63,382 nucleotides of DNA from NCBI GenBank assembly GCA_947258875.1, contig CAMYKB010000020.1, positions 1 to 63,382 on the forward strand, written 5' to 3'. Below are positions 1-63,382 of the stretch, one piece after another (position 1 is the first letter of the stretch; each line of letters opens with the position of its first letter). The notes under the pieces were generated by a model. It saw only the letters and a program-made list of their open reading frames with translations. It was not told where the DNA came from and did not search any database. A program made the translations under genes and the position numbers. This stretch comes from an uncultured Gammaproteobacteria bacterium. GTDB taxonomy: Bacteria; Pseudomonadota; Gammaproteobacteria; CAMYKB01.

Positions 1-1
1 C

Positions 2-3000
2 ACCGTGACGGTGGGCGATCCGGCCAGTACCGATGTGGCCTACGACGGCCTGACCGATGCCGACACCGCCGACGTCAGCGTGACCAACACCGACGACGAC
101 ACCGGTACAATAATTATTACTACGCCTGTTGCAGGTGATGGTGTTGTTAACGCTACTGAAGCGACGGCTGTTAGCGTGAGCGGTATTACAACAGGTGTGA
201 ATGCTGGTGAAACAGTGACATTAACCTTTACCGACGGTACAAGTACTGTAACGGTTACGACGACGGCTGCTGCTGATGGTAGTTGGACAGTATCCGGTGT
301 GGACATCAGCGCTCTTGCGGATGGTTCGGTAACCGTAACAGCGGAAACAGCAGATGCAGCAACTAATATTATAAATGATTCATCAAATGTGACCCTGGAT
401 ACGGCTGGTCCGGTTGTTGCTATCGACAATCTCGCGACTGCTGATAATACGCCGCAACTGACAGGAACCGTTGACGATCCGACGGCGACAGTGGTTGTCG
501 ACGTTGATGGCTTTAATTACATCGCGACGGTGAATCCGGATGGCACCTGGGTGGCGGATATCACCAATGTGCTGGCTGACGGAACTTACGATGTATCAGC
601 GACTGCCACAGATCCTGCTGGTAATGTAGGTACGGATACTTCAATTGACGAACTTATCGTCAATACGGCAGCGCCGGTGGTCACAGTTGATCCGTTGATC
701 ACCAGTGATCCTACGCCAACATTGACGGGCACCGTTGATGACCCGAGCGCGACCGTGGTGGTTACTGTCAATGGTGTCGATTACACCGCGACCGTTAATC
801 CGGATGGCACCTGGACCGTTGATGTCACCAATGCACTGTTGGATGGTAATTACGACGTAACGGCTAGCGCCACAAATCTGGCCGGTACAAGCGGCGTTGA
901 CAGCACCACCAACGAACTGGTGGTTGATACTGTTGCACCGATAGTCACGATTGATCCGCTGACGACGAGCGATACCACCCCGACATTAACGGGCACGGTT
1001 GATGACCCGAGTGCCACCGTGGTGGTGACCGTCAATGGCGTTGACTACATCGCGACGGTGAATCCGGATGGCACCTGGACAGTGGACATTACAGATGCGT
1101 TGGTGGATGGCACTTATGATGTGTCGGTCACCACAACCGATGCGGCTGGTAACGTGGGCACCGATACTTCCGTTGACGAGTTGGTAGTCAATACAGTGGT
1201 ACCGGTAGTGACCGTAGACAGCCTCACGACGAGCGATAATACGCCGACATTAACGGGTACGGTTGATGATCCGAATACGGTTGTGATCGTTACCGTCAAT
1301 GGTGTCGATTACACCGCGACGGTTAACCCGGACGGCACCTGGACCGTTGATGTCACTGATGCCTTGGTAGATGGCATATACAGCGTTACCGCGACCGCTA
1401 CAAATACAGCTGGAAACAGTGGCATCGATATCAGCGCTGATGAGCTGATTGTTGATACGGCTGCGCCGGTGGTTACGGTCGATCCGTTAGTAACAAGTGA
1501 CGGCAGCCCGCAACTGACCGGTACAGTAGATGATCCTGCGGCAACTGTGGTGGTCACCGTGAGTGGTGTCGATTACACCGCTGTAAATAATGGTGACGGC
1601 ACCTGGACGTTGGCTGATAACAGCATCAGCCCGGTCCTGGCTGATGGTACTTATCAGGTTGTGGCAACAGCGACTGATATTGCCGGTAATAGTGGTGTCG
1701 ATGCTACTACAGACGATTTGATTGTTGACACGACAGCGCCAGTGGTAACGATTGACCCGTTAACAACGAGCGATACTACACCGACATTGACCGGCACGGT
1801 CGATGATCCGAATGCGACCGTAATTGTTACCGTCAATGGTGTCGATTACACCGCGACGGTTAACCCGGACGGCACCTGGAGCATAGATGTTACAAATGCC
1901 CTGGTTGATGGCACATATGATGTGTCGGCGACCGCGACTGATGCGGCCGGCAATAGTAGTACGGATGCCTCCGCCGACGAATTGATCATTAACACTACCG
2001 GCAACATTGCAGGTAGTGTATTTGACGACATTGATCGCGATACCAACGTAGATGCCGGTGAGGCTTATGCCGGTGTCCCGGTGAGCCTGGTTGCTGCTGG
2101 CCCGGATGGTCTGTTCGGCACTGCTGACGACGTTGTGATTGCAACGACGAACACGGCTGCGGACGGCAGTTACAGCTTCAGCAATGTACCTGCCGGCCTG
2201 GTGCAGGTCCAGGTAACGGCGCCGACAGCTGCTGTAGAGGGTGGCAGTCGAGTCATCGATGTCGTCCCAAATCAGGCGTTTGTTGCTGATTTCCCATACA
2301 TTGACCCGGCAGGTGTGGTCTATGACTCGATTACCGGTGCACCCATAGCAGGCGCTACCGTGTCGATCTATCAGGACTTGAATAACAATGCTGTGCTCGA
2401 TAACGGCGAACCGCTGGCCTATGAAGAAGTCACGGGTGCCGATGGCAGCTACGCATGGTTGCTGGCTGGTGCGGCGAGTTATGTCATAGAAGTGACACCG
2501 CCAGTGAATTACAGCTTTGTCTCGACGCTGATCCCGCCGACTACGGCCCCAGATCCGTTGTCCGATACGCTGAATGATCTTAATGGCCAGGCGACGGCTA
2601 CGTATTACCTGGCGTTCCGCTTCGTGGCTACCAGCGGTGATCTTATTAACAACGACATTCCGCTGGATCCACCGGCAGTCGGAGCAGTGTTGCTGAGCAA
2701 GACCGCCAACAAGCGTGAAGCCTCCGTGGGTGACATGGTGCGTTATACCGTAACGGTAGAGAACACATCAACAGCAACACTTAACGGCGTCGAGCTAAGG
2801 GATACTGCGCCAGCCGGCTTTAAATACGCCGAGGGTTCTGTACGCCTGGCGCGTGCCGGTACCGATGGCTTGTTCGGTACAGCGGACGATGTTATCGATG
2901 ACACCGTAGGCGCCTCGGGCGTTCGGCCGGTGGTCTTTGGGCCGTTGTCGCTTGGTCCGGGTGAGACTGTCAAGCTCAGTTACATAGCGCGCATTGGTGC

Positions 3001-6000
3001 GGGTACTGGCAATGGTGATCGTGTTAACCGCGTAACACCATTCATAAGTAATGTTGAAGTGGGTAACACCGCGACCGCGACCGTAGAGGTGGTTGCCGAT
3101 CCGCTGCTGGGCAAGACCACAATCATCGGCAAGGTCTTTAATGATCGTGATGGCGATGGCTGGCAGGACAACGCTGATGCCAGCGGTATACATATACAAG
3201 GCGGCCTGGATGAGTCGATCTATATCCCCAACAGTACAACTGTCGATAGAGGTAATGGTCCGATTGCCGTGCCCGATCGCAGTTCGCCACTGGTGCGTGG
3301 TATCGATCTGGGTGAACTGACGGGGCGTCGCAACCTCGCGGACAGCCCACAGAACCATCGCCTAGTGATTCGTGCTGATGTTCGCGAAGCAGCCATGTCT
3401 GACCTCGTGCTGACCACAGCGCAAGGCGCACGTCTGATACTCGATGCCAATGGGCAAGTGCGCAGTGAGCATCATGGTGACATGGCGCGTGGCCTCACCG
3501 GACAGGATCTGGTTGTTGAGCGCAGCCTCGAATGGAATTCGCAGGGCTACACGCAGGTGATCACCATCACCAACTACGGCGTGCATGAGCAGGGTATTCC
3601 GGGTGTACGCTTGGCAACGGTTACCGGCCTGCTGATTGAGACCGATGCCCATGGCCGCTATCACCTGGCGGATGTCGACCCGGGGCGTGCAGAGCGTGGC
3701 CGTAATTTTATTCTCAAGGCCGATCCTGCAACTCTGCCGAAGGGTGCTGAGTTCACAACAGAGAATCCGCGCGTGATTCGCCTGAGTTCATCCTTAATGA
3801 ACAAGCTTAACTTCGGTGTGCGTCTGCCGGAGAAAATGGTGAGCGTGCGTCTCGATGACATGTTCTTCGGGATTGGCAAAGACACCCTTGAAGCTGTTAA
3901 CGGTGATGCGCTGAAGAAAATCAGTGCTGCGATCCGCAGCTACCGAGCGGCGCATATCAGAATTGAAGGCAGTGGTAACAGCAGTATGCGGGCAGTACAT
4001 CTGTACCGTGCTCTTGAAGATATTTTAGGTAAGGAAATGATGAAGCACGTCACAATCACACCGACGCCTGATTTCAGCCTGGAAATCGGTTCAGCGCCTC
4101 AGGTGTCAAGTAACTGGCGTGCCGGTTTGGGTCTTGCGCTAGGTTTGATGTTTGCTAGTGCGAATGCAGCAGATGATGCTCCGCTTGAAATGGTCTTGAA
4201 AGACTATACACGTAGTACTGCTTGTGCAGATCCAGTGTGCGACCAAGGTGTGGGCTACCAGATAGAAGTGATTGATCCGCAACAGCCGACGTCAGCCACG
4301 ATGTTGACCGGTGGGGTGTCTGCTGAGCTCAATAGTCGCGCCCAATTGCCCAATGGTGGCGTGGTCTGGATCACCGAAGATCCAGCGGTAATCGATCCGC
4401 GTCTCGATGTGACTGCAAGCGGTGACCTGGAATTGCTGGAAGGCGAGCGCAATGACCCCGTCCATTTCAGTCTTTATAGCAATTACAAAGCCTTCATCGA
4501 GCGCTGGGAATTACTCATTTATGAGGCCGATGATATCGATCTGGTGAAACCGGTAACCCGCCTGGTTGGTAACAGTGAACAGTTTGATGAGCGTATCGCC
4601 TGGGATGGTTATCTGCAGGTGGGTGGTCGGTTACGTACCGGTGATGACTTGCTTTATATTTTGCGGGTCTATGACAAAACCGGACGCATGGATGAAACCG
4701 CGCCTCGCGTGTTACACGTTGTCCGTGAATCGATTGACAATGCACGTTCGCCACAGCAGGGCAATACCGAAACCAGCAGAGCGGAACGTGAACTGGAACA
4801 ACGGCTGGAAATTCTTGGCCAGAATAACCTTGCCCGGCAGACCATACTGATCCGTGGCAGTCGTGTACGTCTATACGGCGCCGACCTTCCAGAGGGCACA
4901 AGTCTGGCGGTTAATACTAATACAGTGCCCGTGGATGTCGATGGCAAGTTTGTCGTTGAGGAATACCTGCCTGTTGGACGTCATATCTACACCCTCGAGC
5001 TCAAGAATGAGGAAAGCGGTTCAGTGATACAGCAACTCGCTGTAGACGTTTCGGGTAAATACATGTTTATGGTTGGCCTGGCCGACCTCACAGTAGGCGA
5101 GAATAACGTCAGTGGCAGTATCGAGCCCACTATCGATGACGAGCGTTTCGACGGTAGTGTGTTTGTCGATGGTCGTCTGGCGTTCTATCTGAAAGGCAAG
5201 ATCCAGGGTAAATACCTGATCACGGCGCAGATGGATACCGAAGAAGACGATATCGAAGACATCTTTAAGAATCTGCACAAGAAAGACCCACGCAGTGTGT
5301 TCCGCCGCCTGGATCCGGATCGCTTCTACCCGGTGTACGGCGATGACTCAACGGTTATTGATGATACCGACAGTCAAGGTAAGTTCTATGTGCGCGTTGA
5401 CTGGGACAAGTCGCAGGCCTTGTGGGGTAACTACAATACTAACGTGACCGGTAACGAGTTCAGTCAGTACAACCGGAGTTTGTATGGCGCGAAGTATCAG
5501 CATCGCGGCACTTCCTTGACCAGTTTTGGTGAACACCGTACTGAGCTCAATACCTTTGTATCTGAAGCTCAAAGCCTGCTGACGCATAATGAGTTTGCCG
5601 CCACCGGGGGTAGCCTGTATTACCTCAAGAACACCGACATCGTTCAGGGTTCGGAAAAAGTGCAGGTGGAAGTGCGTGAACGCGACACCTTGCGTGTAGT
5701 AGAGACGATTACGCTGGAGGCCGGGCGCGACTACGAAGTCGATGATTTGCAGGGTCGTATCATTCTTAGACGGCCCTTGACGCAGATCGCCCAGCAGGCT
5801 TCACCCTCTATTATTAAAGACACACCGTTGGACGGTAATGACGTTTTCCTGCTGGTCGATTATGAATATGTGCCCGACAACTTTGATGCGGATAATCTTA
5901 GCTATGGAGCGCGTGGCAAGGGCTGGGCTGGAGATCATCTCGCGGTTGGTGGTACTTATGTACATGAGAATCGTGATGGCGCAACCGATTATGAGTTACG

Positions 6001-7741
6001 CGGTGTAGATGTCACGGCACGGCTCAATAAGGGTACGTACGTTAAGGTGGAATATGCCGAGAGCGAGGCACGCCAGACTACCTCGGGTTTCGTCTCCACG
6101 GATGGTGGCTTGACCTTCGCTGAATTCAATCCGGCAGATAATCCGCTGAATACTGCGGGTATTACTGCTACCGAGGGTTCCGCCGTTGGTGTGGAAACCC
6201 GAGTCAATTTTGCTGAAGTCAGCGATGGACGTCAGCAGGGTACTGCGGCGGCCTGGTTTAAGGACCGTGAGGCCGGTTTCTCCAGTGCGCGCCTGGATAA
6301 CGGTACCGAGAGTACCGAGTACGGTGCTGAGGTGAGCTGGAAAACAAACGACGACTTAACCCTGTCGGCACGTGGCAGCGAGGTAGAGCAGATCACGGCG
6401 ACAGATACCCGAACTGAACAGGCCTATAGCATACAGGGCGATTACCGTATCGGCGATAAACTCAGTATGGGTGCCGAAGTACGTCATCTTAATACCGAAT
6501 CTCAGATTAATCCGCAAGAAGAAGCCACTTTGGGCGCAGTCAAGCTGGGCTATGACGTTAACCCGAATGTTAATGTCTATGGCATTGTACAAACAACCAT
6601 TGATAACAACGAGGCCTATGAAGATAACGATCTTTATACTTTAGGAACACAAGTGCGGGTCAGTGATACCCTGGCCCTGCGTGGTGAGCTCAGTACCGGT
6701 GATCGTGGTGACGCAGCCAATATTGGTGCTGATTACCGACTCAATGACCGCCACACGGTATATGGCACCTACACCTTGTCGCCGGATAACACCAACGGTA
6801 GCCGCGGAGTGGCTACGGTGGGTCAACGTGTTGGGCTTAGCAACCAGCTGAATGTTTATCATGAAAACCAGTTCACTGATGCCGACCGGCTAAATGGTGT
6901 TACCAACGTGTTTGGTCTTGATTATGCACTGAGCAAGCAATTGAGCGTGGGCGCATCCCTGCAGTCGAGCAACCTGGAAGATGATGTCTCTGGTGATGTA
7001 GAACGTGACGCGGCGACCGTTAGTGCAAATTATCGAGGTGACCGTAGCCGCGCCGGTGGTAAATTGGAGTATCGCCGCGACAAGTCTCCGCTACTGGAAA
7101 CCGAGCAGTGGTTGACGACCAATGATGTCAGCTACAAGGCGAGTGATGATTTTACGATGCTGGGTAAGCTCAGCCTCTCCGATACAGAAAACACTAACAC
7201 CGGTGATACGGATGCACGCTTTATCGAGGCGGGTGTGGGTGTTGCCTACCGGCCGGTCAACAACGACAGACTAAATCTGCTCGGTAAATACACTTATTTG
7301 TATGATCTGCCGAGCGCAGCGCAGGTGCCGCTGGATACCGACGAGCGCGCACAGGTGTTCTCGATCGAAAGTATCTATAGCATCAACCAATATTTCGACG
7401 TTGGCGGCAAGTTGGGTTACAAGCTCGGTGAAGTGCGCGCCGAACGTGCCAGCGGTGACTGGTTCCAGACAGAAACTACGCTCGCCACCCTGGGACTGCG
7501 TTACCATTTCATCAAGCGCTGGGATGCGCTGCTGGAATACCGCTGGTTGGGTGTTAGTGAGACCGATGATGATTTGCAGGGTGCGCTGGTGGGTGTCTAC
7601 CGCCACATCGGAGACAATCTTAAATTGGGTGTCGGATATAACTTCACCGAATTCAGTGACAACCTGGTGAATACCAGCGATCCGGCCAACCTCAGCTTTG
7701 ACAACAAGGGCTGGTTTGTAAACATCGTTGGTAAGTACTAG
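2..7741 (+). CDS. Giant Ig-repeat surface adhesin with C-terminal outer-membrane barrel (5' partial)
   Basis: The reading frame is already open at the left edge, so the N-terminus lies outside the window; at least 2578 residues are visible (numbering from base 5). Order seen: one Ig-like domain (to about residue 134), six 88-91-residue Ig-like repeats (135-665), an SdrD B-like domain (from about 666; pattern GSVFDDIDRDTNVDAGE), a second carboxypeptidase-like/SdrD fold (about 765), a DUF11-type repeat (about 890-1030), a third SdrD-like segment (about 1035), an OmpA-like segment (about 1278-1345), a signal-peptide-like hydrophobic stretch (1370-1388), and a strand-rich C-terminal half ending in GWFVNIVGKY, consistent with an outer-membrane beta-barrel whose last residue is aromatic. 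The likely role is adhesion or biofilm formation at the cell surface; that is inference from architecture. The gene converges on trmB. Confidence 0.85.
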   Translation, partial: TVTVGDPASTDVAYDGLTDADTADVSVTNTDDDTGTIIITTPVAGDGVVNATEATAVSVSGITTGVNAGETVTLTFTDGTSTVTVTTTAAADGSWTVSGVDISALADGSVTVTAETADAATNIINDSSNVTLDTAGPVVAIDNLATADNTPQLTGTVDDPTATVVVDVDGFNYIATVNPDGTWVADITNVLADGTYDVSATATDPAGNVGTDTSIDELIVNTAAPVVTVDPLITSDPTPTLTGTVDDPSATVVVTVNGVDYTATVNPDGTWTVDVTNALLDGNYDVTASATNLAGTSGVDSTTNELVVDTVAPIVTIDPLTTSDTTPTLTGTVDDPSATVVVTVNGVDYIATVNPDGTWTVDITDALVDGTYDVSVTTTDAAGNVGTDTSVDELVVNTVVPVVTVDSLTTSDNTPTLTGTVDDPNTVVIVTVNGVDYTATVNPDGTWTVDVTDALVDGIYSVTATATNTAGNSGIDISADELIVDTAAPVVTVDPLVTSDGSPQLTGTVDDPAATVVVTVSGVDYTAVNNGDGTWTLADNSISPVLADGTYQVVATATDIAGNSGVDATTDDLIVDTTAPVVTIDPLTTSDTTPTLTGTVDDPNATVIVTVNGVDYTATVNPDGTWSIDVTNALVDGTYDVSATATDAAGNSSTDASADELIINTTGNIAGSVFDDIDRDTNVDAGEAYAGVPVSLVAAGPDGLFGTADDVVIATTNTAADGSYSFSNVPAGLVQVQVTAPTAAVEGGSRVIDVVPNQAFVADFPYIDPAGVVYDSITGAPIAGATVSIYQDLNNNAVLDNGEPLAYEEVTGADGSYAWLLAGAASYVIEVTPPVNYSFVSTLIPPTTAPDPLSDTLNDLNGQATATYYLAFRFVATSGDLINNDIPLDPPAVGAVLLSKTANKREASVGDMVRYTVTVENTSTATLNGVELRDTAPAGFKYAEGSVRLARAGTDGLFGTADDVIDDTVGASGVRPVVFGPLSLGPGETVKLSYIARIGAGTGNGDRVNRVTPFISNVEVGNTATATVEVVADPLLGKTTIIGKVFNDRDGDGWQDNADASGIHIQGGLDESIYIPNSTTVDRGNGPIAVPDRSSPLVRGIDLGELTGRRNLADSPQNHRLVIRADVREAAMSDLVLTTAQGARLILDANGQVRSEHHGDMARGLTGQDLVVERSLEWNSQGYTQVITITNYGVHEQGIPGVRLATVTGLLIETDAHGRYHLADVDPGRAERGRNFILKADPATLPKGAEFTTENPRVIRLSSSLMNKLNFGVRLPEKMVSVRLDDMFFGIGKDTLEAVNGDALKKISAAIRSYRAAHIRIEGSGNSSMRAVHLYRALEDILGKEMMKHVTITPTPDFSLEIGSAPQVSSNWRAGLGLALGLMFASANAADDAPLEMVLKDYTRSTACADPVCDQGVGYQIEVIDPQQPTSATMLTGGVSAELNSRAQLPNGGVVWITEDPAVIDPRLDVTASGDLELLEGERNDPVHFSLYSNYKAFIERWELLIYEADDIDLVKPVTRLVGNSEQFDERIAWDGYLQVGGRLRTGDDLLYILRVYDKTGRMDETAPRVLHVVRESIDNARSPQQGNTETSRAERELEQRLEILGQNNLARQTILIRGSRVRLYGADLPEGTSLAVNTNTVPVDVDGKFVVEEYLPVGRHIYTLELKNEESGSVIQQLAVDVSGKYMFMVGLADLTVGENNVSGSIEPTIDDERFDGSVFVDGRLAFYLKGKIQGKYLITAQMDTEEDDIEDIFKNLHKKDPRSVFRRLDPDRFYPVYGDDSTVIDDTDSQGKFYVRVDWDKSQALWGNYNTNVTGNEFSQYNRSLYGAKYQHRGTSLTSFGEHRTELNTFVSEAQSLLTHNEFAATGGSLYYLKNTDIVQGSEKVQVEVRERDTLRVVETITLEAGRDYEVDDLQGRIILRRPLTQIAQQASPSIIKDTPLDGNDVFLLVDYEYVPDNFDADNLSYGARGKGWAGDHLAVGGTYVHENRDGATDYELRGVDVTARLNKGTYVKVEYAESEARQTTSGFVSTDGGLTFAEFNPADNPLNTAGITATEGSAVGVETRVNFAEVSDGRQQGTAAAWFKDREAGFSSARLDNGTESTEYGAEVSWKTNDDLTLSARGSEVEQITATDTRTEQAYSIQGDYRIGDKLSMGAEVRHLNTESQINPQEEATLGAVKLGYDVNPNVNVYGIVQTTIDNNEAYEDNDLYTLGTQVRVSDTLALRGELSTGDRGDAANIGADYRLNDRHTVYGTYTLSPDNTNGSRGVATVGQRVGLSNQLNVYHENQFTDADRLNGVTNVFGLDYALSKQLSVGASLQSSNLEDDVSGDVERDAATVSANYRGDRSRAGGKLEYRRDKSPLLETEQWLTTNDVSYKASDDFTMLGKLSLSDTENTNTGDTDARFIEAGVGVAYRPVNNDRLNLLGKYTYLYDLPSAAQVPLDTDERAQVFSIESIYSINQYFDVGGKLGYKLGEVRAERASGDWFQTETTLATLGLRYHFIKRWDALLEYRWLGVSETDDDLQGALVGVYRHIGDNLKLGVGYNFTEFSDNLVNTSDPANLSFDNKGWFVNIVGKY
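407..1999 (+). repeat. Six tandem 264-273 bp Ig-domain repeats
   Basis: Six consecutive units start at 407, 671, 935, 1199, 1463 and 1736. Five are 264 bp (88 codons) and the fifth is 273 bp (91 codons). Each encodes the pattern PxVTxDxLxTSDxxPxLTGTVDDP, an NPDGTW turn and a closing D(E)LIVxT. Units four and six share an uncorrected 55-bp identical stretch (1289-1343 and 1826-1880), which points to recent recombination between units. Confidence 0.9.
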
Positions 7742-7807
7742 CAGGCTGGGTATCAGTCTGAGCGGACCGATACAAGATGATTTGCAAACGCCGTTGCTCA
7801 TCGATAG

Positions 7808-8494
7808 TTAGTTCCGCCGATAAATCAAATCATACACCTCATGCCCCAATCGTTGACCCCGCTGTTCGAATTTGGTCAACGGACGATAATCCGGCCGCGG
7901 GAGATAACCACCATCGGCTGACAGGTTACGGAAGTCGGGCGATGCTTTCATGACTGCCAGCATGTGTTCGGCATAGTTCTGCCAGTCGGTAGCCATGTGC
8001 AGGGTGCCACCGGGTTTGATTTTCTGTGCCAATAAGCTGATGAAGCCGGGTTGTACGATGCGGCGTTTGTGGTGGCGTTTTTTGTGCCAGGGATCGGGGA
8101 ACAATAGCAGCAGGGTGTCAAGGCTGGCGTCGGGGATGGTCTTTTTCAGTACTTCAACGGCATCGTCACTGATGACGCGCAGGTTGCTGAGGGCCTGCTC
8201 TTCGATGAGCTGTAGCAGGTGACCAACACCGGGGCGGTGTACCTCGATGCCAATGAAGTCTTTTTCCGGCGCGGCTGCGGCCATGGTGGCGAGTGAGGCG
8301 CCGTTGCCAAATCCAATTTCCAGGACGATCGGTACAGATCGGCCAAATATCGTTGCCAGATCGAGTTTTTTAGCCTCTATATCGATGCCGAAATGAGGCC
8401 AGAGCTCGTTCAGGGCGCGTTGCTGTCCGGCGGTGAGCCGACCCTCGCGGCGCACAAAGCTACGGATAGTGCGGTGTCGACTTGTGTCTGTCAT
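7808..8494 (-). CDS. trmB: tRNA (guanine-N7-)-methyltransferase
   Basis: The 228-residue protein matches TrmB, which methylates G46 of tRNAs using S-adenosylmethionine in the cytoplasm. The SAM-binding motif [14 protein letters not shown] lies near residues 57-70 and the family signature [12 protein letters not shown] near 130-142. The length is normal for the family (about 230-240). It is the last gene of a minus-strand group thiS-thiG-trmB, the same order as in Pseudomonas, and faces the giant adhesin gene tail to tail. Confidence 0.95.
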
Positions 8495-8607
8495 TTAGGT
8501 GAGAATTTTTCGCAGGATTGCGAAGGATTAATTAAGAGGTATGCCGTTAATTCGTTATTGTTCGCGGTTCGCGAATAAAATAATTATTACGCTATGCACT
8601 GATTTAA

Positions 8608-9417
8608 TTAGAAAAATGTGCCATCGATCGGCGAAGACGCCGACGCATAACGCTTGCGCGGCATACGTCCGGCGAGAAAGGCTTGGCGGCCAGCTTCAAT
8701 GGCCTTTTGCATCGCCGAGGCCATGAGCACGGGGTTTTGTGCGGCAGCAATAGCGGTATTCATGAGGACACCGTCACAGCCCAGCTCCATGGCAATAGCG
8801 GCATCCGAGGCGGTACCGACACCGGCGTCAACCAGGATCGGGATATTGGCGTTTTCGACGATGGTGAGTATGTTATACGGGTTGCGTATACCCAGCCCGG
8901 AGCCAATTGGCGCAGCCAGGGGCATGACCGCAACACAACCCAGCTCTTCCAGGCGTTTAGCGATAATCGGGTCGTCATTGGTATAGACCATGACGTCGAA
9001 ATCCTCCTTGACCAGGATATCGGCGGCTTCAAGGGTTGCGGTAATGTCCGGAAACAGTGTTTTTTCGTCGCCTAACACTTCAAGCTTGACCAGTTTATGA
9101 CCATCGAGCAGTTCACGCGCTAACCGACAGGTACGTACGGCGTCTTCAACCGTGTAACATCCGGCTGTGTTGGGCAGGATGGTGTATCGGTCGGAGGAGA
9201 CCACATCCAGCAAATTGGGTTGATCGGGGTCCTGGCCAATATTGGTGCGGCGAATGGCTACAGTGATGATCTCAGCGCCACTGGCCTCGGTTGCCAGCCG
9301 CGTTTCTTCCAGGTCTTTATATTTGCCGCTGCCGACCAGCAGGCGTGAATGGTAGCTGGTTCCGGCGATAACCAGGGGATCATCCTGCGGGGTAATGGTC
9401 TCTGCATTGGCTGACAT
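8608..9417 (-). CDS. thiG: Thiazole synthase ThiG
   Basis: ThiG makes the thiazole phosphate of thiamine from 1-deoxy-xylulose-5-phosphate, dehydroglycine and ThiS thiocarboxylate. The 269-residue sequence shows [14 protein letters not shown] near residues 27-40, [13 protein letters not shown]-like strand after it, and the C-terminal [12 protein letters not shown] phosphate-binding segment. It sits 99 bases downstream of thiS and upstream of trmB on the same strand. The glycine oxidase gene thiO, which supplies dehydroglycine, lies about 4 kb away on the other strand. Confidence 0.96.
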
Positions 9418-9516
9418 TGGATCAGGGCTCGTGTGTAATTGGGCTGTGCATTATACGCTTAATAGCGGGGCTGGGTTGGTTGTTGTCGATGAGCGGCTGG
9501 TTTCCTAATGAACTAC

Positions 9517-9717
9517 TTACCCGCCACCTATGGCATGTACGATTTCTACCCGGTCACCGGGGTGAAACCTGTGTTTACTGAAGCTACTGCGAGGCACGAT
9601 TTCTTCATTAACCTCCATGGCGAGGCGCTTTTCACCAAGCTCCAGTAGGAGGATTAGCTCGGCTGCAGTAATGGCGTCCGGGAGCGTTGTTTGTTGTCCG
9701 TTCAAGATGATGTTCAT
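9517..9717 (-). CDS. thiS: Sulfur carrier protein ThiS
   Basis: This 66-residue beta-grasp protein ends in the diagnostic Gly-Gly (HAIGGG), the terminus that is adenylated and thiocarboxylated to donate sulfur to ThiG. The ThiS pattern NGQQTTLPDAITAAELILLL is present at the N-terminus. It is the first gene of the thiS-thiG-trmB group. I saw no TPP riboswitch core between it and the upstream tRNA gene. Confidence 0.95.
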   Translation of the reverse strand: MNIILNGQQTTLPDAITAAELILLLELGEKRLAMEVNEEIVPRSSFSKHRFHPGDRVEIVHAIGGG

Positions 9718-9825
9718 AGTGATGCTGCGTGTTACGGTTATTGGCTTGTTATTTTACAACAACAGAGGGTGGAACAGGAATCGCTACATTTTGCTAAGCT
9801 ATAATGCTATTAATAGCTGCCTTAC

Positions 9826-9900
9826 GCGGGTGTCGTATAACGGTTATTACCCTAGCTTCCCAAGCTAGAGATGACGGTTCGATTCCGTTCACCCGCTCCA
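9826..9900 (+). tRNA. tRNA-Gly (anticodon CCC)
   Basis: A cloverleaf can be folded by eye. The 7-bp acceptor stem is GCGGGTG with CACCCGC, the anticodon stem CTAGC/GCTAG encloses the loop TTCCCAA (anticodon CCC), and the T arm reads GACGG-TTCGATT-CCGTT. Discriminator T and an encoded CCA (9898-9900) follow. It is a single gene between divergent thiS and the convergent FHA gene. Confidence 0.93.
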
Positions 9901-9960
9901 AATTTTTGATATTTTGTGTGCGAGTTGCTACTGCTGGTCGTTAGACATCTGTCTGTGCGT

Positions 9961-10527
9961 CTAAAGACAAGTGAACCTCAAGATCTCTGCATGAGGTTCC
10001 GTTGGTGGTACGCCAAGACCCAGCACCCCGCTACCATTCAATGCCATCAAGTTATTACGTAGATAAAGACGTTCGTTTCGACTGGTGTGAATATAGGTGC
10101 CATTTTTGCTCAAGTCGCTCACGATTAGTTGTCCTTCAACGAATTCGAAGCGCAAATGGAGGCGCGACGTAAATGCACCGCTGAGTGTGAGGCTGGATTT
10201 CACGGCGCGGCCGATCTCAATCTGGCCTATGCCTGGGTCGAGGGTGACCGCGTCATTATCGTGTGTAAGCAGCAGGCTGGTTACAGCTGCTGCGACTGCA
10301 GTCCCCGGAGCTTGCTCGTAGTCTTGCTGATATTGTGGTGCCGGAAATGTATCGTGAGCGATGCTGTTTTGCCAGTCGACCTCTATTCCTTCTGCTTCGA
10401 TGCCTGGTACACGTCGGCGGTCTGTTTTTACTAAAACACCGTTACTGTCAATAAAAGGAAATGCCGGTGCCAGTTTACCGCTGCGCCTATCATGTCGTTT
10501 TCCTGAACCCATAGCGTCCTCATCCAT
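9961..10527 (-). CDS. FHA-domain protein (third of three paralogues)
   Basis: 188 residues. The C-terminal half is a forkhead-associated fold, which in other proteins binds phosphothreonine peptides: GQIEIGRAV, SRLHLRFEFVEGQLIV and DLSKNGTYI (the SxxH and NGT elements). The N-terminus carries the motif HDRRSG..PAFPFIDSNGVLV..DRRR, shared with the two upstream paralogues. No signal peptide or membrane segment is visible, so it is probably cytoplasmic. It is the last gene of the minus-strand trio. Its specific role is unknown, and no kinase or phosphatase gene is adjacent. An inverted repeat sits just before the start codon. Confidence 0.85.
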   Translation of the reverse strand: MDEDAMGSGKRHDRRSGKLAPAFPFIDSNGVLVKTDRRRVPGIEAEGIEVDWQNSIAHDTFPAPQYQQDYEQAPGTAVAAAVTSLLLTHDNDAVTLDPGIGQIEIGRAVKSSLTLSGAFTSRLHLRFEFVEGQLIVSDLSKNGTYIHTSRNERLYLRNNLMALNGSGVLGLGVPPTEPHAEILRFTCL

Positions 10528-10528
10528 T

Positions 10529-10546
10529 GCGTATTCAATAATACGC
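10529..10546. promoter_or_regulatory. Inverted repeat at the start of the third FHA gene
   Basis: GCGTATT-CAAT-AATACGC is a perfect 7-bp inverted repeat with a 4-base loop, lying directly upstream of the minus-strand start codon at 10527. It could be an operator or an mRNA hairpin over the translation start. No further evidence is available from sequence. Confidence 0.35.
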
Positions 10547-10645
10547 GTATTTTGGGTTTACCTTCTATCAACCGCGCGAGTTATTTGCTCCGAATAATAA
10601 ATTTATGTGAAGCTTGGACTGGTTTGTAGGATGTTAAAATGGGTT

Positions 10646-11173
10646 TCATTTGCAAGAAAACTGAATGGTTTCTCCTTGCTGTTCCGGATCTGCAGCACCG
10701 AGAGACAGTGTGCCGCGGTCATGCAGGTTATATCGGTTATTGATTAAGTGTATTCGCGGTTGCCCCTGTATGGAGATAAAAGTACCGTTGCGACTCTGGT
10801 CGATAATAACTGGCGCATCATCAATGAATTCAATGCGCGCATGCGTGCGTGAAACATAGATATTGTTAAAAAAGAAATCGACACCAGACATGCGGCCAAT
10901 GACTTTAGGGCAGTTTTCTTTCGTGAGCGTATAGAACTGGTTGTGGATATTCAGTATTAACGTGTGTGCTATTTTCGGTGATGTATTGAATGCGTCGGCA
11001 GTCTTTTCGATGTGTATATCGCCGGGAGGCGTAGGGTGAGCCATAGTCTCGAGCTGTTCATTTGATTGGCTGCTGCGACGGTCCTTACGCACCAAGTTGT
11101 TGTCGCTATCAAAGAAGGGAAAATGCGGCGGCGGTCCGCCGAGGCGTCGCTCATGCTTATTGTCTGTGTCCAT
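10646..11173 (-). CDS. FHA-domain protein (second of three paralogues)
   Basis: 175 residues from the ATG at 11173, chosen because the other paralogues also begin a few residues before the (H)xRR motif; the frame stays open upstream to 11233. The N-terminal motif is KHERRLGGPPPHFPFFDS with a following LVRKDRR. The C-terminal FHA fold shows IGRMSGVDFFFNN, SRTHARIEFID and DQSRNGTFI. It resembles the flanking genes in design but is diverged in the linker, so the duplication is not recent. Function is unknown beyond presumed phosphopeptide binding. Confidence 0.82.
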   Translation of the reverse strand: MDTDNKHERRLGGPPPHFPFFDSDNNLVRKDRRSSQSNEQLETMAHPTPPGDIHIEKTADAFNTSPKIAHTLILNIHNQFYTLTKENCPKVIGRMSGVDFFFNNIYVSRTHARIEFIDDAPVIIDQSRNGTFISIQGQPRIHLINNRYNLHDRGTLSLGAADPEQQGETIQFSCK

Positions 11174-11384
11174 GGCTAGTGCTGCTTGCTGCTCCGAGGG
11201 TTTAATTATTGACGTGAATCGGGAACGCAGCAATCGAGCGGCGTGATGGGCATCACAAAAACCCAGGCTGGTTGGTGGCGCGCAAAGTTTTTGAAATTTA
11301 AGACCTGACGCTGCGGGATAAAAGAGTATGCGAGCCAGAACGCTGTGACAGGCGATCCTAAGATGATAGTTGCGAAGTGGTTTG

Positions 11385-11936
11385 CTACAGACACGTGAAC
11401 TGGATGGTATCGGCGCGCGGGTCAGCAGGCGGCAGTCCGAAACCCAGCATACCGCTTCCGCTTAATGGCATTTTGCGTTTGGACAGATACAAGTATCGGT
11501 TGTCGTCGGTGAGTATATAGGTGCCATTCTTGCTCACGTCCGTGAGCATGGGTTGTCCATCGACAAACTCAATACGCAAGTGAACGCGTGAGGCATAGGT
11601 GGTACCAAGTCTGATGTCGGCACTGTGGGTACGCCCGAGTAACATGGGGCCTCCGTCTTCCGTCAGGTTGATGACGGTGTTCTTGTGGTTGAGCAGCAGA
11701 CGGTTTACAGACGAACCCTGGTCAGCTATGTCCGGAGGGCTGTGGTCCAGACCTGGTTGCTCGCCCACCAGCGTTTCCAGTTCCTGAGAGTGTTTCCAGG
11801 ATACCTCGATACCACTAACCCGGCGATCAGGGGCGCGGCGGCGATCCTCCCGGACCAGGATATTGCTACTGTCGAAGAACGGGTAACCAGGGGGTGGGCC
11901 CCACCTGCGCCGATCGTGTGCGCTTCGCATCTGCAT
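11385..11936 (-). CDS. FHA-domain protein (first of three paralogues)
   Basis: 183 residues from the ATG at 11936 (a second ATG follows at 11930; the frame opens with TTG at 11942). N-terminal motif: HDRRRWGPPPGYPFFDS, then LVREDRRRAPDRRVSGIEV-type basic segment. FHA elements: LLGRTHSADIRLG, SRVHLRIEFVDGQ and DVSKNGTYI. It is closest to the third paralogue (shared SGIEV/EGIEV and the ending LGFGLPP..IQFTCL). The gene lies 45 bases downstream of the EEP-family gene on the same strand, which could place both in one transcript. Confidence 0.85.
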   Translation of the reverse strand: MQMRSAHDRRRWGPPPGYPFFDSSNILVREDRRRAPDRRVSGIEVSWKHSQELETLVGEQPGLDHSPPDIADQGSSVNRLLLNHKNTVINLTEDGGPMLLGRTHSADIRLGTTYASRVHLRIEFVDGQPMLTDVSKNGTYILTDDNRYLYLSKRKMPLSGSGMLGFGLPPADPRADTIQFTCL

Positions 11937-11981
11937 TACCAAGATAATAGTCTATTAAGTGACCAGAGTGCTATTTTCTGC

Positions 11982-12905
11982 TCAGATTTCGAGCTCCACC
12001 ACAAGCGGGCAATGATCCGAGGCCTTGGGGTTGCTTTTTCCGACGCCCTTGAGGCGTGCCCCGATAAAGCGCCGCGCCCGGCCTGGCAAGCCGCGGCGCT
12101 CGATATGCACGCGTTTTATCCTGCTGCAGAGACTGTTTGAAACCAACATATAATCGAGTTGGCTGTAGCTGTCTTTATGCGCGTAATAGTGTGTCCAACG
12201 TTCATCCTCGGGCAGTCGTGCGACGACATTCTCGACCTGATCCCAGTTTGCCAATAGCGTTATGGCGGAAGCGCCTTGTTCATCGGTCCTGGGATAATCG
12301 TTGAGGTCGCCGAGGATGATGAACGGGTGGTTACCTGCCTGTTCGCCAAAGCGTGCAGTGACAATGCGGCGCACGGTTTTCGCCTGCAGCAATCTGCGGC
12401 TACGCGTGGCGGCACGGCGCCCATTCATGGATTTAAAATGATTGACATAAAGCGTGACGGGTTTGCCGTAGATACTGATATCGACCTCGAGACAATCGCG
12501 CGAAAAGATGAAGTTACGCTTCTGGGGTGTTTCCTTGACGTGTTGGTAACTGCGCGCATGTATAATCGGATATTTGCTGAGCACGGCGACATCGATAAGG
12601 CGCGGATCATTGCCGCCGATGAGCGCAACATGCGGATAGGCCTTGAAGCCGCCCAGGAATTTGTTACGGAAAGACTTGAGAGCTGCGATGCCTTCAACTT
12701 CCTGTAAGGCGACGATATCCGCTTTCAGCGCATTGATGGTTTTTGCGGTCAATTCTTTGGCGCGCGGCTTGAGCCGCACGAAGCCGTTTTGGTTAAGATC
12801 CCAACCCTCTTTGGTGATATCAGATTCCCTGATGCCGCTGCCGAAACGGTGCCGTGTAAACAGGTTTTCGCAGTTGAAGGTGGCTATACGTACTTTTCTA
12901 GCCAT
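11982..12905 (-). CDS. Endonuclease/exonuclease/phosphatase-family protein
   Basis: 307 residues with the motif series of the EEP (DNase I-like) superfamily: ATFNCENLF at the start, ALQEVEG near 70, YVNHFKS near 155, ILGDLNDYPRTD near 200 and ASDHCPLVVEL at the C-terminus. These hold the metal- and phosphate-binding Asn, Glu, Asp and His residues, so the enzyme should be an active phosphoesterase. The substrate (nucleic acid, lipid or inositol phosphate) cannot be told. No signal peptide is evident. Confidence 0.85.
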   Translation of the reverse strand: MARKVRIATFNCENLFTRHRFGSGIRESDITKEGWDLNQNGFVRLKPRAKELTAKTINALKADIVALQEVEGIAALKSFRNKFLGGFKAYPHVALIGGNDPRLIDVAVLSKYPIIHARSYQHVKETPQKRNFIFSRDCLEVDISIYGKPVTLYVNHFKSMNGRRAATRSRRLLQAKTVRRIVTARFGEQAGNHPFIILGDLNDYPRTDEQGASAITLLANWDQVENVVARLPEDERWTHYYAHKDSYSQLDYMLVSNSLCSRIKRVHIERRGLPGRARRFIGARLKGVGKSNPKASDHCPLVVELEI

Positions 12906-13080
12906 GATAACCCCGGTTTTTATTGGTATTTATCAATAGGGGATTGTTAACGTTACGTACTGATTTTACAAGCGTGATCCATTCGCGATTCATGGTATCG
13001 TATTTTGTAATGCTTATATCCTGACTGTGACAAGCACTTGATCTCCAATGTCCCGCCATATCCTGGGTATCCAATTGAAC

Positions 13081-14166
13081 ATGAATGACTGCATTATTAT
13101 CGGTGGAGGTTTAATTGGCATGCTCACAGCGCGTTGCCTGCATGAGGCGGGACTCCGTGTTGAGTTGTTAGAGCGTGGTAAGTTGGGCATGGAGTCTTCC
13201 TGGGCAGGGGGCGGCATTCTGTCGCCGCTTTACCCTTGGCGATATAACAGGGCAGTGAACCGACTTGCAGCGGCAGGGCAGGTTGAATTTCCGAGGTTTG
13301 CGGCACAGCTTGAAGAAGAAACGGGTATTGACCCTGAGTGGATGGCTTCGGGATTACTGGTGCTGGATGATGACGAGATTGAAGCCGGCTCGGCCTGGTG
13401 TCGGCAGTCTGGTTATGCGCATCGCGTGCAAGACAGGCAGGAGCTACGTCAGTTGGAGACAACGCTGGCTGATGAATTTTATAGCGCTTTATTGTTGCCT
13501 GATGTCGCGCAGGTGCGGAATCCGCGTCTGGTCAGGGCGCTCAACGCCAGCCTCCGACGGCATGGTATTAGTTGCCGCGAGGGTGTTGAGGTCACGGCTA
13601 TTGAGGTTAGCGCTGGTCGGGCAAGCGGTGTTCGCACAGCAACCGGTGTGCTCAAAGCCGGCAAGGTCGTCATAGCCGGTGGCGCCTGGAGTGCCGGTTT
13701 GTGGCCCGGGAAAGATACGATTGCGATTACGCCGGTGCAGGGGCAGATGATTGCGTTTCAAGCGCAGGCCGGGCTGTTACATCATATCTTGCTGCTCGAT
13801 GAGCAGTATGTTATCCCGCGTCGTGACGGGCATATTCTTGCGGGCAGCACACTAGAGCATGTCGGCTTTGACAAACAGACCTCCGCGGTCGCGCTGGCCA
13901 ACTTGCGGCAGGCTGCAATCCGCATGTTGCTGATACTGGACACACATCAAGTGGTGCAGCAATGGGCGGGGCTGCGGCCGGGGTCGCCCGATAATGTACC
14001 CTTTATCGGCGGCCATCCCGACATCGAAGATCTGTTCGTGAATGCCGGGCATTTCCGCTATGGCGTGGTTATGGGTCTGCCGTCGGCGCGTCTGCTGGCC
14101 GACCTGGTGTTGGGCAGAACGCCCTCGGTCGCAGCGGAAGATTACGCGCTCCCCCGGATTCATTAG
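13081..14166 (+). CDS. thiO: Glycine oxidase / FAD-dependent oxidoreductase ThiO
   Basis: 361 residues from ATG 13081, chosen because the dinucleotide-binding motif CIIIGGGLIGMLTARCL must sit at the very N-terminus; an in-frame ATG at 13048 would add 11 unusual residues. Other signatures are ESSWAGGGILSPLYPW, VIAGGAWS and the C-terminal GLRPGSPDNVPFIGG. ThiO oxidises glycine to dehydroglycine for ThiG in thiazole synthesis. In Pseudomonas the homologue also lies just before the fimT/fimU pilin genes. Confidence 0.92.
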   Translation: MNDCIIIGGGLIGMLTARCLHEAGLRVELLERGKLGMESSWAGGGILSPLYPWRYNRAVNRLAAAGQVEFPRFAAQLEEETGIDPEWMASGLLVLDDDEIEAGSAWCRQSGYAHRVQDRQELRQLETTLADEFYSALLLPDVAQVRNPRLVRALNASLRRHGISCREGVEVTAIEVSAGRASGVRTATGVLKAGKVVIAGGAWSAGLWPGKDTIAITPVQGQMIAFQAQAGLLHHILLLDEQYVIPRRDGHILAGSTLEHVGFDKQTSAVALANLRQAAIRMLLILDTHQVVQQWAGLRPGSPDNVPFIGGHPDIEDLFVNAGHFRYGVVMGLPSARLLADLVLGRTPSVAAEDYALPRIH

Positions 14167-14203
14167 ATATTATTAATATAAAACAAATAGTTAATGGCTC
14201 CAA

Positions 14204-14231
14204 TAGACTTTGTCTAAAAAAACGTTATACT
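14204..14231 (+). promoter_or_regulatory. Candidate sigma70 promoter of the Fur-family gene
   Basis: TAGACT (-35, 14204-14209) and TATACT (-10, 14226-14231) are separated by 16 bases. Transcription would begin around 14238, only a few bases before the ATG at 14241, and there is no Shine-Dalgarno sequence before that ATG. This suggests a leaderless or near-leaderless transcript. Confidence 0.45.
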
Positions 14232-14240
14232 GCATAAATT

Positions 14241-14672
14241 ATGAACAGCAGTACCCACAACACAGCGCGTAGCCGTGCCGATGTCATCGAGTTGCTGCGC
14301 AGTCATGACATTACACCGACCCAGCAGCGTGTGGAGATAGGGCAGGTGTTATTTGGCCGTGCGCAGCATGTGACGGCCGAACTAGTGATGGCCATGGTCA
14401 ACCAGGGCAGCGAGATCGTTTCCAAGGCCACGGTGTACAATACCCTGGGGCTGTTCGCATCACGATCCCTGATACGCGAAGTCGTCATTGATCCGGCCAA
14501 ACTGGTGTACGACACCAATCTGCATCCCCACCACCACATCTATAATGTTCAGACCGGTATGCTCGAAGACGTCACGGCCGAGGACGTCAAGATAGAACAG
14601 CTCCCCAAGTTACCCGAGGGTACTGCGCTGGAAGGTGTAGATGTCATTATTCGCGTGCGTAAAGACGATTAG
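14241..14672 (+). CDS. Fur-family transcriptional regulator, Irr-like
   Basis: 143 residues. The winged-helix part shows HDITPTQQRVEIGQVLF and SKATVYNTLGLFASRSLI, the usual Fur DNA-recognition region. The metal-binding loop reads YDTNLHPHHHIYNVQTG. The Cys-x-x-Cys pairs of classical Fur and Zur are absent (the first is replaced by NVQT, and there is no C-terminal pair), which fits Irr-type regulators better. Irr proteins respond to iron or haem status; that role here is inference. A Fur-type gene between thiO and the pilin genes is an addition compared with Pseudomonas. Confidence 0.88.
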   Translation: MNSSTHNTARSRADVIELLRSHDITPTQQRVEIGQVLFGRAQHVTAELVMAMVNQGSEIVSKATVYNTLGLFASRSLIREVVIDPAKLVYDTNLHPHHHIYNVQTGMLEDVTAEDVKIEQLPKLPEGTALEGVDVIIRVRKDD

Positions 14673-14992
14673 CGCCTGCGAGCAATCGTAATGAATTTTG
14701 TAGGCTAATGTAGTGTACTGACCCTCACCTTAGCCTGTGAGCGATACTCTATAGTCAAGATTGATCCTGGTTTGATCAGAGTGCGCGATAACAAAACGCG
14801 CTCACTGCGCCAAAGTACCACGAAAACGCTCTTATCATCGGTGGTTTGCCAACTGTTCTGATACGGCTTTATTAGCATGGCCCGGCAACCATAGCAGCTG
14901 ACGCTTGTCACGATTTCCACATGAATAACTTCACAGCCCTCCCCTAATCCGGGTGCTTCAATACCCCCTCCTATTCGACAAGGAGGGTGCTA
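14673..14992. other. Intergenic leader upstream of fimT
   Basis: No convincing gene is present. A 71-codon minus-strand frame (14705-14920) has no recognisable family and no good ribosome-binding site. The last 30 bases hold the hairpin described separately, so this segment probably carries the fimT promoter and a structured 5' leader. Confidence 0.5.
14966..14987 (+). promoter_or_regulatory. Hairpin sequestering the fimT Shine-Dalgarno
   Basis: CCCTCCT (14966-14972) and AGGAGGG (14981-14987) form a perfect 7-bp GC-rich stem with an 8-base loop. The 3' arm is exactly the fimT ribosome-binding site AAGGAGG, six bases before the ATG at 14993. Such a fold would block initiation. An alternative weak pairing GGGT (14951-14954) with ACCC (14963-14966) just upstream touches the same strand. 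Confidence 0.55.
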
Positions 14993-15517
14993 ATGCGGCG
15001 CACGAGTGGTTTTACATTAGTGGAATTGCTGATAACGCTGGCGATCGTGACAATTTTATTAACCCAGGCGGTCCCGGCGTTCCGTAGTGTGATCACCAAT
15101 AACAAACTTGTGACCAAGACCAACCAATTAGTCACGGTGCTCTATCTTGCGCGTAGTGAGGCCGTCAAGCGCGGTAGCCGCGTAACCTTCTGCAAAAGTG
15201 CAGATGGCGTCCAGTGTGCGAATGTTGGGGGCTACGAGCAAGGCTGGCTGGTGTTTACCGATCCCAATAATGACGGCGATTTTGGAGCGGGGGAGAGACT
15301 TATTCGCAGCACTAATGCGTCTGCTAATGCGGGCGTGACGATTTCAGGTAATGCCCCGGTAGCCCAGTATGTTTCGTATATGCCTGGCGGTTGGGTGCGG
15401 CAAACCAACGGGGCGTTGCAGATGGGCACGCTGACAGTCTGTGTTGGCAATCAGGCGCGTAAAGTGATCATTAATCGTGTTGGCCGGATTCGAACCGAAA
15501 AGGCAGTTTGCGAATAG
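14993..15517 (+). CDS. fimT: Type IV pilus minor pilin, GspH/FimT family
   Basis: 174 residues starting at ATG 14993, which follows AAGGAGG at ideal spacing (an in-frame GTG at 14987 lies inside that site). A class III leader MRRTSGFTLVELLITLAIV shows prepilin peptidase cleavage G|FTLVE and a hydrophobic N-terminal helix. The C-terminal part (AGERLIRSTNASAN, KVIINRVGRIRTEK) is the GspH/FimT signature. Position before fimU and pilVWX matches fimT of Pseudomonas. It would be an initiation-complex pseudopilin in the inner membrane. Confidence 0.85.
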   Translation: MRRTSGFTLVELLITLAIVTILLTQAVPAFRSVITNNKLVTKTNQLVTVLYLARSEAVKRGSRVTFCKSADGVQCANVGGYEQGWLVFTDPNNDGDFGAGERLIRSTNASANAGVTISGNAPVAQYVSYMPGGWVRQTNGALQMGTLTVCVGNQARKVIINRVGRIRTEKAVCE

Positions 15518-15696
15518 GTATGTGGCCCGGTCAATGATACCAGCACCTATTGAGCCGGTGGCAGGCTTGGACTATCCTGTGCGGCCTCACGAAAGAGGCG
15601 CGCTTTAATTTCCTGGGGGCTGTGCGGCTAAATTCTTGCCCGTTACTCGGCACATGGCAAAATTGTACCGATAACCTTCAGTGGGCGAGCAGTGAC

Positions 15697-15793
15697 CGAA
15701 GTCCCGGTGGGGCTTCGCAGCACAGCGAGCGACCCGACAGGAAGTCGGGGCCGGTGTGAGATACTGCTCCCCTGTCTCGCCATGGATGGCGAG
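15697..15793. repeat. Three consecutive hairpins upstream of tRNA-Thr
   Basis: Three strong inverted repeats stand in a row in a segment with no gene: CGAAGTCCC/GGGGCTTCG (15697-15717, one G-U pair), CCCGAC/GTCGGG (15733-15749) and CTCGCCAT/ATGGCGAG (15776-15793). They might be a structured RNA, a REP-like repeat or a processing or terminator region. None has a U tract. The remaining bases from 15518 to 15696 hold nothing I recognise. Confidence 0.5.
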
Positions 15794-15812
15794 CAAGAGA
15801 CTAAAAAATAAT

Positions 15813-15888
<76 letters not shown>

Positions 15889-16033
15889 TTCCCCCTTAGC
15901 CCTGCTGTCGAAAAACTTTACAGTAGCGCGGTATTTTGCTGAGCTAGCAAGAACTTACCGTTTGTCGGCCTATTTGTTCGGCTTGAGCAAGCGGCCGCCA
16001 CCCACCAGTACAGAACTTGTTATAACTCTTGAT

Positions 16034-16546
16034 ATGAAAAAAGGTATGGGATTCACCCTCGTCGAGCTGATGGTGACATTGGTCGTCGCGGGTATTTTAG
16101 TGACTGTGGGTGTGCCGTCGTTTAGGACAATTATCCAGAACAACCGGATTACGACCCAGGCAAACACCTTCGTGACGGCGCTGACAATCGCGCGGATCGA
16201 AGCCGTGAAGCGCAGCACAACTGTCCGCGTCACTGCCCTTGATGGCTCGGACGCTGCTAATGAGTGGGGACCGGGTTGGCGTGTGTGGGTTGATGAAGAC
16301 GGCAATAACGCGTTTACAGCTGCAGATACTGAGCTGCGTGTGTTTGCAGAGTTGAGTGGCAATAGCAGCTTCGATAGCGTTGATGACATTACTGAGCTGC
16401 AATACCAGTCCACAGGATATCTGAGTGTGGGTGCAGGCGTCACACAGACTTTCGATCTTACAATACCTAACTGCACTGGCAATCAGGCCAGGAGAGTCGT
16501 CATCAATCAGGTTGGTAGACATACTGTGAGCAGGTTAGCTTGTTAG
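16034..16546 (+). CDS. fimU: Type IV pilus minor pilin, FimU-like
   Basis: 170 residues from ATG 16034; the frame extends to 15962 but the prepilin leader MKKGMGFTLVELMVTLVVAG fixes the start (ATG 16046 is an alternative). Cleavage G|FTLVE, hydrophobic alpha-1 helix, and a GspH-type C-terminus (ARRVVINQVGR). It is a paralogue of the upstream fimT with a similar closing motif. In Pseudomonas FimU is the first minor pilin of the priming complex with PilV, PilW, PilX and PilE; position and size agree. Confidence 0.85.
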   Translation: MKKGMGFTLVELMVTLVVAGILVTVGVPSFRTIIQNNRITTQANTFVTALTIARIEAVKRSTTVRVTALDGSDAANEWGPGWRVWVDEDGNNAFTAADTELRVFAELSGNSSFDSVDDITELQYQSTGYLSVGAGVTQTFDLTIPNCTGNQARRVVINQVGRHTVSRLAC

Positions 16547-16555
16547 GGCAGTAAG

Positions 16556-17077
16556 ATGATACGGAACGAAAACACAATGAAAAGATATGCAAGGCCTTTT
16601 TCAGGAGCGCCCTCGAAAGGATTCACCCTCACCGAGGTCCTCATCACGGTGGTCATCATGGCCATCGGTTTGCTGGGGTTGGCGGGTATGCAGGCAAACT
16701 CCCTCAAATTCAATCACAGCGCCTATCTGCGTTCGCAGGCGACCAACCTCGCCTACGATATCGTCGACAGAATGCGTGCTAACCGCAGCGCTGCATTAGC
16801 AGGGGCATATGATATCGCTGTTGGCGGCGCACTGCCGACTGGTACGGCTATAGCAGATACCGACCTGGCTCAATGGAAGCCCGCCCTGGCAGCCGAATTA
16901 CCCGCTGGGGATGGCAGTGTCTGTCGTGATGTTGATGGTAATTTGCCCTGTAGCGGTGGCGGCACCTACATCATCGTCAGCGTGCAATGGGATAAGAGCC
17001 GCGTCAGGACGACGGTCGAAGGGATTGATGAAGAAGGGGGAGACACGGAAATGTTCACCATGGTTTCAAGACTATGA
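16556..17077 (+). CDS. pilV: Type IV pilus minor pilin PilV
   Basis: 173 residues. The prepilin leader is long, with cleavage in SKG|FTLTEVLITVVIMAIG followed by LLGLAGMQANSLKFNHSAYL, the PilV pattern. It ends overlapping the start of pilW (ATGA at 17074-17077), which indicates translational coupling. PilV joins the minor-pilin tip complex that primes pilus assembly and carries PilY1. An earlier in-frame ATG at 16577 (MKRYARPF) could be the true start. Confidence 0.9.
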   Translation: MIRNENTMKRYARPFSGAPSKGFTLTEVLITVVIMAIGLLGLAGMQANSLKFNHSAYLRSQATNLAYDIVDRMRANRSAALAGAYDIAVGGALPTGTAIADTDLAQWKPALAAELPAGDGSVCRDVDGNLPCSGGGTYIIVSVQWDKSRVRTTVEGIDEEGGDTEMFTMVSRL

Positions 17078-18195
17078 TTATGCGACCCCATAAGAGCAAC
17101 ACCATCCCATCTCAGTACGGCCTTACTTTGGTCGAGTTGATGGTCGCGCTAGTGCTTAGCATGCTGTTGTTAATTGGTATTATTCAAATCTTTCAAGGCA
17201 GTAAAATGAGTTATCGCAGCCAGGAAGGCTTGTCGCGTATTCAGGAAAACGGACGTTTTGCGGTCGATTATGTCAGTCGTCGGGTACGCATGGCAGGCTA
17301 TCTGGGCTGTCTGCGTGATGCAACGCTCTACAATAACCTTAATAACCCCAACAATTTCCCTGTCGATTTGGGTGTCGGTATTCTGGGCTTCGAAGCCAAC
17401 GGTACTGCCCCTGGGGATACCTACAGCATTACGGCGTCTGACCCGCCTCCGTCGGCCAGTGCCACGGACTGGTCACCCAGCCTGGAAGCCAGTCTGGTGA
17501 ATAAGGTGCTCCCCGGCACCGATGTAGTCGTGGTGCGCTTTGCCAGCCCCGACGAGATCCCCCGATCCGATCCCGTCAATGATTCCGCACAAATCTTTGT
17601 ACAGAATACGGCAGAGGTGGAAATCGGCGAGATTTTAGTATTGACGGATTGCCAAAAGGCTTCAGTTTTCCAGGTAACTAATGTGACGCCTACCGGAGGA
17701 GGTGGCAGCCTCGACGTAGTGCATTCGAATAGTGGTACGGTCACGCCCGGCAATGCAACCCCTACCTGGGGGCCGGAGCAAAGCTATGGCAGAGATTCGC
17801 AGTTGATGCGTCTGCAAACGTTTGTGTTCTATATCGGCCAGGGCGCAAGCGGCCGGCCCGCCTTGTTTCAGGAGCGGCTTGTCTCTAATGGCGCTGCAGC
17901 GGCGTTACAATCAGAAGAGCTCATTGAGGGCGTGGAGAATATGCAGATTGTCTATGGTGTCGATATCGATGCTGATCGTCAGGTCGATCGCTATGTGACC
18001 GCGAATGCGGTGACGGATTGGACGCAGGTGGTCAGCGCCCGTATTGCCTTGTTGCTGCGCAGTGTTGATGAGTCCACAGCAGATCTGGATACGCAAACCC
18101 AGACATTATTTGGCACCATAGTTGATCCTGTCGATGATCGTCGTCTGCGCAATGTCTTTGCTACCACGGTGACGGTGCGCAATCGCGTACCGTGA
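17074..18195 (+). CDS. pilW: Type IV pilus minor pilin PilW
   Basis: 373 residues, the normal size of PilW. The leader reads SQYG|LTLVELMVALVLSM, then LLLIGIIQIFQGSKMSYRSQEGLSRIQENGRFA, a PilW signature region. The start overlaps the pilV stop by four bases. The residue after the cleavage-site glycine is Leu rather than Phe, which type IV prepilin peptidase tolerates. It should act in the pilus tip complex. Confidence 0.92.
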   Translation: MIMRPHKSNTIPSQYGLTLVELMVALVLSMLLLIGIIQIFQGSKMSYRSQEGLSRIQENGRFAVDYVSRRVRMAGYLGCLRDATLYNNLNNPNNFPVDLGVGILGFEANGTAPGDTYSITASDPPPSASATDWSPSLEASLVNKVLPGTDVVVVRFASPDEIPRSDPVNDSAQIFVQNTAEVEIGEILVLTDCQKASVFQVTNVTPTGGGGSLDVVHSNSGTVTPGNATPTWGPEQSYGRDSQLMRLQTFVFYIGQGASGRPALFQERLVSNGAAAALQSEELIEGVENMQIVYGVDIDADRQVDRYVTANAVTDWTQVVSARIALLLRSVDESTADLDTQTQTLFGTIVDPVDDRRLRNVFATTVTVRNRVP

Positions 18196-18225
18196 TGAAT
18201 GTGTGATGGTTAGAGGAAATAAGGA

Positions 18226-18732
18226 ATGATAAAACACCAATATCAATGTGTAAGTAGACAGCGGGGGTCGGTGCTGACGATCTCACTGATCTTTTTACTA
18301 TTGCTGACCATTATCGGCGCGACCACCATGCAAAGCACCACTATCCAGGAACGCATGGCCGGTAATATGCGCGATGTGAACATTGCACTACAGGGCGCCG
18401 AATCGGGCCTGCGTGCCGGCGAAACGGTCTTGCAGGGCGCTACGGTAGGACCCTTTAACGGGACTTATGGCAATTACACGCCGGCGGCATCCGATGGCAC
18501 CCCGCGATGGGAGGATGGTACGACAAGCTGGCAGACGGTCACCGAAACATTGCCGTACGTGAGTGTGCAGCCGCAATACATCATTGAGGATCTGGCGCCT
18601 TTGCCTGATCCCAAAGGCAGCCTGGCAGCAGATGCGCCGGTTTCCGAAATCCATTTTTATCGGGTCACCGCACGGGCGGGCGGATTAAACAATTCAACCG
18701 AAGTCATCTTGCAGACGAACTACCGCAGATAG
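18226..18732 (+). CDS. pilX: Type IV pilus minor pilin PilX
   Basis: 168 residues with the PilX N-terminal pattern RQRGSVLTISLIFLLLLTII, where cleavage would follow RG and the usual Phe is Ser; the glutamate-5 position is Ile, as in other PilX proteins. Then STTIQERMAGNMRD and LQGAESGLRAGE, both typical of PilX. A ribosome-binding sequence AGGAAATAAGGA precedes the ATG. It lies between pilW and pilY1. Confidence 0.9.
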   Translation: MIKHQYQCVSRQRGSVLTISLIFLLLLTIIGATTMQSTTIQERMAGNMRDVNIALQGAESGLRAGETVLQGATVGPFNGTYGNYTPAASDGTPRWEDGTTSWQTVTETLPYVSVQPQYIIEDLAPLPDPKGSLAADAPVSEIHFYRVTARAGGLNNSTEVILQTNYRR

Positions 18733-18765
18733 ATGACGTGTTAAGCGATGAGCAGGGATCTTGCT

Positions 18766-21700
18766 ATGAACGAAGCAAACAAAGTTAAATATTTTATTTC
18801 CAGCATGCTGTTGTCAGCGGTCACGCTGATGGCGGCGACCCCCGCTTCGGCGGCGCTGAGTGTCAGTGATGTGCCACTGTTTCTGACCTCACAGGCCGAT
18901 CCGAATATCTTGTATATCCTGGATGATTCGGGATCAATGCAATGGGAATTAATGCCCAACGGCATTATGAATAATGACAATGAGGTACGGACAAATTACG
19001 CATTTCCCGTACCTGCGGGTGTCTACGGTACTTCTGAGTACGCTAATACTGTACCGACATTCGATGGCACCGATATCTTCAGTGTTCGTGCGCGTTCGCC
19101 AAATAACAATTCTGTTTATTACAATCCTGCGCTGACATACCGACCCTGGGCGAAAGCCGACGGGACTTTTTACCCGGATGCTGTGATTACCTGTGCACTG
19201 CACAATCCCTACAACCCACCGGCGACCCCTAGCGCCCTTGATGATTGTCGTAATCTGACGGTTAATAACACAGAGACTGCTGATTGGATCTCGAAAACCG
19301 CTGAGAACAACGAGTCACGGACTTTCTACCCGGCGACCTACTTCGCATTCACCGGGGCAGATGTGAACAATCCTGCCGATTACACCAAGATTGAGATTCA
19401 AGCGGCTAACGCACCTTTTAATGGTAGTGCTGCGCGTAGCGACTGCGCGGCGGCACCTAGTTGTACCTATGCTGAGGAAATACAGAACTTTGCCAACTGG
19501 TATACCTATTACCGCTCGCGCGTGCTGACTGCCCGTGCCGGGACGGGCTTTGCCTTCGCCGAGCAGGGCGGCAATATACGCGTCGGCTTTGGTGCTATTA
19601 ATGAAACCAATAACAGCGTTGACGGGGCTACCACCGATACCCTGATCAGGGGTGTGCGGACTTTTTCCGGTACCGACCGCGACAATTTTTTTGACGATCT
19701 GTACGGACATCCGATGCCCACGAGTGGCACACCCTTGCGGCGCGCATTGGACGATGCCGGCCAATATTACTCACGAAGCAGCAATCAAGGCCCCTGGGGA
19801 AAGGAGCCGGGCGTTAATAACAGCGCGGATCACTTTGCCTGCCGGCAGAGCTATACAGTGCTGATGACAGACGGATGTTGGAACAGCACAGAGGCCTCAA
19901 CGGCAGGTGCCCGTGCCAATGTTGATAACAGCAATGGTCCGAGCATTGCGCCCCCAACAGGCGCAAGTTACCAGTACACACCGGACCATCCCTACCGGGA
20001 TAACTATGATAATACGCTCGCTGATGTCGCCATGTATTACTGGAACCGCGACTTGCGTGGTATTGGTAACGGACCACTGGATAATATCGTACCGACCAAC
20101 CCCAAGGACAACGCCTTCTGGCAACATATGGTGAGCTTTACCGTGGGGCTGGGCGTGAATGGCACTCTGGATCCGGTAGCCGATTGGCCGGGCCTGCAAG
20201 CCGGTACCACGGCCTGGCCGGACCCGAATAATCCGGCAGATACCAACAATCCCCTTGAGACGATTGACGACTTATGGCATGCCGCCGTCAACGGCCACGG
20301 CGGATTTTTAAGTGCAGCCAACCCCGCGCAATTTGCCGATGCCCTGACGGCTACCTTAGCCGATATTGCTTCGCGTACCTCTTCTGCGGCGGCGGTCTCC
20401 ACCAACTCGACACGGCTGGATACTAATAGCGCGATCTACCAGGCAAGGTTCAACAGTGAATTTTGGACGGGGCAGTTGCTCTCGTTCGCCATCAATCCGG
20501 ATGGCAGTGTGGGGACTGTGCAATGGGATGCTGCTACCCTAATTCCGGCGGCTGCCAGTCGCAATATACTCACCTTTGTACCGGGAACGGGGGGAGCCAC
20601 CTTTGAATGGGCGAATCTCACAGGCACGCAACAAGGTTATTTGAATACAGACCCGGTGACCAGCTCGGCCGATGCCTTAGGTGCCGATCGCCTCAATTAC
20701 TTGCGTGGCGATGCGACGAATGAACAAAAGAACGGGGGTGTATTCCGTAACCGTACCACTGTGCTGGGCGATATCATCAATTCAGATCCGGCCTTTGTGT
20801 CCACGGCTGATTTCGGTTTTTCAGTGCTTACTGGAAATTCCGGTGCGGAAGGCACGAGCTATGTGACGTTCCGCGCGTCACCTTCATATCAGACCCGTAC
20901 TCCGATGCTTTATGTGGGTGGTAACGATGGCATGCTGCATGCTTTTGATGCCGACACCGGCGTTGAAAAATTCGCTTTTGTGCCCAACGAGGCCTACCCC
21001 AAGCTGAATGAGTTGACGACCCCGGCTTACTCGCACACCTATTTTGTGGATGCGCCGGCGCGCGCCGGTGATGCCTATCTCAGCAACGCATGGAAATCCG
21101 TGCTGCTGGGCGCGACCGGTGCCGGTGGCAAGGCGGTGTTCGCACTGGATATCACCACTCCAGGCAGTTTCGGCGCCAGTAACGTCATGTGGGAGTTCAC
21201 TCACGCTGAGCTGGGTGTGACCATCGGTCAGCCGAGTTTTGCGCGGGTTAATGCTGGCGACAAATGGATAGCCATTTTTGGTAATGGTTACAATAGCACC
21301 AGCCATAAGGCGCAATTGTTTGTGGTCGATCTGGAAACCGGCGCTTTGTTGAAAGTGATCGATACAGGGGTAGGTTCCAGTACCGAGCCCAACGGGCTGG
21401 CCACACCCATCCCGGTTGACGTGGACGGCGACCGCGTCACTGATTATATCTATGCGGGTGACCTGCACGGTAATATGTGGAAATTCGATTTTACTGGAGC
21501 CAGTGTGGCTTCATGGAGTTCGGCCTTTACATCAGGCATGACTCCCCAGCCGTTGTACACGGCCTGTGATGCGGATCCCTGCACCGGTACGGCCCTGCGC
21601 CAGCCGATTACCACGCGGCCCGATGTGGGGCTACACCCCGACGGTGGGTTGATGGTGTATTTTGGCACCGGCAAGTATTTTGAAACCACAGATAATATCG

Positions 21701-22311
21701 TTACGCCGCCTAACCCGTTGCAAAGTTTCTATGGCATTCGCGATCAGGCTACGCAGGTGGGTGGGCGTAATGACCTGCAGCCACAAACGATCATCCTGGA
21801 ACAGGATGCGGTGACGTCGGGCACGGAGTTTGATATTCGGGTCGTTTCCGATACCACGATCGATTACACCACCGAGGATGGTTGGTATCTCGATTTGATC
21901 TCACCGTCTGCCGTTGATGGTGCGGGGGAACGGGTCGTCAGTTCGCCGATCCTGCGTAACGGCCGGGTCATCTTCACCACTATCATCCCCTCGGCCGATG
22001 CCTGCACCTTTGGTGGCACCAGTTGGCTCATGGAGCTGGATGCCGTCAGCGGCGCGCGTTTGACCTACTCGGTATTCGATGTGAATGGTGATGGCCTGGT
22101 TAACGACGCGGACTTTGTCACGCTACCGGATGGCACCAAGGTGCCGGTTTCCGGCCGCAAGATGCCGGGTATTGTTACCGAACCCGGTATCATTTCCGCA
22201 GGTGAGATCGAGTACAAGTACAGCAGTACTTCAAGCGGCGCTATCATTGTTACCACAGAAGCAGGCGGTGGCACCGAGTTTGGTCGCCAGTCCTGGCGTC
22301 AGCTAAAATAA
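18766..22311 (+). CDS. pilY1: Type IV pilus tip adhesin/assembly factor PilY1
   Basis: 1181 residues from ATG 18766 (an in-frame ATG at 18748 adds six residues). A signal peptide ends in PASA|ALSVSD. A von Willebrand A-like N-terminal part holds DDSGSM at residues 53-58, a MIDAS-type motif. The C-terminal part is the PilY1 beta-propeller with the calcium loop DVDGDRVTD near residue 885 (DxDxDxxxD). A second dockerin-like loop DVNGDGLVNDAD lies near 1105. PilY1 caps the minor-pilin complex, promotes extension against PilT and mediates adhesion; calcium binding controls retraction in Pseudomonas. Confidence 0.95.
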   Translation: MNEANKVKYFISSMLLSAVTLMAATPASAALSVSDVPLFLTSQADPNILYILDDSGSMQWELMPNGIMNNDNEVRTNYAFPVPAGVYGTSEYANTVPTFDGTDIFSVRARSPNNNSVYYNPALTYRPWAKADGTFYPDAVITCALHNPYNPPATPSALDDCRNLTVNNTETADWISKTAENNESRTFYPATYFAFTGADVNNPADYTKIEIQAANAPFNGSAARSDCAAAPSCTYAEEIQNFANWYTYYRSRVLTARAGTGFAFAEQGGNIRVGFGAINETNNSVDGATTDTLIRGVRTFSGTDRDNFFDDLYGHPMPTSGTPLRRALDDAGQYYSRSSNQGPWGKEPGVNNSADHFACRQSYTVLMTDGCWNSTEASTAGARANVDNSNGPSIAPPTGASYQYTPDHPYRDNYDNTLADVAMYYWNRDLRGIGNGPLDNIVPTNPKDNAFWQHMVSFTVGLGVNGTLDPVADWPGLQAGTTAWPDPNNPADTNNPLETIDDLWHAAVNGHGGFLSAANPAQFADALTATLADIASRTSSAAAVSTNSTRLDTNSAIYQARFNSEFWTGQLLSFAINPDGSVGTVQWDAATLIPAAASRNILTFVPGTGGATFEWANLTGTQQGYLNTDPVTSSADALGADRLNYLRGDATNEQKNGGVFRNRTTVLGDIINSDPAFVSTADFGFSVLTGNSGAEGTSYVTFRASPSYQTRTPMLYVGGNDGMLHAFDADTGVEKFAFVPNEAYPKLNELTTPAYSHTYFVDAPARAGDAYLSNAWKSVLLGATGAGGKAVFALDITTPGSFGASNVMWEFTHAELGVTIGQPSFARVNAGDKWIAIFGNGYNSTSHKAQLFVVDLETGALLKVIDTGVGSSTEPNGLATPIPVDVDGDRVTDYIYAGDLHGNMWKFDFTGASVASWSSAFTSGMTPQPLYTACDADPCTGTALRQPITTRPDVGLHPDGGLMVYFGTGKYFETTDNIVTPPNPLQSFYGIRDQATQVGGRNDLQPQTIILEQDAVTSGTEFDIRVVSDTTIDYTTEDGWYLDLISPSAVDGAGERVVSSPILRNGRVIFTTIIPSADACTFGGTSWLMELDAVSGARLTYSVFDVNGDGLVNDADFVTLPDGTKVPVSGRKMPGIVTEPGIISAGEIEYKYSSTSSGAIIVTTEAGGGTEFGRQSWRQLK

Positions 22312-22341
22312 ACGGATGAGTACATTTCCGGGAGATAGAGA

Positions 22342-22656
22342 ATGATAGGGAAACAGGCCAGAAAAAACCTTGTGTCCTTGGTGTTAGGCGTCATATTAGT
22401 AGGTGCCTCTAATGTCTACGCCGAGAATTATGAAGAGATCGTTGTCGTCAACGGTATTGATGCCGCCAGCATGACGATCGTGCTCGATAAGAAACGATAT
22501 CGATTAAGTCGTGATGTTAAGGTGTACTCGAAAGACGCAGTTGATTATCAGCGTGAGCTGTCGCGACTGTCCGGTAAACGGATAGGTTTTGAGGCCGGTT
22601 ATGATCAATCAGCCGATACTGTGAGCATTACCAAAATATGGGTGCTTCGCAAATAG
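22342..22656 (+). CDS. Small exported protein, PilY2-like
   Basis: 104 residues with a signal peptide (LVSLVLGVILVGASNVYA|ENYEE). The mature part is short and beta-rich (IVVVNGIDAASMTIVLDKKRYRLS by pieces) with no motif I recognise. Its size and place between pilY1 and pilE match pilY2 of Pseudomonas, a poorly understood pilus biogenesis gene. I infer the relation from position, not from clear sequence similarity. It is preceded by GGGAGATAGAG as ribosome-binding site. Confidence 0.75.
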   Translation: MIGKQARKNLVSLVLGVILVGASNVYAENYEEIVVVNGIDAASMTIVLDKKRYRLSRDVKVYSKDAVDYQRELSRLSGKRIGFEAGYDQSADTVSITKIWVLRK

Positions 22657-22704
22657 TTGGCATAAATCCGACTATTGCGTTTGGATAATTGAGGTTCAAA
22701 GGAA

Positions 22705-23109
22705 ATGATACATACAAGGCCGCGTGGTTTTACGCTTATTGAGCTCATGATTATTGTCGTGATTGTTGCGATCCTGGCAGCAATCGCTTATCCGACTTAT
22801 CAGAACCAGGTGCGTAAGAGTAAACGAGAAGAAGGCAAGCAGGCGCTGTTGGAGAATTCGCAAGCCCTGGAACGCTGTTTCACACGTTATGGTGCCTACA
22901 ATAATGCGGCTTGTCAGGCGTTTAGCCAATTTGTCGGAACTGTCACCAGTGATAACGGGTATTACACACTCACTTTTACAGGTATTGCAGCCTCAGCATT
23001 TACTCTTCAGGCTGTGCCAACGGCTCCCTTCACGGACGCCGAGTGCGGGACGCTAACCGTAGCACACACCGGAGCGACTACACCCGTTAATCCTGTCTGC
23101 TGGCGCTAG
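22705..23109 (+). CDS. pilE: Type IV pilus minor pilin PilE
   Basis: 134 residues with leader MIHTRPRG|FTLIELMIIVVIVAILAAIAYPTYQNQVRKSKR, the canonical type IVa pilin start with Glu5. Two cysteines near the end (ECGT..NPVCW) form the usual C-terminal disulfide loop, and two more occur at RCF and AAC. It closes the fimU-pilVWX-Y1-E operon. The ribosome-binding site AAAGGAA precedes the ATG. PilE is the minor pilin linking the tip complex to the major pilin shaft. Confidence 0.93.
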   Translation: MIHTRPRGFTLIELMIIVVIVAILAAIAYPTYQNQVRKSKREEGKQALLENSQALERCFTRYGAYNNAACQAFSQFVGTVTSDNGYYTLTFTGIAASAFTLQAVPTAPFTDAECGTLTVAHTGATTPVNPVCWR

Positions 23110-23292
23110 CAAGGCGAACATAGACGCTTTTTGTTAATAGTTACTATCAGGTCGGGAGGTTGAACGCCGGACGTAGAGCAGTGAGGCGCCCTGGTTTTCA
23201 TTGCGAGTGGCGAAAGCCGCGCAGCGGTGATCGTCGGAACAGGTTGTTTAAGGCGACTCCTTGTTAAGCGCGGCTGAAAAGTGATGGTTCTA

Positions 23293-24231
23293 TTAACTGT
23301 CCCGCAACTCTTTCGGCAAACTGAACACTATTTCTTCGCGCACGCCTTGGTGCTCTTGAATCGCCGCAGTCGTACTCTGTTTTAATTTAACAATTACCTG
23401 CTCTACCAGCACCTCGGGCGCGGATGCGCCGGCGGTAACGCCAATGCATTGTTTGCCTTCCACCCAGTCTGTATTGATTTCACCGGCACTGTCTATCAGG
23501 TGGGCTTCGACACCGGCCTTCTCCGCTATTTCGCGCAGGCGGTTGGAGTTGGAGCTGGTTTGCGAACCTACTACAAGTACCAGGTCGCATTTTCCGACGA
23601 GTTGTTTAACTGCATCCTGGCGGTTTTGGGTGGCGTAACAGATGTCATTCTTGCGTGGGCCAGTGATATCGGGAAAGCGGGCGCGCAGCGCATCGATTAC
23701 GTCACTGGTATCGTCGACCGATAAGGTGGTCTGGGTAACGAAGGCAGGTTTGGCCGGGTTTTTGATGTCCAGTCGGGCCACATCCTGAGGTGATTCCACC
23801 AGATGGATGGCGCCGCCGTTGCTGGTGTCATACTGACCCATGGTGCCTTCCACTTCCGGATGGCCGCGGTGGCCGATCAATATCGTATCGCGGCCTTCCT
23901 TGCAGTAGCGTGCTACTTCCAGGTGCACCTTGGTTACCAGCGGGCAGGTGGCGTCGAACACCTTGAGTCTGCGTGTCGCCGCTTCCTTGCGCACTGCCTG
24001 CGAAACCCCGTGAGCGCTGAAGATTACGGTGGCGTCATCGGGCACCTCTTCAAGTTCATCCACGAAAACAGCGCCCATGTCGCGCAGCCGGCCTACTACG
24101 AATTTGTTATGCACGACCTCGTGGCGCACATAGATTGGTGCACCAAACAATTCCAGCGCGCGTTCAACAATCTCGATCGCGCGGTCAACACCGGCACAAA
24201 AACCGCGTGGATTGGCGAGTAGAATCTGCAT
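23293..24231 (-). CDS. ispH: 4-hydroxy-3-methylbut-2-enyl diphosphate reductase
   Basis: 312 residues, family length. IspH (LytB) is the last enzyme of the MEP isoprenoid pathway, reducing HMBPP to IPP and DMAPP with a 4Fe-4S cluster. The three cluster cysteines are visible in [26 protein letters not shown] and [12 protein letters not shown]. Substrate-binding [13 protein letters not shown] and TAGASAPE are also present. Last gene of the ribF-ileS-lspA-fkpB-ispH series and convergent with pilE. Confidence 0.97.
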
Positions 24232-24265
24232 GGATTTACCTGGTTGTTTTGCGGACGATTATTAT

Positions 24266-24293
24266 CACCGCAAAGGCGCAAGGAACGCAAAGG
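24266..24293 (+). repeat. CCGCAAAGGCGCAAAG-type dispersed repeat, copy 1
   Basis: CACCGCAAAGGCGCAAGG followed by AACGCAAAGG. The same core appears at 28256-28281 and, inverted, at 28662-28682. This copy is upstream of the ispH start codon and carries one variant unit (GCAAGG). Confidence 0.7.
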
Positions 24294-24376
24294 AAACACT
24301 AGGGAACCGTTCATGACTTAATCAGAGCTTCCCTAGCTATGTAATGGTTTTATTGGTCACAGGGTGAAAGGCTGTC

Positions 24377-24403
24377 TCGTTCCCGCGCCCCAGCGTGGGA
24401 ATG
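24377..24403. repeat. Hairpin element TCGTTCCCGCGC..GCGTGGGAATG
   Basis: TTCCCGCGC and GCGTGGGAA are complementary with one G-U pair around a CCCA-type loop. From memory, similar short hairpins occur as dispersed elements in many bacterial genomes; that needs a genome search. Only this copy is present in the window. Confidence 0.45.
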
Positions 24404-24553
24404 TATAACTGCATGTCTGGAAGCTCAGGTATGGGTTGCCACGGGGATCGTAGGAACCAGAAGCACTAACTTGGTTATCGTTGTGCCCTCGGTTTTGTCT
24501 CCTGGCCACCCTAGCTCCTCCATCCATGGAGTCGTTTGCGATGAAAAATAGTT

Positions 24554-24988
24554 TCAGTCTGGTTTGCTGACTTCAAGGATGTGTGCAGTGAAGGTCAGTT
24601 CATGTCCGGCCAGCGGGTGGTTGAAGTCGACTTCGACCTTGTCATCGCCCACTGCTACGATGGCGCCGGGTATCTCGTCGCCACCGGGCGTGGTGAAGCT
24701 CATGATCATGCCGGCTTGCAGTGTTAGGTCGGGGGCGAAATCACTGCGATTCAGGTTGTGGATGGCTGCGGCATCATGAAATCCAAAACCCTGTAACGGA
24801 TCGATCTTGATGGTTTGTTTGTCACCGGCTTGCAGGCCATACAAAGCCAGCTCCAGTCCTTCCTGAAAATCGCCTGCACCCATGACGACCTCGACCGGCT
24901 CATCGTCGAAGGTGCTTTCGGCGATAGTGCCGTCTTCGAGTTCGATCATGAAGTGTAGGCGTACCTTGTAACCGGGTTCGATGATCAT
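24554..24988 (-). CDS. fkpB: FKBP-type peptidyl-prolyl isomerase (SlpA/FkpB)
   Basis: 144 residues. The FKBP core is interrupted by an insert-in-flap domain, as in SlpA: VRLHFMIELEDGTIAEST, ALYGLQAGDKQTIKIDP, then the flap NLNRSDFAPDLTLQAGMIM and the closing strand GHELTFTAHILEV. It assists protein folding as a prolyl isomerase and chaperone in the cytoplasm. The gene follows lspA by eight bases, the conserved lspA-fkpB-ispH order. Confidence 0.93.
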   Translation of the reverse strand: MIIEPGYKVRLHFMIELEDGTIAESTFDDEPVEVVMGAGDFQEGLELALYGLQAGDKQTIKIDPLQGFGFHDAAAIHNLNRSDFAPDLTLQAGMIMSFTTPGGDEIPGAIVAVGDDKVEVDFNHPLAGHELTFTAHILEVSKPD

Positions 24989-24996
24989 GCTGATTC

Positions 24997-25476
24997 TCAG
25001 TCGCTATGCTTCTGGAAAAACAGGGTATGAATAATCAGCAATGCAGCGCCAACGCTAATTGCGGAATCGGCGATATTGAATGTGGGCCAGTAATGGTTCT
25101 GGTTGCCCCAGTGGGCATACCACTGGATAAAGTCGATAACATGTCCGTAAAGAACACGGTCGATGAGGTTGCCTATGGCGCCACCCAATACCAGCGCCAG
25201 ACTCGCAGCCGTCCATTTCTCATGTACGGGCAAGCGTTTGAGCCAGGTGATGATCATGATGCTGATGGCAATGGCGAGCACGGTAAAAAACCAGCGCTGC
25301 CAACCGCCGGCCTGAGCAAACAGGCTGAAGGCCGCGCCCTCATTGTAGGCCAGGGTAATATTGAAAAATGGCATGACTTGATGCCGGATACCTTCCTGCA
25401 GTTGTGAGTCAGCCAGTATTTTAGTGACTTGGTCGGCCACCACAACCACCACACTTAACCATAACCACCTAAGCAT
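24997..25476 (-). CDS. lspA: Lipoprotein signal peptidase II
   Basis: 159 residues from ATG 25476, which overlaps the ileS stop by eight bases; the open frame reaches further into ileS but [19 protein letters not shown] is the family start. Four membrane segments are visible. Catalytic aspartates lie in [14 protein letters not shown] and [11 protein letters not shown] (pattern NxxDR and FNxADxxI). The enzyme removes signal peptides from prolipoproteins in the inner membrane. Confidence 0.96.
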
Positions 25477-28246
25477 AATTACGTGGCTCTCCGTCACCAT
25501 CAATATTTTCAATGCAGCGGCTGCAAATTTCCGGGTGTTTGGCGTTACTGCCAACATCTTCACGGTGGTGCCAGCAACGAATACATTTATTATGTGGACT
25601 TGGAGAGACCTTTATCTGTAGCGTCTCGCCGTTACTCAGTTGGGTCTCGACCATGTCGTCAATTGGTGCATCCAGCAGCCGGGCATCAGAAGTAATCAAC
25701 ACGAAACGTAACTCATCTCGGAGTTGAGAGAATATGCTGACGCTTTCGCCACTACAAAAAATCTCAACCTCGGCATCCAGCGGTGAGCCGATAGTACCGG
25801 CTACGCGCAATTTTTCCAGTTCCTTGCGTACCGCTTCCACCAGTGACAACACCACCTCCCAGAAGGCGATATTCATCGGCTCATCATCGGCGAGCGAGAA
25901 CAGGCCGTCATACCAGGTGCTCAGGAGTACTGATTCGTCGCGCTCCCCGGGCATGTGCTGCCAGAGTTCATCAGTCGTAAAGCACAGGATAGGTGACAAC
26001 CAGCGGACCATGGCTTCGAGGATGTGATACATCGCGGTCTGGCATGAGCGGCGTGCGATACTGTCGGATTGTGTGGTGTACTGCCGGTCCTTGATGATGT
26101 CGAGATAAAAGCTGCCCATCTCCACCGCGCAGAAGTTATGCACGTCCTGGTAAATAGAATGAAAACCGTAATCACCATAGGCAGCCACAACCTTCTGTTG
26201 CAGTCGCAGTGTCTGGTCCACTGCCCAGCGGTCCAGCGCCAGCATCTCTTCGGGCTGTAGCATGTGTTGCTGCGGATCAAAGCCATTGAGATTCGATAAT
26301 AAAAACCGTGAGGTGTTACGAATACGGCGATAGGCATCCGCGGTGCGTTTCAGAATCTCGTCGGAGACGGTCATCTCACCACTGTAATCGGTGGCGGCGA
26401 TCCACAGGCGCAGGATGTCGGCGCCCAGGCTGTTGGCGACCTTTTGCGGCGACACCACATTGCCGCGCGACTTGGACATCTTCTGTCCCTTGGCATCGAC
26501 CGCGAAACCGTGCGTGAGCACTTGTTGGTAAGGTGCAGCCGAACGCGAGGCAATTCCGGTGAGTAACGATGACTGAAACCAGCCGCGGTGTTGGTCGGAA
26601 CCCTCCAGGTACAGGTCGGCCGGGAAGGTGAGTTCACTGCGTTGCTCCAGGACACAAGCATGTGTCACACCGGAGTCAAACCACACATCCAGGGTATCGC
26701 TCACCTTGTCATAGTCACTGGCCTCGTCGCCAAGCAGTTCTTCTGTTGTGAGCCTGAACCAGGCATCGATACCCTCTTTTTCGATGCGTTGTGCTACCTG
26801 CTTCAGCAGTTCAGCGGTGTTTGGGTGCAGCTCCTGCGTTTGTTTGTGCACCAACAGCGGAATCGGTGTGCCCCAGGTACGTTGCCGCGTTTCGATACGG
26901 GCCTGGCCCCAGCCGGGGACCCAACGCACATTTTTGATTGCCTGCATGGCGTCGTTTCGTAAGCCTTGTTGTTGCATGCTGATAAACCATTGCGGTGTGG
27001 CGCGAAAAATAATCGGTGTCTTGTGCCGCCAGCAATGCGGATAGCTGTGCTGGATTTTATCCACGGCCAGTAATGTGCCGTGTTCCTTGAGCACATCAAT
27101 GATATGTCCGTTGGCCTTGTGTACCGGTTCGCCGGCAAACAATTCAGTATCGGGCAGGAAGCAACCGTTACCGCCGACAGGGTTGTGTACCGGCAAACCA
27201 TAGCGTAGCCCGGCGATGTAGTCATCGTGGCCGTGACCGGGTGCAGTGTGTACTGCGCCGGTACCGGCTTCGGTGGTGACGTGTTCGCCAAGGATGACCG
27301 GGACTTGGCGAGCGTAAAACGGGTGTTTTAGTTGCATGCCTTCGAGGTCGGTGCCACGGCATTGCCCGATAGCTGTGGCCTCGGTTATGCCGTAACGCTC
27401 GAGCGCCTGTTGTTGCAGCCCGGCGGCAAGAATCAGGCATTCATCAGCGGTTTGTAGCAGCACATATTCAAGCTCCGGGTGCAGTGCTACCGCTTGGTTC
27501 GCGGGTAACGTCCAGGGTGTAGTTGTCCAGATGACGATGGAGACCGGACCGCTGGCGCCCTGTGCATTGTATTTTTCCAATAGCGCGTCTCTATCACTCA
27601 ACTCAAAACGTACATCGATAGACAGTGAGGTCTTGTCTTCATACTCGACCTCGGCTTCCGCCAGAGCCGAGCCGCAGTCAATACACCAATGCACCGGTTT
27701 GGAACCTTGTTGCAAGTGACCATTGGCGATGATGCGCCCCAGTGTACGTACAATGTTGGCTTCAAACGCATAATCCATCGTCAGATAGGGCTTGTCCCAC
27801 TCGCCCAGCACACCCAGTCGCTTGAAGTCACGGCGCTGGCCGTCGACCTGCTGTGCCGCATAATCGCGACAGGCCTTGCGGAAGGTGAATTCATCGACCT
27901 TACTGCCGGCCTTACCGATTTTTTTCTCCACCTGCAGTTCAATCGGCAAACCATGGCAATCCCAGCCCGGTACATAGGGTGCGTCGAAACCACTCAGGGT
28001 CTTACTCCTGACAATAATATCTTTCAGGACCTTGTTGACGGCATGGCCGATATGGATATCGCCATTGGCATAAGGCGGGCCGTCGTGCAGTATAAATTTG
28101 GGGCGCCCGGCGCAAGCCTCACGGATCTTTTGATAAAGACCGCTTTGTTCCCAGAGTTCCAGCATGGCCGGCTCACGGTTCGCCAGATTGCCGCGCATGG
28201 GAAAATCTGTTTTGGGCAGATTGAGGGTTTCTTTATAGTCAGTCAC
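25469..28246 (-). CDS. ileS: Isoleucyl-tRNA synthetase
   Basis: 925 residues from GTG 28246 ([19 protein letters not shown] aligns with the Escherichia coli start); an in-frame ATG at 28279 would add eleven residues encoded by a dispersed repeat and is unlikely. Class I signatures: [16 protein letters not shown] near residue 57 (HIGH) and [10 protein letters not shown] near 589 (KMSKS). The C-terminal zinc site [13 protein letters not shown] is intact. Long editing domain present. It overlaps lspA by eight bases, so the two are probably coupled. Confidence 0.97.
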
Positions 28247-28255
28247 GAAATGTTT

Positions 28256-28281
28256 CACCGCAAAGGCGCAAAGGCGCAAAG
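28256..28281 (+). repeat. CCGCAAAGGCGCAAAG-type dispersed repeat, copy 2
   Basis: CACCGCAAAGGCGCAAAGG followed by CGCAAAG, lying ten bases upstream of the ileS GTG start. It is in the opposite orientation to copy 3 at 28662, so the two flank the broken GxxExxY gene as inverted repeats. Confidence 0.75.
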
Positions 28282-28317
28282 ATTATAAGTTATTCACTAT
28301 CTATTTAATGCCGTTTT

Positions 28318-28694
28318 TTAGCAATGGCACATAAAATTAATTAGCATACCCGATTTCAAGCGTGATAATTTCAGGTGTGTCAGTAATTGTGCTTCATGAA
28401 TAGGTTTTAGAAGCTCTGTTGGTTTGAGTTCTAAAATAACAAGATCATCAACTACAATATCGAGTCGATAACCGCAGTTCAGCTCAATGTCCTTGTATGA
28501 TACAGGTAATGCCTTCTGGCGTTCAAAAGGAACTTGCGTAGGCTCAATCCTCTGCTGAGGCATTCTTCATAGCTTGATTCAAGTAGCCCCGGCCCCAGGT
28601 GCCTGTGTACCTCTATAGCTGCCGCAATAATGTCTTTTGACAGCTTATCTTCTTTTTTCAAGCTTTGCGTCTTTGCGGAGTCATTTGTTGGCAA
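28318..28694 (-). pseudogene. GxxExxY-family protein, frameshifted
   Basis: Two overlapping minus-strand frames together give a GxxExxY protein. The first (28694-28479) has [20 protein letters not shown], containing the family motif GLLESSY. The second (28563-28318) continues with [32 protein letters not shown] and QLLTHLKLSRLKSGMLINF. One base change in length near 28525 separates them, and the C-terminus stops soon after LLINF, so it looks slightly truncated. The gene overlaps the ribF stop and sits between ribF and ileS. Family function is not established (a nuclease-like fold has been suggested). Confidence 0.82.
28662..28682 (-). repeat. CCGCAAAGaCGCAAAG-type dispersed repeat, copy 3 (inverted)
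   Basis: On the minus strand it reads GACTCCGCAAAGACGCAAAG. It overlaps the last bases of ribF and forms the first codons of the GxxExxY frame. With copy 2 it brackets that pseudogene. Confidence 0.7.
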
Positions 28695-29610
28695 AAAAAG
28701 CTTTCGCCTCTTTTACATCACACCCAATCTGCTGTGTCAGCGCATCGAGCGAATCGAATTTCATTTCATCGCGGATGCGGTGCAGTAGATCGACGTGCAG
28801 GTGCCGGCTGTAAATGGTGGCGTCGAAATCAAATAAATGTACTTCCAGGCGATTTTGTGTGCCGTTGACTGTGGGTCGGCGGCCGACGTTAGCAACACCG
28901 CGCAAGGGTTCCTGGTCGAGTCCAAATACCTCGACCGCAAATACTCCACGTACTGGCGAGACTTGGCGGGAGACGCGCAGGTTGGCCGTGGGGAAGCCGA
29001 TACTACGACCGCGCTTATCGCCATGCATCACCTTGCCGCTCATGCGAAACGGCCTGCCGAGGTACTTCTCGGCTGTATTCATATTGCCCTGCTGCAAGGC
29101 CTCACGTATCAGGGTGCTGCTGACGCGCTGCCCATCGATGACGAAACTGTGCATGTTAACGACCTGGAACCCGTGTAGCACGCCGGCCTGCTGCAGCAGG
29201 GCAAAATTACCCCGGCGGTCCTTGCCAAAGCGAAAATCATCGCCGACCACCAGATACTTGATGCCCAGGCCATCAATCAGCAGGCGCTCAATAAATGCTT
29301 CGGCGGGCGTGTTTGCCAGGCGGTTGTCGAAACGCAGACAAAACACGCGGTCTACTGAAAAACGTCTCAACACCTGTAGTTTTTCGCGGAAGCGTGTCAG
29401 CCGTGCCGGCGCTTTATCACCGGCAAAATATTCGCGCGGATAGGGTTCGAAGATGATAGCCACCGATGGCAACTGCATTTCTGCGGCCTTCTCAGCGAGT
29501 TGTCCCAGTACCGCCTGATGGCCGAGGTGTACGCCATCGAAATTACCGATGGTGGCTACACAGCCGCGATGCCGGGGCTGTAGATTATATTGGCCGCGTA
29601 TCAATTCCAT
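28681..29610 (-). CDS. ribF: Bifunctional riboflavin kinase / FAD synthetase
   Basis: 309 residues. The N-terminal FMN adenylyltransferase domain shows [17 protein letters not shown] and [16 protein letters not shown]; the C-terminal kinase domain shows [19 protein letters not shown], near residue 190. It converts riboflavin to FMN and FAD. The last codons (ANK stop) fall within a dispersed repeat copy, which suggests the insertion touched the 3' end of the gene. It lies 53 bases downstream of murJ on the same strand. Confidence 0.96.
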
Positions 29611-29663
29611 GGGATCTGCGCAAAAAAGCGTAATTATAGGTCAGAATGGACCGCTAGGTTCAT

Positions 29664-31178
29664 TCAGTGTGCGCTGAAGTGCGAAGGCCTAACACCCAGC
29701 ACCGCAAGACCCACTGCGTAGCTGATGCCACCGGCGCAAATCAGCCAGGTAAGCATGCCGACACGTTGCCACAGATCTGCGCCGGACCAGAAATCCAGGG
29801 GTGGTCTGAGCAAAATCAGTGCCGCAACCATCAGCAAGGCGCTGACGGCGACCTGCAGCCATAAGCGTTTCCAGCCAGCCAATGGCGCGTAGATTCCCTG
29901 CCTGCGCAACATTAAATACAACATGCCGGCATTGCAGTAACCCGCCAGCGCGGTTGCCAACGCCAAGCCGGCGTGTGGGCCGGTAATGCCGAAGTACAGC
30001 CATGGAACGACGATCAATATAGTCAGTACGATATTGATGAATACCGCAATAATGCCGATCTTGACGGGAGTACGGGTGTTCTTACGTGAATAAAAGCCGG
30101 GTGCCAGCACCTTGACGAGGATGAAGGCGGGCAGTCCTGCGGCATAGGCCATCAGGCTCATACCGGCCATGTGTACATCCCGCAGGGTGAATTTGCCGTA
30201 TTGAATCACCGTGGCAAGGATGGGCTCTGCCAGCAGTACCAGCCCCAGCATGGCGGGGATACTGATGACAATGGCGAGGCGCATAGCCCAGTCCAATGTA
30301 TGATTAAATGTGTTACCCGCGGCCCTGGCATGCTCACGTGCCAGTTTGGGCAAAATGGCGGTGCCGATGGCGACGCCGAATAATGCCAACGGCAGTTCGA
30401 CGAAACGGTCGGAAAAATACAGCCAACTGATGCTGCCAACCATCAATGAAGAGGCGACGATGGTATTGATCAGCAGGTTGAGCTGCGCCACCGAGGAGCC
30501 GAACAGTGCCGGTAGCATCAATTTGAGTATCTGGCGCACCCCTTCATGGGCTTTTTGCAGGCGCAATCGCGGCAATAGCCCCAGGCGCTGCAGAAAAGGC
30601 AACTGAAACGCCAGTTGGGCGATGCCTGCGATCAATACGCCCCAGGCCAGCGCGGTTACCGGTTCGTCCATTAATGGCGCCAGCCACAGGGCGGCAGCGA
30701 TCAAGGTCAGGTTCAACAGTACCGGCGTAAAGGCCGGTATCGCGAAACGGCTGAAAGTGTTGAGTATGCCGCCGCTGAGTGCCGTCAGGGAAATGAACAG
30801 GATGTATGGGAAGGTGATGCGCAGCATGCCGGTTGCGAGTGCATGGCGGTCATCGCCCTCACCAAACCACGGCGCGAACAGACTGATCAGCAGGGGCGCG
30901 GCGATCACGCCGATCACCGTAATGATAAACAGCAGCAAGCTGAGCATGCCGGCCACATGATCGATCAGATCCTGCAGGTCCTCGCGGCTGCGGGTCTCCT
31001 TGTACTGGGATAAAACCGGCACAAACGCCAGTGAGAACGAGCCCTCAGCGAATAGCCGGCGCAACAGATTGGGGATGCGGAAGGCCACGAAAAAGGCGTC
31101 TGTCGCGCCGCTTACCGGGAAGGTGAAGGCGATTGCGACATCGCGCAACAGCCCAAGTACACGGGAAATGAGGGTCAT
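29664..31178 (-). CDS. murJ: Lipid II flippase MurJ
   Basis: 504 residues from the first ATG (31178), with 13-14 membrane segments. Signature regions include MTLISRVLGLLRDVAIAF, AFRIPNLLRRLFAEGSFSLAFVPV and SDRFVELPLALFGVAIGTAILP. MurJ flips lipid II across the inner membrane for peptidoglycan synthesis. The family normally has about 13-15 residues before this Met; here the upstream frame encodes SRKLLKSSAVVSA but has no ATG, GTG or TTG, only a CTG at 31220. The coordinates give the conventional start; the real one is probably upstream. Confidence 0.94.
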   Translation of the reverse strand: MTLISRVLGLLRDVAIAFTFPVSGATDAFFVAFRIPNLLRRLFAEGSFSLAFVPVLSQYKETRSREDLQDLIDHVAGMLSLLLFIITVIGVIAAPLLISLFAPWFGEGDDRHALATGMLRITFPYILFISLTALSGGILNTFSRFAIPAFTPVLLNLTLIAAALWLAPLMDEPVTALAWGVLIAGIAQLAFQLPFLQRLGLLPRLRLQKAHEGVRQILKLMLPALFGSSVAQLNLLINTIVASSLMVGSISWLYFSDRFVELPLALFGVAIGTAILPKLAREHARAAGNTFNHTLDWAMRLAIVISIPAMLGLVLLAEPILATVIQYGKFTLRDVHMAGMSLMAYAAGLPAFILVKVLAPGFYSRKNTRTPVKIGIIAVFINIVLTILIVVPWLYFGITGPHAGLALATALAGYCNAGMLYLMLRRQGIYAPLAGWKRLWLQVAVSALLMVAALILLRPPLDFWSGADLWQRVGMLTWLICAGGISYAVGLAVLGVRPSHFSAH

Positions 31179-31309
31179 GGCGCTGACGACAGCGCTGGAT
31201 TTGAGGAGTTTGCGGCTCAGTTTGCGGGCCCGCTTAAATAGTCTTGCTCATGGCGGGCAAGATACAGGCAACCTGCTACGGGTGACAAGGCGTTTTTGTG
31301 CGTGGATTA

Positions 31310-31338
31310 TTGACTTTAAGGGCAAAACCACGCATATT
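31310..31338 (+). promoter_or_regulatory. Candidate sigma70 promoter of rpsT
   Basis: TTGACT (31310-31315) and CATATT (31333-31338) are spaced by 17 bases, leaving a leader of about 35 bases before the TTG start of rpsT. Confidence 0.5.
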
Positions 31339-31378
31339 ACGCCCCCTCTCAGACAGACTGTTTTTTTGGAGTACGGAA

Positions 31379-31639
31379 TTGGCTAACATTGCTTCAGCAC
31401 GCAAACGCGCCCGCCAGGCGGTCAAGCGCCGCGCACATAACGTGGAACTGCGCTCACGCATGCGCACCAGTCTCAAGAAGGTGCTCAAGGCGATTCATGC
31501 AGGTAATAAGGATGAGGCGCAGGCTTCGTTCAAGGCCGCTGTACCCATGATTGATTCCAGTGCCAACAAGGGCTTGATCCACAAGAACAAGGCCGCAAGG
31601 CACAAGAGCCGTCTCAATGCGCGCATCAAGGCCCTCTAG
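31379..31639 (+). CDS. rpsT: 30S ribosomal protein S20
   Basis: 86 residues starting with TTG at 31379, preceded by GGAG at 31368-31371. The mature start [17 protein letters not shown] is the S20 signature. Escherichia coli rpsT also starts with UUG, and S20 represses its own translation, so the weak start is likely functional rather than an error. S20 binds 16S rRNA early in 30S assembly. The gene is divergent from murJ and is followed by an intrinsic terminator. Confidence 0.96.
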
Positions 31640-31666
31640 GTCGTCGCCGGATTAACGCATATAAAG

Positions 31667-31692
31667 AGCCCGCTTAATAGCGGGCTTTTTTT
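31667..31692 (+). terminator. Intrinsic terminator of rpsT
   Basis: AGCCCGCT-TAAT-AGCGGGCT is a perfect 8-bp stem followed by T tract, 28 bases after the rpsT stop codon. Confidence 0.92.
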
Positions 31693-32162
31693 ATTGTCGT
31701 TAGCTTTCAACAATACCAGTGCCGTGTGGCGATAGAAACAAACGGTATGTTTACGGCGATAAATGGCAGGCAGTTTTCGCAACGACAGAGCTTAAGGGTG
31801 ATGTTTCACATGATCGTTTTCGATCTGTAACGGCGGTAGCGGTCACGGAATAACCACTGATCCGTCATTCCCACCCATCAATCTTGTTTCGCGTGACTTC
31901 AGTCTCTGATGCTCTATGATCATACTCAACAGCTAAGGTTTTTTTGCCGCCGTTAGTTTCACTGAAACGGCATTCGTAGGGGAAGCAGAAACGCCGGGCT
32001 AGAGTAGCACTAAACGAGTTCAGTAGTACCAGTAGATTGTAGAGTTAAAGTTTTAGAGTAGTTCCTCCTTGACGTAAAAAGACTGGCGTCACCCGTGCAA
32101 ACAGGTGGCGCATTTTTTTGCTGCCGGTATTTTCGGATTTAAATTCCCTGGCTGATGATCAG
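31693..32162. other. Gene-free stretch between rpsT and proB, possible small RNA
   Basis: About 470 bases between two convergent genes hold no plausible protein. A second plus-strand intrinsic terminator stands at 32086-32119 although rpsT is already terminated at 31692. This leaves room for an independent small RNA transcribed on the plus strand; I could not identify a promoter with confidence. Confidence 0.4.
32086..32119 (+). terminator. Orphan intrinsic terminator
   Basis: GCGTCACC (32086-32093) pairs with GGTGGCGC (32104-32111, one G-U pair) around a 10-base loop, followed by A and seven T. No plus-strand gene precedes it after the rpsT terminator. On the minus strand it lacks a T tract, so it does not serve proB. 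Confidence 0.6.
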
Positions 32163-34308
<2,146 letters not shown>

Positions 34309-34372
34309 CTATTTTGTCTCAATACTGCGTTGCGGCAGTTTCCACGCTGTTCACTTGACCGTATTCTGCATT

Positions 34373-34402
34373 AAAAAAGCCCCGGCGGTGCGGGGCTTTT
34401 TT
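34373..34402 (-). terminator. Intrinsic terminator after rpmA
   Basis: AGCCCCG and CGGGGCT form a 7-bp stem around GCGGTG with A tract on one side and T tract on the other. On the minus strand it ends rplU-rpmA before obgE; by symmetry it could also work on the plus strand. Confidence 0.88.
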
Positions 34403-34423
34403 AATGATTTATATAAAAGTAGG

Positions 34424-34684
34424 TTACGCGACCGGCTGGATACTCACAAATTTACGGTTTTTGGGGCCTTTGGTCTCGAATACCACATGCCCGTCCGCTT
34501 TTGCGTACAGGGTATGGTCCTTGCCACAGCCTACGTCCACACCCGCGTGGAAACGCGTGCCGCGCTGGCGGACGATGATGTTACCTGCACGGACCAGTTC
34601 GCCACCGTAGCGCTTTACGCCCAGTCGCTTGGATTCTGAGTCGCGGCCGTTACGGGTGCTGCCGCCTGCTTTCTTATGTGCCAT
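34424..34684 (-). CDS. rpmA: 50S ribosomal protein L27
   Basis: 86 residues beginning [19 protein letters not shown], the L27 N-terminus that reaches the peptidyl-transferase centre, and containing [20 protein letters not shown]. Full length. It follows rplU by about 50 bases in the standard rplU-rpmA operon. Confidence 0.98.
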
Positions 34685-34736
34685 TGTCGGTGTCCTCTAC
34701 TACTAATTCTGTATCTTTGACGATGTCTGCTGGGCG

Positions 34737-35048
34737 TTATGCGCCGATAGCGGTGATTTCGATCTCGGTATAGCTCTGGCGGTGCCCCATTTGCCGGCGA
34801 TAGTGCTTGCGGCGCTTGAATTTGATGATTTCGATCTTTTTGCCGCGGCCATGGGTCTTGATGCGTGCACTGACCTTGCCGCCCTCGATATAGGGTGCGC
34901 CGACGGTGACGTTTTCGCCATCAGCGACCATCAGGACCTTGTCGAAATCCACCGTATCACCCTCGGAGACATCGAGTTTTTCCACCTTGATGGTGTCGCC
35001 CTGCGACACCCGATATTGCTTTCCACCAGTAGCGATTACCGCGTACAT
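34737..35048 (-). CDS. rplU: 50S ribosomal protein L21
   Basis: 103 residues, standard length. [20 protein letters not shown] at the start and the C-terminal [20 protein letters not shown] basic stretch are L21 signatures. It is the first gene of rplU-rpmA and is divergent from ispB. Confidence 0.98.
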
Positions 35049-35122
35049 GTTCGATCTCCAGAAGAGGGACTAAAAATGAGGCGGAATTCTAGCCGTATAC
35101 AGCCCTAAGGTCAATCTATGAC

Positions 35123-35151
35123 TTGACGGCCCAGCCCGGCCTCCCTAGCAT
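35123..35151 (+). promoter_or_regulatory. Candidate sigma70 promoter of ispB
   Basis: TTGACG (35123-35128) and TAGCAT (35146-35151) with a 17-base spacer stand about 30 bases before the ispB ATG at 35183. Confidence 0.45.
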
Positions 35152-35182
35152 GCGCAGACCGTTTATCCAGCTATAAAATCTT

Positions 35183-36151
35183 ATGGAGCTAAGGGATATA
35201 CAGGGCCTCATCGCCGGGGACATGGCGGCCGTCGATGCGCTGATTCAGCGCCGGCTGCATTCGGAGGTGGTCCTCATCAACCAGCTTGGCCACTATATTG
35301 TCAGTAGTGGTGGTAAGCGCCTGCGCCCGGCATTGGTGCTGCTGGCCTCAGGTGCCTGTGGCTATCGGGGTGGGCAGCACATCACCCTGGCTGCAATTAT
35401 CGAATTCATCCATACCGCGACCCTGCTGCATGATGATGTGGTGGACGCCTCTGAATTAAGACGCGGCCATGAGACCGCCAATGCCGTGTGGGGCAACGAG
35501 GCCAGCGTGCTGGTGGGTGATTTCCTCTATTCACGCGCCTTTGAAATGATGGTCGAGGTCGGCAGTATGCAGATCATGGACATTCTGTCACACGCCACCA
35601 ATACCATCGCCGAGGGAGAGGTATTGCAGTTGCTGAATTGCCACGACGCCGATACGACCGAAGCGCGTTATATGCAGGTCATCCAGTCCAAGACTGCCAA
35701 GTTGTTTGAGTCAGCCTCCCAGCTTGGTGCGGTACTTGCCGGCAAGGACAAAACGGTAGAGCAGGCAATGGCCCGCTACGGCATGCACTTGGGCACCGCC
35801 TTCCAGCTCATCGACGATGTGCTGGATTACAGTGCCTCGGCAGACGAAATGGGCAAGAATGTAGGTGATGATCTGGCCGAAGGCAAACCAACCTTGCCCT
35901 TGATCTATGCCATGCATAATGGCAATGAGCGGCAGGCCGGGCTGCTGCGGTCAGCCATCGAAAAAGGCGGCCTGGACGTGATCGATGATGTCCTGGAAGC
36001 CATTGAATCCACGAGAGCCATTGCTTACACTGAGCGCCTCGCACAGCAGGTGGTCGACAATGCAATCGCTGAGTTGGACTGTCTGCCGGAATCAGACTAT
36101 AAAACAGCGCTTGCCGCGCTGGCGGGATTCTCAATCAATCGCGGCTACTAA
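35183..36151 (+). CDS. ispB: Octaprenyl (polyprenyl) diphosphate synthase
   Basis: 322 residues. The first aspartate-rich motif is LLHDDVVDASELRRG near residue 84 (DDxxD) and the second is LIDDVLDYSASADEMGKN near 211. GGKRLRPALVLLAS is the family substrate-binding region. It builds the ubiquinone side chain from IPP and farnesyl diphosphate; the exact chain length cannot be read. Divergent from rplU, as in most gammaproteobacteria, and followed by tRNA-Pro. Confidence 0.95.
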   Translation: MELRDIQGLIAGDMAAVDALIQRRLHSEVVLINQLGHYIVSSGGKRLRPALVLLASGACGYRGGQHITLAAIIEFIHTATLLHDDVVDASELRRGHETANAVWGNEASVLVGDFLYSRAFEMMVEVGSMQIMDILSHATNTIAEGEVLQLLNCHDADTTEARYMQVIQSKTAKLFESASQLGAVLAGKDKTVEQAMARYGMHLGTAFQLIDDVLDYSASADEMGKNVGDDLAEGKPTLPLIYAMHNGNERQAGLLRSAIEKGGLDVIDDVLEAIESTRAIAYTERLAQQVVDNAIAELDCLPESDYKTALAALAGFSINRGY

Positions 36152-36178
36152 TCGATTTTCAGTGCGCCGTATCGTGTT

Positions 36179-36255
36179 CGGAGTGTAGCTCAGCCTGGTA
36201 GAGCCCTGCCTTCGGGAGGCAGGGGTCGGAGGTTCGAATCCTCTCACTCCGACCA
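36179..36255 (+). tRNA. tRNA-Pro (anticodon CGG)
   Basis: Acceptor CGGAGTG with CACTCCG, anticodon stem CTGCC/GGCAG around loop TTCGGGA (anticodon CGG), T arm GGAGG-TTCGAAT-CCTCT, discriminator A and encoded CCA. The first base C opposite G is characteristic of proline tRNAs. ispB followed by tRNA-Pro is also common in this lineage. Confidence 0.95.
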
Positions 36256-37052
36256 ATTAATTTGACTACATCACGAATGCCTGCCCTGGGTGCACCTCAC
36301 GCCGATGATTCCTGTTATCACGATTATCAATTAGTTCATTGCGCTAGCCGCTAAATAGATAAATTTCGCCATCAACGAGCCGCTCAGTTTGGTGCCTGCG
36401 CAGCACCGTTCCTTTTGCTAAGCATTACGTCAGCGTTTTTTTTCAAGCCTCAAACAAAAAGTATAAGTGCTCTCTAGCATTACGCCGTGGATTAGTCGGT
36501 GATCCTTGGTTATGCAGGTCTTTTGTGGCCGGGATTATTCACCGCTCATAACTATTCGTGCGGTCTGTGCAGGCAGGTGTAATGAATACACCCGCCAGGG
36601 CATGCATCTCTTGCGTTGTGCCGCATGTCAAATATACACCGGGAGGACAACGAACCCGGGAATTCTATTTATAAGGGATGAAATGGCCGTTGACGCTATG
36701 CATCCGGAATTTATTCATTGGTATAGATGGCTTTATTTTTCTTAGACAGGGCCGATAGGTGAATTTCGGGATGTCGCACATATTTCTGTAAAAGGAGACA
36801 TCCGTGCGGGCACATAAATCAAGCCCATGACGGACGGGGTACAACGAGTGATGAATGCGGCTCAATAATTTTGGCGGCCGGCCGACAAGGTGGTAACAGC
36901 GTAATCGCGAGTGCGTCATGTGCATTGCGAACAAACCAGGGGGACTGGTTTTTGATTAGCCCATTACAAGGCTAACGGATCTTTGACGCATTGGCGGTTA
37001 CGCAAGTGACAGTATTTTGTCACTACGCTCTAACGCCAGGAGGCCATGACCA
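36256..37052. other. Gene-poor segment downstream of tRNA-Pro
   Basis: About 800 bases hold only weak open frames (for example 36506-36745) with no family resemblance. The edge of a tRNA gene is a common integration site, but I see no integrase or repeated tRNA end here. The last 100 bases carry the promoter-like and operator-like elements of the next gene. Confidence 0.5.
37005..37024. promoter_or_regulatory. Operator-like inverted repeat before the 133-residue exported protein
   Basis: AGTGACA-GTATTT-TGTCACT is a perfect 7-bp inverted repeat with 6-base spacer, the geometry of CRP/FNR-type sites but not their consensus. A TTGACG (36983-36988) lies just upstream, and the start codon 29 bases downstream. 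Confidence 0.4.
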
Positions 37053-37454
37053 ATGAATAATAACAAGTATCTCATCTTTAGCGCTGCTCTATTGTTGTTT
37101 TCGCAGATTTTCTCAGTGGCTTATGCAGGTAATTTTAATGTCATGTTCAGCGTGGTGGATGTGGTCGAGGTGGAAGGCGTGAGCAAGGCGATCTTGCAGG
37201 TTGAAACGCAAAACCTTACTGGCCGGGAGCTGCGCGATGTTGTGGTGTATCTAGAGAAATCAAATGCTAACTATCAAGCAGATTTCTCTTACCCGCTCGG
37301 AACGCTGGCAGCGGGAACCTCCATATTTTTTACAGATGAATTCTATTTTGGCAACGAAACGACAAATCCTGTAGGCCCCATGGTTTGGCGTATCGAGTAT
37401 GGGGATGAGCAGTCAGGCCTGTACCAGGAGTTGGTGCTGAGTCCAGGGGTCTAG
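37053..37454 (+). CDS. Exported protein of unknown function
   Basis: 133 residues with a clear signal peptide (YLIFSAALLLFSQIFSVAYA|GNF). The mature part looks like a single beta-sandwich: alternating hydrophobic strands, VVVYLEKSNANY, FSYPLGTLAAGTSIFFTDEF. I do not recognise the family. AGGAGG at 37038-37043 is the ribosome-binding site. The gene is 33 bases before a large exported Ig-domain protein on the same strand, so the two probably form an operon and may work together at the surface. Confidence 0.8.
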   Translation: MNNNKYLIFSAALLLFSQIFSVAYAGNFNVMFSVVDVVEVEGVSKAILQVETQNLTGRELRDVVVYLEKSNANYQADFSYPLGTLAAGTSIFFTDEFYFGNETTNPVGPMVWRIEYGDEQSGLYQELVLSPGV

Positions 37455-37487
37455 TCGTTATTGAATGTTGCTACGGAGTTAAACGTT

Positions 37488-40400
37488 ATGTCCAGTAAAT
37501 CAAGAATTTCGCTAAGAAAAATTCTGCTCGCGTCTGTAATCTTATTCCACTGTAATACTGTAAGTGCGCAAGAGGTAGTTCTTAATCCTGCAACCATGGT
37601 GGGTCAGGTGCAGGTAGGAAGCGAAATAATTAAACACGGCTACGTGCGCGTATATAACACACAAGGTGTGTACACGGCGCATTCCAATTTGACGAACACC
37701 GGCACAGTGTCACCCGAATACCAGGCAACGGTCGATGTCCCGGCAGGAGTGATCGAGACCTATAAGATAGATGCTGCCGCATATCTTGAGGATGGACGGG
37801 ATCACCTGTTTTGGTCTAAGCAACCCGTTGAGGTAACGGAATTTACAACCAGCACATTAGATTTGGTTTTGTCAGACCCGGCATATATACAGGGTAGTGT
37901 AACCACCACGACCAATCAGCCAGTCTATAAGTTTGGTATTACAGCTGTTCCCGAATTAATTCCTTCCATTAATTCGAGTACCTATTTCGTGGATGATGTG
38001 TCATCCAGTTATCAATTCGTGGTGCAACCCGCTGCGAACATTACATTAAAGGCATATTATCAAATTGTTGCGGATGGGCCACGCTATGATTTGCCGGAAC
38101 GCAAGGTCAGCGTGGCTGCAGGTGAGACAATCAGCGTCGACTATCATGTCGAAATCCCTTCTGGAAAGGTTGCAGGTGTATTTGATTTGGATGGGCCGGT
38201 TGATGTTGACCGCTATGACATGTCGATCATAAAAAGCGGCGTCTATGATTCAGTTTCCGTGGCACGTTCAAATTTTACTGGCATTGCGAACACCACAGAC
38301 TATGCATTGTCTGGTCTGCGAGACGGGGCTTACACAGTCTATTCTGCTGTGGCTTACCTGAACGATGGTGATGATCGGTATTATTTCCCATATGCGCAAT
38401 ACAGTCCTGACAGGATTCCGACCATTACGCAGGGTTCAACTGAATTGGTCGATGTCACAGGCTACCAGGCATTCCTCAATGGCAAACTAAACATCACGGG
38501 CACCACATCTCTCGCAGATGCTGTATCGGCATACATCGATGCGCACGGTGTGGGCGCATCGATCGGCGGAAGGTCGAGAGACCAGGTCGATCTGCTTGGT
38601 GGCGACTTTGACCTGATCGTGAGCGAAGGCCAGTGGAGCCCCCGTTCAGGTTCGTTACGATTAGCCCTTGATGACTCGATCGAATATCTGAATTGGGGTC
38701 TCTATCAAGATGCTGGTGCGGGCCAATATGTTGCAGGCGGAGATACGGTGAGCCAGGACCTGACGCTCGACCTGGGTAGCGTAGTAGTGACGTATCGGGT
38801 GGCCGATGGTGGTGTGTTGAGCAGGCCTTACCTGAGCGGTAATTGTCGGGACTATGACGAATCTAATCAGTTACTCTCAGGCTATTCTATTTACTCTTAT
38901 GCCAATAACCAACTTGATGTGCAGCAGGGTCGGGTACGTTTTGATGGCCTGGCTGGTAGTTGCCAGGTAACGGCCTGGGCTACAGTTAATGGTACGCAGA
39001 CCAAATTCAGTGATCTGGATATTACAGTAGAGGCAGGTGCTACCCGGGTTGTCGATGTGGAAGGGCCGGTCTTCGGTACTATCCAGCCGTCAGCGGGTGA
39101 GTGCGTGAATACCGACGCGCCGACCTATACTGGCGTGGTTACCGATGACCAGGGTGTAGCCAGTGTTAGTGTCAATGGTGTTGAAGCAGTGCTGACATCG
39201 ACCAACAACCCTGACGATCTGTTTGAGGTCACTTTCTCGGCCACCATTTCTTTGTCGGGCGATAGTCTTACAGAGGTTGTGATTGTAGCGACAGATGTGA
39301 GCGGCAATACGGCCAGTGACACGCGTAGCGTATGTTACGACGCAGCTCCGCCACAGCTCGATTGGGTGCCAGCGAACGGGACTAGCCTGAGTTCATCACA
39401 CGTGACTGTCAGCGGCACAGCAATTGACGATGCAGGCATCAAAAGCGTAACCGTTAATGGTGAGCCAGTAACAACTACGGCCGTAAATCCAGGTGGGGTG
39501 TCTTTCAGCACAGAACTGTCTGTGGTGGATGGCGAGAATACGATTGAAGTAGTGGCAACTGATATCAATGACTTGGTCACTACAGAAACACGGATTGTGA
39601 CGGTGACGCATAATCAGGTGCCTGTCGCGGTGATCAGCGCAGAACAGTTCGTTGAATGCACTGGCAAAGGCACGAGCGTGCAATTTGACGGTTCGTTGTC
39701 CAGCGATCCGGATGGAGACTCCCTGACCTACCTGTGGAGTGGGCCGTTTGGAACAGTTACAGGTATATCGCCGAGTGTAGTATTGAGTGTCGGAACACAT
39801 GCCTTCAGTCTGACAGTAGATGATGGCCATGGCGGCAGTGCAACGGTTTCCACGCGAATCACTGTGCAGGATACCCAGGCACCCACCGTTAATGTGGGTG
39901 ATGATGTTGTCCTTGAGGCCACTTCGGCAGCGGGTGCTGCCTATGTGCCGGTCGTCGAGGCGGTTGATAGCTGTGGCGAAGTTACTGTTACCCTTGCGCC
40001 TGCGTTAGCAAGTTATCCTGTAGGTGTTACAGAGGTGTTGGTGACAGCGACCGACACCGCTGCCAATAGCGCGTCTGATACCTTACTCATTACCGTGCAA
40101 GACTTGCCGTCAGATGACTCAGATGACTCAGATACGCAAAGCCCGGGCAGTGGTTTCGTTACCGGTGGCGGGATCTTCGATTCGCCGGCTGGCGCCAACC
40201 GACGCGATGTCCACCAGAGTGGTCGTGCCCGGTTCGGTTTTAATGCCAAGTACCATAAGCACGCCACTGTGCCCATGGGTCAGCTTGAGTTTCAGGTGGG
40301 GGGGATCAACTTCCACAGTTCGGATTACGAGTATTTGCTTGTGACGGGTGCGCGTGCAGAAATTAAGGGTCGTGGCACAGTAAATGGTGATTATGGTTCT

Positions 40401-40760
40401 GAGGACAACAATGGCTACAGCTTCCTGGTGACTGTAATCGATGGCCAACAAGCCGGCGGGGGCGGTGTTGACCGGTTCCGTATCGAAATCAGCGACAACG
40501 ATAGCGGGCAGCTTGTTTACGATAATGTGTTTGAAGATGGCGCTACCGGTACACCGGCTGTGGAGCAGTTACAGATGATTACCCGGGGCAACATTGTTAT
40601 TCATGACAAGAATAACGCCGCCGCGGCCCCGCAAAAACCCTTGAATATTGGCGCTGATGGTAAAGAGCGCCGGGTAGGCAAGATCAAGGGAATGCTGGAA
40701 TCGTTGGCTCCACACCTTTGTCGGCTGCTTCCGGATGGTGTTTGTGGAGCATCTCGGTGA
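37488..40760 (+). CDS. Large exported multidomain protein (Ig-like, PKD, HYR, post-COAP-1-like)
   Basis: 1090 residues from ATG 37488, preceded by CGGAG; a TTG at 37461 gives an unlikely extension. A signal peptide ends in NTVSA|QEVV. The first 530 residues are repeated beta-sandwich segments without clear names, then Ig-like domains (about 535-705), a PKD-type domain (about 711-795; SSDPDGDSLTYLWSGPFG), an HYR domain (about 795-880), an acidic linker DDSDDSD from a tandem 9-bp repeat (40111-40132), and a C-terminal domain (about 885-1040; GSGFVTGGGIFDSPAGANRR, FGFNAKYHK, LEFQVGGINFHSSDYEYL) resembling the post-COAP-1 domain. No membrane anchor or sorting signal is seen, so it is probably secreted. 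Function unknown. Confidence 0.82.
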   Translation: MSSKSRISLRKILLASVILFHCNTVSAQEVVLNPATMVGQVQVGSEIIKHGYVRVYNTQGVYTAHSNLTNTGTVSPEYQATVDVPAGVIETYKIDAAAYLEDGRDHLFWSKQPVEVTEFTTSTLDLVLSDPAYIQGSVTTTTNQPVYKFGITAVPELIPSINSSTYFVDDVSSSYQFVVQPAANITLKAYYQIVADGPRYDLPERKVSVAAGETISVDYHVEIPSGKVAGVFDLDGPVDVDRYDMSIIKSGVYDSVSVARSNFTGIANTTDYALSGLRDGAYTVYSAVAYLNDGDDRYYFPYAQYSPDRIPTITQGSTELVDVTGYQAFLNGKLNITGTTSLADAVSAYIDAHGVGASIGGRSRDQVDLLGGDFDLIVSEGQWSPRSGSLRLALDDSIEYLNWGLYQDAGAGQYVAGGDTVSQDLTLDLGSVVVTYRVADGGVLSRPYLSGNCRDYDESNQLLSGYSIYSYANNQLDVQQGRVRFDGLAGSCQVTAWATVNGTQTKFSDLDITVEAGATRVVDVEGPVFGTIQPSAGECVNTDAPTYTGVVTDDQGVASVSVNGVEAVLTSTNNPDDLFEVTFSATISLSGDSLTEVVIVATDVSGNTASDTRSVCYDAAPPQLDWVPANGTSLSSSHVTVSGTAIDDAGIKSVTVNGEPVTTTAVNPGGVSFSTELSVVDGENTIEVVATDINDLVTTETRIVTVTHNQVPVAVISAEQFVECTGKGTSVQFDGSLSSDPDGDSLTYLWSGPFGTVTGISPSVVLSVGTHAFSLTVDDGHGGSATVSTRITVQDTQAPTVNVGDDVVLEATSAAGAAYVPVVEAVDSCGEVTVTLAPALASYPVGVTEVLVTATDTAANSASDTLLITVQDLPSDDSDDSDTQSPGSGFVTGGGIFDSPAGANRRDVHQSGRARFGFNAKYHKHATVPMGQLEFQVGGINFHSSDYEYLLVTGARAEIKGRGTVNGDYGSEDNNGYSFLVTVIDGQQAGGGGVDRFRIEISDNDSGQLVYDNVFEDGATGTPAVEQLQMITRGNIVIHDKNNAAAAPQKPLNIGADGKERRVGKIKGMLESLAPHLCRLLPDGVCGASR

Positions 40761-41196
40761 TTTCATGGACGCGTCCTCTGGGGGCGTCGACCATCAGCAG
40801 GATTTGCCCCTGATTGATCTTTTCCTCGAAACTTTTCAGTCTAGAGTTGGGTATGCTGATACCTACCAGACCTGCCGCCCAGGTGCCGAACAAGGCGCCG
40901 GCAAGTGCCAGCATGGGTACGGTGCTGAGCCCGAGCTGACTACCCAGGTCGGTGTATAGATAGCTCAGCACCCCACCGACGAGACCGGTGAGGCCGCCTG
41001 CGATCAGACCCGTCCCCATGCTATGCAACAGATCGCTTTTCTGCAGCATGTTGGCTTCGTGGAGCTGGCCGAGTCCCATGTTGCGGCGGGCGAGAAAGTG
41101 AATGTGAGATGCCTCTATACGCGCCAACAACAGCTCATCCTCGATTTGTTCTGCCGATGCGGTATCTGGGACCATGAAATAGAGTCGTCTTCTCAT
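40684..41196 (-). CDS. Glycine-rich membrane protein of unknown function
   Basis: 170 residues from ATG 41196, which has a strong AAGGAGG six bases upstream; the frame runs open to 41316 but that part lacks a start context. The N-terminal 60 residues look soluble (RLYFMVPDTASAEQIEDELL). Two glycine-rich membrane segments follow (MGTGLIAGGLTGLVGGVLSY and VPMLALAGALFGTWAAGLVG), then a soluble tail with ILLMVDAPRGRVHEITEML. The layout resembles DUF1269-type and magnesium-transporter-associated small proteins; no function can be given. The 3' end overlaps the preceding convergent gene by 77 bases. Confidence 0.78.
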   Translation of the reverse strand: MRRRLYFMVPDTASAEQIEDELLLARIEASHIHFLARRNMGLGQLHEANMLQKSDLLHSMGTGLIAGGLTGLVGGVLSYLYTDLGSQLGLSTVPMLALAGALFGTWAAGLVGISIPNSRLKSFEEKINQGQILLMVDAPRGRVHEITEMLHKHHPEAADKGVEPTIPAFP

Positions 41197-41376
41197 GATG
41201 CGCCTCCTTGGGGAGTGCTCTTTCGTGAGGGCGTGGAAAACCGCCTTACTTTTAAGTATAGACCGTCTGTGGCCGTGTGGTTCGCGCGCTGTATGACATT
41301 TTGCTGTTCTAGCCACTGTTATCCATAGCAGCAGGATCGGGGTATGATGGGGTCAACAGCATAGCGGCAGATTTAA

Positions 41377-42012
<636 letters not shown>

Positions 42013-42170
42013 GGCCCCTGGTCGGTCGCTGACCATAAGTCATGGCGCAGGGATGCGGTGTAGACGGATCTAAGGATGGAATTAATCGGAGGCTCCCTAG
42101 CTAAGTATTTGAATATCGGCTATTCTTAGAGGTCCGCTCAATTGGTTTCAGGAATATCAGGAGAAGAGTA

Positions 42171-42557
42171 ATGGCGCGTGTCACCGTCGAAGATTGTCTG
42201 GATAAAGTCGATAACCGCTTTCAGCTGGTGCTGGTGGCCAGCAAGCGTGCGCGCCAGCTCGCCATGGGCAAGGAACCCCTGGTGGCCTGGGAAAATGACA
42301 AACCCACAGTGGTTGCCCTGCGCGAGATCGCCGAAGACAAGATTGGCCGCGAAATCATGGATGAGGTCCCTGAGGAAAGCTTGTTTGATGAAGTGATCGT
42401 GGCTGATGAGGCCGCCGGCGCTGAAATGATCGCTGTGGCCAGCGATACCCCAGTAACGGAAGCTTCTGATGATAGTAAGGCCGATATCGATGCCAGCGAC
42501 GCCACTGCTGCCGGGGACGTTAGCAGCGCACAGGACAGTGAGCAGCCGGATATCTGA
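42171..42557 (+). CDS. rpoZ: RNA polymerase omega subunit
   Basis: 128 residues beginning [20 protein letters not shown] and containing [15 protein letters not shown], the omega core. It is longer than the 91-residue Escherichia coli protein because of an Asp/Ala/Ser-rich acidic tail from about residue 75. Ribosome-binding site AGGAGAAGAG. Omega supports RNA polymerase assembly and part of the ppGpp site. Confidence 0.96.
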
Positions 42558-42578
42558 TACCGGTGTTACGCAGATGCC

Positions 42579-44768
42579 ATGGTTGAGGCCGTTAACACAT
42601 CGAGCGCTGCCGGGTTAAATGCGAGTGATTCGACACGATTTTTGATCAGCAACCTGTGCAGTTTGCTGGAAACCTACCTTGAACCTCAAGATATAAGAGA
42701 TGTCTACCGCGCCTATCTGTTTGGCGCGCAAGCGCATCATGGTCAAACCCGCCTCTCCGGCGAACCCTACATCTACCACCCTCTGGCCGTGGCCCGCACC
42801 ATGGCCGAGATGCGCCTCGATGCCAAAAGCATTATTGCTGCCATCCTGCATGACGTTATAGAAGATACGCCGACAGCAAAGGAACAGCTGGCCAGTGAAT
42901 TCGGTGAAGAGGTTGCTGAACTTGTCGATGGTGTGAGCAAGCTGACACATCTGACCTTCGAATCCAAAGCCGAGGCGCAGGCCGAGAATTTCCGCAAAAT
43001 GATGCTGGCTATTGTCCAGGATATTCGCGTCATCATAGTTAAGCTCGCGGATCGCCTGCACAATATGCGTACCCTGAGCGTGATGCGCCCGGACAAGCGC
43101 CGCCGCATTGCTCGTGAGACCCTCGATATCTATGCGCCTATCGCACAACGACTGGGTATGAATGGCATGCGCCATGAATTGGAAGCGCTGGGTTTTCAGG
43201 CGCTTTATCCGATGCGTTACCGGATTCTCGAAAACAGCGTTAGAAAGTCGCGTGGTAATCGCAAGGAGTTGATGAATAAGATTGAAACCACGATTTGCGG
43301 GCGTCTTGAGGAGGCTGGAATAGAGAGCCGTATCTATGGGCGAGAGAAAAACCTCTATAGTATTTACAAAAAAATGCGACAAAAAAAATTGTCGTTTGCC
43401 GAAGTGTTTGATGTGTTTGCAACGCGCATCGTCGTCAGTGGTGTCGATACCTGTTATCGCGTATTAGGTGTTATCCATAATCTGTATAAACCTGTGCCGG
43501 GGCGTTTCAAGGATTACATTGCGATTCCAAAGATCAATGGCTATCAGTCACTGCACACGGTGTTGTTCGGACCCCATGGTATACCCATTGAGGCGCAGAT
43601 ACGCACCGATGAAATGGACAGGGTGGCGGAATCGGGTATTGCTGCCCACTGGCAGTACAAGACAGGTGACAACAACCGTGACAAGGCACAGGCGCATGCG
43701 CGTCGCTGGCTGAGGGATGTGCTGGAAATCCAAAAACGTGCCGGCAATTCATTAGAGTTTCTGGAAAGCATCAAGGCCGATCTGTTTCCGGATGAAGTCT
43801 ACGTGTTTACACCCGCGGGCGAGATCATGGAGTTGCCGCACGGTGCGACGGCAATCGATTTTGCCTATGCCGTGCATTCCGATGTCGGCAATACCTGCGT
43901 GGCGGTAAAGATCGATCGTCGCCTGGCACCCTTGAGTTCCGAGCTCGAAAGTGGGCAGGCTGTCGAGGTCATTTCGGTGCCTAGTGGCAGGCCGAATCCA
44001 GCCTGGTTAAATTTTGTTGTGACAGCAAAGGCGCGTTCAAATATTCGTCATTTTCTCAAACACCTGCAACGCGAAGAGGCGGTAACACTGGGCCAGCGTT
44101 TGTTAGACAAGGCATTAACAGCGCACGAGACAACCTTGGAAGACCTGGGTAAACGGCCGATCAAGCGCCTGCTCAAGGAATTGGCGTTAGCAGATATGGA
44201 TTCGCTGCTGGAGAGCATAGGCATGGGTGACCGGATGCCGCAATTAGTGGCGCGGCGGCTTGCCAGTCCGGACAAGGCGGCCGGCCAGCGCAACAAGGCA
44301 CGTCCTACCAAGGGTGGGGCCAAAGTACCGCTATCCATCAAGGGCACCGAGGGTATGGTTGTCAGTCTGGCAAAATGCTGCAACCCGATACCCGGAGATA
44401 ACATTGTCGGTATTATGAGTTCCGGGCGTGGCCTGGTGGTGCATCGTGAGTCCTGCCGCAATGTCTCCGGTCGCAAGAGTACTCCGGATCAATGGGTCGA
44501 TGTGCAATGGTCTGAACAAGCTGCAGACGAATTTTCAGCGGGCATACGTGTGCAAACCGCTAATCAGCGTGGCGTTCTGGCAACCCTTGCGGCCAAGGTT
44601 GCAGACCTTAATTCCAATATTGAAAATGTTTCTTTTGAGGAACGTGACGGCAGCACGACTACTATCACCTTCGTATTGAGCGTCAAGGACCGTAAGCATC
44701 TGGCGCGTATCATGCGGGTGGTGCGTGCTATTCCTGAAGTCTTCAAGGTCATGAGAATCAGGGGTTAA
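42579..44768 (+). CDS. spoT: Bifunctional (p)ppGpp synthetase/hydrolase SpoT
   Basis: 729 residues with all domains of a long RelA/SpoT homologue: HD hydrolase (ILHDVIEDT near residue 90, and LADRLHNMRTL), synthetase (RFKDYIAIPKINGYQSLHT and IEAQIRTDEMD), TGS (about 401-460; VYVFTPAGEIMELP), zinc-finger/helical region with CCNPIPGDNI, and C-terminal ACT domain (about 648-729). The intact HD box indicates hydrolase activity. It follows rpoZ by 21 bases. A single such gene is in the window; a separate relA elsewhere is not excluded. Confidence 0.97.
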   Translation: MVEAVNTSSAAGLNASDSTRFLISNLCSLLETYLEPQDIRDVYRAYLFGAQAHHGQTRLSGEPYIYHPLAVARTMAEMRLDAKSIIAAILHDVIEDTPTAKEQLASEFGEEVAELVDGVSKLTHLTFESKAEAQAENFRKMMLAIVQDIRVIIVKLADRLHNMRTLSVMRPDKRRRIARETLDIYAPIAQRLGMNGMRHELEALGFQALYPMRYRILENSVRKSRGNRKELMNKIETTICGRLEEAGIESRIYGREKNLYSIYKKMRQKKLSFAEVFDVFATRIVVSGVDTCYRVLGVIHNLYKPVPGRFKDYIAIPKINGYQSLHTVLFGPHGIPIEAQIRTDEMDRVAESGIAAHWQYKTGDNNRDKAQAHARRWLRDVLEIQKRAGNSLEFLESIKADLFPDEVYVFTPAGEIMELPHGATAIDFAYAVHSDVGNTCVAVKIDRRLAPLSSELESGQAVEVISVPSGRPNPAWLNFVVTAKARSNIRHFLKHLQREEAVTLGQRLLDKALTAHETTLEDLGKRPIKRLLKELALADMDSLLESIGMGDRMPQLVARRLASPDKAAGQRNKARPTKGGAKVPLSIKGTEGMVVSLAKCCNPIPGDNIVGIMSSGRGLVVHRESCRNVSGRKSTPDQWVDVQWSEQAADEFSAGIRVQTANQRGVLATLAAKVADLNSNIENVSFEERDGSTTTITFVLSVKDRKHLARIMRVVRAIPEVFKVMRIRG

Positions 44769-44857
44769 CACGCTACACTGTGTCCGCTAAAGGGCGGGCT
44801 TGCTAATACCGTCTGTTTCAGAATATATATACGTTTACCATAAACTCGGAGATCATG

Positions 44858-45259
44858 ATGCCCCGCTCTATCATCTCGACCGACAACGCTCCACAGGCTA
44901 TCGGTACATACTCGCAAGCCGTCAAGACCAATAACACGGTTTATGTTTCAGGCCAAATCCCATTGCTGCCGCACACCATGGAACTTGTAGGGGGTGATAT
45001 GGAGGCGCAGATTCGCCAGGTCTTCGATAATTTGCAAGCCGTTGCAATGGCAGCCGGTGGTAATTTCGATGATGTCGTCAAGCTTAATATTTTCCTAACT
45101 GATCTTGGTCATTTTCCATTGGTAAACGAAATTATGGCGGAGTACTTTCGGCAACCTTATCCGGCACGCGCGGCGATAGGTGTTGCGGCTTTGCCGAAAG
45201 ACGCGGCGGTAGAGATGGATGCGATCATGGAGTTGCCTGAAGACAACGATCAGGATTGA
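44858..45259 (+). CDS. ridA: 2-iminobutanoate/2-iminopropanoate deaminase RidA
   Basis: 133 residues (ATG 44858; a second ATG directly before at 44855). RidA/YjgF signatures: [22 protein letters not shown], and the C-terminal [23 protein letters not shown] with the substrate-binding arginine. It clears reactive enamines and imines produced by PLP enzymes. It lies between spoT and recG, the position of trmH in Escherichia coli. Confidence 0.95.
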
Positions 45260-45268
45260 TCGCGGCTG

Positions 45269-47338
45269 GTGCCATCTGTCACAACACTGAGCGGTGTCGG
45301 GCCGCGTGTCGCTGAGCGGCTTGCCAGATTAGGTATAGATCGTGTCCAGGATCTGTTGTTCCATTTACCGATTCGTTACCAGGACCGTACCCGGGTCATA
45401 CCCATGGGCAGCCTGCGTCCGGCAGATGAGGTAGTGGTAGAGGGTGTCGTGATGCATGCTGAAGTGGCATTTCGCAGACGGCGTAGTTTGCTGGTGCGTA
45501 TTGCCGATGGTAGCGGTCAAATCACGCTGCGGTTTTTCCATTTCAATGCCACACAACAACAGAATCTGTGCCGGGGTGCACGCGTACGTTGTTTTGGCGA
45601 GACACGGCGTGGCCCCTCCAGCCTGGAAATGGTGCATCCGGAATATCGAGTTATTCAGAGTGATGAACCCGATGGTGTCGAAGAGCATCTGACGCCGATC
45701 TATTCCACTACCGAGGGTGTGCACCAGATCGGCTTGCGTAAACTGACATCACAGGCCTTACAGTGGTTGTCTTCGCATCACGATGAATTGTCTGAATTGA
45801 TCCCGGATGATTATTTTCCAGGCGCATCGTTTCCGGCGCTTGCTGATGCGCTTCAATATATTCACAGACCGCCGCCGGATGCAGACATTGGACAACTGAC
45901 TGAAGTCAGGCACCCTGCACAACGGCGGTTGGTTTTTGAAGAATTGCTGGCGCAGCAACTGAGCCTCGTGCGATTACGTGCGCGCCTGCGTAAGCAGTCG
46001 GCACCGGTAATACGTGTAGCGGATAAACTGTTGGATAGCTTTATGCAGGCCTTGCCGTTTGAACTTACCGGGGCTCAACAACGGGTTATCGAACAGCTGC
46101 GGGATGATATCCGCCAGGCACATCCGATGCTGCGCCTGGTGCAGGGAGATGTGGGTTCGGGGAAGACAGTGGTTGCCGCCGCAGCCTGCCTTAAAGTGGT
46201 GGAGGCGGGTTTACAGGCGGCATTGATGGCGCCCACAGAAATTCTTGCCGAGCAACACTACCGCAGTTTTGCCGGCTGGCTGGAACCTCTTGGCCTCAAG
46301 GTTGCCTGGCTGTCCGGTAAGTTGAAAGCCGCGCAACGCCGAGAGATGCTTGAGATGATCGCATCAGGTGATGCCAATGTCATCGTGGGTACTCACGCCC
46401 TGTTTCAGGATGATGTCACTTTTAAATCACTGGCGCTGGTGGTCATCGATGAGCAGCACCGTTTCGGCGTGCATCAGCGTCTGGCATTGCGCGAAAAAGG
46501 TGTCAGGGATGGCCGTTATCCACACCAGTTGATCATGACGGCAACACCCATTCCGCGCACCCTGGCCATGACCGCATATGCCGACCTGGATTATTCGGTT
46601 GTTGATGAACTGCCGCCGGGGCGTACACCGGTAAAAACAGTAGCGATTGCCGACAACCGTCGTGCCGAGGTCGTGGAGCGTGTCAGCCGTGCCTGCGGGC
46701 AGGGCCGTCAGGCCTACTGGGTGTGCACCCTGATTGATGAGTCCGAGGCATTACAGTGTCAGGCTGCCGAAGACGCCTATGCTTCGTTGACCGAGGCCTT
46801 GCCACATTTGGCGGTTGGGTTGGTGCACGGACGCATGAAACCCCAGGATAAAGAAGAGGTGATGCAGCGTTTCACGCAGGCAGGAATCGACCTGCTGGTG
46901 GCGACTACGGTGATCGAGGTTGGAGTGGACGTGCCCAATGCCTCGCTGATGATTATCGAGAATGCGGAACGTCTGGGTCTTGCCCAACTGCACCAACTAC
47001 GCGGGCGCGTAGGTCGTGGCAACACCGAGAGCAGTTGCGTGCTTATGTATCGCACACCGCTGACTGCTAACGCGAAACAACGCATCGACGCCATGCGTAA
47101 AACCACCGACGGTTTTGAGATTGCGCGTATTGATCTCGAACTACGCGGGCCGGGAGAAGTGTTGGGTACACGGCAAACCGGCCTGATGCAGTTGCAGATT
47201 GCCGATATCGTGCGCGATCAGGAATTGTTGCCACGCATACAGGAGACTGCCAAACGCCTGCTGGCAGAGCACCCGGAATGTGTTGAACCATTGATACAGC
47301 GCTGGCTGGGGGATGCGGTACAGTTCGGTCAGGTATGA
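45269..47338 (+). CDS. recG: ATP-dependent DNA helicase RecG
   Basis: 689 residues from GTG 45269, family length. The wedge domain ([18 protein letters not shown]) precedes the helicase core: [17 protein letters not shown] (Walker A, near 292), [11 protein letters not shown] (motif II), [15 protein letters not shown] (III), and QLRGRVGRG (VI). RecG remodels stalled replication forks. Its stop overlaps the nfi start (ATGA at 47335). Confidence 0.97.
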
Positions 47339-47997
47339 AGGCTGCATCCATCCACAGCTGGGACGTCTCGCCGACAGAGGCGCGCGCTATCCAGGAACGC
47401 TTGCGTGAGCGCGTGATCAGGGTTGATGATCTGCTACCGGTAAAATATGTCGCCGGCGTAGATGTTGGTTTCGAGGATAACGGTAGTATCACGCGCGCCG
47501 CCGTGGTGGTGCTGTCATACCCGGGTCTGGCTGGTGTGGATCAGGCCATCGCACGCCAGCCGACACGCTTCCCATATGTGCCAGGCCTGCTATCGTTTCG
47601 TGAAGCCCCGGCGGTGCTCGCCGCACTGAATAAAATTTCTACACAGCCAGATCTGTTGCTATGCGATGGCCAGGGTATTGCACACCCCCGCCGCCTTGGT
47701 ATTGCCGCGCATCTGGGTGTGTTGTGTGATGTTCCCGCAATCGGTGTCGCGAAATCACGCCTGATAGGTCATCATGCTGAGGTTCCCGATGTGCGCGGTG
47801 CGTGGGTACCGTTGATAGATAAAGACGAGGTCATCGGGGCGGTATTGCGAACGCGGGTGCATGTCAAGCCGCTTTATATTTCTGTTGGCCACAGGATCAG
47901 TCTGGAGACTGCAGTCGATTATGTGATGTCCTGCACCACCCGCTACCGTTTGCCAGAAACCACCCGGCAAGCCGACCGCCTGGCATCACGGCGTTGA
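47335..47997 (+). CDS. nfi: Endonuclease V (deoxyinosine 3'-endonuclease)
   Basis: 220 residues. The catalytic pattern is complete: [13 protein letters not shown] (Asp), FVP-like [13 protein letters not shown] (wedge and Glu), [21 protein letters not shown] (Asp/His) and GVAKSRLIG. The enzyme nicks DNA near deoxyinosine. Start codon overlaps the recG stop by four bases, so recG-nfi are translationally coupled, joining fork repair with deaminated-base repair. Confidence 0.95.
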
Positions 47998-48069
47998 ATC
48001 TTCACGTATACACAAATGCAGAGTCATGTGACAATGCGCTGATACCCTGTTGATATAAAAGGTCCGCCC

Positions 48070-49026
48070 ATGTTGTTGCAGAAAAAACCGGTTAATGCCG
48101 TTAACGAATTGGTCAAGTCATACCTGAAAGACGCCTCGGCAGCCTGCCGGCGTGTAAATAAAAAAGTTGATCGTGAGGCGCTACACGATTTTCGTGTCGC
48201 TACACGTCGCTTGCGCACCATGCATAATGCCTACATCAAGTACCCAAAGAGTAAGGTGGAGGCGAAGGCCGACCATCTGCTGAAGCGGCTGGCCGATACC
48301 ACCAACCGGGCGCGTGACTGTGAGGTGCAGCTGCTTTGGCTGCAACAGCAACGCAGTGCGTTGCAGCCAGACGAGCAACCAGGGTATGAGTGGCTGTATG
48401 AGCGTATCAGACAAAGCCTGGGCACTGAGTATCGCCACCTGCGTAACGGCTTGTCGATCCAGTTCGATGAGGTAAAAGAACTGCTGGGCAAGCAAAGGGC
48501 AAAGGCGGTTACAAGTGACAAGCCTGCTTTTCGTGAGCTGGCGGCTGGGAAGATAGAGAAACAGGCGCATAAGTTTCAGAAGCACATGCAGGCATACCAA
48601 AAAGGCAAGGGTGATGCCGCTATGCACAGGGCGCGTATTTCAGCAAAGAAGCTGCGCTATCTGGTTGAACCGTTGAGTAAACATCTTGAGGGTGCTGAGC
48701 CCGTAATCAAGCAGTTAAAAGCGACGCAAGAGGTGTTGGGCAAATTGCACGACCTGCAGTTACTTGCAGCCGAACTTGCGTCGGTGTCGAAACTGGTAGG
48801 CGCGGAACATTATCAGTTGCTCATGGAACAGTCCCTCGACGCGGACCCCTGTGAAGCAATGCCGCACGATGAGCGCCTGGCTGGTTTGGTCACGCTGGGG
48901 CGGACTGTACAACGGGAACGTTTATCACTGCTTGAACAGTTTAGAGATATGGCGGGTACCACGCCACTGGATGAGGTGTTGCCCCCGTTGATAGCACATC
49001 TGCATCAGACCAAGGCTGCTGCCTAG
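48070..49026 (+). CDS. CHAD-domain protein
   Basis: 318 residues consisting of two helical CHAD repeats. Conserved histidine- and arginine-rich helices are HDFRVATRRLRTMHNAY near residue 40 and MHRARISAKKLRYLVEPL near 185. CHAD proteins bind inorganic polyphosphate and often associate with polyphosphate granules. No CYTH triphosphatase domain is fused. It is the last plus-strand gene of the gmk-nfi stretch and convergent with folE. Confidence 0.9.
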   Translation: MLLQKKPVNAVNELVKSYLKDASAACRRVNKKVDREALHDFRVATRRLRTMHNAYIKYPKSKVEAKADHLLKRLADTTNRARDCEVQLLWLQQQRSALQPDEQPGYEWLYERIRQSLGTEYRHLRNGLSIQFDEVKELLGKQRAKAVTSDKPAFRELAAGKIEKQAHKFQKHMQAYQKGKGDAAMHRARISAKKLRYLVEPLSKHLEGAEPVIKQLKATQEVLGKLHDLQLLAAELASVSKLVGAEHYQLLMEQSLDADPCEAMPHDERLAGLVTLGRTVQRERLSLLEQFRDMAGTTPLDEVLPPLIAHLHQTKAAA

Positions 49027-49063
49027 TCACATGGGCTGCGATCTTGCCGGGGTTATCTTTACC

Positions 49064-49693
49064 CTAGCGGATCAGTTCCAGGAACTCGCCGCGGGTACGG
49101 TCATTGTTGCGGAAGGTGCCCAGCATTGAACTGGTTACGGTGCGACTATCCTGTTTTTGTACACCGCGCATCACCATGCAAAAATGGCTGGCTTCGATGA
49201 CAACCGCCACGCCATGCGCACCCAGGATGTCCATCAAGCCCTCGGCGATCTGCGTGGTCAACCGTTCCTGCACCTGTAACCTGCGCGCAAATACATCGAT
49301 CACGCGTGCGATCTTGCTGAGGCCAATCACCTTACCATTTGGCAGGTAACCAACATGGGCGTGACCGAAAAACGGCAACATATGGTGTTCGCATAAAGAG
49401 TAAAATTCGACGTCCTTGACGATCACCATTTCTTCGCAATTCTCTTCGAAGAGGGCGTCCCTGACTACGTCCTCCACCGTCATCTCGTAGCCGCTGGTGA
49501 GGAAATCCATTGCCTTGGCAACACGTTGCGGTGTTTTAACCAGGCCCTCACGCCGTGGGTCTTCGCTCAGGCGTACCAACATATTGCGCACCAGTCCCTC
49601 GAATTCTTCGTCATAGACCTTGCCATTGGCCTCCAGGCTGCCGGCGTAGTGGCCGTTCTTGTGCAGCGTGTCCATGTCTTTCTTTTTAGTCAT
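49064..49693 (-). CDS. folE: GTP cyclohydrolase I
   Basis: 209 residues. The zinc and active-site residues lie in [20 protein letters not shown] (Cys, His) and [17 protein letters not shown] (second Cys replaced by Gln-containing GVQKQ as in many FolE, with SRTVTSS conserved). GTP and product binding region [20 protein letters not shown]. It begins folate or queuosine-related pterin synthesis. The first two residues before the family core ([12 protein letters not shown]) make the start slightly uncertain. Single gene between intergenic gaps. Confidence 0.95.
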
Positions 49694-49974
49694 ACAAGTT
49701 CCTTGCGCTGTTATCGAGGGCAGCGGATTGAATCATCGGGTCATCATACCAGACTTGCACGCGGGCTTTAAGTTGGTTGCGGACCATAAAATGTCCCGGT
49801 TATGTGTTATCCGGATATCATTAATTTCGGACTTCCTGTATTCACTTAAGTCGAAACTATGCGGTGAGATGTTGCTGTTTGTAATGCCACGAAAAATGTC
49901 TTGTACAAGACAGGCTTCTCAAAATTACGCTAACAAGCGACAAAGATGCGGGGCGGGCGAAATGCTCGCGATTT

Positions 49975-50772
49975 TTATTCGCCGATATTTAACAGTAATC
50001 CCTGTATGCGCGCGACTTGGAAAATCCTCAGGAATATCAGCATGGCAATAATTATGTAGACGACGTTAAGACCGGCCGCCATGAGAAAATGGTAGGTGGA
50101 AAAACTGTTATCGAGCAGAACGCTGCGCATACCTTCGAAGACATGACTGGAAGGTAGTGCGACGGCGATGCCCTGTGCCCAGCCTGGCAGTATCTCAATG
50201 GGATAATAGATGCCACTGATGGGGGCAATCGCAAATACTGCAACCCAGGCGAGGCTCTCGGCACCCAGGCCATATTTCAATACCAGCCCCGCAATGATGA
50301 TGCCCATCGCCCAACCCATAACCAGCAGGTTCATAAAAAAGGCAATCAATGGTAGGCCCAGGTCAAAAATTGAATAATGGTATAGTGGTATTGCTAGCAA
50401 GGCAGCAGGGATGATGCCAACCAGGGTGCGGATCACACTGATGCCGATCAGTGACAGCACCAGTTCATAGGGTTTGAGTGGGCTGACAAACAAATGCCCC
50501 AGATTGCGTGAATACAGTTCTTCATAAAAGGGTAAGGTTACACCCAGTTGCGAACGGAACAGTACGTCCCATAACAATACCGCAGATATCAGCAAGCCGC
50601 TGGCCTGTGCAACTAATGTGCTGTGACCCATGAAGAATTTTGTGATCAGTCCCCACATGATCATTTGCACGGTCGGCCAGTAGGCCAGCTCAAGAATGCG
50701 TGGCCAGGAGCTGCGCAATAAGTAGGTATAGCGCAATATCATTGCAGCAATACGCATCATTGATCGTGTCAT
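49975..50772 (-). CDS. ABC-2 type transporter permease
   Basis: 265 residues with six predicted membrane segments and the ABC-2 domain layout (LLRSSWPRILELAYWPTVQM at the start, later FAIAPISGIYYPIEILPGWA). Start overlaps the ATPase gene stop by four bases, so the two form an exporter. Substrate is unknown; the pair resembles export systems for drugs, lipids or polysaccharides. Confidence 0.88.
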   Translation of the reverse strand: MTRSMMRIAAMILRYTYLLRSSWPRILELAYWPTVQMIMWGLITKFFMGHSTLVAQASGLLISAVLLWDVLFRSQLGVTLPFYEELYSRNLGHLFVSPLKPYELVLSLIGISVIRTLVGIIPAALLAIPLYHYSIFDLGLPLIAFFMNLLVMGWAMGIIIAGLVLKYGLGAESLAWVAVFAIAPISGIYYPIEILPGWAQGIAVALPSSHVFEGMRSVLLDNSFSTYHFLMAAGLNVVYIIIAMLIFLRIFQVARIQGLLLNIGE

Positions 50773-51515
50773 GCGTGATGGTCCTCGCGTCTTCTATGCC
50801 GTGCAACATCAAGGAACACTTCTTCAAGATTGGCGCGGCCATATTGGGTGATCAGTTGTTGCGGTGTGCCGCGGTCGACAATTTTCCCGGTGCGCATGAT
50901 GAGCACGTCATCGCAGAGGCGTTCAACTTCGGGCATGTTGTGAGAGGCGAGCAAAATAGTAGCGCCGGTTTGTTTTTGATAGTCCTGTAATTTGCTGCGG
51001 ATGCGGTCGGCGGTGTCGGGGTCGAGCGATGCTGTGGGTTCGTCCAGCAACAGCACTTCGGGTTTATTCAACAGGGCCTTGGCCAGCGCCACACGTGTTT
51101 TTTGTCCCGAGGACATATTGCGGTAGGGGCGGTCGATAAAACGGGCAAGCTCCATTTGTTCGGTAAGTTCAGCGATGCGCTGTTTCAGGTGCTTCACAGC
51201 ATACAGGCGGCCATAGACCTTAAGGTTCTGGCGCACGCTTAAGCGTTGCGGCAGGTCAACATAGGGAGAGGAATAATTCATGCGTGGCAGGGCGTCATAG
51301 CGATGCTGCAGCATGTTGACACCCATTACGGTAATGGTACCGGAAGTGGGTGTCAGCAACCCCAGCAGCATTGCCAGTGTAGTGGTCTTGCCGGCGCCGT
51401 TGGCGCCGAGCAGCGCACAGGTGCTACCAGTTTTGACATCAAAACTTATGTCATCGACTGCACACAGTTTGTCGTAACACTTGCGTAGTCGTTCGGCGCG
51501 TATCGCGGTGTCCAT
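50769..51515 (-). CDS. ABC transporter ATP-binding protein
   Basis: 248 residues. Walker A GANGAGKTTTLAML near 37, signature MSSGQKTRVALAKALL, Walker B LLLDEPTASLDPD and H-loop ASHNM are intact. It is of the CcmA/NatA-like subfamily that pairs with ABC-2 permeases. First gene of the two-gene unit. Confidence 0.92.
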   Translation of the reverse strand: MDTAIRAERLRKCYDKLCAVDDISFDVKTGSTCALLGANGAGKTTTLAMLLGLLTPTSGTITVMGVNMLQHRYDALPRMNYSSPYVDLPQRLSVRQNLKVYGRLYAVKHLKQRIAELTEQMELARFIDRPYRNMSSGQKTRVALAKALLNKPEVLLLDEPTASLDPDTADRIRSKLQDYQKQTGATILLASHNMPEVERLCDDVLIMRTGKIVDRGTPQQLITQYGRANLEEVFLDVARHRRREDHHA

Positions 51516-51569
51516 TGATATGTTGTGGGTGGCTGGTGAACCGCTAATAGAGGACCCTTAACTGCAATT

Positions 51570-51929
51570 TCATGAGGGCCGTGGAAGTAGATAGATCATA
51601 CCGTTCTGTATTTGTACTTTCAGTGCTGTCAGATTCTGGTCGACGCAGGGCCCGGCTATACACAGACCGTTTTCGATCTGGAACAGGGCCATATGCGTGG
51701 CGCACATAATATGCGTGTCGTCTTCATCCAGGAATTGATCCGGTGACCAGTCCAGTGGGCTGCCAGTATGTGGGCAACGATTGATATAGGCATAGGCCTG
51801 CTCGCCCTTGCGAACAACAAATATGTCATCTTCAATGTCCTCGAGTGCGATCCCCCTGGTGCCGGGGTCGTTTAGCTCATCGAGTGAACAGAGTGCGATC
51901 TTGTAGGTTTTTTCTGACATATTTCCCAT
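51570..51929 (-). CDS. Rieske [2Fe-2S] domain protein
   Basis: 119 residues. Cluster ligands: CPHTGSPLDW and CATHMALFQIENG, i.e. C-x-H and C-x-x-H, with an extended loop QFLDEDDTH between. The N-terminus LCSLDELNDPGTRGIAL fits small ferredoxin components similar to NirD or dioxygenase ferredoxins. No partner reductase or oxygenase is adjacent, so the electron partner is unknown. ATG 51920 is an alternative start. Confidence 0.88.
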   Translation of the reverse strand: MGNMSEKTYKIALCSLDELNDPGTRGIALEDIEDDIFVVRKGEQAYAYINRCPHTGSPLDWSPDQFLDEDDTHIMCATHMALFQIENGLCIAGPCVDQNLTALKVQIQNGMIYLLPRPS

Positions 51930-52025
51930 TTATCCATCCCAATTTTCCATTCAGCCCTTGTTTGCTGGCATTGTGTAAGGCACATACCCTAACATAATAA
52001 ACAGGATATGTAGGGAGATGCATGG

Positions 52026-52454
52026 ATGATCAAGCGAAGGTTTTTTGCGACACCCCAAGAAGCTGAGCAGGCATTTTATAGCGCCTTCGAACATGGCGAT
52101 ATTGACGCCATGATGGCGGTATGGGCAGATGATGATGACGTCGTCTGTATCCATCCGGGCGGTCGGCGTATTACGGGGCGTTCATCAGTGCGCCGCAGCT
52201 GGCGTGATATTTTTGCCACCGAGCAAAAACTGGCTGTCAAAGTCGAAGATAATCATGTCACGTATGATAAGCAGCTGGCGATTCACATGCTTAAGGAAAA
52301 TATTGCTATCGATGGACAGTTGCGAGGCGTGTTGCTGGCAACCAATATCTATCGGCTAGTCGATGGTGGCTGGCGCATGTTGTTGCATCATGCCTCAGCT
52401 GATGGTGAGAGTGTTCCCGAAGCAGACGTTGTGATATCGGAAACCCTGCACTGA
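52026..52454 (+). CDS. NTF2-like (SnoaL/DUF4440-type) protein
   Basis: 142 residues with an NTF2-like fold pattern: EAEQAFYSAFEHGDIDAMMAVW, a cone-shaped fold helix-strand start, DDVVCIHPGGRRITGRSSVR, and strands ending WRMLLHHAS. Such proteins range from enzymes to small binding proteins; no catalytic residue set can be assigned. AGGGAG precedes the ATG. It ends 12 bases from the antiporter operon, tail to tail. Confidence 0.82.
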   Translation: MIKRRFFATPQEAEQAFYSAFEHGDIDAMMAVWADDDDVVCIHPGGRRITGRSSVRRSWRDIFATEQKLAVKVEDNHVTYDKQLAIHMLKENIAIDGQLRGVLLATNIYRLVDGGWRMLLHHASADGESVPEADVVISETLH

Positions 52455-52466
52455 CCAGAGAGTTGT

Positions 52467-54149
52467 TTAGATATAGTAAAAGATCAGGTAAGCGCCCAGC
52501 AGTATCGCGATCCATAAAACCATGCTGCCGGTCGGCCAGCTGCGCGACAGCGCACCTTGCGGCCCATGATGGCGGAACAGGTTAGCGATCAGACGCTTGA
52601 GGCGTGCACGCGCGCGTCTTTCCAGGTCGTTGCGGGCATCACTGGTCTTGCCGGTGAATTCACGCAGCAGAATGGCGCCGAAGCGCCGGTAGAACCAGTC
52701 GAAATCCAGGCTCAGGGTAAGCGTACGTTTCATCTGTGGCAACATCACGAAGAACGCCAGGCCCGCAAACAGTAATAGCTGGAATTGGGCGACGAGATGT
52801 GCACCGGTGTACGGTTGGTAGTTCACAGGGAAAGGCAGTAGTGCGTAAAGTGGTTGTGGATAGACACCTATCGCGATACACAGGAAGGTAAAGAGCCACA
52901 TGGCGATGCGCATATTCCAGGGCGGATCATCCGGGCGTAGTCCGGAATCTTTCTGAAAAAACACGAACCACGGAAATTTGATGCCGGCATGCAGGAACAC
53001 ACCAGCGGATGCCGCAGTAATTATAAACCAGACTAGCGCCAGATGCTGATCGGCCGCGGCCTGGCCGATCATCGATTTGGTAACAAAACCAGATGTAAAC
53101 GGAAAAGAGGAAATCGCCAGAGCGCCGACGATACCGCAAAGCGCGGTGATCGGCATGCTTTGGAAAAGCCCGCCAAGGTCAGTGCATTTGCGCTTGCCAG
53201 TCATGTATAACACGCTGCCCGCTGACATGAGCAATAACGCCTTGTAGATGATATGTGCGAAGGCATGGCCTGCCGCACCGTTGAGGGCCATCTCGGTGCC
53301 GATGCCGATACCCGCTACCATGAAGCCAACCTGGTTAACAATACTGTAGGCGAGGATGCGGCGCATGTCGTTTTCCAGCAGCGCATAGATAATCCCGTAC
53401 ATCATCATGTACAGCCCAACATAGACGAGTATCTCGGCGCCGGGGAACCCAACCAACAAGGTATAGACTGCGGTCTTTGTCGTGAATGCCGATAAAAAAA
53501 CCATGCCACCAGGGCTGGCTTCGGGATAGGCATCGGCGATCCACGCGGATAAGGGGGGTGCGCCGGCATTGATGAGGAAACCAATCAGCATCAGCCAGGT
53601 GCCTATGCTGTCAGGTTGCATGGCCTGGAATGCAATAGAGGAGGTGGCGTGGATGTGTGCAACGATGCCGATCATCAATACCACGCCGCCAAACAGGTGC
53701 ACCATCAGGTAACGCATACTGGCCCGATAGGATGCCCTGCTGCCCGCAGCCCACAATACCGCAGTTGAACCCAGCGCCATCAGTTCCCAGAAGATAAACA
53801 CGCTGATGAGGTCACCTGCAAAGGTAACGCCGATAGCGCTGCCGGCATAGGCATAGGCTGCAGCCAGTTCGGTGGTAGAGGATTGGCGCAGGGCAAACAC
53901 GCCGCCAGCGAAGGCCATGACACTGAATACTGTGGCGAATAATCGACCCGCGCGGCTGCTATCGAGGGGTTGTAGTTCATACTCCAGAAACGGCAGGCTG
54001 AGATTGCTGCCATCGGGAACCAGCCACACCACCAACAAACATAGTAGCGGCGCAGCGACAACCAGTGCGTCGCGCAGGCGGCCGCGCAACAGAGGCAGCA
54101 GACACGCGGCTGCGATCAGGATCAAGCCTGGTGGCAGGCTACTCGTCAT
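52467..54149 (-). CDS. Mrp-type antiporter D-like subunit with C-terminal extension
   Basis: 560 residues, about 14 membrane helices of the proton-pumping NADH dehydrogenase/Mrp D family (FIFWELMALGSTAVLWAA with the conserved helix-5 Glu; GAPPLSAWIADAYPEASPGG; LLENDMRRILAYSIVNQVGF). After the core there is a long basic amphipathic tail (RNDLERRARARLKRLIANLF) and a final membrane segment. This recalls the lateral helix of NuoL or MrpA; it is inference. It is the last gene of the operon and overlaps the 81-residue protein gene. Confidence 0.88.
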   Translation of the reverse strand: MTSSLPPGLILIAAACLLPLLRGRLRDALVVAAPLLCLLVVWLVPDGSNLSLPFLEYELQPLDSSRAGRLFATVFSVMAFAGGVFALRQSSTTELAAAYAYAGSAIGVTFAGDLISVFIFWELMALGSTAVLWAAGSRASYRASMRYLMVHLFGGVVLMIGIVAHIHATSSIAFQAMQPDSIGTWLMLIGFLINAGAPPLSAWIADAYPEASPGGMVFLSAFTTKTAVYTLLVGFPGAEILVYVGLYMMMYGIIYALLENDMRRILAYSIVNQVGFMVAGIGIGTEMALNGAAGHAFAHIIYKALLLMSAGSVLYMTGKRKCTDLGGLFQSMPITALCGIVGALAISSFPFTSGFVTKSMIGQAAADQHLALVWFIITAASAGVFLHAGIKFPWFVFFQKDSGLRPDDPPWNMRIAMWLFTFLCIAIGVYPQPLYALLPFPVNYQPYTGAHLVAQFQLLLFAGLAFFVMLPQMKRTLTLSLDFDWFYRRFGAILLREFTGKTSDARNDLERRARARLKRLIANLFRHHGPQGALSRSWPTGSMVLWIAILLGAYLIFYYI

Positions 54150-54384
54150 AGTAGCTATCCTTGCGCTTGAGGAAAATCCCGAGCACCTTGGCTATCACTA
54201 CCATGGCGACGCAGGTGATAAATCCATACCAGGCATAGAAGCCAAAGCCGGCCTCAATACCGAAATAATCGTGTTGGTGGATGAAAAAATTAGCTACCAG
54301 GGTGAGTGCAAGTATCACAATTAATACTGCCCATAACAGACGAATGGTTTTGGGTCTCACCAGCCAGTGCTGTTGTGGCTTCAT
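54139..54384 (-). CDS. Small membrane protein in the antiporter operon
   Basis: 81 residues from ATG 54384, which overlaps the upstream D-like gene stop (ATGA); the frame opens at 54459 but that part is not membrane-like. Two membrane helices are visible (IRLLWAVLIVILALTLVANF and FYAWYGFITCVAMVVIAKVL) around a HQHDYFGIEAG loop, and a charged tail KRKDSYYDE. I do not recognise the family. Tight coupling on both sides suggests a subunit or assembly factor. Confidence 0.8.
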   Translation of the reverse strand: MKPQQHWLVRPKTIRLLWAVLIVILALTLVANFFIHQHDYFGIEAGFGFYAWYGFITCVAMVVIAKVLGIFLKRKDSYYDE

Positions 54385-55844
54385 GCGCCAACTCCTGCCA
54401 GTTGTTGTGCCAGGGCTAATGGAATTTGCGGAAACAGAAACATCAGCAGGGTCAGGCACGCAGTGATGAGTAGCGCTATCACCATGGGTAACGGGGATTC
54501 ACCGTGAGTGTTGGCTGCATCCGAGGTCTTGAAAAACGCTGCATAGATAATTGGAATGAAATAGGCTGCGTTCAAGAGTGTACTGATAATTATGATACCA
54601 ATGGCAAACCATTGCTGTGCATCAACAGCGCCCAACAAAAGATACCATTTACTAATAAAGCCCGCTGCCGGAGGTACACCTATCATCGACAGGCTGCCGA
54701 TAGCAAAGGCGCCCATGGTCCACGGCATACGGTAGCCGATACCGTTTAACTGGCTGACCATGGTTTTCCCGGAAGCGGTATAGATTGAGCCGGCAGCGAA
54801 GAATAGGGTGATCTTGCCAAAGGCATGCGCCACGATGTGCAGGGCGGCGGCGGCGACAGACAACGGTGCCAGGATAGCGGTCGCCAGTACCACATAGGCG
54901 AGTTGACTGACGGTGGAATAAGCGAGACGTCGTTTAAGGTTGTCCTGCCGTAGCGCTATCACTGACGCCACAATGATGGTGAAAGCGGCGGCATACAAGA
55001 GCCATTGGGCACTGGATTCGCTGCGTAGCAAATCCAGGCCAAAAATATAGACGATGACTTTCACAACTGTAAACACACCTGCTTTTACCACGGCGACCGC
55101 ATGTAATAATGCGCTGACCGGGGTGGGTGCAACCATCGCAGCCGGCAGCCAGCGATGGATAGGCATCAACGCGGCCTTACCGATGCCGTACATATATAAC
55201 AACAACATGATACCAACAGCCGGACCTTGCAGTTTGCCGTTGAGGAGACCGCCGGGTGTAAACTCAGTGCTGCCAGTGACCTGCCAGGTCCAGATGATGG
55301 CGACCAGTAACAAGGCTATCGAGGTGCTAATCAGTATGCCGAGATAAACACGTCCCGACTTCATGGCGTTTTCGCTGCCGCTGTGTGTCACCAGAGGGTA
55401 GGTCGATAGCGTGAGTGCCTCATAAAATATGAATAGTGTCAGTAGATTGCCGGCGAAGGCGATCCCCATCACGCTGGCAATTGCGATCGCAAAACAGATA
55501 TAGAAGCGCGTCTGGTTTTTTTCGTTATTGCCACGCATGTAACCAATCGAATACAACGAATTGACAGGCCACAACAAGGCCGCCACGCTGGCGAACATCA
55601 TGCCCAGGGGCTCTACCTGAAAGCGGATGCTTAGGCCGGGCAACATCTCGATCCAGTTCAGGATGGGTTGCTGTCCATTCAGGACAGCGGGTAACAAACT
55701 ACTGACCGTGAGCAATAACGCCAGCGAAGCCAGCAGGGTCACGGCTTCGCGCAGATTTGGGTGTTTGCCCGTGAGGGCGATCAACACGCCAGCCAGCAGG
55801 GGGATGGTAATTGCCAGCAAAATGGCAGTCTGCGCTGTGATCAT
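54381..55844 (-). CDS. Mrp-type antiporter D-like (NuoL-like) subunit
   Basis: 487 residues, about 14 helices. Conserved sites: LLTLFIFYEALTLSTYPLV (helix-5 Glu), MPIHRWLPAAMVAPTPVSAL, and LLHAVAVVKAGVFTVV (Lys-containing helix); NLKRRLAYSTVSQLAYV. The HAVAVVKAGV segment resembles the NuoL/MrpA branch, so this protein may replace the missing MrpA antiporter module. It overlaps the 492-residue D gene start (ATGA-type). Confidence 0.88.
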   Translation of the reverse strand: MITAQTAILLAITIPLLAGVLIALTGKHPNLREAVTLLASLALLLTVSSLLPAVLNGQQPILNWIEMLPGLSIRFQVEPLGMMFASVAALLWPVNSLYSIGYMRGNNEKNQTRFYICFAIAIASVMGIAFAGNLLTLFIFYEALTLSTYPLVTHSGSENAMKSGRVYLGILISTSIALLLVAIIWTWQVTGSTEFTPGGLLNGKLQGPAVGIMLLLYMYGIGKAALMPIHRWLPAAMVAPTPVSALLHAVAVVKAGVFTVVKVIVYIFGLDLLRSESSAQWLLYAAAFTIIVASVIALRQDNLKRRLAYSTVSQLAYVVLATAILAPLSVAAAALHIVAHAFGKITLFFAAGSIYTASGKTMVSQLNGIGYRMPWTMGAFAIGSLSMIGVPPAAGFISKWYLLLGAVDAQQWFAIGIIIISTLLNAAYFIPIIYAAFFKTSDAANTHGESPLPMVIALLITACLTLLMFLFPQIPLALAQQLAGVGA

Positions 55845-57319
55845 AGACCGCCGCCCCAGAGGCGCAATACAGCAAGTTTCGCGGTGCTGGTACTGAGTGA
55901 GCTGTCGATGCCGAAGTAGTAGCTGGCACCAATCAACAGCCAGGTGGGTAACAGTAATGACAGGGGCGCTTCTTTGATACCACTATTTTCGTCTGTTGCG
56001 GCGTGGAAATAAGCGACCTCGATGACGCGCCAGATATAAATTACGGCAAGCAGGGAAGTGAACACAATAAGCATTACAACCGGCCACCAGCCCTTTTCCA
56101 GGGCCGCCAGTATTAAATACCATTTGCTGATAAAACCGACGCTCGTGGGTACACCGATGAGGCTTAAGCCACCTGCAACGAACGCGGCCATCGTCCACGG
56201 CATGCGTTTAGCGATTCCGGCAAGCTTGTCCAGTTCGACTGAACCGACACGGTACATGATGGCGCCGAGTGCCAGAAACAACCCGCCTTTCATCAACGCA
56301 TGATTAAAGATGTGCAGGATGCTGCCGGTGAGACCTGTTGCAGAGGCCATGCTGATCCCTAATGTCATGTAACCGATTTGCGCTACGCTGGAATAAGCCA
56401 GCAGGCGTTTCACATTAGTTTGGAAGATCGCCACCATGGACATCGCCAACAAAGCAACCACAGACAAAGGTAATAAAATCAGGTCAAGACGCATCTGTCC
56501 GAAGGTGAAATCGACGCCTTGTACCGTGAACATGAAACGCAGCGCAACATAGAGTGCGACCTTGGTCGCTGTTGCGGCCAATAGCGCGGTAGCCGCGGAC
56601 GGTGCATAGGCGTAAGCATTGGGTAGCCACAGGTGCAGCGGCAGCAGTGCGATTTTGAGGCTAAGACCGACAGTCAGAAAGGCGGCGGCGGCACGTATGG
56701 TGCGCGTATCGGACACCGCGGGCAGGCGTTGCGCGAGGTCGGCCATGTTGAGGGTGCCGGTCATCATGTACATCAGGCCGATGCCGATGAGTATGAAGGT
56801 GGCGCCGATGGTGCCCATCACCAGGTACTGGAAAGAGGCCGTCAGCGCGCGCCGATCTTTGCCCATGGCGATCATTGCATAAGTTGATAACGACGAGATT
56901 TCCAGAAACACGAACACGTTAAAGGCGTCGCCGGTAGCGGTGATGCCCAACAGGCCGGTGATACAGAGCATCCAGGCCGAATAAAATAATGGGATTGTAT
57001 CCTCAGCGATCTCGTGTTCGACGCTCAGACGCGCATAACTGGTAACGACCGCTGCGATGCCGCTGACGATCAGTAGCACCAGGGTGTTGGCTTCATCGAG
57101 TCGGTATTCGATGCCCCAGGGGGCTGCCCAGCCACCGATTTCATATGAAATTACACCGTTAGACAGCACTTCATGCAGCAGCACGCCCGCAATGACAAGA
57201 ATGATCCAGCAGGTAAGTGCTGCGATGCTCCAGACGAGGCGCGGCGACCTGAATAATACGCAAAGCGGTGCAACCAATAGAGGGATGACGACTTGCAATA
57301 TGGGCAGGTGGTTGATCAT
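55841..57319 (-). CDS. mnhD: Mrp-type antiporter subunit D
   Basis: 492 residues, about 14 helices and the best MnhD match of the three: FNVFVFLEISSLSTYAMIAMG (helix-5 Glu), LPLHLWLPNAYAYAPSAATAL, and NVKRLLAYSSVAQIGYMTLG. It follows mnhC with a four-base overlap. MnhD is one of the two antiporter-like proton channels of Mrp complexes. Confidence 0.9.
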   Translation of the reverse strand: MINHLPILQVVIPLLVAPLCVLFRSPRLVWSIAALTCWIILVIAGVLLHEVLSNGVISYEIGGWAAPWGIEYRLDEANTLVLLIVSGIAAVVTSYARLSVEHEIAEDTIPLFYSAWMLCITGLLGITATGDAFNVFVFLEISSLSTYAMIAMGKDRRALTASFQYLVMGTIGATFILIGIGLMYMMTGTLNMADLAQRLPAVSDTRTIRAAAAFLTVGLSLKIALLPLHLWLPNAYAYAPSAATALLAATATKVALYVALRFMFTVQGVDFTFGQMRLDLILLPLSVVALLAMSMVAIFQTNVKRLLAYSSVAQIGYMTLGISMASATGLTGSILHIFNHALMKGGLFLALGAIMYRVGSVELDKLAGIAKRMPWTMAAFVAGGLSLIGVPTSVGFISKWYLILAALEKGWWPVVMLIVFTSLLAVIYIWRVIEVAYFHAATDENSGIKEAPLSLLLPTWLLIGASYYFGIDSSLSTSTAKLAVLRLWGGGL

Positions 57320-57672
57320 TCTGCGTCTTCATCCTGCTGGTGTATCTCGTCCTCGTTGACCGTGTTGTAGGTCTCGTGTATGCGTACGACGATCGCGAGT
57401 CCCAGTGAGGTGGTGGCAACACCAACCACAATGGCAGTGAGAATTAATACATGTGGCAGTGGGTTTGAGAATCGAGTAATACCTTCGGCCAGGATAGGTG
57501 CCGTACCACCGCTGACCTTGCCCATGGAGATGAAAAGGATAAAAACCGAGGTCTGAAAAATGTTCAGCCCGATAATTTTTTTAACCAGATTTCCGCAGGA
57601 GATCACGATATAAAAGCCCGCCATCATCAGCAGGATCACGATCCAGTAGTTGTATAGGCCGAGCAAATCCAT
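57316..57672 (-). CDS. mnhC: Mrp-type antiporter subunit C (NuoK-like)
   Basis: 118 residues with three helices. FYIVISCGNLVKKIIGLNIFQTSV, then LPHVLILTAIVVGVATTSLGLA, the MnhC/NuoK pattern. The charged tail ends EIHQQDEDAE. It starts after mnhB by six bases and ends on mnhD. Confidence 0.93.
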   Translation of the reverse strand: MDLLGLYNYWIVILLMMAGFYIVISCGNLVKKIIGLNIFQTSVFILFISMGKVSGGTAPILAEGITRFSNPLPHVLILTAIVVGVATTSLGLAIVVRIHETYNTVNEDEIHQQDEDAE

Positions 57673-57678
57673 GCGTCG

Positions 57679-58101
57679 TTATTTTCTACCGGCAAACATA
57701 TAAAAAACCATAATCATCACGGCGGCGACGGTGATGCCGACACCCAGCTCGACCAGCAGGATGCCCAGGTGCTGGCCTGCCAGCGGGTTGCTGCCCAGCA
57801 CGTTGTAGTCGAGATAATTGCCCCCCAGTAAAAGTCCGGCGATACCGGTACCAGCATAGAGCAATACTCCTAATGCGACGAATACCCGAATACGTTGCGG
57901 TGGCAACACGCGTTGCGTCTTCTTCAGACCATAAACCAGGGCGTATAGAATGATGCCGGCGGCGAAGATGACACCGGCCTGAAAACCGCCGCCCGGTCCG
58001 TAATCACCGTGAAACTGTACGTACAGGGCAAACAACAGTATCGGCGGCAGCAGGAGATCGGTGATCACGCGCAGCACAGGATTACGTTTCATGCTCATCA
58101 T
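57679..58101 (-). CDS. mnhB: Mrp-type antiporter subunit B
   Basis: 140 residues with the MnhB domain: LLPPILLFALYVQFHGDYGPGGGFQAGVIFA by pieces (GPGGGFQAG is the diagnostic loop), four membrane helices. Overlaps the upstream DUF4040-type gene by 20 bases. Alternative Met at 58092 possible. Confidence 0.93.
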   Translation of the reverse strand: MMSMKRNPVLRVITDLLLPPILLFALYVQFHGDYGPGGGFQAGVIFAAGIILYALVYGLKKTQRVLPPQRIRVFVALGVLLYAGTGIAGLLLGGNYLDYNVLGSNPLAGQHLGILLVELGVGITVAAVMIMVFYMFAGRK

Positions 58102-58600
58102 CCTGTTTGTCTTTACGAGAGCGCCCCAACAAGAGCATTACACCGATGGCTGCAGTAAACACCACGGTAACCTCGCCCAGCGTGTCATAGCCACGATAAC
58201 TCGCGAGCACGGATGTCACGATATTGGGTGGCCCGACTTCCTGCGCTGACTGTTCGATATAACGGGGGGCGACATGCTGATGTACAGGCGCCGCAGGGTC
58301 GCCGAAGCGCGGCATATCGAGTGTTGCGTAAATCAATGCCGCGCCGGTCAGTGTGACCACGCCCAGTGGCAACCAGCGTGTGTGATGGCTTTCCTGTGAA
58401 TGCCGGCCGACCAGTGCCAAAGTGCTGAGAAACAACACGGTGGTGATGCCTGCGCCGACAGCGGCTTCGGTAAACGCAACATCCACGGCGTCCAGTGTCA
58501 GGAAAAAACTGGCGCTCAACAGGCTGTATATACTCGTCAGCATTACCGCCGCAAACAGGCTGCGCAGTCGTACGATGGCGATGGCCGAGACGGCCATCAA
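58082..58600 (-). CDS. DUF4040 (MbhD-like)/MnhA C-terminal-type subunit
   Basis: 172 residues from the first conventional start (TTG 58600; ATG 58597 next). LTLDAVDVAFTEAAVGAGIT is the DUF4040/MbhD signature, and the second half (ASYRGYDTLGEVTVVFTAAI) is the MbhE/MnhB-N type. Together these are the C-terminal part of MrpA. The first membrane helix is cut in half by this start: the frame continues upstream as NTLIDIFLLALMAVS to an ATA at 58633 that overlaps the mnhG stop (ATAA) and has GAGG seven bases before it. The real start is probably ATA 58633 (183 residues). Confidence 0.88.
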   Translation of the reverse strand: MMAVSAIAIVRLRSLFAAVMLTSIYSLLSASFFLTLDAVDVAFTEAAVGAGITTVLFLSTLALVGRHSQESHHTRWLPLGVVTLTGAALIYATLDMPRFGDPAAPVHQHVAPRYIEQSAQEVGPPNIVTSVLASYRGYDTLGEVTVVFTAAIGVMLLLGRSRKDKQDDEHET

Positions 58601-58629
58601 TGCCAGCAGGAAGATGTCGATGAGTGTGT

Positions 58630-58956
58630 TTATGGTGCTACCTCGTCCGTGTCCGCCGCGACGTCGGGTTTCATGCCACCATGCAAGGCAGCACGCGCCA
58701 GCGCGTGCATGGCCGTGGGTCCGGTAAGAAACAGGAACAGTAATATCAAGATCAATTTGAGGGTCACCAGTGTCAGGCCGGCCTGTAACATCAGCCCCAA
58801 TAACAACAATATGGTGCCGAGGCTATCAAGTACACTGGCGCCATGCACCCTGCAGAAGAAATCGGGTAGCCTGATCAGGCCGATACCGCCGGTTACACAG
58901 AACAAGCTGCCAGCCATCAGCAGTACCCAGCTCAGCAGGTCGACCAGCACCGCCAT
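58630..58956 (-). CDS. mnhG: Mrp-type antiporter subunit G
   Basis: 108 residues, three helices, MnhG/PhaG signatures GGIGLIRLPDFFCRVHGASV and LLFLFLTGPTAMHALARAA. ATG shares a base with the mnhF stop. Tail after helix three is acidic. Confidence 0.93.
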   Translation of the reverse strand: MAVLVDLLSWVLLMAGSLFCVTGGIGLIRLPDFFCRVHGASVLDSLGTILLLLGLMLQAGLTLVTLKLILILLFLFLTGPTAMHALARAALHGGMKPDVAADTDEVAP

Positions 58957-59249
58957 CAGTTTTGTTGCTCCTCAGGGTTATCGTCTGTAGCGGTGTCTCC
59001 GAGGCTGCCGAACTGGAAGAATTTCAGCACTGCCAGGGTGCCGATGAAGTTGATCAGGGCATACAACATGGCCAGGTCCATGAAATCAGGCCGGCCGCTG
59101 AGAAAACCCAGCACCGCGATGAACAGCACCGTGGCTGTGCCGAAACTGTTTAGTGCCAGAACACGATCATAGATGCTCGGGCCTATCAGGCCGCGGAGTA
59201 GTGCCAGCGACATCACTACGAATAACGCCAGTGTCGCAATCGCGAACAT
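58956..59249 (-). CDS. mnhF: Mrp-type antiporter subunit F
   Basis: 97 residues with three helices; GPSIYDRVLALNSFGTATV is the MnhF/PhaF signature and ALINFIGTLAVLKFFQ closes the core. Overlaps mnhE stop and mnhG start by one base each, so translation is tightly coupled. Confidence 0.93.
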   Translation of the reverse strand: MFAIATLALFVVMSLALLRGLIGPSIYDRVLALNSFGTATVLFIAVLGFLSGRPDFMDLAMLYALINFIGTLAVLKFFQFGSLGDTATDDNPEEQQN

Positions 59250-59722
59250 TATTTCCGGGGCTCCAGTGCACAGACACGCCGGTCCATTTCGCCCCGCTTC
59301 AGTTGCGCGGTGGATTCATGGTTGAGTGAATGGACTTCGATTTGGTTCGCGTCGACCTGGATACTGAGTGTACCCGGAGTGAGGGTAATGGAGTTGGCGT
59401 ATACAGTGACGCCCAGTTCAGTCGCCTGACTGGCATTCACGCGCACCACATTGGGGTTAATGGGGAGGGCGGGGCTCAGAATACGCTTCGCGACGTCAAT
59501 GTTGGAGAGGAGGATCTCACGACTGAACCAGGGTAAATATTTTAGTAGGCGCAACAAAATGCCAATCGAATGCTTATCTGAATGAATAACGTCGAGGCGC
59601 AGGGCAAGGGCCACAACGCCGATACAACTGATGATGCCAAAGGTCACTAGCAATACGGTGTAGTGCCCCGACAGAACAAGCCACAGCACCATCAGTATCA
59701 AAGCCGGAATAATGATTCGCAT
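59249..59722 (-). CDS. mnhE: Mrp-type antiporter subunit E
   Basis: 157 residues, first gene of the operon. Two N-terminal helices followed by the cytosolic domain: LPWFSREILLSNIDVAKRIL and TVYANSITLTPGTLSIQVD, both diagnostic of MnhE/MrpE. The promoter should lie in 59723-59900 but no clear box was chosen. Confidence 0.93.
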   Translation of the reverse strand: MRIIIPALILMVLWLVLSGHYTVLLVTFGIISCIGVVALALRLDVIHSDKHSIGILLRLLKYLPWFSREILLSNIDVAKRILSPALPINPNVVRVNASQATELGVTVYANSITLTPGTLSIQVDANQIEVHSLNHESTAQLKRGEMDRRVCALEPRK

Positions 59723-59900
59723 TAAAATGGAATGCCCAGATAGTTATCTAATATCTTACATGGTTATAGTGGTGTATTTTTACATATAAGTGCCGCGCAC
59801 GCATACCGTACCATGACTATTGGCCGTGTAGCTCTAATTATCGGGGGGCAGCGGGATAAACTTTAGCGCGTGTCGCCTGCTATTGGTGGCTGTGAAGTCG

Positions 59901-60335
59901 TCAAATATAATTCTTGATCCAGCTCAATAGGCCGCGTGTATCCATGGCGCCCGCCTGCCGCGCAACCTCCTGGGCATTTTTAAATACTACCAACGTGGGA
60001 ATACTACGAATTCCATAGCGGGTAGCTACAGCCTGTTCAGTTTCGGTATTAAGCTTGGCAAGACGTACCCCAGGCTCAAGTTGTGCGGCGGCTTGTTCAA
60101 ATGCGGGTGCCATCATCTTGCAAGGCCCGCACCACTGCGCCCAGAAGTCAACCACAACGGGGATATCGTTACGGGAGACATGCCGCTGGAAACTGTTGCT
60201 GTCCAGCTCAAGCGGTTGAGCTGTGAACAGTGGCTGCTTGCATTTCCCACACTTCGGGTCATCGCCGAGTTTAGAGGCGACAACACGGTTAGTGGCGCTG
60301 CAATGCGGGCAGACAATATGTGCCGGTGCGGTCAT
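59901..60335 (-). CDS. trxC: Thioredoxin TrxC (thioredoxin 2)
   Basis: 144 residues from ATG 60335 (MTAPAHIVCPHCSATNRV); the frame runs to 60368 but the family starts here. An N-terminal zinc ribbon with two CxxC pairs (CPHC and CGKC) precedes the thioredoxin fold, whose active site is FWAQWCGPCKMMAP. Reduces protein disulfides; in Escherichia coli the homologue responds to oxidative stress. Single gene upstream-flanked by mnhE. Confidence 0.95.
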   Translation of the reverse strand: MTAPAHIVCPHCSATNRVVASKLGDDPKCGKCKQPLFTAQPLELDSNSFQRHVSRNDIPVVVDFWAQWCGPCKMMAPAFEQAAAQLEPGVRLAKLNTETEQAVATRYGIRSIPTLVVFKNAQEVARQAGAMDTRGLLSWIKNYI

Positions 60336-60581
60336 TTTTAAAATCCTGTAAATCCGAGGTTGCTGCAAATATTGGGTTAAAGCGCTTCGATTTCAAGCAA
60401 TAGGCGTAATCAAGGCTATGTTTGGTTGTTAATTATTTCACATTTTATATGTAACTCAATCACCGCGAATAATATTTTGAGTGCCTAGGATAGCAGCAGC
60501 ATGAAATAACCGAATTATATGATAATTCTGCATAACGGAATATTTGATAACTCATAAACAGATAACAAGGAAGAATGAATC

Positions 60582-60827
60582 ATGCATACCTTTATAAAGT
60601 TCTCAGTACTGGCAGCCTGCCTCATTATAACGGGTGTCTCTTATGCTAACTGCCCTGTTGAGCTGGACGAGAACCATGCAATGGATTGCATCGTGATCGA
60701 GGGGGCGGGTGATGAGTATGTTGTAGAAGTACCCGTTGTTGACACCAAATATGCAACCGCTACGGTGATGGGTGATGGGCTGCAACATCAAGATATGTCA
60801 GACAGGAAACACATTAATTGTGAATGA
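60582..60827 (+). CDS. Small exported cysteine-containing protein
   Basis: 81 residues. Signal peptide KFSVLAACLIITGVSYA|NCPVEL. The mature part has three cysteines (NCPVEL, MDCIVIEG, HINCE) and an acidic character. No known family. AAGGAAG lies before the ATG. Its last 14 bases overlap the convergent thioesterase gene. Coding status rests on the signal peptide and ribosome-binding site. Confidence 0.65.
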   Translation: MHTFIKFSVLAACLIITGVSYANCPVELDENHAMDCIVIEGAGDEYVVEVPVVDTKYATATVMGDGLQHQDMSDRKHINCE

Positions 60828-61260
60828 CGAAACTGCCCTTGAACTCAACGGCAGTTTCGTTGTTATAAAGAACGTGTGCTGTTAACCAAAGCCGCGCGCG
60901 TCCTTTATCCTGAAAGGCTTCCAGTGCCGTATTGATCTGTTCTGGATATTCACTCGAACACATAATAGTAAAGTCACCTTTCACGGGCTTGTGATAGGTG
61001 ATTTCACCTTTATGAATCACGATATGCCCTGCCAGTCCAGCCTCCTGTAATCGGCTGTGCAGTAATGCCCAGCCTGCTACCGCGCAGATGGCATACAGGC
61101 TGCCGCCAAAGGCCGTGGATTTATGGTTTATGTTATTGGATAGCGGTGCGTGCAATGTTACGGCTTCGCCGTTATAGGATTCGACAGTCACACCCATATC
61201 TTTAGTGAGAGGGATTTGCTGGTGTAACAGCTCTTCGAGGGTCGATTTAGAAGCGCCCAT
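60814..61260 (-). CDS. Hotdog-fold thioesterase (YiiD C-terminal type)
   Basis: 148 residues from ATG 61260, whose A is the last base of the preceding stop. The sequence LHAPLSNNINHKSTAFGGSL and the partner EITYHKPVKGDF fit the putative thioesterase domain found at the C-terminus of YiiD. Active residues are not proven. Likely acts on acyl-CoA or acyl-ACP. Confidence 0.8.
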   Translation of the reverse strand: MGASKSTLEELLHQQIPLTKDMGVTVESYNGEAVTLHAPLSNNINHKSTAFGGSLYAICAVAGWALLHSRLQEAGLAGHIVIHKGEITYHKPVKGDFTIMCSSEYPEQINTALEAFQDKGRARLWLTAHVLYNNETAVEFKGSFVIHN

Positions 61261-62036
61261 CAATTTTGCCCGAATACCCGTTTAAGTAAATCGGTGGTTC
61301 TCCGGGCGGGGTCCTGCCTGATTTTTGCCTCCTCGATAGCCAGATAATGGAACACGCCCTCCATACCTTTCTGCACCACATGATTGGTCAGGTCGGCCTT
61401 GATATCGGGCACAAAGGGTAGTGATGTGTATTTGCCCATGGCCTTATCATAGCTGCGAACTGCCCCCACTTCCGCAAGACTGTTGTTCACTATAGGCTGC
61501 ATCTCCGCCGCCAATTGTGGCGACATCTTGTTTTGGAAGTAACGCGTTGCAGCATCGTCAGGGCCTTTGAAAAGCGCCTGCACATCACTCAGTGTCATTT
61601 GTGCAATGGCATTAATAAAGAGCTGCTTGGCGCGTGGCGTTGCGGCCTCGGCGGCTTCATTAAGTTTGAGTTCCAGATCACCCATCATGGAACCCATGCC
61701 GAACTGATCCAGTGTTGTCTTCACCGTTTTCAGGTTTTGCGGCAGCGGGATATGAATGCTGGGATCATTGTTGAATCCACCGCTGCGGCCCAGTTGCGTG
61801 ACCACATTGTCGGTGCCGACGCGCAGGGCTTCCTTGAGGCCGGCGCTGATATCGCTATCACTCAGCAGGGTCTGCGTTTGTGGTTGGCCGAGTATATCGC
61901 CCAGCAGCTCCTTACCCTGATCGAACCAGCCCGCATGGGCTGATATGCCGTAAGTCATGCCTGGAATGCACAATAACAAGGCACCGTATTTGAGTCGTTT
62001 CAGCATGTTGGGTGATTGCTTCAGGGTTAGTGGCAT
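61260..62036 (-). CDS. DUF4197 family exported protein
   Basis: 258 residues from ATG 62036, chosen for GGGAGG six bases upstream; ATG 62006 (MLKRLKYG) is an alternative closer to the signal peptide. Signal peptide then GWFDQGKELLGD. Helical body with IHIPLPQNLKTVKTTLDQFG and YTSLPFVPDIKADLTNHVVQ, the DUF4197 core. Periplasmic; function unknown. One-base coupling with the thioesterase gene. Confidence 0.85.
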   Translation of the reverse strand: MPLTLKQSPNMLKRLKYGALLLCIPGMTYGISAHAGWFDQGKELLGDILGQPQTQTLLSDSDISAGLKEALRVGTDNVVTQLGRSGGFNNDPSIHIPLPQNLKTVKTTLDQFGMGSMMGDLELKLNEAAEAATPRAKQLFINAIAQMTLSDVQALFKGPDDAATRYFQNKMSPQLAAEMQPIVNNSLAEVGAVRSYDKAMGKYTSLPFVPDIKADLTNHVVQKGMEGVFHYLAIEEAKIRQDPARRTTDLLKRVFGQN

Positions 62037-62063
62037 ATCAGGCCTCCCGGTTCGGTTTATCAA

Positions 62064-62492
62064 ATTGTACCAAGAACAGTGGCCGGTACGTTAGTTTCAG
62101 TGTAGTTACTGGGGAATGCGAGAGGCTGCTAAGTAGGGTGAATAAACCCGGTGTTATCCTGACCATAAATGGTTTTGACTCAGGCTATTCACCCCTGGTG
62201 TATTTAAAATAACTGTCCTGGATAGTTCTTTGGCTGGAAACGCTCGAACGATGGTGCGTGATGGAAAATGCTGGAATGAACAAATGGCTTAACAGGTTGA
62301 CTTTGGATCACAGTCGCTTGTTAGCCATTTAAAATGGTAGTAGCTCCTGTAATTAATACGACACTTATACATTTTTGTTTCATAACGCCTGAGTTCAGCA
62401 GCATTTGAGGCGACGCCCGTTGTTTGCTGTAGCAAAAATGGGTGGCGGGTCAAATGTCCGCTGCAACGATTTGTTGGGTACCAGCGCGCCGA
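62064..62492. other. Intergenic stretch without a recognisable feature
   Basis: About 430 bases between the DUF4197 gene and the metallo-beta-lactamase-fold gene. I see no gene, tRNA or clear terminator. It should contain the promoter of the DUF4197-thioesterase pair. Confidence 0.5.
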
Positions 62493-63382
62493 TCACCCGA
62501 CACCCAACATCTTTAGAAACCGTATCAACACTCTCGCTGGCAATGGCACTGGCTTGACGATTACGGTATCAGTCACGACTTCTTGCCGTTTGCCTTGGGT
62601 CTTAGTTAAGTCTGCACTGACCTCACTCAATATCTCGACGGGGAGAAGGAGGCTCGCTTCCTCTGGTTGATAGGTAGTACCCCGTTCGTAAACAACTGAA
62701 GGTGCTTTGGACATCTCAATGTGCGAACCCAGAATCGCAGATACTTCGTGACTCGAAGCGAATTGCACCAGTTTTTGTAGACTAGTCAGATATTCATCCC
62801 AATCCAAAACCGAAATTATTCCGGGATATATGGTGTCGCCGGTTAGCAACCATTTCGTGTGGGAATCGTAAACGGCTATACTTTCAGCCTGGTGACCTGG
62901 AATCGGGAAGATGCTCAATTTTCGGTTACCAAGATCGACAGTTCCAGATTCAGCTGAAGCTAAAAAACCATCGACGCCGTCTTGGTTTGGCTCCACCAGT
63001 GTCACATGCGGCATGCCCTTGAATTGAGCATCTGCGGCCTTGTGATCTCCATGACTGTGAGAATGAATGACTAGAATTTTTAACGGCTGGGATTGATCAG
63101 ACTTCCGCTTCTCAACGAGACCACGCACCGTTTCATAAAGGGGAAACTTCTCCGCCTCCTCAGTTGCCCCAGTGTCTTGAACTAGAACGGTATGCGTCCC
63201 GAACAATACGTAAATGAATGGCGCTTCATAGTCCACGCATTTGTTCTGCCGCAATACGTAGGTATCTTCGTCGAACTCGTAAGTTTCAATTGCGGGATCT
63301 TCATTAGTTGAACAATCCTGGGCTCCGTGTATCCAGCGGTGACTGGCGAGAGCGCCATTTCCACCTGCTGCATGAGCCAACG
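62493..63382 (-). CDS. Metallo-beta-lactamase-fold hydrolase (5' partial)
   Basis: At least 295 residues; the frame is still open at the right edge, so the N-terminus is missing. The metal-binding motif is HSHSHGDHKA, followed by PIPGHQAESIAVYD, LLTGDTIYPG and ILGSHIEMS, which supply the usual His and Asp ligands. The N-terminal part (DEDTYVLRQNKC) looks like an exported or cytosolic hydrolase; the substrate is not clear. The C-terminal tail after residue 250 is unusual for the fold. Confidence 0.85.
   Translation of the reverse strand, partial: LAHAAGGNGALASHRWIHGAQDCSTNEDPAIETYEFDEDTYVLRQNKCVDYEAPFIYVLFGTHTVLVQDTGATEEAEKFPLYETVRGLVEKRKSDQSQPLKILVIHSHSHGDHKAADAQFKGMPHVTLVEPNQDGVDGFLASAESGTVDLGNRKLSIFPIPGHQAESIAVYDSHTKWLLTGDTIYPGIISVLDWDEYLTSLQKLVQFASSHEVSAILGSHIEMSKAPSVVYERGTTYQPEEASLLLPVEILSEVSADLTKTQGKRQEVVTDTVIVKPVPLPARVLIRFLKMLGVG

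Follow-up and report, generated by a model that had tools for sequence, protein, structure and literature searches.

The window, by which we mean the entire analyzed stretch of 63,382 nucleotides, is the whole of contig C20 from the 3.01-Mb genome of an uncultured gammaproteobacterium (67 contigs, 98.5% complete). Its first gene is a long open reading frame that joins an adhesin-like half to a half dominated by a predicted outer-membrane beta-barrel (Table 1). The contig breaks inside this adhesin-barrel gene (window 1-5), so that the N-terminus of the protein and its export signal lie beyond the contig, and similar Ig repeats upstream are probably the cause of the break. Downstream, at about 9961-11942 on the minus strand, three similar tandem proteins of 185-195 aa each carry an FHA-like end (R-x-HLRIEFV...D-x-SKNGT).

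Table 1. Features of the adhesin-barrel reading frame (nucleotide positions in the window; aa, residues of the open frame).
Feature	Position	Strand	Evidence or remark
Single open reading frame, 2,579 codons plus stop	2..7741	+	5' end missing at contig edge
Ig-like repeats (Big_13 / Ca2+-stabilised adhesin repeat), approximate extent	449..1981	+	Pfam PF19077 E 1.6e-66; NF033510 E 3e-85
SdrD_B-like and carboxypeptidase-regulatory-like domains (aa 669-743, 771-834)	2006..2503	+	Both weak, under Pfam gathering score
Degenerate OmpA-like domain, end of N-terminal half (aa about 1279-1354)	3836..4063	+	Alignment to relatives; modelled alpha/beta domain, pLDDT about 60-80
In-frame GTG (V1368), 22 codons ahead of predicted cut	4103..4105	+	May be left over from an earlier start codon; Shine-Dalgarno match poor
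Internal signal-peptide-like segment NWRAGLGLALGLMFASANA (aa 1371-1389), then ADD	4112..4168	+	Counterparts in alignment: split homologues' signal peptides, and the segments kept by the seven other fused proteins
A-N-A (aa 1387-1389), -3 and -1 of predicted signal peptidase I site	4160..4168	+	Predicted cut between nt 4168 and 4169, A1389/A1390
C-terminal half (1,190 aa), disordered at its start, followed by beta-rich domains and a very large predicted outer-membrane beta-barrel	4169..7738	+	AlphaFold2 mean pLDDT 75.9, pTM 0.72; OMP_b-brl PF13505 E 1.6e-10
C-x4-C pair (C1408, C1413) just past predicted cut	4223..4240	+	Alignment C179 and C184, invariant in fused proteins
Barrel part (aa about 1650-2579), roughly 40 predicted strands	4949..7738	+	Our count of the AlphaFold2 strands listed

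The OmpA-like domain that closes the N-terminal half had no match to PF00691 in our Pfam search, and the original prediction of such a segment stands as homology rather than as a recognizable family member. The aligned domains of relatives do match PF00691 (L021, E 1e-12; L129, 2e-6; L028, 1e-8), and by this alignment the window's domain is a homologue of the OmpA domains of its close relatives that has decayed below Pfam detection. The GHTD and N-x-x-L-x-x-x-RA-type motifs present in relatives such as L021 are absent from it. Because these motifs are missing and Pfam does not detect the domain, its capacity to bind peptidoglycan has probably been lost.

With its predicted strand number, the barrel of the C-terminal half would exceed common outer-membrane barrels in size. 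Structure searches with the barrel returned generic barrels (SprA, TonB-dependent receptors, LptD, and SlpA) at query-normalised TM-scores of <=0.22 among the matches listed, with no close structural relative among them and no functional assignment, and a PDB sequence search with the barrel alignment found nothing. A further match was seen in the same genome, where a stand-alone frame of 507 codons (L015, contig C29:5472-6773, minus strand) resembles only the last ~440 residues of the barrel, at 31% identity. L015 has a signal-peptide-like start (SPFIFSCLLLVLAYPYPSYA, then SVG), as does the next frame after it.

We took a comparative genomic approach to the junction between the halves, using the best 80 matches to the barrel half among 84,980 species genomes and reading the architecture at each locus. 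Ten loci were fused (L061 being counted here because an OmpA-domain tail lies upstream in the same frame), 64 were split, and six were left unclassed because the locus was incomplete or no adhesin half was seen. At the 64 split loci, the adhesin and barrel halves are two adjacent genes on the same strand, divided at the junction found in the window, and the barrel gene opens with its own signal peptide at the place of the window's segment. The stop and start codons overlap by four bases (of the ATGA or GTGA kind) in 39 of these 64 loci. L011, the split case found first, overlaps by ATGA and carries MTLCWKPIVRLGMATLTLGTALTLPVMA (then DE) as its signal peptide; another example is L031 (MKMKLLDYTLIGILAGFAANATA, then QDA). 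Six split pairs share a frame, some with just a stop codon and a few bases between the genes. Cysteine pairs similar to the C-x4-C motif occur at the corresponding place in many split proteins. Searching the class and phylum to which the window belongs turned up more split pairs of genes, some from other classes of that phylum; a search within the window's own order found no relatives. One deep lineage carries OmpA domains within the barrel gene itself, after its signal peptide.

These comparisons make it almost certain that the window frame unites, in frame, two genes that are neighboring and translationally coupled in most relatives. By homology, the first of these encodes a surface protein with Ig repeats that closes with an OmpA-like domain, and the second a putative Sec-exported outer-membrane barrel. 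The original prediction that two exported proteins had been joined in frame is thus supported, and its proposed search for homologues with separate halves was clearly positive. An uninterrupted architecture in all homologues, with a conserved beta-strand at this position, is excluded as far as architecture is concerned. The low-confidence structural model of the junction shows a linker rather than a strand there. This linker is long and disordered, with the hydrophobic core covered by a short helix, and it connects the OmpA-like domain to the first beta domain of the C-terminal half; a structure search with this model gave no significant match.

The segment at the junction has small residues at -3 and -1 (A1387 and A1389) and a hydrophobic core, as signal peptidase I sites do. 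Unlike Sec signal peptides, it is not N-terminal: it begins at codon 1371 of an open frame with no conserved internal start. We ranked each A-x-A site by the most hydrophobic 10-residue window preceding it (Kyte-Doolittle), and the segment's site came first of 23 in the 2,579-aa frame, with a best mean of 2.27. As a control, only 8 of 2,553 A-x-A sites were as good in 180,285 aa of non-N-terminal sequence from split homologues, a rate that gives a chance expectation of about 0.1 equally good site per 2,579 aa. Other measures were less discriminating. By plain 15-residue hydrophobicity the segment was second best in the protein, other strands being about as hydrophobic, and over 15 residues its core falls below that of most split genes (1.44-1.59, according to the window permitted, vs. 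a split-gene median of 1.8 and range of 1.35-2.67). A position-specific signal-peptide profile trained on homologues placed the segment first in the protein, with 229 of 180,925 control positions scoring as high. The hydrophobicity-only scan and the homologue-trained profile are unspecific by themselves; we therefore rested the argument on positional homology and the test conditioned on A-x-A, and it is the positional homology, not a score, that is decisive. The hydrophobic core and A-x-A site of the original prediction are confirmed in sequence and place, with the residue numbering shifted by one, while its basic start comes down to a single Arg. Net charge in this region ranges from clearly positive to negative among the fused proteins.

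Retention of the site could be followed in the fused relatives. A signal-peptide-like segment persists at the junction in six of the ten fused loci: L021 (LLAGLVDMLVPVAHA, then EE), L023 (AVAALSEFLIPSACA, then EE), L047 (GALLGLVIGTAQA, then DG), L061 (ATLLGLLVNDAHA, then QQ), L098 (DVVLGLLVPAAYA, then DE), and L099 (DLAIQWLIPTAQA, then EC). With the window and a homologue from another genome (L101/L129; LGGLLLSAVVGTAHA, then AS), this gives eight fused proteins with an internal segment. The frame of that homologue (L128/L129, genome G112, contig C2) is, at 11,777 codons, very long for a bacterium, and its internal segment lies near the C-terminal barrel. No segment was seen at the junction of the fused proteins L022, L034, L042, and L052, nor in L131, L136, and L152 from the genome searches. 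Among the fused proteins we thus recognized either a good site or no trace of one, and no half-decayed intermediates.

In the alignment of the eight proteins (28-39% identical to the window's), the alanines at -3 and -1 are present in all eight and are the only invariant residues over the roughly 70 positions from the OmpA-like domain to the C-x4-C pair, while positions -22 to -4 share only 1-7 of 19 residues per pair. The internal site ranked first among A-x-A sites in seven of the eight proteins and second in L099, where the protein's own N-terminal signal peptide (SWSVLANA, then LT) ranked first, giving two signal peptides in one frame. The sister pairs L047/L061 and L098/L099 (support 100) are each identical at 6 of 19 positions outside A-x-A and keep both alanines. 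At the turnover of their neighbors, the chance of both alanines surviving in the two pairs would be about (6/19)^4 = 0.01, and about 4e-4 if the pair L021/L129 (4/19, support 84) is added, a rough estimate that assumes each sister pair inherited its fusion.

The fused proteins do not form one clade. In a quick tree of the barrel halves, with an arbitrary root, the fused proteins that keep the segment fall on several deep branches, and their grouping as one clade was rejected (p-AU 1.8e-5), as was a single clade of all fused proteins (p-AU 1.7e-5). Either fusion recurred or an old fusion was later re-split. A fused lineage without the signal peptide (L022, L103, L042, L052) adjoins the window in this tree.

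Our best explanation, and in our judgment a fairly probable one, is a fused gene in which the segment has been kept as a signal peptidase I site, with a predicted cut between A1389 and A1390. It is preferred over alternatives that need a separate start because internal start codons are not conserved, and cleavage by signal peptidase I, in line with the original suggestion of a second cleavage site, is favored by the two-gene counterparts, the A-x-A retained in divergent fused proteins, and the disordered linker. In this scheme the signal peptide of the second protein would persist as an internal site. Sec would export the fused chain, and LepB would meet the internal hydrophobic segment on the periplasmic side of the inner membrane. 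A cut at A1389/A1390 would release a 1,190-residue barrel protein with the new N-terminus ADDAPLEM to BAM and would leave the adhesin half with a short hydrophobic tail. The cleavage, the protease, and the fate of the halves are what we infer from these comparisons; the genome itself encodes two S26 signal peptidases.

The topology of this scheme is awkward. The upstream chain would presumably already be periplasmic when the segment arrives, the opposite of the normal N-in orientation, and no stop-transfer segment was seen upstream, so that the segment would meet the enzyme the wrong way round unless it re-engaged the translocon. We know of no description of such a processing topology for signal peptidase I substrates. 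More tentatively still, and with rather less confidence than in the retained site, we suggest an outer-membrane polyprotein: signal peptidase I would cut after a long upstream chain has crossed the inner membrane, yielding adhesin and barrel as a 1:1 pair in which the former signal peptide becomes a membrane tail at the C-terminus of the adhesin, an arrangement that may have been used repeatedly as fusions arose.

The same awkward topology speaks for a second explanation, in which the fusion is real and the segment is a relic that passes SecYEG uncut, leaving adhesin and barrel in one chain with a hydrophobic stretch in its linker. Fused relatives lacking the signal peptide exist, and the window segment's hydrophobicity is at the low end. 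Since a signal-free fused lineage lies next to the window, the one-chain form must be viable and cutting cannot be obligatory for all members; if the fusions were recent and independent, retention of the segment could be mere inheritance. Against this, the site alanines are kept in all eight proteins despite the turnover around them, and the segment is found intact or gone rather than half decayed. We consider the relic unlikely.

Less likely again is internal initiation, at the GTG at 4103 or the ATG at 4037/4040, by which the barrel would also be made separately as a gene within a gene and the segment would be its ordinary N-terminal signal peptide. The split relatives do start here, often with GTG, and candidate starts can be named in the window (GTG at -22), in L129 (ATG at -18/-19), and in L061, where an ATG at -41 has a 5/6 Shine-Dalgarno match. 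The window's GTG, however, has only a 2/6 match, and starts are not conserved among the eight proteins: the nearest in L098 is a GTG at -32, in L061 the ATG at -41, and in L021 only a TTG at -15. We rejected internal initiation as a general explanation on this ground.

We give very little credence to an artefact of assembly or sequencing, in which a missed stop codon or frame change joined two genes. The contig is broken inside this very gene, and some of the same-frame split pairs described above are only a stop codon away from fusion, but frames fused around an equivalent internal segment are present in seven further assemblies, stops interrupt the alternative frames near the junction, and homologous residues stay in one frame up to the linker. 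Least credible of all is a chance hydrophobic stretch or adhesin beta-strand with no signal-peptide history: other strands of the protein are about as hydrophobic, but this reading is contradicted by the segment's position, where 64 homologous gene pairs have their split point and signal peptide, and by its predicted helical or disordered state.

A signal peptidase I site retained within a fused chain thus remains our favored reading, and the relatives provide a natural series for examining it, with the two proteins encoded by coupled genes, by fusions that retain the signal peptide, and by fusions without it. Such a series allows tests of whether signal peptidase I can act internally on a chain that Sec is already translocating, and of whether it makes a difference that adhesin and barrel are covalently linked or separate. 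Gene coupling and repeated fusion together suggest that the adhesin and barrel act together. By this fusion logic, a widespread pair, a giant Ig/DUF11 protein and a very large barrel for which we found no functional description, is linked as likely partners.

We searched the open literature for internal signal peptides in bacterial polyproteins and found none described. The Bradyrhizobium FbcH cytochrome b/c1 polyprotein is encoded by one gene and gives two proteins, the internal signal peptide of the second being cut after translation. The window resembles FbcH in placing two proteins, encoded by separate genes in relatives, in one frame with the internal signal peptide of the second. In FbcH, however, the first part is a protein of the inner membrane, so that the internal signal peptide can take up its normal N-in orientation, whereas the first part here is a soluble exported giant protein whose chain would already be outside; the families also differ, and the cut here is predicted.

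Among secretion systems, the frame shares with classical autotransporters (type Va) an N-terminal passenger and a C-terminal barrel in one chain. There was no match to the 12-stranded autotransporter barrel (PF03797), either in the whole protein (E <= 1) or in the C-terminal half alone (E <= 0.1); the predicted barrel is several times larger than that of type Va, and passenger and barrel are separated by an internal signal peptide. Two-partner secretion (type Vb) is similar in outline, with a large exported protein and a cognate outer-membrane barrel encoded next door. No POTRA, ShlB/FhaC-type transporter, or TPS (haemagglutination-activity) domain was matched, the adhesin N-terminus, where a TPS domain would lie, being outside the contig. 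Also close in layout are the coupled gene pairs of Lysobacter, Stenotrophomonas, Pseudoxanthomonas, Kangiella, and others, in which an Ig/DUF11/OmpA-like protein and a large barrel are encoded in the same order, with the signal peptide at the same place; those are two genes with a stop and a start between them, whereas the window holds one frame.
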